A program made the position numbers and the translations under genes. Under the pieces are notes generated by a model, which was not told the DNA's origin, made no database searches, and was given only the letters and a program-made list of their open reading frames with translations. Shown piece by piece: positions 1 to 40,291 of a stretch of DNA of 40,291 nucleotides (position 1 is the first letter of the stretch; every line of letters starts with the position of its first letter). The stretch comes from Solimonas soli DSM 21787. GTDB taxonomy: Bacteria > Pseudomonadota > Gammaproteobacteria > Nevskiales > Nevskiaceae. The DNA is taken from NCBI RefSeq assembly GCF_000474945.1, contig NZ_KI440839.1, positions 38,504 to 78,794 of the forward strand, read 5' to 3'.

Positions 1-684
1 CTCACCCAACCCTCTCCTCCCCGAGGGAGGAGAGGGCTCGAAGCTGTGCGCCGCCCTTTCACTCCGATTCCCCTCCGCCCTCTCGCGGGGGGAGGGGTCA
101 GGGGAGGTGGGCACCCGCATCGCGCACCGAACCCGCACCGCGCGCCGCACCACCCTCCTCACCCAACCCTCTCCTCCCGGTGGGAGGAGAGGGCTCGAGG
201 GCACGCGCCGCGCTCTCAACACCGATTCCCCTCCGCCCGCTCGCGGGGGGAGGGGTCAGGGGAGGTGGGCGCCTGCATCGCGCACCGAACCCGCAGCGCG
301 CGCCGCAGCACCCTCCTCACCCAACCCTCTCCTCCCCGTGGGAGAAGAGGGCTCGAAGCTGTGCGCCGCACTCTCAACACCGATTCCCCTCCGCCCGCTC
401 GCGGGGGGAGGGGCCAGGGGAGGTGGGCACCCGCATCGCGCACCGAACCCGCAGCGCGCGCCGCAACGCCCTCCTCACCCAACCCTCTCCTCCCCGCGGG
501 AGGAGAGGGCTCGAAGCTGTGCGCCGCCCTTTCACTCCGATTCCCCTCCGCCCGCTCGCGGGGGGAGGGGTCAGGGGAGGTGGGCGCCTGCATCGCGCAC
601 CGCACCCGCAGCGCGCGCCGCGGCACCCTCCTCACCCAACCCTCTTCTCCCGACGGGAGGAGAAGGCTCGAAACCCTGCGCCGC
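1..684 (+). repeat. Tandem array of a 157-158 bp palindromic composite repeat
   Basis: The same block starts at 1, 158, 316, 474 and 631, so the period is 157-158 bp. Four full copies and one partial copy are present, and the array runs off the left edge. Each unit holds a near-perfect palindrome of CCCTCTCCTCCC facing GGGAGGAGAGGG with a 2-4 base centre, then a second GC-rich imperfect palindrome (CCCCTCCGCCC facing GGGGGGAGGGG), joined by a conserved GGTGGGCGCCTGCATCGCGC-type linker. The last copy is more diverged (TCTTCTCCC). Long reading frames cross the array, but they only reflect the absence of stop codons in this GC-rich repeat. Confidence 0.93.
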
Positions 685-732
685 TACCGCGATCCCTCGC
701 CGCCGCATCGGCACCGGCGCGAGCCATCCTGC

Positions 733-738
733 TACGCT
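733..738 (+). promoter_or_regulatory. Candidate -10 element of gpx
   Basis: TACGCT lies 28 bases before the gpx ATG in the context gcTACGCTgcgggc. Similar gcTACACTgcg words precede several other genes in the window. No good -35 is visible. Confidence 0.3.
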
Positions 739-766
739 GCGGGCCCTGCAACTCCGGAAACGAACG

Positions 767-1246
767 ATGACCACCGCATACGACTTCGAAGCCAAGACCA
801 TCGACGGTACGACGCAGAAGCTCGACGCCTACCAGGGCAAGGTGCTGCTGATCGTCAACGTCGCCAGCAAGTGCGGCTTCACGCCGCAGTACAAGGGCCT
901 CGAAGCGCTGTGGCGCAAGTACAAGGACAAGAATTTCGTGGTGCTCGGCTTCCCCTGCGATCAGTTCGGCCATCAGGAACCGGGCGACGAAAACGAGATC
1001 AAGAACTTCTGCTCGCTGACCTACGAGGTCGACTTCCCGATGTTCGCGAAGATCGACGTCAACGGCGCCAACACGCACCCGCTCTACCAGTTCCTCAAGC
1101 GCGAGGCGCCGGGCGTGCTCGGCACCGAAGGCATCAAGTGGAACTTCACCAAGTTCCTCGTCGACAAGAGCGGCAAGGTCGTGAAGCGCTACGGCTCGAT
1201 GGACACGCCGGAGAAGATCGAGGCGGACATCGCGGCGCTGCTCTGA
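767..1246 (+). CDS. Glutathione peroxidase family thiol peroxidase
   Basis: This 159-residue protein reduces hydroperoxides. The peroxidatic Cys is C36 in NVASKCGFTPQY. The catalytic partners are also present: Q70 in GHQEPG, and W125-N126 in KWNFTKF. C64 (GFPCDQF) and C82 (FCSLTY) match the cysteine layout of BtuE-like enzymes, where the C82 position resolves the sulfenic acid and thioredoxin is the usual reductant. No signal peptide is seen, so it is probably cytoplasmic. The reading frame stays open far upstream through the repeat array. The ATG at 767 is chosen because family homology begins there (MTTAYDFEAKTIDG) and GGAAA lies just upstream. It converges with the ypfJ-type gene. Confidence 0.93.
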   Translation: MTTAYDFEAKTIDGTTQKLDAYQGKVLLIVNVASKCGFTPQYKGLEALWRKYKDKNFVVLGFPCDQFGHQEPGDENEIKNFCSLTYEVDFPMFAKIDVNGANTHPLYQFLKREAPGVLGTEGIKWNFTKFLVDKSGKVVKRYGSMDTPEKIEADIAALL

Positions 1247-1373
1247 GTGTCACGCCGTTCCGCGTGAATCGCCGCCGCGGTGCCGTTGCGCTCGCGGGCC
1301 CTGCGGCCCGGCGCCCGCGATGGCAACCGGCATGAACGGATAGCGCGCGGCTGCGCCTCGCCTCGAGCGCCGC

Positions 1374-2216
1374 TCAGAGCCGATCCGTCGCGAAGGTATC
1401 GCAGCTCGCCACCTGTCCCGAGGCAAAGCCGGTCTTGAACCAGCGCACGCGCTGCGCCGAGGTGCCGTGCGTGAACGAGTCCGGCACGACTTCGCCCTGC
1501 GCCTGCTTCTGCAGGCGGTCGTCGCCGATCGCCGTCGCGGTGTTCAGGGCCGCCTCGACATCGCCCGCCTCCAGCCACTGGTGCCGCGCCTGCGCGTGGT
1601 TGGCCCATACACCGGCGAAGCAATCGGCCTGCAGTTCCTGGCGCACGGACAGGCCGTCCGCGCCTTCCATCGGCACGCCACGCTGGCGGGCTTCCTGCGC
1701 CTTCTCGAACACGCCGGTCACGTTCTGCACGTGGTGGCCGACTTCGTGGGCGATGACGTAGGCGTAGGCGAAATCGCCGCCGCCGCCGAGGCGCGCCTTC
1801 ATCTCCTCGAAGAAGCTGGTGTCGAGATAGACCATGCGATCGCCCGGGCAGTAGAACGGCCCCGAGGCGGCGCTGGCACCGCCGCAGGCGGTCTGCACGG
1901 CGCCGGAGAACAGCACCAGTTTCGGCGGCGGATACTGCTGGCCGGCGCGCTGGAAGATGTCGCCCCAGACGTCTTCCGTCTCGCCGAGGATGGCGCGCAC
2001 GAAATCGGTGGTCTCGTTCTCGGGCACCGCCTGTGTCTGCCCGGACGGCGCGCCCTGCTCGATCTGCGAGACGAGGCCGAGCATCTCGATCGGATTCTTG
2101 CCGAGCAGCAGGCCGAGCACGACGACCACGGCGATGCCGCCGAGCCCCAGCTTCACCCCGCCACGACCGCCGGCTCCGACCACGTTGTCGCTGCGTCGCG
2201 CATCACGCCATTTCAT
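1374..2216 (-). CDS. ypfJ: YpfJ-type neutral zinc metallopeptidase, membrane-anchored
   Basis: This 280-residue protein starts MKWRDARRSDNV, the usual YpfJ opening, followed by one transmembrane segment at about residues 23-39 (GLGGIAVVVVLGLLLGK). The zinc site is HEVGHH at 157-162, with a downstream ELQADCFAG segment expected to give the third ligand. The catalytic domain is probably periplasmic. The start at 2216 has GGGAG seven bases upstream. The open frame continues into the repeat array but is not coding there. An in-frame ATG ten codons earlier (MPAPTDGSFG) is possible but less family-like. The physiological substrate of the family is not well defined. Confidence 0.9.
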   Translation of the reverse strand: MKWRDARRSDNVVGAGGRGGVKLGLGGIAVVVVLGLLLGKNPIEMLGLVSQIEQGAPSGQTQAVPENETTDFVRAILGETEDVWGDIFQRAGQQYPPPKLVLFSGAVQTACGGASAASGPFYCPGDRMVYLDTSFFEEMKARLGGGGDFAYAYVIAHEVGHHVQNVTGVFEKAQEARQRGVPMEGADGLSVRQELQADCFAGVWANHAQARHQWLEAGDVEAALNTATAIGDDRLQKQAQGEVVPDSFTHGTSAQRVRWFKTGFASGQVASCDTFATDRL

Positions 2217-2318
2217 CCCGAAACTCCCGTCTGTCGGCGCGGGCATCGTCGCCGAGCGACGATGGCGATGCAATGCCGCACGCGGATCGGGCATGGCGGG
2301 CGCGCAAAGCGCGTCGCC

Positions 2319-2829
2319 TTCGAACCCTCTCCTCCCACTGGGAGGAGAGGCTTGGGTGAGGAGGGTGCCGCGGCGGGCGCTGCGGGTTCGGTGCGCGACG
2401 CGGGCGCCCACCTCCCCTGGCCCCTCCCCCCGCGGGCGGGCGGAGGGGAATCGGAGTGAAAGGGCGGCGCGTTTCTTCGAGCCCTCTCCTCCCACGGGGA
2501 GGAGAGGCTTGGGTGAGGAGGGCGCTGCGGCGCGCGCTGCGGGTTCAGTGCGCGATGCAGGCGCCCACCTCCCCTGGCCCCTCCCCCCGCGCGCGGGCGG
2601 AGGGGAATCGGAGGTGAAAGTGCGGCGCACAGCTTCGAGCCCTCTCCTCCCTCGGGGAGGAGAGGGTTGGGTGAGGAGGGTGCCGCGGCGCGCGCTGCGG
2701 GTTCGGTGCGCGGTGCAGGCGCCCACCTCCCTGGCCCCTCCCCCCGCGGGCGGGCGGAGGGGGACAGTGATGAAAGTGCGGCGTGCGGTTTCGAGCCCTC
2801 TCCTCTCCATGGGAGGAAGGCGCCGCGGT
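2319..2829 (-). repeat. Second array of the 157 bp repeat, inverted relative to the first
   Basis: The TTCGA(A/G)CCCTCTCC block recurs at 2319, 2476, 2634 and 2790 (periods 157, 158 and 156). Three complete units and part of a fourth are present. The order of palindromes and linker is the reverse complement of the array at 1-684, so the gpx-ypfJ pair sits between inverted arrays. The array ends about 10 bases before the tgt stop codon, so it forms the 3' flank of tgt. Confidence 0.92.
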
Positions 2830-2838
2830 GCGCGGCGT

Positions 2839-4077
<1,239 letters not shown>

Positions 4078-4118
4078 TCAGCAAGCATTGTCCCATGCCG
4101 GCGCCGCGCTCGCGCGCT

Positions 4119-4147
4119 TTGACAGCATGGCAGCGGCGTTCTACGGT
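4119..4147 (+). promoter_or_regulatory. Sigma-70-type promoter for the DUF2937/chagasin pair
   Basis: A consensus -35 TTGACA (4119-4124), a 17-base spacer and TACGGT (4142-4147) precede the DUF2937 ATG by 29 bases. It lies between the divergent tgt and DUF2937 starts and explains how the inserted plus-strand pair is expressed independently of the queuosine genes. Confidence 0.6.
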
Positions 4148-4176
4148 GCGTTTCCGCCCGCCGCAGGGACGCGCGC

Positions 4177-4698
4177 ATGAGAATGCTGACCGGCCTCGTC
4201 GACCGCCTGCTGTTCGTCGCCGGATTCATCGCCGCGCTGCAGCTGCCGCAGTTCGTCGACCACTACACGCAGCGCTACGGCGGCTATCACCAGGCGCTCG
4301 CCGACAGCATGGCCGAGTACCAGCGCAATGCCGACGCGCACTACGGCGGCGATCTCGAGCGCCTGATCGCCGACCTGCGCAGCGCGCCTTCCGCCGGCAT
4401 CCATGACATCGGCAGCAAGCTCGCCGCCGACCGCGAACGCGAGACCGCGATGCGCGCCGGCCTCGCCATCCTCGAACACGGCTCGCTGCCGGAGAAGCTC
4501 TGGTATCTGGCGCGGCATCTGGATCGCGAGATCGCCGCCGGCACCTGGGCCGCTTTCACGCCGGGCCTGCCGCTGACGCTCGACGCGCTGCTCTGCGGCC
4601 TGATCGGCGCCCTGCTCGTCTGCGGCCTGTTCAACCTGCTGGTCTGGCCGCTGCGCGCGCTCGCCCGGCGCGGCGGCGGCGCCGAGGCGCTGCGATGA
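4177..4698 (+). CDS. DUF2937 family membrane protein
   Basis: This 173-residue protein has an N-terminal hydrophobic segment (LVDRLLFVAGFIAALQ), the FVDHYTQRYGGY motif typical of DUF2937 and a long helical middle. A C-terminal transmembrane segment (LLCGLIGALLVCGLFNLLVW, about 140-160) precedes a basic tail. It is probably an inner-membrane protein with a periplasmic helical domain. The family's function is unknown. AGGGA precedes the ATG. Its stop overlaps the next gene's start as ATGA at 4695-4698, so the two are probably translationally coupled. Confidence 0.85.
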   Translation: MRMLTGLVDRLLFVAGFIAALQLPQFVDHYTQRYGGYHQALADSMAEYQRNADAHYGGDLERLIADLRSAPSAGIHDIGSKLAADRERETAMRAGLAILEHGSLPEKLWYLARHLDREIAAGTWAAFTPGLPLTLDALLCGLIGALLVCGLFNLLVWPLRALARRGGGAEALR

Positions 4699-5084
4699 AG
4701 CGCGCGCTCGGCGTCGCCGCCCTGCTCTGTCTCGCGGCCTGTCGCGGCAACACGGAGCCCGTCGCCGTCACCGCCGCGGACGCCGGCAGCACCGTGATGC
4801 TGCACGCCGGCCAGCGGCTGCGCGTCGAACTCGACAGCAATCCGACCACGGGCTACCGCTGGCAGCTGGCGCTGCCGGCCGATGCGCCGCTGCGCAGCGA
4901 AGGCGACGCCGAGTACCGGCCCGATCCGCACGCCGCCGGTCTGGTCGGCGCCGGCGGCCACGAGATCTGGAGCTTCCGCGCCGAGCGCACCGGCAACGTG
5001 ACGCTGCACTTCGAATACCGTCGGCCGTTCGAGAGCGGCCCGCCGCCCGGCCGCAGCGCCGATTTCCGCGTCAGCGTGCGCTGA
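4695..5084 (+). CDS. Chagasin-family (I42) protease-inhibitor lipoprotein
   Basis: This 129-residue protein begins with a lipoprotein signal (LLCLAAC, lipidated Cys about residue 15). The rest is a chagasin-like beta domain with the three inhibitory loops of family I42: NPTTGYRW, a [10 protein letters not shown] segment and a YRRPFE segment. Chagasins inhibit papain-like cysteine proteases; bacterial members are thought to block host or competitor proteases. It overlaps the upstream gene by ATGA, and its 3' end overlaps the convergent queA by 14 bases. No cysteine protease is encoded in the window, so the target is not local. Confidence 0.88.
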
Positions 5085-6117
5085 ACGCCTCCGGCGCCGG
5101 CTCGATCAGCATCGCGTCGCCGTAGCTGAAGAAGCGGTAGCGCTGCGCGACCGCGTGGCGGTAGGCGGCCATCATGCGGTCGTAGCCGCCGAAGGCGCAG
5201 ACCAGCATCAGCAGCGTGCTTTCCGGCAGATGAAAATTGGTGAGCAGCAGATCGATCACGCGGAAGCGGTAGCCCGGCGTGATGAACAGGCGCGTCTCGC
5301 CGCTCTGCGGCCCCAGCGTGCGCACGCGATCCTGCGCGGCGGCGGCCGATTCCAGGGCACGCGTCACCGTCGTGCCGATCGCCACCACGCGCCCCGCCCG
5401 CGCGCGCGTCGCTTCGAGCTTCGCGCACAGCGCGGCGTCGATCGCGTAGCGCTCGCTGTGCATGCGATGTTCGGCGAGATCGTCGACGCGCACCGGCTGG
5501 AAGGTGCCGGCGCCGACGTGCAGGGTCAGCGTCGCCGTCTCCACGCCGCTGGCGGCGAGCGCCTGCAGCAGGGCCGCGTCGAAATGCAGGCCGGCGGTCG
5601 GCGCCGCGACCGCGCCGGGCTCGCGCGCGAACACGGTCTGGTAGCGCTCGGCGTCGACGGCGTCCGGATCGTGCGCAATGTACGGCGGCAGCGGCAGGCG
5701 GCCGGCGCGTTCGAGAAAGGCCATCACGCCGTCGGCGCCGTCGTAACGCAGATGGAACAGGTCGTCGTCGCGGCCGAGTACCGTCAGGCGATCGTCGCCG
5801 ACCTCGATCACGCCGCCCGCCTTCGGCTTCTTGCTGACGCCGAGCTGGGCGAGGAATTCGTGCGCATCGAGCACGCGCTCGACGAAGATCTCGACGTGGC
5901 CGCCGGTCGGCTTGCGGCCGAACACCCGCGCCGGGATCACGCGCGTGTCGTTGAACACGACGAGATCGCCGGGCGCCAGCAGCGCGGGCAGATCGACGAT
6001 CATGCGGTCGGCGAGTTGGCGGCCGACGTGCAGCAGGCGGCTCGCCGAGCGCGCGGCGGTGGGATGCTGGGCGATCAGCGCTTCGGGCAGTTCGTACGAG
6101 AAATCGGTGCGGCGCAT
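5071..6117 (-). CDS. queA: S-adenosylmethionine:tRNA ribosyltransferase-isomerase
   Basis: This 348-residue enzyme transfers the ribosyl moiety of AdoMet to preQ1 in tRNA to make epoxyqueuosine. Recognisable family blocks are [19 protein letters not shown] at the N-terminus, [36 protein letters not shown] and FNFHLPEST-like [13 protein letters not shown] near the end. The start at 6117 is chosen over an upstream in-frame ATG at 6171, because homology begins at MRRTDF and the extra codons overlap a terminator's A-tract. The gene is separated from tgt by two opposing genes, and its last 14 bases overlap the chagasin gene. Confidence 0.96.
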
Positions 6118-6171
6118 GGCGGGAGCGGGCGAAACGGCCGCGTATTCTCGCAGAAGCGCCGCCCCGCCCAT

Positions 6172-6196
6172 AAAAAAGGCCCGCGCTCGGCGGGCC
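6172..6196 (-). terminator. Rho-independent terminator 54 bases upstream of queA
   Basis: On the minus strand a perfect 7 bp stem GGCCCGC/GCGGGCC with a 5-base loop is followed by six Ts. It points toward queA, so it either ends a minus-strand transcript coming from 6.2-6.7 kb or acts as an attenuator in a queA leader. Confidence 0.8.
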
Positions 6197-6300
6197 AGTT
6201 CAGGTGAGATGCCACGGACGGCTGAGGGATCAGCCGCGGCACACGTTACGGGCTCGCGGGCTCATAACCTGAGCCCGCGGCGGCAGTGGCCGGCGACGCT
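6172..6300 (-). ncRNA. Candidate structured RNA ending in the pre-queA terminator
   Basis: Read on the minus strand, three hairpins follow each other. The first is a perfect 10 bp stem with a 5-base loop (CGCGGGCTCA/TGAGCCCGCG, 6256-6280). The second is a 6 bp stem with a 4-base loop (GGCTGA/TCAGCC near 6220-6235). The third is the terminator stem at 6178-6196 with its T-run. No reading frame is supported here. It could be a small RNA, the 3' end of the transcript carrying the 23-codon ORF, or a queA leader. I could not match it to tmRNA, SRP RNA, RNase P, 6S RNA or a preQ1 riboswitch. Confidence 0.4.
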
Positions 6301-6339
6301 GCGGCGTCCTCCAGCCAGTTCGGCAGGCGCTCGCGACGC

Positions 6340-6372
6340 TATAGTCGAAGACAAAGATCTTCGGCGGAGGAG
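6340..6372 (+). promoter_or_regulatory. Promoter remnant, operator-like inverted repeat and SD of a truncated regulator
   Basis: TATAGT (6340-6345) is a good -10. A 6 bp inverted repeat CGAAGA/TCTTCG with 6-base spacing (6346-6363) covers the expected transcription start. GGAGGAG (6366-6372) lies nine bases before the ATG at 6382. The -35 is weak. The 5' control region therefore survives although the gene body is missing. Confidence 0.45.
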
Positions 6373-6381
6373 CGCAGAGAC

Positions 6382-6490
6382 ATGGATGCCAACGCACATT
6401 CCGGAGAAGTGTTCACGCACGAGTTTTTCGCGCCGCCGTCCTACCCGGGCGCGATCCAGCGCGACGAATTGCTGAACCGCCTGTTGCGCA
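6382..6490 (+). pseudogene. Truncated N-terminus of a MalT/LAL-type LuxR regulator
   Basis: From the ATG at 6382 the frame reads MDANAHSGEVF, then THEFFAPPSYPGAIQRDELL and NRLLRT. The pattern F-x-A-P-P-x-x-P-G-x-[IV]-x-R-x-x-L-L-x-R-L is the segment just before the Walker A motif in large ATP-binding LuxR (LAL) regulators. The expected P-loop does not follow. After about codon 36 the frame becomes arginine/glycine-rich and runs antisense to the 23-codon ORF, stopping at 6711. Promoter and SD look intact. I infer a deletion that removed nearly all of an approximately 900-residue gene. Confidence 0.5.
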
Positions 6491-6524
6491 CGCCGGCGTG
6501 TCGGCGCGGGGCGGAAGGGCGGGG

Positions 6525-6596
6525 TCAGCAGCAGCCGTGGACCGGCGCGGAAGCGGCGGGCGGATCGATGGCGGCGCGCGCGCCGGCGGGCAACAT
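6525..6596 (-). CDS. Candidate 23-residue peptide with Cys-Cys C-terminus
   Basis: ATG at 6596 opens a 23-codon frame that starts MLPAGARAAIDPP and ends APVHGCC before TGA at 6525. AGGGGAG lies six bases before the ATG, one of the best ribosome sites in the window, which is the main argument for translation. The peptide is Ala/Pro-rich with one His and two terminal cysteines and has no membrane segment. A possible SD-masking stem and a direct-repeat operator lie upstream, and a structured region with a terminator lies downstream. It could be a cysteine-sensing leader peptide, a precursor of a modified peptide, a metal-binding peptide, or chance. I recognise no family. Confidence 0.45.
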   Translation of the reverse strand: MLPAGARAAIDPPAASAPVHGCC

Positions 6597-6670
6597 GGGT
6601 TTCTCCCCTCTCGTCGGATCGATCGGCCGGCGGCGCCGGTCCTCGTCACGTGCTTTTGGTGAGGGAGAAA
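6597..6670 (-). promoter_or_regulatory. Possible SD-sequestering leader of the 23-codon ORF
   Basis: On the minus strand TTTCTCCC (6670-6663) is perfectly complementary to GGGAGAAA (6607-6600), which contains most of the SD of the 23-codon ORF. Two to three further pairs form past a single bulged G. The intervening 55 bases include a very GC-rich self-complementary core (GACCGGC/GCCGGCC). Such an arrangement would hide the ribosome site unless the stem opens. Confidence 0.4.
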
Positions 6671-6704
6671 CGAAGCGCCGGCCTACAGGCCCACGCTACA
6701 CGAA

Positions 6705-6723
6705 CGGGTAGTTTTCCGGGTAG
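6705..6723. repeat. Direct repeat CGGGTAG x2, operator candidate
   Basis: CGGGTAG occurs at 6705-6711 and again at 6717-6723, a 12 bp period. It lies about 110 bases upstream of the 23-codon ORF (minus strand) and about 95 upstream of the DUF1295 gene (plus strand). Spaced direct repeats of this kind are typical of activator sites; LAL regulators bind such sites in other bacteria. A regulator cannot be assigned from sequence alone. Confidence 0.4.
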
Positions 6724-6816
6724 CCCCGCCGCCGGCGGGCCCGCCCCGTGGCGCGGCCGGTCCTGCTATCGTCGCGGCACGGCGCCGCAGAGCGCCGGCC
6801 TTGATTCGGGGAAAAC

Positions 6817-7686
6817 ATGAAATCCAAGCACACGGCGCTGGCGCTCATCGCCATCGCCTATGTCGCGGCCGTGGCGGCGGCCGCCGCCATCCTGCTCGGC
6901 ACCGCGCTGCCGGCACCCTGGGATGCGCTGCTCGCGGACGTCGTGGCGACGGTCGTCGTCTTTGTCTTCAGCCGGCGCTACCGCAACTCGAGCTTCTACG
7001 ATGCCTACTGGAGCGTGATCCCGCCGCTGCTCGCGCTGTGGTGGCTGGGTCATCGCGCGGCCGGCATCGACATGACGCGCGCCGTGCTCGTCGTCGTGCT
7101 GGTCTGGCTGTGGGGCATCCGCCTGACGGCGAACTGGGCGACGCACTGGCAGGGCCTGCGGCACGAGGACTGGCGCTACCCGCTGGTGCGCGAGCGCGCC
7201 GGCCGCCACGCGGCGCTTGCCGACTTCTTCGGCATCCACCTGTTCCCGACCCTGCAGGTCTTCCTCGGCTGCCTGCCGGTCTACGCGGTGATGGTCCACG
7301 GCGGCGCGCCGTTCGGCGCCCTCGACGTGCTCGCGCTCGTCGTCACCGCCGCCGCGATCGTCATCGAGACGCTTGCCGATCTGCAGCTGCGCGCCTTCAT
7401 CGCCCGCAGGCAGCCCGGCCAGTTCATCGCCAGCGGCCTGTGGGCCTGGTCGCGGCACCCGAATTATTTCGGCGAGGTGAGCTTCTGGTGGGGCCTGCTG
7501 CTGTTCGGCCTCGCCGCCGCGCCGCAGCAGGGCTGGTGGACGATCTGGGGCGCGCTGACCATGACGGCGATGTTCGTGTTCGTCAGCATCCCGTTCATGG
7601 ACCGGCGCAGTCTCGAACGCCGCCCGGCCTACGCGGAGCACATGCGCAAGGTCTCGGCGCTGCTGCCGCTGCCGCCGCGGCGCTGA
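6817..7686 (+). CDS. DUF1295 / steroid-5-alpha-reductase-like membrane protein
   Basis: This 289-residue protein has six or seven hydrophobic segments, starting with LALIAIAYVAAVAAAAAILL. The C-terminal region holds the motif FIASGLWAWSRHPNYFGEVSFWWG, which is diagnostic for DUF1295 and related NADPH-binding membrane reductases and methyltransferases (RHPNYFGE). The substrate is unknown. It is transcribed alone. An extended -10 TGCTATCGT lies at 6764-6772, and GGGGAA precedes the ATG. 7687-7876 after it shows no gene. Confidence 0.9.
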   Translation: MKSKHTALALIAIAYVAAVAAAAAILLGTALPAPWDALLADVVATVVVFVFSRRYRNSSFYDAYWSVIPPLLALWWLGHRAAGIDMTRAVLVVVLVWLWGIRLTANWATHWQGLRHEDWRYPLVRERAGRHAALADFFGIHLFPTLQVFLGCLPVYAVMVHGGAPFGALDVLALVVTAAAIVIETLADLQLRAFIARRQPGQFIASGLWAWSRHPNYFGEVSFWWGLLLFGLAAAPQQGWWTIWGALTMTAMFVFVSIPFMDRRSLERRPAYAEHMRKVSALLPLPPRR

Positions 7687-7876
7687 GCGGCGGCCATCCC
7701 GCGAACGGATCAGGCGACGGGCGCGCCACGATACTCGGCTCGGCCGCCTGCTGCGCGCTGTGGCTCGGCAGTGGCCGCACGATGCGCCTGCGCGGCGCCA
7801 GAGCTGCCAGCTCACCCTGCAGCGCAGCGAGGCGGCACTGGCGTAAGCTGCGCGGCCCTGCCCCGCGCCGACGCCG

Positions 7877-8425
7877 ATGGCCCTCACTGCGACGATCCAC
7901 GTCTTCACGATCCAGCTCGCCGACATGGATCGCGGCGTCTACGAGAACTTCGAGCTGCGCGTCGCGCGCCAGCCCTCCGAGACCGCCGAGTTCATGCTGG
8001 CGCGCCTGCTCGCCTACTGCCTGGAATACCAGGACGGCATCGCGCTGACCGAAGGCGTCGCCGCGGTCGACGAGCCGGCGGTGCTGGTGCGCGACCTGAC
8101 CGGCCGCATCACGGCGTGGATCGAGATCGGCGCGCCGGACGCCGAGCGCCTGCACCGCGGCAGCAAGCTCGCCGGCCGCGCCGCCGTCTACACGCACCGC
8201 GATCCGGCGCCGCTGCTGGCGCAGTACGCCGGCCGCAAGATCCATCGCGGCGACGAGATCCCGGTCTACGAACTCGGCAGGGCATTCATCGCCGAGGTCG
8301 CGCCGCGCCTCGAACGCCGCGCCAGCCTCGCGATCACCGTCACCGAGCGCCAGCTCTATCTCGATCTCGTCGATCTCGCCGATCGTCAGTATGTGACGAC
8401 GATCGTCGAGCACCGCGCCGGCTGA
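7877..8425 (+). CDS. yaeQ: YaeQ family protein
   Basis: This 182-residue cytoplasmic protein matches YaeQ over its full length: MALTATIHVFTIQLADMDRG, the ETAEFMLARLLAYCLEY helix and the central IEIGAPDAERLHRGSKLAGR block. YaeQ has a PD-(D/E)xK nuclease-like fold. Early work linked it to suppression of rfaH/haemolysin defects, but its biochemical role is unclear. It is monocistronic and converges with the [2Fe-2S] gene, with a 9-base gap. Confidence 0.92.
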   Translation: MALTATIHVFTIQLADMDRGVYENFELRVARQPSETAEFMLARLLAYCLEYQDGIALTEGVAAVDEPAVLVRDLTGRITAWIEIGAPDAERLHRGSKLAGRAAVYTHRDPAPLLAQYAGRKIHRGDEIPVYELGRAFIAEVAPRLERRASLAITVTERQLYLDLVDLADRQYVTTIVEHRAG

Positions 8426-8434
8426 GCGACCGCT

Positions 8435-8773
8435 TCAGCGCGCGGCGTCCGGAGGCGTGCGCAGCCAGTCGATGACGCGTTCGAGGTCGTCGCCGTTGCG
8501 CAGCACGCGCAGCGGCTTGTCCGTCGCCAGTTCGCCGCCGCGCGCCACGGTGATGCCGTGCTTCGGGCACAGGTCGAGACAGCCGCAGTCGACCACGCGC
8601 ACCCGCGGGCCGCCGGCCTGCGCCTTCAGGCGCCGCTTGAGTTCCTTGCGCAGCGGCCGGCCGCTGCCGGCACGGGCCTGGCGCTTGACGCATTTACGGC
8701 AGATCAGCAGCAGTTCGTCCCAGCCGGCCGCCGCGCGGATCGGCGGCCGGCGATCATCGCGATCGCTGTCCAT
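8435..8773 (-). CDS. Thioredoxin-like [2Fe-2S] ferredoxin-type protein
   Basis: This 112-residue protein has cluster-ligand candidates C25 and C28 (LICRKCVKR), and C63, C65 and C69 (VDCGCLDLCPKHG), resembling thioredoxin-fold [2Fe-2S] proteins. A basic helix lies between the two cysteine groups. The electron partner is unknown. It follows the RIO kinase gene on the same strand with a 56-base gap and may be cotranscribed with it. Confidence 0.8.
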   Translation of the reverse strand: MDSDRDDRRPPIRAAAGWDELLLICRKCVKRQARAGSGRPLRKELKRRLKAQAGGPRVRVVDCGCLDLCPKHGITVARGGELATDKPLRVLRNGDDLERVIDWLRTPPDAAR

Positions 8774-8829
8774 GCTGCTGGGACCGCGCCGCGCGCCGGC
8801 AATTCCCCGCGCAATGCCACCGCGGCCAA

Positions 8830-9696
8830 CTATTCCGGCTGCGCCGCCGCCTCGGCCTCGTCGCGGCCGCGCTGGCGCCGCTCGGCCTCGCGGCGCGCTT
8901 CGTCGATCTGCAGCAGCACGCCGCCGACGTCGGCGCGGCGCGTGTCGTGCTCGAAGCGCCCGGTCAGCGGGCTGTCGGGGCGCAGCTCCGAGTTCTCGTA
9001 CAGCTTCCAGATTTCGTGCGCGTACTCGGTGTCGAGCAGCTCGGGCGCGTAGCGGCCGCAGTACGCGGTGACGTTGCCGACATCGCGCGCCAGCATGCGG
9101 AAGGCATTGTTGTTGCCGGCCGCGTCGACCGCCTGCGGCAGGTCGATGATGACCGGGCCGGCGGCGCCGAGCAGCACGTTGAACTCGGAAAGATCGCCGT
9201 GGATGAGGCCCGCGCAGAGCATGCGCACGATCTGCCCGATCAGGAAGGTGTGCCAGGCGCGTGCCGCCTCCGGCTCGGGCACGACGTCGTTGAGCCGCGG
9301 CGCGACATTGCCGTCGGCGTCGACGATGCGCTCCATCACCAGCACGCCCTCATGGTAGAGATGCGGCCGCGGCACGCGCACGCCGGCGGCGCTGAGGCGG
9401 TACAGCGCGTCGACCTCGGCGTTCTTCCACGCCGTCTCCTGTTCGCGGCGGCCGTGACGGCTGCGCCGGCCCATGGCGCGCGCGTCGCGGCTGCCGCGCG
9501 CCTTGCGGCCTTCCTGGTATTCGGCGAGCTTGTGGAAGCCGCGCTGCTCGGCGTCCTTGTAGACCTTCGCGCAGCGGATCTCGCCGCCGCAGGCAACCAG
9601 ATAGACCGCCGCCTCCTTGCCGCTCTTGAGCGGCCGGATGACCTCGTCGACCAGGCCGTCGTCGATCAGCGGCTGCAAGCCCTTCGGAATTTTCAT
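8830..9696 (-). CDS. RIO1-like atypical serine kinase
   Basis: This 288-residue protein carries a complete RIO fold. The nucleotide loop is SGKEAAVYL (25-33) and the ATP-binding Lys is K44 in CAKVYK. A flexible basic loop (about 62-85) is followed by the catalytic loop HGDLSEFN (166-173, Asp 168) and the metal-binding Asp in IIDLPQ (D185). A charged Arg/Glu tail follows residue 265. Archaeal and eukaryotic RIO kinases act in ribosome maturation; bacterial members are less studied. The start at 9696 gives MKIPKGLQPLIDDGLVDEV. It is divergent from the metallo-beta-lactamase gene. Confidence 0.9.
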   Translation of the reverse strand: MKIPKGLQPLIDDGLVDEVIRPLKSGKEAAVYLVACGGEIRCAKVYKDAEQRGFHKLAEYQEGRKARGSRDARAMGRRSRHGRREQETAWKNAEVDALYRLSAAGVRVPRPHLYHEGVLVMERIVDADGNVAPRLNDVVPEPEAARAWHTFLIGQIVRMLCAGLIHGDLSEFNVLLGAAGPVIIDLPQAVDAAGNNNAFRMLARDVGNVTAYCGRYAPELLDTEYAHEIWKLYENSELRPDSPLTGRFEHDTRRADVGGVLLQIDEARREAERRQRGRDEAEAAAQPE

Positions 9697-9747
9697 GCGC
9701 CATTGTGAACGATGCGGCGCCGCGGCGACGGCCGTCGCCGCCGCCGC

Positions 9748-9753
9748 TACACT
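9748..9753 (+). promoter_or_regulatory. Candidate -10 element of the MBL/SDR pair
   Basis: TACACT in the context gcTACACTgcgcgcg lies 33 bases before the ATG at 9787. The same word precedes the NTF2-like gene at 26676. No clear -35 is seen. Confidence 0.4.
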
Positions 9754-9786
9754 GCGCGCGGGGATTTCCATGGACGGGGGCATCGC

Positions 9787-10698
9787 ATGCGCAAGCTTGT
9801 CGGAGGACTGCTGGTCCTCCTGCTGATCGGTGGAGTGTACTGGTGGTACGCGGTCGACGCGCGGCCGCCGGCCGACGCGTCCTACGAGTTCGATCTGGCG
9901 CAAATCCGCACGCTCGCCGACGCCCTGCCCGGCGACAAGCCGGCGGCAGCGCGTTACGAGAAGGTCTCGGCCTACGTCTTTCCGGAAGCGATGGTGATGG
10001 CCGGCGGCAGCTGGCGGACGGTCGACATTCCGATCTACGCCTACCAGCTGGTCTACGCCGGCAAGACGGTGATGATCGACTCGGCCTTCGACCGCAGCCT
10101 CGCCAAGCCCGACTTCATGGTGCCGTTCTTCGACGATGCCGCCTACGCGCGCGTCGAGCGGGCGCTGGGCAAGGCCGCGCTGATCGTCATCACGCACGAG
10201 CATCCCGATCATCTCGGCGGCCTCGCCCGGCATGCGCAGCTGGCGACGATCCTGCCGAACGTGAAACTCACCGACACGCAGATCGCCGATGCGAAGGCGC
10301 TCGCCGCCGCCGGCCTGCCGGCCGACGCGCTGAAGGACTACGCGCCGCTGCATTACGACCGCTACACCGCCGTCGCGCCGGGCGTCGTGCTGGTCGCCGC
10401 GCCCGGCCACACACCGGGCAGCCAGATGGTCTACGTGCAGCTCGCCGACCATCGCGAGCTGCTGTTCCTCGGCGACGTCGCCTGGCAGATGCGCAACATC
10501 GTGCAACTGCGCGAGCGACCGCGCTGGGTCACCGACTGGATCATCGACGAGGACCGCCGCGCCGTGTCCGCCGAATTGCAGACCCTGCATGCGCTGCGCG
10601 AGACTGCGCCCGGCCTGCGGCTGGTACCCGGCCACGACGGCGCGGCGATCGACGCCCTGACGCGCGCCGGCGTCCTGCAGGCGGGTTTCACGGAGTGA
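9787..10698 (+). CDS. Membrane-anchored metallo-beta-lactamase-fold hydrolase
   Basis: This 303-residue protein has an N-terminal hydrophobic anchor (LVGGLLVLLLIGGVYWWYAV). The MBL signature THEHPDHLGG (HxHxDH) is followed by the later ligands in APGHTPGSQ, LFLGDVAW and VPGHDGAA. The spacing and the PGHTPGS block resemble quorum-quenching lactonase-like MBL proteins, but the substrate is not determinable. The start at 9787 has a GGGGG tract upstream. The stop is five bases from the following SDR gene, so they form an operon. Confidence 0.88.
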   Translation: MRKLVGGLLVLLLIGGVYWWYAVDARPPADASYEFDLAQIRTLADALPGDKPAAARYEKVSAYVFPEAMVMAGGSWRTVDIPIYAYQLVYAGKTVMIDSAFDRSLAKPDFMVPFFDDAAYARVERALGKAALIVITHEHPDHLGGLARHAQLATILPNVKLTDTQIADAKALAAAGLPADALKDYAPLHYDRYTAVAPGVVLVAAPGHTPGSQMVYVQLADHRELLFLGDVAWQMRNIVQLRERPRWVTDWIIDEDRRAVSAELQTLHALRETAPGLRLVPGHDGAAIDALTRAGVLQAGFTE

Positions 10699-10703
10699 CG
10701 CGC

Positions 10704-11531
10704 ATGACACGGAATGTCTTCATCACCGGCGGCAACAACGGCATCGGCTACGAGATGGCGCTGGCCCTCGCCGCGCGCGGCGACCGCGTGATCATCGCCT
10801 CGCGCGATCTCGCCAGATCGCAGGCCGCGGTCGCGCGCATCAAGGCGACGCAGGCGAATGCGCAGATCGAGGCGCTGGCGCTCGATCTCGGCGATTTCGC
10901 CGACATCGACCGCTGCGCGGCGGACGTGCTCGCGCGCATGCCCACGCTCGACGTGCTGATCCTCAACGCCGGCCTCTACACGCTGAAGCTGCGCACCTTG
11001 CAAAGCGGCTTCGAGGCGATGTTCGGCATCATGCATCTCGGCCACTTCCGCCTCACGCAGAAGCTGCTCGACGCGGTCAAGGCGGCAGCGCAGGGCCGCG
11101 TCGTCGTCACCAGCTCGGCCATTCACGCGCTCGGCAAGATCGACGAAGCCAGCTTCCGCGATCCGTCGCGGCACTGGATCGGCCTCAGTGCCTACGGACA
11201 GGCCAAGCTCGCCAACCTGCTGTTCACCCGCGAGCTGGCGCGTCGCCTCGCCGGCAGCGGCGTCACTGTCAACGCCTTCCATCCGGGCACGGTCGCCACC
11301 GGCATCTACGACGAACTGCCGGCGCCGGTGCGCAAGCTGATCGTCGCCGCCATGCTGACGCCGGCGCAGGGCGCCGACACGGCGATCTGGCTCGCCACCG
11401 CGCCGGAGCTGAAGAACGTCAGCGGCGAATACTTCGTCCGGCGCCGCGTGCGGCCCGGCAGCGCGGCGAGCCGCAGCGTCGAGCTGGCGCAGCGCCTGTG
11501 GCTGTACAGCGAGGAGCTGGCCGGCTTCTAG
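10704..11531 (+). CDS. Short-chain dehydrogenase/reductase
   Basis: This 275-residue protein has the classic SDR signatures. These are the cofactor motif TGGNNGIG near the N-terminus, LILNAG, catalytic Ser in VVTSSA and YGQAK (Tyr-x-x-x-Lys). The SRD(L)ARS segment after beta-2 suggests NADP preference. The C-terminal part (SGEYFVRRRVRPGSAASRS) resembles the retinol-dehydrogenase-like subgroup. It lies five bases after the MBL gene, so the lactonase-like enzyme and the reductase may act on linked substrates. The region 11532-11640 after it has no gene. Confidence 0.9.
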   Translation: MTRNVFITGGNNGIGYEMALALAARGDRVIIASRDLARSQAAVARIKATQANAQIEALALDLGDFADIDRCAADVLARMPTLDVLILNAGLYTLKLRTLQSGFEAMFGIMHLGHFRLTQKLLDAVKAAAQGRVVVTSSAIHALGKIDEASFRDPSRHWIGLSAYGQAKLANLLFTRELARRLAGSGVTVNAFHPGTVATGIYDELPAPVRKLIVAAMLTPAQGADTAIWLATAPELKNVSGEYFVRRRVRPGSAASRSVELAQRLWLYSEELAGF

Positions 11532-11640
11532 GGCCCGTTATTGACGCGGCCCGCACCTTTCGCGGCGGGTGCGCCTGTTTGGCCGGGCAGGGTTTCCTTC
11601 AAGTTCGTCGTGGCCGCCTCGATGACGCCGACGGCGGCGC

Positions 11641-12456
11641 TCAGGCCGCCGTCGTCACGCTGATCAGCTGGCGCGCCAGCGCCACCAGCTCGCCGAGGTC
11701 GCGCACGATGCCGTCGGGCACGTGCGGATGGCGCACGGTGCCGGGAAAGATCCGGTCGATCCAGTGCCGGTCCCAGCCGGCGCCGTTGTAGAACACCGCC
11801 GTCACGTCCGCCGCCTTGGCGGCGACGATGTCGGTGGTGCTGTCGCCGACGTACCAGCAGGACAGATCGGCCGGCGCGCCGAGATCGGCGAGCGCTTTCA
11901 GCACGAGGTCGGGATGCGGCTTGCGGCGCCAGACGTCATCGCCGCAGACCATGGTATCGAACAGTTCATGCCAGCCTTCGCCGTCGACCGTGTAGATCTC
12001 GTGCGCCATGAAGCGCCGCGCGCGGTTCGACAGCACGCCGATGCGGATGCCGAGCGCGCGCAGTTCGAGCAGGCGCTCGCGGGCGTCTGCTTCCATCGGC
12101 TTCACCGCGCCGAAGTGCTTCGCGTAACTCTGGTCGAAGGCCTCGTGCGCGATGCGCTTGGCCTCCTGGTCGCTGCCGAACAGCACCTCGAAGATGTCGG
12201 TGCGCGACAGCTTGCGCTCGGCGCGGAGCTTGGGATGCAGGCTGGCGTGCTCGCGCACGTACTTGACCAGCTTGGCGTCCTCCAGCGTCTTCGACTGGCC
12301 GCGCGGCACCAGCCTGTCGATCAGGCCCAGCGGTCCGAGCCGCGGCAGCACGTCGTCGAGCGCGTAGTACATGGCATCCATGGTATCGACCAGCGTCGCG
12401 TGCCAGTCGAACAGCATCACGCGCGGCCGCGCGCGCGGCATCTGCAGGATGCTCAT
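11641..12456 (-). CDS. HAD-superfamily hydrolase with DxH motif I
   Basis: This 271-residue protein has the HAD order: motif I FDWHATLVDT (nucleophile D17), motif II VLSNRA, motif III Lys in RRKPHPD and motif IV YVGDSTTD. The cap domain lies between motifs I and II. In most HAD phosphatases the residue two after the nucleophile is Asp, acting as general acid/base; here it is His (H19). The codons are unambiguous (GAC TGG CAC). This may change chemistry or pH dependence. GAGGAG lies eleven bases before the ATG. Confidence 0.88.
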   Translation of the reverse strand: MSILQMPRARPRVMLFDWHATLVDTMDAMYYALDDVLPRLGPLGLIDRLVPRGQSKTLEDAKLVKYVREHASLHPKLRAERKLSRTDIFEVLFGSDQEAKRIAHEAFDQSYAKHFGAVKPMEADARERLLELRALGIRIGVLSNRARRFMAHEIYTVDGEGWHELFDTMVCGDDVWRRKPHPDLVLKALADLGAPADLSCWYVGDSTTDIVAAKAADVTAVFYNGAGWDRHWIDRIFPGTVRHPHVPDGIVRDLGELVALARQLISVTTAA

Positions 12457-12668
12457 CGATCGTCGTTCTCCTCGCGCGCAGCGTCGGTTCGCGTCCGCCG
12501 GCTGTCAAGACGGCGCAAATCACGCGGGCACGGCCGCGTGCCGCCGTGCGAAATCGGCGCGCGTGCTTGTGGTGAAACCCCGTCACCATGCGCCGCCCGA
12601 CGAAGGGCCGCGGCCGCAGCGGCGCGGCGGTTATGGTGGGCGGCGGATTCGAACAGGGAGAGTCGAAA

Positions 12669-12892
12669 ATGCGCGCCGTCCGCCTGTCGCTGCTGACCGT
12701 CCTGGGCCGGTCACCGGCGTCGACGGCAACGCCGGGCAAGGCGGCACGATCGATTCGGTCGGCGCCGTGGTCGGCGACGACAGCCTGCTGCTGAACTCCG
12801 GCTACGACACCTTCGGCAGCCCCGGACGCTTCCAGGCCGGACCGGGCAACGCGCTCTACGTGCTGCGCCTGCCCGACGCTAGCGCGCCTTGA
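12669..12892 (+). pseudogene. Collapsed PQQ-binding-like beta-propeller protein
   Basis: An SD (AGGGAG) and ATG at 12669 open a signal-peptide-like start (MRAVRLSLLTVLG). Then in another frame comes GNAGQGGTIDSVGAVVGDD, LLLNSGYDTFG and GNALYVLRLP before TGA at 12892. The GGTIDSxGxVV, NSGY and GN(A/V)LxxxRLP pattern is the C-terminal blade of exported PQQ-binding-like beta-propeller proteins. The several-hundred-codon middle is missing and the two ends are out of frame. The 3' end overlaps the stop of the opposing response-regulator gene by 14 bases. The stretch 12457-12668 before it contains no supported gene. Confidence 0.6.
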
Positions 12893-13247
12893 GCAGGCGG
12901 ACCACGGCGCGCTCGAACTCGGTGTACTCGAACGGCTTGCGGATGAAGGCGTCGGCGAGCGTCGGCGAGACTTCGGGCGGCAGTCCCGAGCTCATCAGCA
13001 GGATCGGCGTCGAGGCGCGTTCGCCGGCGGCGCGGATGGCTTCGATCAGCTGCAGGCCGTCCATGTGCGGCATCATGTAGTCGGTGACGACCAGATCGGG
13101 CGCCTCGGCGACGAACAGCTCCAGGCCGCGCCGCCCGTTCGGCGCCTTCGAGACCCGGTAGCCGGACATCTCGAGCAGTATCGCCGTCGTCATCAGGGTG
13201 CCGGGCTCATCCTCCACCAGCAGGATGTGTGGCGGCCGCGTGCTCAT
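12879..13247 (-). CDS. Single-domain response regulator (receiver only)
   Basis: This 122-residue protein is a CheY-like receiver: acidic pocket VEDE (11-14), phosphoacceptor D56 in VVTDYMMP, Ser in LLMSSG and K104 in FIRKPF. It has no output domain. Its ATG overlaps the stop of the KaiC-like gene by one base (TGATG), so translation is coupled and the pair probably works together. No histidine kinase gene is in the window. Confidence 0.93.
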   Translation of the reverse strand: MSTRPPHILLVEDEPGTLMTTAILLEMSGYRVSKAPNGRRGLELFVAEAPDLVVTDYMMPHMDGLQLIEAIRAAGERASTPILLMSSGLPPEVSPTLADAFIRKPFEYTEFERAVVRLLKAR

Positions 13248-14713
13248 CAGGCATCCGCCGGTGGCCGGTGAGCGTGGCCGGTCAACAGCCCTTCGGTATC
13301 GCGGAAGACGTCGCCGATGCGGATGCCCCTGGCGTCGATCACGAAGCGACGCACGGCCGAATCGAAATCGCTGTCGCGCACCTTGAGCACCGACAGCAGG
13401 CGGTGCAGCGCCGAATCCAGCTCGACGTAGCGCATCAGCAGGATGTTCTCGGCCACCGCCGAAATCGGGCCGAAGGAGATTTCGGAACGCTCGCCGATGA
13501 TCTGCGGCACCTCCGAGGTGTACAGCGAGGTCACGCCTTCGGCGCGCAGGACATGGGTGAGCGCGGCGAGGAAGGGCGAACTGCGTTCGTCGTAGAACTG
13601 GGCGCGCTCGAAGCCGCGCAGGCCGTCGACGAGCACGCGCTTGGCACCGCGCCGCCGCACCGCCTCGATCAGGCGGTAGCCGAGTCCGTCGAGCGAGGGC
13701 TCCGAAGCCGGCTGCCAGACCACCTCGACGGCGCCGCGGCGGACCAGTCCCTCGAGATCGATGCCGAGCATGCGTGCCTTGAGCGCGAGGCGCGAGGCGT
13801 TCTCGTAGAAGCCGAAGATCAGGCCCGGCGCCTGCTCGCTGCATTGCGCGATGAAGTGCAGGCCGAGCGTCGTCTTGCCGACGCCGGTAGGGCCGAGCAC
13901 GAGGGTGGTGGAGCCTTGCGGAACGCCGCCGCCGATCAGGCCGTCGAGCGCCGGCACGCCGCTCGGCACGCGCGCCACTTCGGCGGCGCCCTGGCCTTCG
14001 AGGCCGGTCGTCGCTTCGAGCCGCGGCAGCACGCGCATGCCGTCGTCGCTGATGACGGTGGTGTGCAGGCCGGCGACGAAGTCCGAGCCGCGGAACTTGT
14101 GCACCTGCACGTAGCGGCTGCCGAGATGGCCGTGCGTGGCCGTGGCCACTTCGATCCAGCCGTCGACCATCGTGTACTCGGGACTCGCCTGCGTGCGCCG
14201 GCTGTTGGTCAGCAGCAGGATCGTCGCCGTAAGGAGGCTCGCGAGCGTCGACAGATAGTTCACGAACTTGCGGAACTCGCGTTCCGACTGCACGCTTTCC
14301 TCGAGCACGAACAGGCCGTCGACGACGATCAGCGACGTGCCGCGGCGCTGGCTCTCGTGATTGAGCAGGCGCAGGATGCCCTCGAGGCCGCCGCTCTCCA
14401 GATCGTCGTAGCCGCTGACATAGAAGATCGACGACGGCAGCCGGCGCTCGTCGTAGAAGCTCATGCGCTCGAGGTTCTGGATCAGCCGCGCGTGCGACTC
14501 GGCCAGCAGGGTCACGTACAGGGCCTTCTCGCCCTGCGTGACGCGATGGAAGCAGATCTGGTTGGCGAGTATGGTTTTGCCGGCACCGGGCGAGCCCTGC
14601 ACGATGTAGACCGCGCCCGGCAGCAGACCGCCGGAGAGTACGGTGTCGAGGCCCGGCACGCCGGTGGTGATGCGCCGCGGCGGCGTCTTGTCTTTTTCGT
14701 CCCTGTCGCTCAC
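13247..14713 (-). CDS. KaiC-like tandem RecA-fold ATPase
   Basis: This 488-residue protein has two KaiC domains. Walker A motifs are GSPGAGKT (40-47) and GPTGVGKT (274-281). Walker B-like strands are SLIVVDG and RVLVDG. By alignment from memory with cyanobacterial KaiC, the CII ATPase Glu is kept (E304). The autophosphorylation pair Ser431-Thr432 becomes S418-A419 (context FGPISAVAENILL), so full KaiC-type phosphorylation is unlikely. The start is GTG at 14713 with AAGGA upstream. No kaiA or kaiB is nearby. The coupled receiver gene suggests a two-component-linked KaiC-like system. Proteins of this type occur in many non-photosynthetic bacteria. Confidence 0.9.
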   Translation of the reverse strand: MSDRDEKDKTPPRRITTGVPGLDTVLSGGLLPGAVYIVQGSPGAGKTILANQICFHRVTQGEKALYVTLLAESHARLIQNLERMSFYDERRLPSSIFYVSGYDDLESGGLEGILRLLNHESQRRGTSLIVVDGLFVLEESVQSEREFRKFVNYLSTLASLLTATILLLTNSRRTQASPEYTMVDGWIEVATATHGHLGSRYVQVHKFRGSDFVAGLHTTVISDDGMRVLPRLEATTGLEGQGAAEVARVPSGVPALDGLIGGGVPQGSTTLVLGPTGVGKTTLGLHFIAQCSEQAPGLIFGFYENASRLALKARMLGIDLEGLVRRGAVEVVWQPASEPSLDGLGYRLIEAVRRRGAKRVLVDGLRGFERAQFYDERSSPFLAALTHVLRAEGVTSLYTSEVPQIIGERSEISFGPISAVAENILLMRYVELDSALHRLLSVLKVRDSDFDSAVRRFVIDARGIRIGDVFRDTEGLLTGHAHRPPADA

Positions 14714-14839
14714 GCCAGTCCTTGTTGCGCAGCTGCGCCGTGTTTTGCGCGATGATAGAGTCAGCGCGCGCTGATCGCGACCTTCGCCGCATCCTGCCCG
14801 CGGCTTCATGAACGCCTGCCGACCGTGAGCGAAACCCGC

Positions 14840-15103
14840 ATGTCCTGCCTCGTCTACCGCTGCACGCGGCAGGCCGAGATGTATCTGTATCTGCGCAGCG
14901 ATGTGGCGCCCGACAGCCTGCCCGAGGCCTTGCGCCAGCGCACCGGCCGCCTGATCGAGGTGATGAAGCTCGAGCTGACGCCGCAGCGCAAGCTGGCGCG
15001 CGCCGATGCCGCGAAAGTCATCGAGCGCCTCGCCGCCGACGGTTTCTACCTGCAGATGCCACCGCACGCGCAGATCGATCCGCACCTGTACTTCGGCGAC
15101 TGA
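14840..15103 (+). CDS. ycgL: YcgL domain protein
   Basis: This 87-residue protein matches the YcgL family: MSCLVYRCTRQAEMYLYL at the start, the MKLELTPQRKLARADAAKV helix and DGFYLQMPP near the end. The family is largely gammaproteobacterial, small and cytoplasmic, with no firmly known function. An in-frame GTG at 14825 would add five residues. I prefer the ATG because the family starts right before the Cys-x-x-Tyr motif. It is divergent from the KaiC-like gene. Confidence 0.88.
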   Translation: MSCLVYRCTRQAEMYLYLRSDVAPDSLPEALRQRTGRLIEVMKLELTPQRKLARADAAKVIERLAADGFYLQMPPHAQIDPHLYFGD

Positions 15104-15200
15104 GGCCGCTGCCGGCGGCGCGCTTGCGGCGTCCGCGCCCTGCCCCGACACTGCGCGCAGCGCCGGCCGCAATCCCGCGGCCGCTGCGAAGGAGACTGCG

Positions 15201-15485
15201 ATGCCGCGCGCCATCATCACGATCCACCTTCCGACCCACCGCCGCACGGCGCTGAAGATCGAGCACGACAGGCCCGAAGCGGCGATCGCCTACGACGGCC
15301 AGATCGGCGCCTACCTGCAGTTCCTCAAGGGCGAGGCGCAGCGCGCGGGCTTCAGCATCGAGACCGACGAACGCGACTGGGGCCCGCTGTTCAGCATCGA
15401 CGAAATGGACCATCAGGCGAAGAAGGCGGCGCACGACTGGCTCAACACGCAGCCCGATTTCTGGAACTGGATTCCGTCCGCATGA
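15201..15485 (+). CDS. Small conserved-looking protein of unknown function
   Basis: This 94-residue acidic/aromatic protein begins MPRAIITIHLPTHRRTALKI and ends NTQPDFWNWIPSA, with no signal or membrane segment. AAGGAG sits six bases before the ATG. Its last codons overlap the GST gene start by ATGA (15482-15485), so the two are cotranscribed and coupled. I do not recognise a family. Confidence 0.75.
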   Translation: MPRAIITIHLPTHRRTALKIEHDRPEAAIAYDGQIGAYLQFLKGEAQRAGFSIETDERDWGPLFSIDEMDHQAKKAAHDWLNTQPDFWNWIPSA

Positions 15486-16144
15486 TCGTCGTCCATCACC
15501 TCAACAACTCGCGCTCGCAGCGCGTGCTGTGGCTGCTCGAGGAGCTCGGCCTGCCGTATGAGGTCAAGCGCTACGAGCGCAACCGCAAGACCATGCTGGC
15601 GCCGCCGGAGCTGCGCGCCGTGCACCCGCTCGGCAAGTCGCCGGTGATCAGCGACGGCGAACTCACGATCGCCGAAACCGGCGCCATCATCGAATACCTG
15701 CTCGAACGCTACGGCGAGGGCCGCCTGCAGCCGGCGGCGGGCACGCCGGAGCGACTGCGCTACCGCTACTGGCTGCACTACGCGGAAGGCTCGCTGATGC
15801 CGCTGCTGGTGATGAAGCTCGTGCTCAGCCAGATCGCGCCGCGCGCGCCGGCGCTGGTGCGGCCGCTGGCGCGCAGGATCGGCGACGGCGTGCTGCAGGG
15901 CTTCGTCGAGCCGAACCTGAAGACGCATCTCGCCTACGTCGACGCCGAGCTCGGCAGGAGCGCCTGGTTCGCCGGCGACGCCTTCAGCGCCGCCGACGTG
16001 CAGATGAGCTTTCCCTGCGAAGCGGCCGGCGCGCGCGGCGGCGGCCACTATCCGCGCATCGCCGCCTTCGTCGAGCGCATCCGCGCGCGGCCGGCGTATC
16101 GCCGCGCGCTGGAGCGCGGCGGTCCATACGCGCTGCCCGGCTGA
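15482..16144 (+). CDS. Glutathione S-transferase family protein
   Basis: This 220-residue protein has an N-terminal thioredoxin-like domain with the bacterial GST pattern NNSRSQRVLWLLEELGLPYE, the cis-Pro segment GKSPVI and the glutathione gamma-glutamyl site ETGAIIEYL. An all-helical C-terminal domain contains FSAADVQM, the GST N-capping box. The active-site residue is likely Ser/Asn rather than Tyr. It is probably a detoxification or redox enzyme, coupled to the 94-residue gene upstream and convergent with the VOC gene. Confidence 0.92.
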   Translation: MIVVHHLNNSRSQRVLWLLEELGLPYEVKRYERNRKTMLAPPELRAVHPLGKSPVISDGELTIAETGAIIEYLLERYGEGRLQPAAGTPERLRYRYWLHYAEGSLMPLLVMKLVLSQIAPRAPALVRPLARRIGDGVLQGFVEPNLKTHLAYVDAELGRSAWFAGDAFSAADVQMSFPCEAAGARGGGHYPRIAAFVERIRARPAYRRALERGGPYALPG

Positions 16145-16157
16145 GCGGGCGGCGCGC

Positions 16158-16529
16158 TCAACGCTTGATGCAGAAGAAGTTGAGCTTGTTGCCGTCCGGG
16201 TCGCGGAAGTACGCGGCGTAAAAGCCACCGCCGCGATCGCCGGGCGCGCCTTCGTCGCTGCCGCCGAGTTCGAGCACCTTGCGATACAGCCGGTCGACGG
16301 TCTCCGGCCGGTCGACGGCGAGGCCGATCATGGTGCCGTTGCCGACACTGGCGGTCTTGCCGTCGTAGGGCTTGCAGACGCCGAAGCCCGGCTTGTCGGG
16401 CGCGATGTTCCAGGTGATGAAGCGCTCGGTCTGCATGCCGCGCCGGGCGCCCAGCTCGCCGAGGATGCCGTCGTAGAAGCGCGTCGCGCGCGCCAGGTCA
16501 TTGGTACCGAACAGCGTGTAACCGATCAT
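16158..16529 (-). CDS. VOC-family (glyoxalase/bleomycin-resistance-like) protein
   Basis: This 123-residue protein is a single vicinal-oxygen-chelate module pair: it begins MIGYTLFGTNDLARATRFYD and ends YFRDPDGNKLNFFC, the typical second-half signature. It is probably a dimeric metal-dependent enzyme or binding protein of unknown substrate. The start at 16529 agrees with family openings; a purine-rich GAGAGGCGGGAC precedes it. It lies downstream of the TauE-type gene with a 52-base gap. Confidence 0.88.
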   Translation of the reverse strand: MIGYTLFGTNDLARATRFYDGILGELGARRGMQTERFITWNIAPDKPGFGVCKPYDGKTASVGNGTMIGLAVDRPETVDRLYRKVLELGGSDEGAPGDRGGGFYAAYFRDPDGNKLNFFCIKR

Positions 16530-16581
16530 CGTCCCGCCTCTCCTTCGTTCTTGTCGGCGCCGCATCGTAGCGCATCGTCGG

Positions 16582-17409
16582 TCACGGCCAGCCCGTCACC
16601 TGCGCCACGAGACCGCCGGCGACGAGCAGCATCAGCAGCGCGAAAGCTTCCTGCAGCCGCGCGCCGGCGATGCGCGGCGCGAGGCGCCGGCCGCCGTACA
16701 TGCCGCCGAGGGCACCGAGCACGAACGGCAGCGCGATCGCCCACGGCAGCGCGTGGCCCTGCAGCAGACTCATCAGCACCGTCACCGCGCTGATCAGGGC
16801 GATGGCGAGCAGCGAGGTGGCGATCGCCGAATGCATGGACAGTTCGCTGCCGGCGCGCAGCGACGGCACGATCACGAAGCCGCCGCCCACGCCGAGCAGG
16901 CCGGACAGGAAGCCGGTGGCCGCGCCGGTCGCGGCGATCAACGTGGCGCAGGGCCAGTTCCAGATCAGGCGTCCGCGCGCATCGAGCCGGCAGACGGGCC
17001 CCGCCGCCGCGCCCTCGTCGCCCGCCACCGTGGCGCGCACGATCGCGGCCTCGCGCGGCGCGCGGCGCGCCAGGCGCCAGTTGCGCAGCGCGACGATCGC
17101 CAGCACCGCGCCGAACAGACCGGCGAGCACGGCATGCGGCAGGCGCGTGGCGAGCCACAGGCCGAGCGGCGCGGTGACGAGACTGGCGAGCGCCATCAGC
17201 AGCGCGGCGCGGTAGCGGATGTAGGCGACGTCCCAGGCGACGACGGTGCCGAACAGCGCCGAGGCGCAGACCGCGACCAGGGCCACCGGCGCGGCCTGCG
17301 GCAGGCTCCAGCCGAGCCCCCACATCAGCAGCGGCACGGCCAGCGCCGAGCCGCCGGCGCCGGTCAGGCCGAGCACGAGGCCGGTGATCAAGCCGAGCAG
17401 CAGGCTCAT
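16582..17409 (-). CDS. TauE/SafE family membrane transporter
   Basis: This 275-residue protein has about eight hydrophobic segments arranged as two repeats, each led by a glycine-rich motif: GLTGAGGSALAVP near the N-terminus and GLLGVGGGFVIVPSL in the second half. This is the pattern of TauE/SafE proteins, proposed exporters of sulfite or organosulfur anions. The substrate is unproven here. The start at 17409 (MSLLLGLITG) is chosen over a long Arg-rich upstream extension. A sulfatase lies 4 kb away but there is no direct link. Confidence 0.9.
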   Translation of the reverse strand: MSLLLGLITGLVLGLTGAGGSALAVPLLMWGLGWSLPQAAPVALVAVCASALFGTVVAWDVAYIRYRAALLMALASLVTAPLGLWLATRLPHAVLAGLFGAVLAIVALRNWRLARRAPREAAIVRATVAGDEGAAAGPVCRLDARGRLIWNWPCATLIAATGAATGFLSGLLGVGGGFVIVPSLRAGSELSMHSAIATSLLAIALISAVTVLMSLLQGHALPWAIALPFVLGALGGMYGGRRLAPRIAGARLQEAFALLMLLVAGGLVAQVTGWP

Positions 17410-17512
17410 GCATGCGTCCGCGGCATGCGCTGGCGGGCGGTGGAGGAACGAGGCAGCATGGCGGCGATGATGCCATCGCGCGCCGCGCAAGCGCAGCGAA
17501 GCCGGAGAACCG

Positions 17513-17689
17513 ATGCCGCGAAACAGCACACCACCCTGGCGCAAACCGTCACCGGGCCGCAAATCGACGCCGCTCAGCGAACGCCAGCGTGCCGCCGCGC
17601 GCGCGCGCGCCGAGGCCGCCGGCCGCCGCTATCCGAATCTGGTCGACAACATGTGGGCGGCGCGCCAGGTGCCGCGCGACGCATCGTGA
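17513..17689 (+). CDS. Small basic protein with YPNLVDNM motif
   Basis: This 58-residue protein is rich in Arg, Lys and Ala (pI clearly basic). It has a helical middle (LSERQRAAARARAEAAG) followed by RRYPNLVDNMWAAR. The layout of basic N-terminus, Ala/Arg helix and RxYPNLVDN box is one I know from small uncharacterised proteobacterial proteins, possibly nucleic-acid binding. GGAGA lies six bases before the ATG. The stop overlaps the cupin start as GTGA (17686-17689), implying coupling. It is divergent from the TauE gene. Confidence 0.75.
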   Translation: MPRNSTPPWRKPSPGRKSTPLSERQRAAARARAEAAGRRYPNLVDNMWAARQVPRDAS

Positions 17690-18075
17690 CCGGCGCCGGC
17701 CCGCAGCCGGCGGTGCGGCGCGGCGACGCGCAGGCCGAGCGGCTGACCGCCGAGCGCTGCTACATCACCGAGCTGTCCAATCACGACGGCGACGAGGCCG
17801 TGTCGATCGCCAGGGCGCGCGTCGCGCCCGGCGTGACGACGCGCTGGCACCGCCTGCGCGACATCGCCGAGCGCTACGTCATCGTCAGCGGCCACGGCAC
17901 CGTCGAGGTCGAAGGCCTGCCGGCGCTGCGCGTCGCGCGTGACGACGTCGTGCTGATCCCGGCCGGCCACCGCCAGCGCATCCGCAACGACGGCGAGCAA
18001 GACCTGATCTTCCTCGCGATCTGCACGCCGCGTTTCCGCTGGGACGCCTACGAGGATGTCGACCCGGCGTCCTGA
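17686..18075 (+). CDS. Cupin-domain protein
   Basis: This 129-residue single-domain cupin starts at the GTG that overlaps the previous stop. Motif 1 is TRWHRLRDIAERYVIVSGHG and motif 2 is DDVVLIPAGHRQRIRN. Metal ligands would be His in WH, Glu in AER and His in AGHRQ; the first motif has only one clear His (WHRL) instead of HxH, so metal binding may be weakened. The 3' end overlaps the opposing GGDEF gene by 28 bases. Its function is unknown. Confidence 0.85.
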   Translation: MTGAGPQPAVRRGDAQAERLTAERCYITELSNHDGDEAVSIARARVAPGVTTRWHRLRDIAERYVIVSGHGTVEVEGLPALRVARDDVVLIPAGHRQRIRNDGEQDLIFLAICTPRFRWDAYEDVDPAS

Positions 18076-19109
18076 GCGTCGCCGATCTCGACGCGATTGC
18101 GGCCGCCGCGCTTGGCGCGGTACAGCGCCGCGTCCGCCGGCCGCAGCAACTCGTCGGCGGCGCGCCGGTCCCGCGCCTCGACCCAGCGCACGCCGAGGCT
18201 CGCGGTGACGCCGATCGGTCCGCTCAGGGTCGGCAGCGGTTCACCGGCGAGCGCCGCCCGCAGGCGTTCGGCGACCGTGCGCGCGTCTTCGGGCGTCGCC
18301 TCCGGCACGATCGCCAGGAATTCCTCGCCGCCATAACGGCCGAGCGAATCGCGTGCGCGGATCGCCGCGAGCATGCGCGCCGCCGCCTCGCGCAGCACCT
18401 CGTCGCCGACGGCATGGCCGTGGCTATCGTTGATCTGCTTGAAGTGATCGAGGTCGACCAGCACGAGGCCGGTGCCCTTGCCGTCGCCGCGCGCGGCGGC
18501 CAGCTCGCGGCGCAGGATCTCGTTCATCGCGCCGCGGTTCCACAGGCGCGTGAGCGGGTCGATTGAAGCGCGCAGGCGCATACGGTCGAGTTCGGCGAGC
18601 AGCTCGTCCTGCGCGCCGCAGACGAGGTTGAGGCGGAATTCGGCCTCGACCATCTTCGCGAAATCGGCCAGCGCTTCGCGATCCCCGCCGCTCATCTGCC
18701 GCGGCTTGCGATCGATCAGACACAGCGTGCCCAGCCGCGCGCCGGCGGGGCCGCGCACCGGGCAGCCGGCGTAGAAGCGGATGCGCGGATCGCCGGTGAC
18801 CAGCGGGTTGTCGGCGAAGCGCGGATCGTGGCCGGCGTCGTCCACCACCATCACCTCGTCGCTGTGCAGGGCGTGGCCGCAGAAGGAGACTTCGCGCGAG
18901 GTCTCGCAGATCGTCAGCCCGGCCACCGACTTGAACCACTGGCGGTCGCTGTCGAGCAGCGAGATCGCCGAGATCGGCACGTCGAAGGTGCGGCGGGCGA
19001 GCCGGGTGATGCGTTCGAAACGCGCCTCGATCGGTGAATCGAGGATGCGCAGCGCGCGCAGCTGCGCGAGGCGCTCGATTTCGTCCTCGGGGATGGCGGG
19101 GGCTTGCAC
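18048..19109 (-). CDS. GAF-GGDEF diguanylate cyclase
   Basis: This 353-residue protein has an N-terminal GAF domain (about 22-160; FCGHALHSDEVMVVDDA and FYAGCPVRGPAGARLGTLC are typical) and a GGDEF domain with active motif GGEEF at 260-264. An inhibitory I-site RxxD (R251-D254) sits five residues upstream. It makes c-di-GMP in response to an unknown GAF ligand. No membrane segment is seen. The start is GTG at 19109 with GGAG upstream; an ATG two bases earlier is in another frame. It overlaps the cupin gene tail-to-tail. Confidence 0.93.
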   Translation of the reverse strand: MQAPAIPEDEIERLAQLRALRILDSPIEARFERITRLARRTFDVPISAISLLDSDRQWFKSVAGLTICETSREVSFCGHALHSDEVMVVDDAGHDPRFADNPLVTGDPRIRFYAGCPVRGPAGARLGTLCLIDRKPRQMSGGDREALADFAKMVEAEFRLNLVCGAQDELLAELDRMRLRASIDPLTRLWNRGAMNEILRRELAAARGDGKGTGLVLVDLDHFKQINDSHGHAVGDEVLREAAARMLAAIRARDSLGRYGGEEFLAIVPEATPEDARTVAERLRAALAGEPLPTLSGPIGVTASLGVRWVEARDRRAADELLRPADAALYRAKRGGRNRVEIGDAQDAGSTSS

Positions 19110-19135
19110 ATCGGGCTCCGGCTTTCGTCGTTTCC

Positions 19136-19141
19136 AGTATA
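19136..19141 (-). promoter_or_regulatory. Candidate -10 element of the GAF-GGDEF gene
   Basis: On the minus strand TATACT lies 26 bases before the GTG start. No strong -35 is seen. Confidence 0.4.
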
Positions 19142-19255
19142 TCGGCGGCCCGCCGTCGGACGCAGCCGTCCGGCGCGGCGCTGAATCCGGACCGGCGGCC
19201 GCCGCGTATTCCGGGCATGCGCTTCATTCCCAGCCATCGTCGAGCCGGAGCCTGC

Positions 19256-19798
19256 ATGCCCCACAAACCGCTGCTGTTGATGCTTTCCGCCCTGGTCGCC
19301 GGATGCGCGGCCTCGCCGCCGCCGCTGCCGAGCGTCGCGCACGTCGATCTGTCGCGCTACGCCGGCAGCTGGTACGTGATCGCCAGCATTCCGACCTGGA
19401 TCGAGAAGGACACCGTCAACGCCATCGAACACTACGAGCTGGCGCCCGACGGCTCGATCCCGGCCACCTTCAGCTACCGCCGGAAGCGCTTCGACGCGCC
19501 GCTGAAGACCCTGAGCTCGACGGCCACCGTCGTCGACCACGTCAGCAATGCCGAATGGGCGGTGCAGTTCGTCTGGCCGTTCAAGGCCGAATACCGGATC
19601 GCCTGGCTGGCCGCCGACTACGCGCAGGTGATCGTCGCGCGCAGCAAGCGCGACTACGTCTGGTACATGGCCCGCACGCCGAGCGTGTCCGACGCCGATT
19701 TCGCGGCGGCGCGGCGGCGCATCGCCGAGCTCGGCTACGACGTCGCGCAACTGGTCCGCGTGCCGCAGCGCGGGCCCGACGCGCCGGCGGCGCGCTGA
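19256..19798 (+). CDS. blc: Bacterial lipocalin (Blc-like lipoprotein)
   Basis: This 180-residue protein has a lipoprotein signal (LLLMLSALVAGC, Cys about residue 17) followed by the lipocalin signature RYAGSWYVIASIPTW and later barrel strands (RIAWLAADYAQVIVARSKRDYVWYMAR). It probably sits on the outer membrane and binds lysolipids or fatty acids. The start at 19256 has GGAG about five bases upstream; the in-frame ATG at 19217 would spoil the signal peptide. Confidence 0.92.
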   Translation: MPHKPLLLMLSALVAGCAASPPPLPSVAHVDLSRYAGSWYVIASIPTWIEKDTVNAIEHYELAPDGSIPATFSYRRKRFDAPLKTLSSTATVVDHVSNAEWAVQFVWPFKAEYRIAWLAADYAQVIVARSKRDYVWYMARTPSVSDADFAAARRRIAELGYDVAQLVRVPQRGPDAPAAR

Positions 19799-19847
19799 GA
19801 CGCAAGCGCTGGCGGCCGGCATCGCGCGTGCCGGCCGCCGCCTGCCG

Positions 19848-20441
19848 TCAACCGCCGAAATTGAACTGCAGGTTCAGCGAGGCGGCATCGATCTTGGTGT
19901 CGACGTTGTCGCCGTCGAGATCGTAGCGCTCGTACTCGGCACGCAGGTCGACGCCTTCGCCGAGCGGAACGCGCACGCCGAGGCCCCAGAAGAAATCGGT
20001 GCCGTCGTCGCTGGCCTTCAAGTTGGTTCCGCGTATATGGGCGTCCTCGTTCCAGAACAGCGCGCCGGCCTTGGCGTAGGGCTGCACGTAGCGCAGCGGG
20101 ATGTCGGCGACCAGGGCCGCCGTCCAGCCGTCGGCTTCGGCGCGCGCGCTGTTGTTCTCGGCATCGCCGAAGTCGACGTACTGGCCTTCGATCGACAGCA
20201 CCGGATTGAAGCGGAAGCCGGCCAGCGCCTTCCACGACACGTGGTCGTCATCGAAGTCGTCCGGCTGGTTCGGAAAGTCATCCGATTCGTAGAACTCGTT
20301 CTTGACGCGCGTGTAGATGGCGCCGCCGCCGATGAAGAAGCCCGGCTCCCGATGCGGCAGATCGTCCGCCAGCGCCGGCATCGGCATCGCGACCACGGCG
20401 CCCATCGCCAGCGCCGGCAGCAGCAGTTTCTTGTATTTCAT
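19848..20441 (-). CDS. Outer-membrane beta-barrel protein, OmpA-barrel/porin-like
   Basis: This 197-residue protein has a cleavable signal (LLLPALAMGAVVAMPMPALA) and then alternating beta strands (PGFFIGGGAIYTRV, WKALAGFRFNPVLSIEGQYVDFG, LNLQFNFGG) with acidic loops. The FFIGGG start, G-x-x-Y-x-D-F-G strand and aromatic C-terminal strand fit small eight-stranded barrels of the OmpW/Opa-like group. AGGG precedes the ATG at 20441. Its role is unknown. It is divergent from the MASE2-GGDEF gene. Confidence 0.82.
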   Translation of the reverse strand: MKYKKLLLPALAMGAVVAMPMPALADDLPHREPGFFIGGGAIYTRVKNEFYESDDFPNQPDDFDDDHVSWKALAGFRFNPVLSIEGQYVDFGDAENNSARAEADGWTAALVADIPLRYVQPYAKAGALFWNEDAHIRGTNLKASDDGTDFFWGLGVRVPLGEGVDLRAEYERYDLDGDNVDTKIDAASLNLQFNFGG

Positions 20442-20628
20442 GTCGACATCCCTCCGTGGATTCACGATTTATTCACTACGCCGAGGAACCGGCGCCGCCA
20501 GCGAAAAGTGCAGCCGGTGCACTGAATCGGTACTGAACTCGCGCAAAGAGACTCGTCGTGCGCGGCGCGCGGCCCGTGCGCGGCGGGGGCCGTGCTGGCA
20601 CACTGCGCACGGGCGAATCCGGGAACGC

Positions 20629-21672
20629 ATGGCGAGCAGGGCAAACACCGAAGACGAGCGCTTCGTGCGGCGCGTCTACCGTCTGCGCGTCCTCGGTCTC
20701 GGCGCCGGGGCCTGCGCCGTGGCCGCGACCTTCGCCGCCGTGCAGGCGCCGCCGCTGGCCTGGTTCGGCATGCTGCTGCACGCCCTGGTGTGGCCGCACG
20801 TGGCGCTGCGCTGGTCGCTGCACGACGGGCGCCCGCAGGCCGCCGAGATGCGCAATCTGCTGATCGATTCGGCGCTCGGCGGCATCTGGATCGCGCTCAT
20901 GCATTTCATGCTGCTGCCGTCGGTGCTGCTGGCGACGATGCTGTCGATGGACAAGCTCGCCGCCGGTGGCTGGCGCCTGCTGGCGCGTACCGCGACCGCG
21001 CAGCTGAGCTGCGCCGCGCTGGGCGGGCTGGTCACCGGCTTCGTCGTCGAATGGCCGACGCCGACGCCGGTCATCGTCGCCTGCCTGCCGCTGCTGATCG
21101 CCTATCCGCTCGCGGTCAGCACCGCGACCTACGCGCTGGTGCGCAAGGTGCGCCGCCAGAACCGTCAGCTCGCCGAGCTGAGCAGCGTCGACGCGCTGAC
21201 CGGCCTGGCGAGCCGCGGGCACTGGGAGGAAGCGGCGCTCGGCATGCTCGAAAGCTTCCGTCGCGGCGGACCGGCGGCGACCATGCTGCTGATCGACATC
21301 GACCTGTTCAAGAGCATCAATGATCGCTACGGACATCCGGTCGGCGACAGCGTGATCCGCGGCATCGCGGCGATCATCCGCCGCGAGCTGCGCAGCACCG
21401 ACATCGCCGGCCGCTACGGCGGCGACGAGTTCGCGATCGTGCTGCCGGCGACGCGACGCGACGCCGCGCACCGCATCGCCGAACGCATCCGCGAGCGCAT
21501 CATCGAGACCAGCTTCGACGCGCAGCTGCGCGGCTCGTGCACGGTGAGCATCGGCGTCGCCGAGCTGTCGTCGACCATGCACGACGTGCGCGCCTGGCTG
21601 ATGCAGACCGACGCGGCGCTGTACCGTGCCAAGACCCGCGGCCGCAACTGCGCGGTGGACGCCGCGGCCTGA
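20629..21672 (+). CDS. MASE2-GGDEF membrane diguanylate cyclase (DgcC/AdrA-like)
   Basis: This 347-residue protein has a membrane sensor of four or five segments (about 20-170) that resembles MASE2 (RRVYRLRVLGLGAGACAVA, WFGMLLHALVWPH). A linker leads to a GGDEF domain with active motif GGDEF (264-268) and I-site R255-S-T-D258. MASE2 cyclases such as DgcC control cellulose or biofilm functions in enterics. No target genes are adjacent. CACACT lies about 25 bases upstream of the ATG as a possible -10. Confidence 0.92.
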   Translation: MASRANTEDERFVRRVYRLRVLGLGAGACAVAATFAAVQAPPLAWFGMLLHALVWPHVALRWSLHDGRPQAAEMRNLLIDSALGGIWIALMHFMLLPSVLLATMLSMDKLAAGGWRLLARTATAQLSCAALGGLVTGFVVEWPTPTPVIVACLPLLIAYPLAVSTATYALVRKVRRQNRQLAELSSVDALTGLASRGHWEEAALGMLESFRRGGPAATMLLIDIDLFKSINDRYGHPVGDSVIRGIAAIIRRELRSTDIAGRYGGDEFAIVLPATRRDAAHRIAERIRERIIETSFDAQLRGSCTVSIGVAELSSTMHDVRAWLMQTDAALYRAKTRGRNCAVDAAA

Positions 21673-21720
21673 AGCGCCGCGCCAGGTTCGCGTATAAGCA
21701 TCGAGCCAATCGTTACTGGC

Positions 21721-21746
21721 CGGCACGACGGTGCCGTTCCTAGACT
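21721..21746 (+). promoter_or_regulatory. Promoter and hairpin before the sulfatase gene
   Basis: TAGACT (21741-21746) is a plausible -10, 27 bases before the ATG. A 6 bp inverted repeat CGGCAC/GTGCCG with a 4-base centre (21721-21736) covers its -35 region and may be an operator. Confidence 0.35.
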
Positions 21747-21773
21747 GCGCCCCTTCACCAAGGGGAGGTTCGC

Positions 21774-23705
21774 ATGAACGGTGCGCGGGCACGCGGCATC
21801 AAGGAATCGCGCGGCTTGCGCCGCACGCTGATCGCCACCGCGATCGTCGCCAGCCTGTCGGCCTGCGGCGGCGATCATCACGACGACGCCGGCGGGCACC
21901 CGAACATCCTCTACATCATGGCCGACGACCTCGGCTACTCGGACATCCACGCCTTCGGCGGCGAGATCGACACGCCGAACCTCGACGCGCTCGCCGCCAG
22001 CGGCCGCCTGCTGCTCAATCACCACGCCGGCACGGTCTGCGCGATCACCCGCGCGATGCTGATCTCCGGCACCGATCATCATCTCGTCGGCGAAGGCACC
22101 ATGGGCCGGCCAAACGACGAGCGCGCCGGCCTGCCGGGCTACGAGGGCTATCTCAACGACCGCTCGCTGTCGGTCGCGCAGCTGCTCAAGGACGCCGGCT
22201 ATCACACCTACATGGCCGGCAAGTGGCATCTCGGTTCCGGCATCCCGGGCAGCGACGCCGGCAGCGGCGAGACGCCGGACCAGTGGGGCTTCGAGCACAG
22301 CTACGCGCTGCTCGGCGGCGCGGCGAGCAATCACTTCGCGCACGAGCTGGCCGGCTCGAAGAACTACACCGAGGACGGCGCCTACGTGCAGCCCGGCCAG
22401 CCGGGCCAGCCCGGCGGCGCCGGCGGCACGCCGGCGGTGTTCTACTCGACCGACTTCTACACGCAGAAGCTGATCTCCTACATCGACGCCGGCCACGGCG
22501 ACGGCAAGCCGTTCTTCGCCTACGCCGCCTACACCTCGCCGCACTGGCCGCTGCAGGTGCCGGAACCCTGGCTCAGCAAGTACAAGGGCCGCTACGACGT
22601 CGGCTACGGCGCGATCCGCGCGGCACGCATCGAGCGGCAGATCGAGCTCGGCATCATTCCGGCGAGCTTCAATCCCTTCCCCGGCCTGCCCGGTACGACG
22701 ACGCGCGCGCCGGCCAGCGCCAACAACGGCACGCCGGCGGCGAAGTACATCAGCGCCGTGCACGGCCCGGCCGACGGCTACGTCGACCATCACCAGGGCT
22801 ACGTCGACAAGGAGTGGAACGACCTGACGCCGCTGGAGCGCAAGGCGCAGGCGCGCTACATGGAAATCTACGCCGGCATGGTCAACAACCTCGACTACAA
22901 CATCGGCCTGCTGATCCAGCACCTGAAGGACATCGGCGAGTACGACAACACCTTCATCATGTTCCAGTCGGACAACGGCGCCGAAGGCTGGCCGATCGAT
23001 TCGGGCGCCGACCCGAAGACGACCGACGAGGCCAACGCGAGCTCGCCGGTCTACGAAACGCTCGGCACCGACAACGGCCAGACCAGCGCGAAGAATCTCA
23101 AGTACGGCCTGCGCTGGGCCGAGGTGAGCGCGACGCCGCTGTCGCTGACCAAGGGCTACTCCGGCGAAGGCGGCGTCGGCGTGCCGGCGATCGTGCGCCT
23201 GCCCGGGCAGGGCAAGAGCGCCGCCGCCTACGACGAGTTCACGCACGTCACCGACAACACCGCGACCTTCCTCGCCATCGCCGGCGTGCAGCCGCCGACC
23301 ACGCCGGCGCCGGCGGCGATCGATCCGGACAGCGGCGTCGACGCCAACAAGGGCAAGGTCGTCTACAACGGCCGCAACGTGTATCCGGTGACCGGCAAGT
23401 CGCTGCTGCCGGTGCTCGAGGGCAAGACCGCGCAGGCCGTGCACAGCGATGGCTTCGGCGACGAAGCCTACGGCCGCGCCTACGTGCTGAGCCCGGACGG
23501 CAACTGGAAGGCGCGCTGGACCGAGCCGCCGGTCGGCCCCGCCGACGGGCACTGGCAGCTGTACGACATCCGCCGCGACCGCGGCGAAGTCGAGGACGTG
23601 GCGGCGCAGCACCCCGATGTCGTCGAACAGCTGGTCACGCAGTGGAGCGCTTACATGAGCAGCGTCGGCGGCGTCGAGCCGCTGCAGCCGAAGGGTTACT
23701 ACTAA
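21774..23705 (+). CDS. Exported sulfatase-family hydrolase with variant CxIxR motif
   Basis: This 643-residue protein has a lipoprotein-type signal (ATAIVASLSAC) and an alkaline-phosphatase-like sulfatase fold. The fold shows metal Asp pair D51-D52 (IMADDLGYSD), the GKWHLG block, and D400-N401 in FQSDNGAEGW. The modification motif, normally C/S-x-P-x-R, reads C89-A-I-T-R93. The cysteine and arginine remain, but Ile replaces the Pro read by maturation enzymes. Context (HAGTVCAITRAML, then SGTDHHLVGEG) matches arylsulfatases of the AtsA type. AAGGGGAGG precedes the ATG. It is followed at 76 bases by an FGE homologue, its expected activator. Confidence 0.93.
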   Translation: MNGARARGIKESRGLRRTLIATAIVASLSACGGDHHDDAGGHPNILYIMADDLGYSDIHAFGGEIDTPNLDALAASGRLLLNHHAGTVCAITRAMLISGTDHHLVGEGTMGRPNDERAGLPGYEGYLNDRSLSVAQLLKDAGYHTYMAGKWHLGSGIPGSDAGSGETPDQWGFEHSYALLGGAASNHFAHELAGSKNYTEDGAYVQPGQPGQPGGAGGTPAVFYSTDFYTQKLISYIDAGHGDGKPFFAYAAYTSPHWPLQVPEPWLSKYKGRYDVGYGAIRAARIERQIELGIIPASFNPFPGLPGTTTRAPASANNGTPAAKYISAVHGPADGYVDHHQGYVDKEWNDLTPLERKAQARYMEIYAGMVNNLDYNIGLLIQHLKDIGEYDNTFIMFQSDNGAEGWPIDSGADPKTTDEANASSPVYETLGTDNGQTSAKNLKYGLRWAEVSATPLSLTKGYSGEGGVGVPAIVRLPGQGKSAAAYDEFTHVTDNTATFLAIAGVQPPTTPAPAAIDPDSGVDANKGKVVYNGRNVYPVTGKSLLPVLEGKTAQAVHSDGFGDEAYGRAYVLSPDGNWKARWTEPPVGPADGHWQLYDIRRDRGEVEDVAAQHPDVVEQLVTQWSAYMSSVGGVEPLQPKGYY

Positions 23706-23781
23706 GATGGATGTCGTCGCCGCGCGTCGCGCCCGCACGCGCGGCATGCTCCACGCTTCGTAGCCCGCCTGAATCCGCCCG

Positions 23782-24786
23782 ATGATCGGTCCGCGCATCA
23801 CCGTTTCCGCACTCGCGGGCATGCTCGCGGCATGGCAGCTCGCGGCCTGCAGCGCGCCGCCGCCGCCCGCGCCGCCCGCCGCGGCGCTCGGCACGCGCGC
23901 GGCCTGTGCCGCGTACAGCGGCCTGCCGCCGCGCTGGCGCGACGATCCGCACGCCGGCATGGCACACCTGCGCGGCGGACGTTTCGAGCTCGGCTCGCGA
24001 CGCGGCTATGCCGACGAGCGGCCCGCGGACGCGAAGGTGCGCGTCGGCGATTTCTGGATCGACCGCACCGAAGTGACCAACGCGCAGTTCGCCGCCTTCG
24101 TCGCCGCCAGCGGCTACGTCACCGAGGCCGAGCGCCAGGGCGGCGCCGCCGTCTTCCATCGCCCGAACGCCGACGAGCTGAACGCGCGCCCCTACGCCTG
24201 GTGGAACTTCGTCGAAGGCGCGAGCTGGAAACATCCGCAGGGATCGCAGAGCGATCTGCGGGGCCGCGACAACCATCCGGTGACGCTGGTGACGCTCGCC
24301 GACGCGCAGGCCTACGCGCACTGGCTCGGCCGCGAGCTGCCGACCGAAGCCGAATGGGAATACGCGGCCAAGGCCGGGCGCAGCGACGCCGCGCTCGGCG
24401 AGGAGCCGCGCGACCGCGACGGCCATCCGCTCGCCAACTACTGGCAGGGCCTGTTCCCGACCCAGAACGCGCAGGAGGACGGCTTCGCGGAGCTCGCGCC
24501 GGTCGGCTGCTTCGCGGCCAACGGCTACGCGCTCTACGACACCATCGGCAATGCCTGGGAGTGGACGCGGGATCGCTACGTCGGCGCGCACCAGTCGCAT
24601 GCCAACGGCGACATCGCCGTGGTCAGCGCCGCGCACGCCGGCGGCGCGCCGACCTACGTCATCAAGGGCGGCTCCTTCCTCTGCTCGCAGAGTTTCTGCG
24701 TGCGCTACCGCGCCGCCGCGCGCGAGGCGCAGGAGGCCGACCTCGCGTCGCAGCACGTCGGCTTCCGCACCGTCGTGCGCGGATGA
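23782..24786 (+). CDS. Formylglycine-generating enzyme homologue, exported lipoprotein
   Basis: This 334-residue protein has an N-terminal lipobox (LAAC, about residue 22) and an FGE-sulfatase domain: MAHLRGGRFELGS, FWIDRTEVTNAQF, ELPTEAEWEYAAKAG, GNAWEWTRD. The catalytic cysteines are both present as C301 and C306 in GGSFLCSQSFCVRYR, matching the C336/C341 pair of human SUMF1, so it is probably an active copper-dependent oxidase and not just a pseudo-FGE binding domain. Its signal would place maturation outside the cytoplasm. It overlaps the next gene by ATGA. Confidence 0.92.
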   Translation: MIGPRITVSALAGMLAAWQLAACSAPPPPAPPAAALGTRAACAAYSGLPPRWRDDPHAGMAHLRGGRFELGSRRGYADERPADAKVRVGDFWIDRTEVTNAQFAAFVAASGYVTEAERQGGAAVFHRPNADELNARPYAWWNFVEGASWKHPQGSQSDLRGRDNHPVTLVTLADAQAYAHWLGRELPTEAEWEYAAKAGRSDAALGEEPRDRDGHPLANYWQGLFPTQNAQEDGFAELAPVGCFAANGYALYDTIGNAWEWTRDRYVGAHQSHANGDIAVVSAAHAGGAPTYVIKGGSFLCSQSFCVRYRAAAREAQEADLASQHVGFRTVVRG

Positions 24787-25568
24787 GCGCCGCGCGCGAC
24801 ATCCATTTCCGCTGCAGCGCCTGCGGCGCCTGCTGCGATTCGCCGCCCGCCATGAGCCTGCCCGAGCTGTTCGAGCACGAGGACAGCTTCGTCGGCTGCA
24901 TCGCCATTCACGGCGGCGGCGACACGCTCGCCCTGCGCACGCAGGGGCTCGAACGGGGCGATGCCGGCTGCCCGGCGCTCGACGCCGACCGCCGCTGCGG
25001 CATCCACACGCGGCGGCCGGCCATGTGCCAGGCCGTGCCGCTCGATCCGACGCGGCCCGACGCCGGCCAGGCCGCGCTGCTCGAAGCGCGGCGCCGGCAG
25101 GCGCCGTATGCGATGGCCGGCTGCATCACCACGCAGGCCACGCCCGGCTCGCGCGCGATGCTGATCGGCGGCGCCCTGGTCGACGACGGCGACCGGCGGG
25201 CGCTCGCGCGCTATCGCGAGGAGACGGCGCGCGACCGCGCGCTGTGGGGCGAGGCGCTGCGCGCCGAGCTGCGCCGCGAGCTCGCCGGCCAGCCGCCGCT
25301 CGGCGGCTACCGCACGATCCCGCTGGTGCCGGCGCTGGCGACGCTGGCCGCCGCATCCGCCAGCTGCCGACAGCGCGTGCTGCGCTATCTCGATCGCCAG
25401 CGTGCGCTGATCGCGCGCACGCCGGCTGCGGCGCGGCCCGCCGAGCTGCAGGTCTACGCGCGCGTCTATCAGCGCCTGGCGCTCGCGCTGCAAAGCGCCC
25501 GCCCGGCGCCGCCCTCGCCGCACGCCGGCGCCATCGAGGCGCACCTGCGCCTGGCCGCCGCGGCCTGA
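24783..25568 (+). CDS. YkgJ-type cysteine-cluster protein
   Basis: This 261-residue protein begins with the CxxCxxCC cluster (C11-C14-C17-C18 in FRCSACGACC) and has a matching downstream CPALDADRRCGIH and MCQAVP, the hallmark of YkgJ/Fli-type zinc or iron-chelating proteins. The last 100 residues are an Arg/Ala-rich helical extension longer than the family core. There is no signal peptide. It overlaps the FGE gene by four bases (ATGA). A metal-handling role for FGE (copper) or the sulfatase (calcium) is conceivable but is only an inference from position. Confidence 0.85.
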   Translation: MSAARDIHFRCSACGACCDSPPAMSLPELFEHEDSFVGCIAIHGGGDTLALRTQGLERGDAGCPALDADRRCGIHTRRPAMCQAVPLDPTRPDAGQAALLEARRRQAPYAMAGCITTQATPGSRAMLIGGALVDDGDRRALARYREETARDRALWGEALRAELRRELAGQPPLGGYRTIPLVPALATLAAASASCRQRVLRYLDRQRALIARTPAAARPAELQVYARVYQRLALALQSARPAPPSPHAGAIEAHLRLAAAA

Positions 25569-25729
25569 TCCGCGGCACCGCCGATCCATTCGTCACGAGC
25601 GTCGCGGCGCAGCCGGAATGCAACACGGGATCTGCGCGGCGGCCGTCCATTCGTGGTAGGCGCGCTGACGGCGCGCCGCGCACGATGCGGCAGGCGCACG
25701 ACCGCGCCGCCGACGTCTCGCCCCGTCCC

Positions 25730-26635
25730 ATGGCTTCCTGGTGCCGCTCCGACATTCCCTCGCTGGCCGGCCGGACCGCGCTCGTCACCGGCGCCAATCG
25801 CGGCCTCGGCCGCGAGATCGCCACCGCGCTCGCCGCCGCCGGCGCCACCGTCATCGCCGGCTGCCGCGACCTCGCGCGCATGGACGCGACGATCGCCGCG
25901 ATCCGCACCGCGCAGCCGCGCGCCGATCTCGTCGCGCTGCCGGTCGATCTCGCCGATCTGTCGTCGGTGCGCGCTTTCGCCGCCGAGGTCGCGGCACGCT
26001 GGCCGCGGCTCGACATCCTCTGCCACAACGCCGCCGCGATCATGGTGCCGCAAGGCCGCACGCGCGACGGCTTTGAGACGCATCTGGGCACCAATCATGT
26101 CGCGCCGTTCGCGCTGACCGGCCTGCTGCTCGAAACGCTGCAGCGCGCGCCGGCCGCGCGCGTCGTCAACACCGGCAGCCTCGCGCACCGCATGACCGCG
26201 GGCCTCGATCTCGACGACGCCGCCTACGAGCGGCGCGCCTACCGCGAGATGGACGCCTACGGCGCCAGCAAGCTGGCGGCGCTGGCCTTCACCTTCGAAC
26301 TCGACCGCCGCCTGCGTCGCGCCGGCTCGTCCGTCATCGCCGTTGCCGCGCACCCCGGCTACAGCGCGACCAACGACGACGCCGGCGGCTTCTTCATGCG
26401 CCTGGCGACCCGGCTGTTCGCGCAGGCGCCGGCGATCGGCGCGCTGCCGGCGCTGTACGCGGCGACCGCGCCCGAGGCGCGCGGCGGCGACTACATCGGC
26501 CCGGCCGGCTTCAAGGAACTGCGCGGCGCGCCGCGCCGTGTCGAGGCCAGCGACGCCGCCCGCGACCCCGCGCTCGGCGAGCGCCTGTGGGCCTGGTCGG
26601 AGCGGGCCAGCGGCGTGCGCTATCTGCCTCGCTGA
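25730..26635 (+). CDS. Short-chain dehydrogenase/reductase, retinol-dehydrogenase-like
   Basis: This 301-residue protein carries TGANRGLGREI (cofactor site), CHNAAAIM in place of the usual NAG, VVNTGSL (catalytic Ser) and DAYGASKLA (Tyr-x-x-x-Lys). The length and the AHPGYSATN block match oxidoreductases related to retinol dehydrogenase or protochlorophyllide reductase. No clear SD marks the start: 25730 gives MASWCRSDIPSLAGRTALV, and 25685 is an in-frame alternative. 25569-25729 shows nothing else. Its neighbours share no obvious pathway. Confidence 0.88.
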   Translation: MASWCRSDIPSLAGRTALVTGANRGLGREIATALAAAGATVIAGCRDLARMDATIAAIRTAQPRADLVALPVDLADLSSVRAFAAEVAARWPRLDILCHNAAAIMVPQGRTRDGFETHLGTNHVAPFALTGLLLETLQRAPAARVVNTGSLAHRMTAGLDLDDAAYERRAYREMDAYGASKLAALAFTFELDRRLRRAGSSVIAVAAHPGYSATNDDAGGFFMRLATRLFAQAPAIGALPALYAATAPEARGGDYIGPAGFKELRGAPRRVEASDAARDPALGERLWAWSERASGVRYLPR

Positions 26636-26675
26636 GGCACGGCCCGCGCGGCTGTCGCATCGCCGAGGGCGGCGC

Positions 26676-26681
26676 TACACT
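26676..26681 (+). promoter_or_regulatory. Candidate -10 element of the NTF2-like/TM2 genes
   Basis: TACACT in gcTACACTgcggc, the same word as at 9748, lies 61 bases before the ATG at 26743. The -35 is not clear. Confidence 0.4.
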
Positions 26682-26742
26682 GCGGCGCATCGATGAGACG
26701 ACACGGCGCCCGACGGCGCCGTTCGCATTTCGGGGGACTGTC

Positions 26743-27246
26743 ATGCATCCGCACTCGCGCTTCGTCGCAGGTTTCCGCGCGCATCTGCTCGCGCCGGCCC
26801 TGACGCTCCTGCTGCTGTCGCCGTGGCCCGCACGCGCCGAGGACGATGCCGACGCGCTGCGCGCCGAAGTCGCGGCGACCGAGCGCGCCTTCGCGCGGAG
26901 CATGGCCGATCGCGACTTCGCCGCCTTCCAGCGCTTTCTCGCCGACGATGCGGTCTTCGTCGGCGGCCCGCGCCCGCTGCGCGGCAAGCCGGAAGTGGCC
27001 GCCGCCTGGAAGGCCTTCTTCGACGGCAAGGCGGCGCCGTTCTCGTGGCAGCCGCAGCAGGTCGAAGTGCTCGCCTCCGGCACGCTCGCCTTGAGTCGCG
27101 GCCCGGTGCATGATCCGGCGGGCCAGCGCATCTCCGGCTTCAGCTCGATCTGGCGCCGCGAAGCGCCCGGCGTCTGGAAGATCGTCTTCGACCAGGGCGC
27201 GGAGATCGTCGATTGTCCGGCGCCCTCGCAACGCAAGGAGCCATGA
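26743..27246 (+). CDS. Exported NTF2-like (DUF4440/SnoaL) protein
   Basis: This 167-residue protein has a cleavable signal (LTLLLLSPWPARA) and a single NTF2-like domain: ERAFARSMADRDFAAFQRFLADDAVF at the start and SSIWRREAPGVWKIVFDQG at the end, which is the DUF4440 pattern. It is probably a periplasmic ligand-binding or small hydrolytic protein. Its TGA overlaps the TM2 start (ATGATGA), so the two are linked. Confidence 0.88.
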   Translation: MHPHSRFVAGFRAHLLAPALTLLLLSPWPARAEDDADALRAEVAATERAFARSMADRDFAAFQRFLADDAVFVGGPRPLRGKPEVAAAWKAFFDGKAAPFSWQPQQVEVLASGTLALSRGPVHDPAGQRISGFSSIWRREAPGVWKIVFDQGAEIVDCPAPSQRKEP

Positions 27247-27644
27247 TGAGCGAGAACAAGAGCCACAACCTGCTGCTCGGCTATCTGCTGTGGATTTTCG
27301 GTTTCATGGGCGCGCACCGCTTCTACTACGGGCGGCAGATCAGCGGCACGATCTGGTTCTTCACCGCCGGCCTGTTCCTGATCGGCTGGATCGTCGACCT
27401 GTTCCTGATTCCCGGCATGGACCGCGCGGCCGACATCCGCTACCGCAGCGGCGCCAAGGATTACTCGGTCGCCTGGATTCTGCTGACCTTCCTCGGCTGG
27501 CTCGGCATCCACCGCTTCTATCTCGGCAAGTGGATCACCGGCCTGATCTATCTGTGCACCGGCGGCCTGTTCCTGATCGGCGTGCTGTACGACTACTGGA
27601 CGCTCAACGGCCAGGTCGACGAGATCAACATGACGGGCGGCTGA
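27246..27644 (+). CDS. TM2-domain membrane protein with two TM2 repeats
   Basis: This 132-residue protein is built of two TM2 units. Each starts with a hydrophobic segment, a G-x-H-R-F-Y-x-G/L-x motif (GAHRFYYGRQ and GIHRFYLGKW), then a second membrane segment ending in LFLIGW or LFLIGV. Single-copy TM2 is the normal form, so this is an internal duplication giving four membrane passes. Function is unknown. AAGGAG is five bases from the ATG at 27246 and two from the in-frame ATG at 27243, so the former is used. Its start overlaps the NTF2-like stop. Confidence 0.88.
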   Translation: MSENKSHNLLLGYLLWIFGFMGAHRFYYGRQISGTIWFFTAGLFLIGWIVDLFLIPGMDRAADIRYRSGAKDYSVAWILLTFLGWLGIHRFYLGKWITGLIYLCTGGLFLIGVLYDYWTLNGQVDEINMTGG

Positions 27645-27717
27645 AGCGGAGGTTCAGGGCGAATTCAGTGCCCGGCGTCTGTGATGACGGCGGTTTCATC
27701 ACGGAGGAAGAAACGCC

Positions 27718-27981
27718 ATGAAGGCCCTGCACCGTTCACCCGCCGTCGCGCTCACCGCCGCTGCGCTCGGCCTGCTCGCCGCCTGCAGCAGCGCGCCGCA
27801 GAAGCTCAATCCGACGCCGGAAGGCATTTCGTACAGCTTCGACGACGGCGACGATCTGCCCAAGGTCACCAACCGCGCGATGGCCTATTGCCAGAGCATC
27901 GGCAAGACCGCCAAGCTGCAGAACGTGAGCCAGACCGACGGCAAGTCGATCGCCATCTTCGACTGCACGTCGAAGTCCTGA
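27718..27981 (+). CDS. Small lipoprotein of unknown function
   Basis: This 87-residue protein has a lipobox (LGLLAAC, Cys about residue 23) and a short acidic domain (PEGISYSFDDGDDLPKV) with two further cysteines near AYCQS and IFDC that may form a disulfide. GGAGGAAG precedes the ATG. A Rho-independent terminator follows at once. It may form one transcript with the TM2 gene, 73 bases upstream. I recognise no named family. Confidence 0.8.
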   Translation: MKALHRSPAVALTAAALGLLAACSSAPQKLNPTPEGISYSFDDGDDLPKVTNRAMAYCQSIGKTAKLQNVSQTDGKSIAIFDCTSKS

Positions 27982-28002
27982 GACGCGAAGCGCCGCACCA
28001 CG

Positions 28003-28025
28003 AGCCGGGCCCTGCCCGGCTTTTT
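28003..28025 (+). terminator. Rho-independent terminator after the small lipoprotein
   Basis: A perfect 8 bp stem AGCCGGGC/GCCCGGCT with a 3-base loop is followed by TTTTT (21-25 of the 28.0 kb block). It closes the transcript that contains the lipoprotein and probably the NTF2-like/TM2 genes. Confidence 0.85.
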
Positions 28026-28167
28026 CGTGCGCGCGACGCGGCGTCGGGAAATTCCTCAGGCCGCGGACGCGATGCGCTGCGCACGCCGGGGCCATGCCAC
28101 AATCGGCCCATCTGCGGCCGCCGCGCCGTCACCGCATGCTAAGAACGTCTTTTCGGGAGTGAAAACG

Positions 28168-30117
28168 ATGAGCGCATCCGCGCCGGCCGTCCCGCAGCTC
28201 ACGCTGCGCGCGATCATCCTGTCCGTGATCCTGGCGATGATCCTCGCCGCCGCCAACGCCTATCTCGGCCTGTTCGCCGGCCTGACGATCGCCACGGCGA
28301 TTCCCGCGGCGGTGGTGTCGATGGCGGTGCTGCGCGTGCTCGGCGGCGGCACCATCCTCGAGAACAACATCGTGCAGACCGGAGCGTCCGCGGGTTCTTC
28401 CATCGCCGCCGGCGTGATCTTCACGATTCCCGCCCTCGTCATCCTCGGCTGGTGGCAGGACTTCAAGTATTCCTGGGTGCTCGCCATCGCCGGCCTCGGC
28501 GGTCTGCTCGGCGTGCTGTTCTCGGTGCCGCTGCGGCGCTCGATGATCGTCGACGAGCCGCTCGCCTTCCCCGAAGGCAAGGCGGCGGCCGAAGTGCTGA
28601 AGGCCGGCGAGAGCCACGGCACTGCCGGGGCGGGCCCCGGCGTGAAGATCCTGGCGCTGGCCGGCGGCATCGGCGCCGTCATCAAGCTCGCCGCGGCGAG
28701 CGGCCTGCGCCTGATTCCCGATGCGGCGATCGGCGCCACCTTCATCGGCCGCTACTTCGCGTTCATGGCGACCAATCTGTCGCCGGCCCTGCTCGGCGTC
28801 GGCTACATCGTCGGCCTCAACGTCGGCATCGTCGTGGTCTCCGGCTCGGTGCTGTCCTGGAACATCGCCATCCCGATCTACCACGCCTTCTTCCTGCATT
28901 CCGATCCGGCGCTCGCCGCGCGCGTCGCCGACATGGACGCGGAGACGCTCGGCTACGCGATCTGGTCGGCGAAGATCCGCTACCTCGGCGTCGGCACCAT
29001 GCTGATCGGCGGCATCTGGACGCTGTTCTCGCTGCGCAAGTCGCTGGTCTCCGGCATCAAGTCCGGCCTCGCCGCGGCGCGCAAGGGCACCGGCGCGATC
29101 GTCGCCGACACCGAGCGCGATCTGCCGATGAAGTGGATGCTGATCGCCCTGGTGCTGTTCGTGCTGCCGCTCGCCGGCCTCTACCAGGCCATCGTGCACA
29201 ACTGGGCAGTGAGCGTGCCGATGACGATCATCATGATCGTCGCCGGCTTCCTGTTCGTCTCGGTGTCGGGCTATCTCGCCGGCCTCGTCGGCTCGTCGAA
29301 CAACCCGGTGTCCGGCATCACCATCGCCACCATCCTGTTCGCCTCGCTGGTGCTGATGCTGCTGCTCGGCCGCACGTCGCCGATCGGCGCCGTCGCCGCG
29401 ATCATGATCGGCGCCGTCGTCTGCTGCGCCGCCGCCGTCGGCGGCGACAACCTGCAGGACCTGAAGGCCGGCTACATCGTCGGCGCGACGCCGTGGAAGC
29501 AGCAGCTGATGATCGGCATCGGCGCCTTCTCCTGCGCGCTGGTCATGGCGCCGGTGCTGAACCTGCTCGCCGCCGCCTACGGCATCGGCGCGCCGACGCC
29601 GGAGCACCCGAACTCGCTGGCCGCGCCGCAGGCGACGCTGATGGCCTCGGTCGCCAAGGGCCTGTTCGGCGGCCAGCTGCCGTGGACCATGATCGCGATC
29701 GGCGCCGTGATCGGCGCGCTGGTCATCGCCCTCGACGAAGTCCTCAAGGCGCGCGGCGCCACGTTCCGCGTGCCGGTGCTCGGCGCGGCGATCGGCATCT
29801 ACCTGCCGCTCGAACTGATGGTGCCGATCTTCCTCGGCGGCGTGCTCGCGCATCTCGTCGAGCGCAAGCATAAGCTCGATCCGCGCGACGAGGAGCGCCG
29901 CGACCGCATCCATCGTCCGGGCACCTTGTTCTCGGCCGGCCTGATCACCGGCGAAGCGCTGACCGGCATCATCATCGCGATTCCCATCGTCGTCTCCGGC
30001 CGCGCCGACGTGCTGGCGCTGCCGGCGCAGTTCCAGTTCGGCCAGTTCGTCGGCCTCGTCGTGCTCGCCGTCGTCGCCCGGCTGATGGTGCGCATCGCCA
30101 CGCGCGCGAAGATCTGA
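28168..30117 (+). CDS. OPT family oligopeptide transporter
   Basis: This 649-residue integral membrane protein has about 14-16 hydrophobic segments. The N-terminus carries the OPT block GGTILENNIVQTGASAGSSI, and GGDNLQDLKAGYIVGATPWK lies in the middle, both typical of bacterial OPT/YSL-related transporters. The family imports small peptides or metal chelates by proton coupling; the substrate is unknown. GGGAG precedes the ATG, and CACAAT at 28098 is a possible -10. It is transcribed alone, behind a strong terminator. Confidence 0.94.
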   Translation: MSASAPAVPQLTLRAIILSVILAMILAAANAYLGLFAGLTIATAIPAAVVSMAVLRVLGGGTILENNIVQTGASAGSSIAAGVIFTIPALVILGWWQDFKYSWVLAIAGLGGLLGVLFSVPLRRSMIVDEPLAFPEGKAAAEVLKAGESHGTAGAGPGVKILALAGGIGAVIKLAAASGLRLIPDAAIGATFIGRYFAFMATNLSPALLGVGYIVGLNVGIVVVSGSVLSWNIAIPIYHAFFLHSDPALAARVADMDAETLGYAIWSAKIRYLGVGTMLIGGIWTLFSLRKSLVSGIKSGLAAARKGTGAIVADTERDLPMKWMLIALVLFVLPLAGLYQAIVHNWAVSVPMTIIMIVAGFLFVSVSGYLAGLVGSSNNPVSGITIATILFASLVLMLLLGRTSPIGAVAAIMIGAVVCCAAAVGGDNLQDLKAGYIVGATPWKQQLMIGIGAFSCALVMAPVLNLLAAAYGIGAPTPEHPNSLAAPQATLMASVAKGLFGGQLPWTMIAIGAVIGALVIALDEVLKARGATFRVPVLGAAIGIYLPLELMVPIFLGGVLAHLVERKHKLDPRDEERRDRIHRPGTLFSAGLITGEALTGIIIAIPIVVSGRADVLALPAQFQFGQFVGLVVLAVVARLMVRIATRAKI

Positions 30118-30154
30118 GCCGTCGCGCGTTCAGCGGCCGTGCGGCCGGCCGCGG

Positions 30155-30160
30155 CACACT
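30155..30160 (+). promoter_or_regulatory. Candidate -10 next to a start codon (leaderless mRNA)
   Basis: CACACT lies seven bases before the ATG at 30168, so transcription would start at or next to the ATG. No SD precedes this gene, which fits a leaderless transcript. Confidence 0.35.
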
Positions 30161-30167
30161 GCGCGCG

Positions 30168-30956
30168 ATGAGCACGTCCCGATTCCTCGCCGCCGCACTG
30201 TTGTGCGGCGGCTGCAGCGCACTGGCGGCCCTGCCCGCATGGGCCGACGCCGCCCTCGATTACGTCGACGCCGCCAGCGGCGCGCCGCACGGCCGCCTGT
30301 TCGTCGCCGGCGACAAGCTGCGCGTCGACGTCGCCTACGCGCCGGGCAACAGCTACGTGGTCGTCGATCTGAAGACGCGCACGCTGACGCAGATCAATCC
30401 ACAGGCGAAAGCGCAGACCACGGCGACGGTTGAACAGATGCAGCAGCTCATCAATGGCATCAGCAGCGCCGCCGATCCGGCCACGCAGCCGCTCGTGCAG
30501 CTCGCGCTCGAGAATCTCGATCCCGCGCAGCGCGCGCAGGCGGAAGCCGCGCTGCGCCAGGCCAGACGCGACGAGAACGTGCCCTACGCGAAGACCGGCG
30601 CGCGCGAGCGCATCGCCGGCATTCCCTGCGAGGTCTATGCGCAGCAGGCGGACAACGGCGACCGCCGCACGCTGTGCATGGCGACCTACGCCGACCTCGG
30701 CCTGAGCGCGCACGACGCGCAGACGCTGCAGCAGGCGATGACCCTGCTGCGCCAGACCGGCGGCCCCTGGGTGCCCGCCGCGCGCCTGCCCGGCCTGCCG
30801 CTGCGCTACGCCGGCAGCTTCACCGGCGTGGGCGACGGCGCCGGCGTGCTCAAGTCGATCAGCACCGCCGCGCAACCCGCCTCGCGCTTCAGCGATCCGC
30901 CCGGCTACCGCATCGTCTCGCTGTTCGAGATGATGTCGCTACTGGGCGCGCCGTAA
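30168..30956 (+). CDS. Periplasmic protein of unknown function
   Basis: This 262-residue protein has a signal peptide (FLAAALLCGGCSALAALPAWA). The mature part has a small beta region (GRLFVAGDKLRVDVAYAPGNSYVVVDL), an Ala/Gln-rich helical middle and two cysteine sites (GIPCEVY, RTLCMA). The N-terminal beta segment followed by GxxCxVY resembles DUF4412-type periplasmic proteins, but I am not sure. It converges with the patatin-like gene, seven bases apart. Confidence 0.78.
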   Translation: MSTSRFLAAALLCGGCSALAALPAWADAALDYVDAASGAPHGRLFVAGDKLRVDVAYAPGNSYVVVDLKTRTLTQINPQAKAQTTATVEQMQQLINGISSAADPATQPLVQLALENLDPAQRAQAEAALRQARRDENVPYAKTGARERIAGIPCEVYAQQADNGDRRTLCMATYADLGLSAHDAQTLQQAMTLLRQTGGPWVPAARLPGLPLRYAGSFTGVGDGAGVLKSISTAAQPASRFSDPPGYRIVSLFEMMSLLGAP

Positions 30957-30963
30957 GGCAGCC

Positions 30964-31956
30964 TCAAGCCGCCGGCGCCGGTTTCGCGTCCGCCTGCAGG
31001 GCCTGCCGCTGCGCGGCTTCGACGGCCGGTGCGCTCTGGGTGCTGCCGACGCCGGTCCAGGCGCGGATTTCGGCTTCGTGCGCGCGCACCAGGCGACGGC
31101 CTTCGTTGATCGCCTCTTTCGCGCGGTGGAAATCCATCAGCGCGAAGTCGTCGAGGCGCGGCACCAGCGTGACCTCCGGCGGATCGCCGGCCATGCGCGA
31201 GCGCGTCAGGCGGTCCTGCATGATGTTGATGCTGGACGCCACGGCGTCGAAGAAGCTCGGGACTTCGCCGGTACTGGACTGCAGGTAGTTGATGACCTTC
31301 TGCCAGAAGCTGCGGTTCTTCTCGTCGCGCTTCTCTTCCTGGCCGGCTTCGCGTTCCGCCTCGACGCGGCTGGCGGTCGACAGGTGCGCGCCGATCAGCT
31401 GCGCGTTGAGATTGACGGCGATGACCACGTCGGCGCCGAGCGCGCGGCAGGCCGACACCGGCACCGGATTGACGAGGCCGCCATCGAGCATCCACTTGTC
31501 GTCGTGCTTGACCGGCGTGAACAGCCCCGGGATCGCGCAGGACGCGCGCGCCGCGGTCCATACCGGCCCCTTGGTGATCCAGACCTCGCGCCCGGTCTTC
31601 ATCTCGGTGGCCACCGACACGAAGCGCTGCTGCAGTTCCTCGATGTTGGGGTTCTTGTGATGCTCGTTGAAGAAGCCGAACAGGCGCTCGCCCTTGACGA
31701 AGCCGCCGCTGAAGGTGAAATCCATCAGGCCGACCACGTCGCGCACGGTGAGCTTGCACACCCACTCGGCGAATTCGTTGAGCTGGCCCGACACGTAGAC
31801 GCCGCCGACCAGCGCGCCGACCGAGGTGCCGGCGACCACCTGCGGGCGGATGCCCATTTCCTCGAGTTCGAGAATGATGCCGATGTGCGCCCAGCCGCGC
31901 GAAGAGCCGCTGCCGAGCGCGAGGCCGATGACCGGAGTCTGGTGTTCGGGTTTCAT
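30964..31956 (-). CDS. Patatin-like phospholipase (RssA type)
   Basis: This 330-residue protein has the oxyanion loop GSGSSRG (15-21), the nucleophile elbow GTSVG (S45) and the dyad Asp in LDGG (D158), so the Ser-Asp dyad is complete. The core resembles RssA/YchK; after residue 200 a charged helical region (EREAGQEEKRDEKNR) separates an extra C-terminal part. No signal peptide. AGGA precedes the ATG at 31956. It is on the minus strand, 81 bases after dinB. Confidence 0.92.
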   Translation of the reverse strand: MKPEHQTPVIGLALGSGSSRGWAHIGIILELEEMGIRPQVVAGTSVGALVGGVYVSGQLNEFAEWVCKLTVRDVVGLMDFTFSGGFVKGERLFGFFNEHHKNPNIEELQQRFVSVATEMKTGREVWITKGPVWTAARASCAIPGLFTPVKHDDKWMLDGGLVNPVPVSACRALGADVVIAVNLNAQLIGAHLSTASRVEAEREAGQEEKRDEKNRSFWQKVINYLQSSTGEVPSFFDAVASSINIMQDRLTRSRMAGDPPEVTLVPRLDDFALMDFHRAKEAINEGRRLVRAHEAEIRAWTGVGSTQSAPAVEAAQRQALQADAKPAPAA

Positions 31957-32037
31957 GAGTCCTGGGAATGCCGTGCGTGCCAATGCGCGCCTGGCTATTG
32001 AAGCAGAAAGCGGACCATCAGAAGCTAAGCGAAGGCC

Positions 32038-33135
<1,098 letters not shown>

Positions 33136-33237
33136 GTCGGCATATGATGCCGCGGAGCGGACGATTCAGGGACGGTACATGGCGCGCTCGCCATCGTCGT
33201 CGCCACCGTCGCCGCATTCAGGGAGTCGAAGCGTCGT

Positions 33238-34578
33238 ATGAAACCCGCCCGGGACCCTCGCGCGTCCTCGCGCCGCGCCGCGCCGTCCGGCCTCGGCCGC
33301 CGCGCCGGCGCCTGCACGCTGGCGGCGCTGCTCGCGGCCTGCGCGGCGGCGCCTCGCCACGGACCCGACGCGGTGCCGCGCGACTCCGCCGCGCTGCCGC
33401 AGGCCAGCGGCTACGAGCCGCCCGCCACCGACGTGCCGGCGCCATCGGGCAGCGATGCGCCGCCGGTGCAGACGCACGCAGCGGCGCCCGCCCCGGACGT
33501 GCAGGAAAAGCCCTCGCCGCCCGCCGGCCTGCCCGACAAGGCCGACACGCCGGCGGCGACGGAGCAGGTCTTCACCACCGACGCCAGCGGCCTGACCTCG
33601 CCGGGCGCCGTGGTGCCGAAGAACGCCACCGATCGCTACGACAGGCCGATCACGCCATCGCGCCTCTGCGACCAGGCCGTGCCGCCGAACGAGCAGGCGA
33701 TCGACATGACGCGCCGTCGCGTCGAGGAGATGGTCTGCGCCAGTTCGATGTGGTTCGACGGCCTGTTCGGCGACTACTACTACGTCGGCGAATCGCGCAA
33801 GGTCTACGGCAACATCGAGCTCGCCGAGAACTGGTCGCAGTTCTACGGCAACAAGGTGCGCCTGCGCTTCGATGCGCGCGTCGACCTGCCGAACATCAAC
33901 CAGCACCTGTCGGCGTTCATCGGCCGCGACGACGAAGAGGATTTCATCCGCGACCGTCTCGACAACACGACGCTGCGCAACAACTTTCCGCAGGTCGAGG
34001 ACCACGACAAGGTGTTCGCGGGTCTCGGCTATGCCTTGCCGAGCAACAACGTCTTTCGCACCGACCTGCGCGCCGGCGTGCGCGGCCTCGCCAGCCCGGA
34101 AGCGTTCGTGCAGGCGCGCGCCCGCTACAACGCCTACTCGGACGACAATGATCTGGTCTTGCTGCGCGCGACGCCGTTCTGGACCACCAGCGATCATCTC
34201 GGCATCACGCTCGGCGCCGACTACAGCCATGTGCTGACCGACGACCTGCTGTTCCGCTGGGGCAATGTCGGGACGCGCTCGCAGTCGACGCAGGGCGTCG
34301 ACTGGCGCGTCACCTGGACGCTGTACCAGGCCATGCGGCGCATCAAGAGCGGCTTCGCCTACGAGCTGTTCGTGCGCGGCGAGACCGGCGACGACGTGCC
34401 GCTGCACGAGTACGGCGCGCAGACCACGTTCCGCCATCCGCTGTTCAAGGGCCGCCTCTATGCCGAATGGGTGCTCGGCTACAGCTTCCCGCGCGAGGAT
34501 CGCGACGACGACCGGCGCGGCTCGGTGCTGGCCGGCGCCGGCCTGCAGATGCCGTTCGGCCTGCGCGAGCAACCCTAG
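33238..34578 (+). CDS. Outer-membrane lipoprotein, barrel-like, with Pro/Ala-rich stalk
   Basis: This 446-residue protein has an Arg-rich start, a lipobox (LAALLAAC, Cys about residue 35), a 90-residue Pro/Ala-rich segment and a C-terminal domain of alternating beta strands (VRLRFDARVDLPNIN, HLGITLGADYSHVL, RLYAEWVLGYSFPR). The layout of lipid anchor, flexible linker and beta-rich domain suggests a surface or outer-membrane protein. I do not know the family. It is monocistronic, followed by a terminator. Confidence 0.8.
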   Translation: MKPARDPRASSRRAAPSGLGRRAGACTLAALLAACAAAPRHGPDAVPRDSAALPQASGYEPPATDVPAPSGSDAPPVQTHAAAPAPDVQEKPSPPAGLPDKADTPAATEQVFTTDASGLTSPGAVVPKNATDRYDRPITPSRLCDQAVPPNEQAIDMTRRRVEEMVCASSMWFDGLFGDYYYVGESRKVYGNIELAENWSQFYGNKVRLRFDARVDLPNINQHLSAFIGRDDEEDFIRDRLDNTTLRNNFPQVEDHDKVFAGLGYALPSNNVFRTDLRAGVRGLASPEAFVQARARYNAYSDDNDLVLLRATPFWTTSDHLGITLGADYSHVLTDDLLFRWGNVGTRSQSTQGVDWRVTWTLYQAMRRIKSGFAYELFVRGETGDDVPLHEYGAQTTFRHPLFKGRLYAEWVLGYSFPREDRDDDRRGSVLAGAGLQMPFGLREQP

Positions 34579-34612
34579 GCATCGGGCCGCGCGACATCCC
34601 GCCGGACGCCGC

Positions 34613-34641
34613 CAAAAGAAAAGCCGGCGCGCGGCCGGCTT
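34613..34641 (-). terminator. Bidirectional terminator between two convergent transcripts
   Basis: An 8 bp stem AAGCCGGC/GCCGGCTT with a 5-base loop (34621-34641) is followed on the minus strand by TTCTTTTGG. It would end the csbD/DUF1328 transcript; on the plus strand it could end the lipoprotein transcript less efficiently. Confidence 0.65.
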
Positions 34642-34662
34642 CTCGTGCCTGGGTGGACAAAC

Positions 34663-34827
34663 TCAGGGTACCGGACGGCGGCCCAGCAGCAACGACACGA
34701 CCGCCAGCACCAGGAACACGAAGAACAGGATCTTGCCGATCGACACCGCGCCGGCGGCGATGCCGGAAAATCCGAAGAACGCGGCGATCAGCGCGATGAC
34801 GAAGAACACGATGGCGTAGTGCAGCAT
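34663..34827 (-). CDS. DUF1328 (YtjA-like) small membrane protein
   Basis: This 54-residue protein reads [20 protein letters not shown], then [19 protein letters not shown], two hydrophobic segments and a short basic tail, the full pattern of DUF1328. AAGGAG sits six bases before the ATG. It follows csbD on the same strand. Small proteins of this type are induced by osmotic or membrane stress in other bacteria. Confidence 0.92.
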
Positions 34828-34869
34828 GGTCAGCTCCTTCGGCCGCTTGCGGCCGGAACGATGACGGGA

Positions 34870-34921
34870 AGCGGCGTCGCATCAGCGCCCGCGGGGCGGG
34901 GGTGCCGCCTGCGACGCCGCT
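34870..34921. repeat. 12 bp inverted repeat between csbD and DUF1328
   Basis: AGCGGCGTCGCA (34870-34881) and TGCGACGCCGCT (34910-34921) are perfect inverted repeats around a 28-base GC-rich loop. There is no T-run, so it is not a classical terminator. In the mRNA it would be a stable intercistronic stem that could shape transcript decay or the csbD/DUF1328 ratio. Confidence 0.55.
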
Positions 34922-34930
34922 CCGCCCGCT

Positions 34931-35152
34931 TCAGTGGCGAGCGTCGGGCTTGTCGTCGATCCCCTCGAGGAAGCGGTCGATCTGCTTGCCGGCTTCGTCG
35001 CGCGTCACGCCGTAGCGCTCCTGCACGAGACCGGCGAGGCGTTCGGCATTGCCTTCGACGCGCAGCAGATCGTCGTCGGTCAGCTTGCCCCAGGTTTCCT
35101 TGGCGCGGCCCTTCACCTGCTTCCACTGGCCTTTGAGTGTGTCGCGATTCAT
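34931..35152 (-). CDS. csbD: CsbD family stress-response protein
   Basis: This 73-residue acidic helical protein begins MNRDTLKGQWKQVKGRAKE, the CsbD signature, and continues WGKLTDDDLLRVEGN. A 30-residue tail (ERYGVTRDEAGKQIDRFLEG) is standard for proteobacterial members. AAGGAGG precedes the ATG. It is the first gene of a likely csbD-DUF1328 operon. Its molecular function is unknown; CsbD proteins are induced by general stress. Confidence 0.92.
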   Translation of the reverse strand: MNRDTLKGQWKQVKGRAKETWGKLTDDDLLRVEGNAERLAGLVQERYGVTRDEAGKQIDRFLEGIDDKPDARH

Positions 35153-35208
35153 GGTCGCCTCCTTGCGTACCACGGCGTTGATGCCGTGACCCACCTTGGC
35201 GACGAGGC

Positions 35209-35226
35209 ACTGAACATCGACTGAAC
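35209..35226. repeat. Direct repeat ACTGAAC x2 upstream of csbD
   Basis: ACTGAAC occurs at 35209-35215 and 35220-35226, an 11 bp (one helical turn) period, in the divergent region between csbD and a lipoprotein gene. This fits binding sites for a regulator on one face of the helix. On the plus strand GAACTT also appears at 35223. Confidence 0.35.
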
Positions 35227-35244
35227 TTTCGACGCCCGAGACGC

Positions 35245-35250
35245 CATAAT
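35245..35250 (+). promoter_or_regulatory. Candidate -10 element of the small lipoprotein gene
   Basis: CATAAT lies 34 bases before the ATG at 35285. The -35 (TGAACT at 35222) is weak and overlaps the direct repeat. Confidence 0.4.
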
Positions 35251-35284
35251 GCCGGCTGGTTTGCGTCGGCTCCCGCCTCCCCTC

Positions 35285-35563
35285 ATGAATTCCACGATTG
35301 CGATTCTCCGGCTGCTCCCGCTCGCCGCCGCGGCATTCGTCGCGCTGCTGGCCGGCTGCGCGGGCGCCCCGGCCGTGCCGCCTCCGCCGCCGTGCAGCGG
35401 CCTGTGCACGACCCACGAGGACGGCTACCAGTGGGCGCTGCGCGGCACGCTGAGCGATCCGAAGCAATGCGAGAGCCCTTCCTATCCGGACGCATTCAAG
35501 CGCGGCTGCCTCGATGCCGTTAACGACTACAGCCAGATGCGCCCCACCTCCACCGGCCTTTGA
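35285..35563 (+). CDS. Small lipoprotein of unknown function
   Basis: This 92-residue protein has a lipobox (LLAGC, Cys about residue 25) and a Pro-rich patch. A short domain with cysteines follows (CSGLC, KQCESP, RGCLDA) that could form disulfides. The segment DGYQWALRGTLSDPKQC and FKRGCLDAVNDY looks conserved, but I do not recognise the family. The SD is weak. It stands divergent from csbD and 70 bases before the EAL gene. Confidence 0.7.
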   Translation: MNSTIAILRLLPLAAAAFVALLAGCAGAPAVPPPPPCSGLCTTHEDGYQWALRGTLSDPKQCESPSYPDAFKRGCLDAVNDYSQMRPTSTGL

Positions 35564-35633
35564 ACCTTGCCGATGGCGACGTTGCCGCATGCGCTGATAT
35601 CGTCTCGGCCATCGACTGCAGGGAGTCGTCGCC

Positions 35634-36815
35634 ATGCAACACCGTCGCCATCTGTCCGCCGGTGAAGTGTTGTTTCGCGCCGGCGATCCCGGCGAGGTCG
35701 CCTACCTGGTCGAATCCGGCGTCGTCGAGATCTACCTCGAACGCGCCGGCGGCACGCAGGCGATCGCCAGGCTCGGCAGCAACGAGCTGTTCGGCGAGAT
35801 GGCGCTGGCCGGCGATCACACGCGCACGGCGAGCGCCCGGGCGCTCGACGACGCCGAGCTGCTGGTCATCACGCACGAGGCGCTCGCCGCGCAGCTGGCG
35901 CGCGCCTCGCCCGTGCTGCGCCACCTGCTGCGCGTGACGATGGCGCGCAGCCGCGACTCCCTGCGCCTCGCCGGCCGCGGCGGCGCCGAACCCCAGGCGC
36001 CGCCGGCCTTCGTCGACCCCGAGCACGACGGCGAGCTGGCGGCGCAGCAGCTGCGCGCCGAGCGCGAGCTGTCGCAGGCCCTGCAGGCCGGCGAATTCGA
36101 GCTGCACTACCAGCCGATCGTCGCGCTCGACAACGGCCGCGTCGCCGGCTTCGAGGCCCTGATCCGCTGGCGCGATCCGCGGCGCGGCCTGCTGCTGCCG
36201 GCCGCGTTCATCGACGTCGCCGAAGCCTCGCCGCTGATCATCGACATCGGCCACTGGATCATCGACACGGCGACCGCGGCGCTGGCGCGCATGGACGCCG
36301 CGACCGGCGCCGTGCAGCCCTTCTGCTCGATCAATCTTTCACCGCGGCAGTTCGACGAACCGCAGCCGCTGCTCGCGCACATCCGCGAAGCGCTGGCGCG
36401 GCACGCCCTGGCGCCGCAGCGCCTGTGCCTGGAGATCACCGAGTCGGCGGCTTTCGACAATCCGCTCGCCGCCCGTCCGCTGCTCGAGCAGTGCCGCACG
36501 CTCGGCTGCAAGGTGCTGATCGACGACTTCGGCACCGGCTACGGCACGCTGTCCTACCTGCATCGCCTGCCGATCGACGCGATCAAGCTCGACCGCAGCT
36601 TCATTCGCGAGATCGCCGGCAACGCCGGCGCCACCGCCATCATCCGCGCCATGACGCAGCTCGCCACCGATCTCGGCCTGTACACGGTCGCCGAAGGCAT
36701 CGAGAGCGCCGAGCAGGCGGCGCGCTGCGCCCAGCTCGGCGTGCGCTACGGGCAGGGCTTCCTCTACTCCAAAGGCGTGCCGCTCGACGCGGCGCTGGCG
36801 ATGCTGCGCGCCTGA
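35634..36815 (+). CDS. Cyclic-nucleotide-sensor EAL phosphodiesterase
   Basis: This 393-residue protein joins an N-terminal cNMP-binding domain (about 5-105; FGEMALAGDHTRTA contains the phosphate-binding cassette, R64-T65) to an EAL domain. All usual catalytic residues are present: E174 of FEAL, N234, E267, D297-D298 in LIDDFGTGY, K318, E354 and Q374. It is expected to degrade c-di-GMP under control of a nucleotide or of a related ligand. There is no GGDEF domain and no membrane segment. It balances the two cyclases in the window. Confidence 0.93.
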   Translation: MQHRRHLSAGEVLFRAGDPGEVAYLVESGVVEIYLERAGGTQAIARLGSNELFGEMALAGDHTRTASARALDDAELLVITHEALAAQLARASPVLRHLLRVTMARSRDSLRLAGRGGAEPQAPPAFVDPEHDGELAAQQLRAERELSQALQAGEFELHYQPIVALDNGRVAGFEALIRWRDPRRGLLLPAAFIDVAEASPLIIDIGHWIIDTATAALARMDAATGAVQPFCSINLSPRQFDEPQPLLAHIREALARHALAPQRLCLEITESAAFDNPLAARPLLEQCRTLGCKVLIDDFGTGYGTLSYLHRLPIDAIKLDRSFIREIAGNAGATAIIRAMTQLATDLGLYTVAEGIESAEQAARCAQLGVRYGQGFLYSKGVPLDAALAMLRA

Positions 36816-36834
36816 GGCGGCGGCGCGCTGCGGC

Positions 36835-37626
36835 TCAGGCGAAGACCACGACGCTCTGCCGGCTCAGCGCCACGGCCTTGCCGTCCGGGCTCCACAAGGT
36901 CGCCGTCTGGCTGAGATAACCGCTGTGCGCGGCGCTGGCCTCGGCGTCCATCAGCCACCAGCCGTCGGCCGACGCGTCGTAGTCGGGCCGCAGCAGTTCG
37001 AGCATCCAGGTCAGCGAACTGGCCGGGCCCTTGCTGCTCAGCACCGACAGGCCCGGGCTCGGAATGCTGTCGGCGAGCGCGATCAGCTGGGCCTCGCCGA
37101 CTGGCGCCGCGTCCTTGAGGCGCACGTAGATCTGCGTCTTCGGCTCGGTGGCGCCGCGGAACGGAAAGCCGCCGCTGCCCCAGCGGAAATCGACGTGCTG
37201 CGTGAAGGCCGGTGTCACGCCTTCGACGTAGCGCAGCTCGCGGGCCTGCTCGACCGTGGCCGGCACGCGCGGCGGCGGCGGCGCGATCGCCAGCTGCGAT
37301 TCGCGCGGCAGGCCGAAGATGCCGAGCGTGCGGCAGGCCAGCTGCTCGCCGGCGTAGACGTCGGCCTCGACCTGCGTCGCCGACCTGCCGCTGCGCAGCA
37401 CGCGCGCGACGACGCGCGCCTCGCCCGGCGGCAGCGGCGCGATGAAGGTCGCCTGCAGCGTGCGCAGCGGGGTGGTCGCCGGCACCAGCGCGCGCATCGC
37501 GCGCGCGGCGATCGCCGCCTGCAGACCGCCGAAGGCCGTGCGACCCTGCAGCCAGTCCTCGCCGATCGTCGCCAGCCATTGCCCGCCCTCGCCGCGCATG
37601 GCGGCAAGCAAATCCGAGAACCGCAT
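36835..37626 (-). CDS. Acyl-CoA thioesterase (double hotdog)
   Basis: This 263-residue protein has the two-hotdog layout of TesB-like thioesterases: FGGLQAAIAARAMRA in the first half with the acyl-binding ATFIAPLPPGEA strand, and SSLTWMLELL plus SQTATLWSPDGKAVALSRQ in the second. It probably hydrolyses medium or branched acyl-CoA. The start at 37626 has GGGAG upstream; the open frame continues into the terminator and is not coding there. Confidence 0.88.
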   Translation of the reverse strand: MRFSDLLAAMRGEGGQWLATIGEDWLQGRTAFGGLQAAIAARAMRALVPATTPLRTLQATFIAPLPPGEARVVARVLRSGRSATQVEADVYAGEQLACRTLGIFGLPRESQLAIAPPPPRVPATVEQARELRYVEGVTPAFTQHVDFRWGSGGFPFRGATEPKTQIYVRLKDAAPVGEAQLIALADSIPSPGLSVLSSKGPASSLTWMLELLRPDYDASADGWWLMDAEASAAHSGYLSQTATLWSPDGKAVALSRQSVVVFA

Positions 37627-37680
37627 GGAGCACTCCCGAAAAATTTCGCCGCGCATTGTGCGGCAAAAGCGGCCGGCGAC

Positions 37681-37707
37681 AAAAAAGGCCGCCCCCGCGG
37701 GGCGGCC
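37681..37707 (-). terminator. Rho-independent terminator 55 bases upstream of the thioesterase gene
   Basis: A perfect 9 bp stem GGCCGCCCC/GGGGCGGCC with a 3-base loop is followed on the minus strand by six Ts. It would end the transcript of the M3 peptidase gene after the repeat unit. It lies at nearly the same distance from the next start as the terminator before queA. Confidence 0.85.
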
Positions 37708-37739
37708 CGGGTGAGCGGTCCATTGTCGCGCCGCCCGGC

Positions 37740-37957
37740 GTGCTGCAGCGGCGCCCACCTCGCCGGGCGGAGGGGGATCGGTGATGAGAGTGCGGCGTGC
37801 GCCTTCGAGCCCTCTCCTCCCACGGGAGGAGAGGGTCGGGCGAGGAGGGCGCTGCGCGCGCGATGCGGATTCGGCGCGCGGTGCACGCGCCCACCTCCCC
37901 GGCCCCTCCGCCCGCGAGCGGGCGGAGGGGGATCGGGGCCTTCGAAGTGCGCGCCGC
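37740..37957 (-). repeat. Repeat copies between M3 peptidase and thioesterase genes
   Basis: One full 157 bp-type unit (CCCTCTCCTCCCACGGGAGGAGAGGG at its centre) and a partial second unit, in the same orientation as the array at 2319. The GCGCCCACCTC word repeats at 37751 and 37887; the spacing is 136 because the first copy has lost about 20 bases next to it. It ends about 9 bases before the peptidase stop. Confidence 0.85.
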
Positions 37958-37965
37958 GCCGGACG

Positions 37966-40110
37966 CTACCGCGCCGCCTTCACATCCAGCCCGCGGTGCT
38001 CGAGCAGCGGTTCGATGCGCGGCTCGTGGCCGATGAAGGCGCGGAACAGGGTCATCGCATCGACGCTGCCGCCTTTCGACAGCAGCATGGTGCGCAAGCG
38101 CTCGCCGTTCTCGCGCTTGAGGCCGTGCTCGCGGAACCACTGCTGGGTGTTGGTGTCGAGCACCTCGCTCCAGATGTACGCGTAGTAGCCGGCGTCGTAG
38201 CCGCCGGAGAACACGTGCGCGAAGTAGGTGCTGCGGTAGCGCGGCGGCACTTCGGCGAGATCGACGCCGGCCTCGTGCAGGGCCTGCGCCTCGAAGGCAT
38301 TGACGTCCCTGATCTCGCTCTGCGCCAGCGGCAGCTGGTACCAGCGCTGGTCGAGCAGCGCGGCGGCGAGATACTCGGTGGTCGCGAAGCCCTGGTTGAA
38401 CTTCTCGGCGGCGAGGAACTTGTCGACCAGCGCCTGCGGCATCGGCTTGCCGGTGCGGTAGTCCTTCGCGTAATGCTGCAGCACCTCCGGATACGTCGCC
38501 CACATCTCGTTGAACTGCGAGGGGTACTCGACGAAGTCGCGCGGCACGTTGGTGCCGGCGAACAGCGGGTACTGCACGTTGGAGAACAGGCCGTGCAGGG
38601 CATGGCCGAATTCGTGGAACAGGGTCGTCACCTCGTCGAAGGTCAGCAGCACCGGCTGGCCGGGCGAGGGCTTCGGGATGTTGAGATTGTTGACGACGAC
38701 GGGCCTGGTACCGAACAGCGCCGACTGCGAGACGAACTCGTTCATCCAGGCGCCGCCGCGCTTCGCGTCGCGCTTGAAGTAGTCGGCGAGGAACAGACCC
38801 AGCGGCGAACCATCCTCGTTGAAGACCTCGAACACGCGCACGTCCGGATGGTAGACCGGCAGATCCTTGCGCTCCTTGAACGTCAGGCCGTAGAGCCGGT
38901 GCGCGGCGTAGAACACGCCGTCCTGCAGCACGTGGTCGAGTTCCAGATACGGCTTCATCTGCGACTCGTCGAAGTCGTAGCGCGCCTTGCGCACCTTCTC
39001 TGCGTAATAGGCCCAGTCCCAGGCGGCCAGCTTGAAATGGTTTTCCGCGCCGCCCTTCTGCGCGTCGATCAGCTTCTGCATGTCGGTCGCCTCGCGCCGC
39101 GCGTTGCCGACCGCGGCCGGCGCGAGCTGGCCGAGCATCCGGTTGACGGCCTCCGGCGTCTTCGCGGTCTCGTCCTCGAGCACGTAGGCGGCGTGGGTCG
39201 GATAGCCGAGCAGCGCGGCGCGCTGGGCGCGCAGCGCGACGATGCGGGCGATGACGGCCTTGTTGTCGAACTCGTTGCCGTTGTTGCCGCGGCTGATCGA
39301 GGCCTTGAGGATGCGCTCGCGCAGCGCGCGGTTGTTGAGATAAGTCAGCGGCGGCTGGCCGGTGGTGTTCATCAGCGTGATCACGAACTTGCCGTCGAGC
39401 CCGCGCGTCTTCGCCGCTTCCGCGGCGGCGGCGATGTCCTCGTCCGACAGGCCGTCGAGCTCGGCGCGCGTGTCGACGACGACCGCCGAGGCGTTGCTGT
39501 CCTTGAGCAGGTTCTGCTCGAACTGCGTGTCGAGTTTCGACAGCTCCTCGTTGAGCTTGCGCAGCGTGGTCTTCTGCTCCTCGCCGAGCTGCGCGCCGGC
39601 GCGCACGAAATTGGTGTGGTAGCGCTCGAGCAGGCGCTGCGACTCGGCGTCGAGATCGAGGAGGCGGCGCGTGTTGTACAGGGCCTGCACGCGGGCGTAG
39701 AGCCGCGGGTTGAGGAAGATCGCGTCCTGGTGCGCGGCCAGCTGCGGCGCGAATTCGCTCTGGACCTTCTCCAGCGTCTCGTTGGTGTTCGACGACGTCA
39801 GGTTCGAGAACACCACCGACACGCGATCGAGCATGCGGCCGCTCTTCTCCATCGCGACGATGGTGTTGGCGAAGCTCGGCGCCTCGGGATTGTTGGCGAT
39901 GGCGTCGATCTCGCGACGCTGTTCGGCCATGCCGGCGGTGAACGCCGGGGCGAAGTCGGCGTCGCGGATGCGGTCGAAGGGCGGCAGCGCGTAAGGCAGC
40001 GTGCTGGGCTGGGCGAACGGATTGTCGGTGGTCATGGTGCTGGTCGTTGCGGCGTGCGCGGCGGACGCCAGAAGGCCGGCGGCCAGCGCCAGTGTAACGG
40101 GGGTCTTCAT
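37966..40110 (-). CDS. M3-family oligopeptidase, exported (Dcp-like)
   Basis: This 714-residue protein has a cleavable signal (LALAAGLLASAAHA) and the M3 peptidase layout: an N-terminal helical region and a zinc domain with HEFGH at residues 499-503. The nearby segments (VTTLFHEFGHALHGL, FVEYPSQFNEMWA, GGYDAGYYAYIWSEV) are typical of the Dcp/OpdA family, so it is a periplasmic dipeptidyl carboxypeptidase or oligopeptidase. GGGAG precedes the ATG at 40110. It is flanked by 157 bp repeats on both sides. Long frames on the plus strand across it are antisense artefacts. Confidence 0.94.
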   Translation of the reverse strand: MKTPVTLALAAGLLASAAHAATTSTMTTDNPFAQPSTLPYALPPFDRIRDADFAPAFTAGMAEQRREIDAIANNPEAPSFANTIVAMEKSGRMLDRVSVVFSNLTSSNTNETLEKVQSEFAPQLAAHQDAIFLNPRLYARVQALYNTRRLLDLDAESQRLLERYHTNFVRAGAQLGEEQKTTLRKLNEELSKLDTQFEQNLLKDSNASAVVVDTRAELDGLSDEDIAAAAEAAKTRGLDGKFVITLMNTTGQPPLTYLNNRALRERILKASISRGNNGNEFDNKAVIARIVALRAQRAALLGYPTHAAYVLEDETAKTPEAVNRMLGQLAPAAVGNARREATDMQKLIDAQKGGAENHFKLAAWDWAYYAEKVRKARYDFDESQMKPYLELDHVLQDGVFYAAHRLYGLTFKERKDLPVYHPDVRVFEVFNEDGSPLGLFLADYFKRDAKRGGAWMNEFVSQSALFGTRPVVVNNLNIPKPSPGQPVLLTFDEVTTLFHEFGHALHGLFSNVQYPLFAGTNVPRDFVEYPSQFNEMWATYPEVLQHYAKDYRTGKPMPQALVDKFLAAEKFNQGFATTEYLAAALLDQRWYQLPLAQSEIRDVNAFEAQALHEAGVDLAEVPPRYRSTYFAHVFSGGYDAGYYAYIWSEVLDTNTQQWFREHGLKRENGERLRTMLLSKGGSVDAMTLFRAFIGHEPRIEPLLEHRGLDVKAAR

Positions 40111-40214
40111 GTCTTCTCCCGAAGCGGCCGGAGGGATGAACGCGCCCCTCCGTGCAAATGAGCGGACGATCGTTCCACAGCGGCGTGCGCCGGAACAAGC
40201 CGGATTCTTCACCA

Positions 40215-40291
40215 GTCTTCGACCCCTCCCCCCGCAGGCGGGCGGAGGGGAAGCGGTGTGACAGTGCGGCGCACGGCTTCGAGCCCTCTCC
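40215..40291 (-). repeat. Partial copy of the 157 bp repeat at the right edge
   Basis: The CCCCTCCCCCCGC...GCGGGCGGAGGGG palindrome is followed by the linker and by the start of CCCTCTCC, running off the edge of the window. Same orientation as the arrays at 2319 and 37740. Confidence 0.85.

Follow-up and report, generated by a model that had tools for sequence, protein, structure and literature searches.

Results

Taken as a whole, the evidence makes us highly confident that the short open reading frame (sORF) at 6525..6596 on the minus strand of the window (the entire 40,291-nucleotide stretch of Solimonas soli DNA analysed here) is a leader ORF orphaned by the deletion of an RND/catabolic operon under a LAL-type regulator. 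In relatives such leader ORFs most likely serve translational coupling, and the window copy is probably without function now. The sORF is thus explained by a traceable deletion instead of the hidden peptide system that a sequence-only reading of this DNA had proposed from its Cys-Cys end.

A probable deletion between queA and a DUF1295-type gene

The window holds two remnants. On the plus strand, a LAL (MalT-type LuxR) regulator begins at 6382 and is cut short after 38 codons (6382..6495). The fragment is 82% identical (31/38 residues) to a 903-aa S. flava protein, with similarity ending after codon 38, and so bears out the earlier description of a truncated regulator opposite the sORF. On the minus strand, an operator-plus-leader segment (6585..6716) has homologues in RND-operon leaders, at 70% identity to that of S. 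flava and 69% to that of S. terrae. The flanking genes are presumably queA on the left (5071..6118, minus strand) and a DUF1295-type gene on the right (6817..7686, plus strand). An intrinsic terminator-like hairpin with a T-run lies just before queA (6178..6196, minus strand), and a similar stretch is found in S. flava.

In a search of 61 genomes, window positions 6150-6820 split in S. flava into two matches ~30 kb apart, one on the regulator side and one at the operator-leader. The window's own outer neighbours, queA/tgt and DUF1295/yaeQ, are likewise separated by ~30 kb in S. flava and S. variicoloris. For leader and regulator the distance is ~42 kb in S. terrae and ~44 kb in S. marina; in the stretches covered in these two, only the queA side was seen, and the 10 kb examined around the leader showed no DUF1295/yaeQ flank. 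Between the flanks, S. flava carries an untruncated regulator gene and, convergent to it, an operon that begins at the leader and encodes, by Pfam domains, an RND/MMPL transporter, two DUF1329 proteins, a DUF1302 protein, and hydantoinase A-like, hydantoinase B-like, AMP-binding and thiolase proteins. The nine proteins of this cluster that were scanned are transport, regulatory or catabolic proteins or of unknown function.

The S. flava alignment holds on the regulator side to ~6499 and starts on the leader side at 6492. In this overlap, the junction GCCGGCGT (6492..6499), the regulator-side match ends and the match to the S. flava leader-side hairpin begins. In S. flava the shared GCCGGCGT is part of the hairpin that follows the leader ORF, and it provides ~8 bp of microhomology, so that the junction would fit a deletion of ~30 kb at a short microhomology; the loss looks like one single event. 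The junction may instead be an assembly error. A truncated regulator stands beside an operon leader, and this therefore points to loss in the window rather than gain in the relatives.

Absence from the rest of the genome was judged on three genes of the cluster. The best homologues of the lost RND gene are 60-62% identical and lie on another contig. Of the regulator, nothing beyond residues 1-39 is matched at this place, and its best long match otherwise is 30% identical. Hydantoinase A gives no match at 1e-30 in this genome, although 9 of 11 genomes searched within the genus have it. With the operon found between the same neighbours in relatives and the tested genes missing here, the suspicion that the gene served had been lost is well founded; so is the term remnant, given the homology of the start and leader of the sORF to the operon leader in S. 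flava.

Several observations were made alongside. The hairpin-rich, terminator-ended intergenic stretch at 6166-6290 (minus strand) beside queA is a candidate small RNA without an Rfam match. Its counterpart in S. flava, beside the regulator, is 78% alike; the one in S. marina (73%) is located ~0.5 kb upstream of the RND operator. Matches at E 0.001 occur in 6/58 family genomes, three of them (its own genome included) over most of the length; the S. variicoloris copy was missed in this 58-genome search and matched over most of the length in the 61-genome search. At window positions 46-800 and ~2000-2700, dense short GC-rich repeats produce spurious long ORFs with recurring LLTQPSPP/GRRG-like translations and resemble a family of dispersed intergenic repeats. 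Two S. fluminis contigs (L127 and L128) both stop within an RND gene, matched over residues 1-277; a repeat may have broken the assembly there. Five records titled Verrucomicrobia, Rhodospirillales or Klebsiella (L069, L079, L088, L094 and L106) carry RND copies that are 65-76% identical, and these titles are probably wrong.

The short ORF and its ribosome-binding site

The 23 codons of the sORF translate as MLPAGARAAIDPPAASAPVHGCC-stop, and its start and leader have homologues in S. flava. Its Shine-Dalgarno (SD) sequence, AGGGGAG (6603..6609, minus strand), is separated from the ATG by six bases (AAACCC). The start lies ~116 nt from the operator, and many relatives have GAGGAG at a similar operator distance. 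Re-reading the sequence confirmed the coordinates, strand, length, Cys-Cys end, SD sequence and 6-base gap originally reported. The sORF strand continues into the antisense of the regulator fragment and then, ~330 nt away, into the terminator-like hairpin before queA. An Rfam scan of the window gave nothing at gathering scores, ARAGORN found neither tRNA nor tmRNA in it, and a scan of 6000-7000 for the sigma-70 consensus found no promoter.

Short frames are common in this GC-rich DNA. In the window, 204 ORFs of 15-40 codons begin with ATG (79 and 125 on the two strands), and among so many a frame of 23 codons could have arisen by chance, as could its SD, with no relation to its neighbours. A contiguous SD-like core precedes 4 of the 204, and 2 end in Cys-Cys; this sORF alone combines both. 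If five of the six bases of AGGAGG are required, 8 of the 204 qualify and its SD, with a score of 4, does not; for this reason we rate the site, previously called strong, as fair and not as exceptional. Pure coincidence is nonetheless very unlikely, since operator, leader, SD and start are all homologous to a conserved operon leader. Judged by its homology to the conserved SD of that leader in relatives, the SD is not a product of chance. A chance origin is thus contradicted for SD and start, but it may well apply to the sequence of the peptide.

The operator

A pattern search places the operator, AACTACCCGTTCGTGTAGCG, at 6694..6713 on the minus strand, with one mismatch to AACTACCC-N4-GTGTAGTG. 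The LAL protein is its presumed ligand. The place of the -10 element is presumably 6669..6674 (minus strand), where the window reads TTCGTT and S. flava TTAGTT.

The exact palindrome AACTACCC-N4-GTGTAGTG is present in 20/58 family genomes, as a single copy in each, and the reversed-pattern control gives 0. Each of the 20 exact operators is followed by an RND match, at a distance of 126-434 nt. With one mismatch allowed, 29/58 family genomes have the operator, the window copy included, and there are 32 true sites against 5 control sites in the 58 genomes. We considered whether the mismatch in the window reflects decay of the operator and make no such claim, because the intact S. variicoloris operator also differs by one base. 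The genomes with one exact operator each (L066, L068, L074, L077 and 16 further family genomes) provide a target list for one regulator.

A conserved initiation site in the intact leaders

For comparison with intact operons we gathered 24 non-redundant operator loci by the pattern ACTAC-N8-GTAGT ahead of an RND gene; conservation of this pattern among the loci is by construction, as they were chosen by it. Duplicates were removed by identity of the 60 bases from the operator, and two loci in which the RND 5' end falls outside the locus (L117 and L126) were left out of the counts. In all 24 loci, and in the window, a purine SD core lies 104-144 nt from the first base of the operator. A start codon follows 3-9 nt beyond the core in 24/24 loci (14 lineages by our own grouping; background chance of a start codon within the tested range 0.29), and ATG, GTG and TTG interchange between loci. 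In 23/24 the SD serves a short ORF whose stop codon precedes the RND start. The sole exception, L111, has no leader ORF: here the conserved SD, at an unchanged distance from the operator, directly serves the RND ATG.

A stricter count, which demands a leader ORF with an SD of at least 5/6, finds one in 21/24 operator loci, compared with 1.76 expected from shuffles that take no account of kinship between rows, and one hit in each of two control sets. Under this test L086 scores through an internal TTG, and the ATGs of L082, L086 and L053 fall beyond the allowed spacing. RND genes without the operator give a weaker signal, with a leader ORF in 21/61 and 8.3 expected by the same kind of shuffle.

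These counts of SD and start codon across the operator loci indicate that what is kept in the intact leaders is the place where ribosomes enter. The purine site could also be a CsrA/RsmA binding site or an mRNA stabiliser, with the ORF a by-product. CsrA/RsmA sites have a GGA core, which GAGGAG contains, and an unconserved leader peptide would fit such a role. The start codon at SD spacing in every locus and lineage, and the substitution of ATG, GTG and TTG for one another, argue against it, and we regard this explanation as improbable.

Proposed coupling to the RND gene

Among 21 rows measured, 19 have a stronger SD at the leader ORF than at the RND gene, with means of -9.3 and -4.9 kcal/mol, respectively. 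In models run without a shuffled control, opening costs less at the leader start than at the RND start in only 13/23 loci; when the leader ORF is occupied, the RND start opens more easily by >1 kcal/mol in 11/23 and less easily in 1. The gap between leader stop and RND start is ≤10 nt in 6/23 loci, 40-69 nt in 15/23 and >200 nt in 2/23. The leader ORF would most likely supply ribosomes to a weakly initiated RND gene. The short gaps would allow reinitiation, with which the long ones agree poorly; at gaps of 40-69 nt the translating ribosomes would rather keep the leader open. A stable hairpin behind the leader ORF was considered as a defining part of the device and rejected, as the spacers fold with z ≤ -2 in 6/15 cases only.

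The peptide and its cysteines

No conservation is seen in the peptides of the intact leader ORFs. Two of the 23 end in Cys (S. flava CSPRC and S. variicoloris RSPRC), none of the 23 ends in Cys-Cys, and 5/23 have no Cys at all. Short SD-led ORFs, which the earlier reading had proposed to look for in related genomes, are thus present in nearly every operator locus, without the Cys-Cys ending. Codon changes look neutral: in three clades of three rows each, whose pairs are not independent within a clade, 13, 12 and 12 synonymous changes were seen, with 18.5, 10.1 and 10.5 expected under random change, and there is no third-position excess. An earlier count in one clade (37 synonymous vs 36.5 expected) is superseded; one diverged row had been paired unaligned, and three pairs were dropped. 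Random substitutions across codon positions had been named as evidence against the proposed peptide system, and in the relatives' ORFs, to which this test was applied, the changes look random.

An active cysteine-sensing leader peptide, in which ribosomes stall at the terminal Cys codons to regulate a downstream gene, would account for the Cys-Cys end of the sORF and for the terminal Cys in S. flava and S. variicoloris. Against this, Cys varies among the 23 leader ORFs, the S. flava leader precedes an RND gene in a cluster whose nine scanned proteins are transport, regulatory, catabolic or unknown, and in the window the antisense of the regulator fragment and the terminator-like hairpin before queA are what follow the sORF. 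By our reading of 15 folded spacers, none has a hairpin with a T-run behind the leader ORF. The small peptide is most likely no cysteine sensor, because its sequence, cysteines included, varies freely in relatives, and an active sensor in the window is extremely unlikely.

Its small size, own SD and terminal Cys would equally suit a RiPP precursor or a metal-binding micropeptide maintained for its own function, as had also been suggested. We give this suggestion scarcely any credence: substitutions in the relatives' leader ORFs look neutral, an NCBIfam search with four leader peptides returned no match, and the nine scanned S. flava cluster proteins include no maturation enzyme.

Discussion

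The observations are best accounted for by a deletion of ~30 kb that removed the RND/catabolic operon and most of its LAL regulator, apparently in one event. The window retains 38 regulator codons together with the operator, leader and leader ORF of the operon, fused at the microhomology. In intact relatives, the LAL protein would bind the operator ahead of the leader, and a conserved ribosome entry site opens a short ORF whose sequence is free to vary. Translation of this ORF would feed ribosomes to the poorly initiated RND start by translational coupling. The window sORF is probably neither expressed nor functional, because its activator and its target are both gone.

It is possible, though we stop short of calling it probable, that the dedicated operator and the retained entry site form a previously unrecognised ribosome-loading leader for such RND operons, in which translation and not the peptide is under selection. 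As the window illustrates, an SD and a peptide with a suggestive end can outlast the operon that they once served. The intact relatives offer a clean and repeated case in which to ask whether translation of a leader matters apart from its peptide.

Cysteine-responsive leader peptides of mycobacteria have a leaderless start at the mRNA 5' end. Among known systems, the Cys-Cys end recalls the polycysteine leaderless sORFs of mycobacteria, reportedly described by Canestrari et al. in 2020. The sORF resembles them in being very short and ending in Cys-Cys; unlike them it has an SD and a leader and no gene directly after it, and the Cys of the leader ORFs is unconserved in relatives. The SD and the ~116 nt from operator to start would argue against a leaderless start for the sORF.

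The S. flava protein that corresponds to the regulator fragment has the TPR_MalT and GerE domains of LAL/MalT-type LuxR regulators, whereas the 38 codons left in the window give no domain match. The content of the lost operon is reminiscent of AmeABCD of Castellaniella defragrans, described in PMC6394551 as an RND transporter with DUF1302 and DUF1329 proteins in monoterpene metabolism. Both combine these proteins in a catabolic region, but the deleted cluster has in addition a LAL regulator and other enzymes. The words 'leader', 'promoter' and 'LuxR' are absent from the main text of PMC6394551, and the leader is not described in the titles and abstract openings of the papers retrieved on DUF1329/DUF1302 and on LuxR/RND/Solimonas.

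The intact leaders are also like translationally coupled leader ORFs, for which a review (PMC12548453) gives both models, reinitiation and a leader kept open, and names one gene pair as coupled at +52 nt. As in the systems treated there, a well-initiated short ORF stands before a weakly initiated gene, and the gaps of ≤10 nt in 6/23 intact operons would agree with them; the 15/23 gaps of 40-69 nt are unlike them, and so is the window, where the downstream gene is gone. The intact leaders would add at most one more example to this known type of device.
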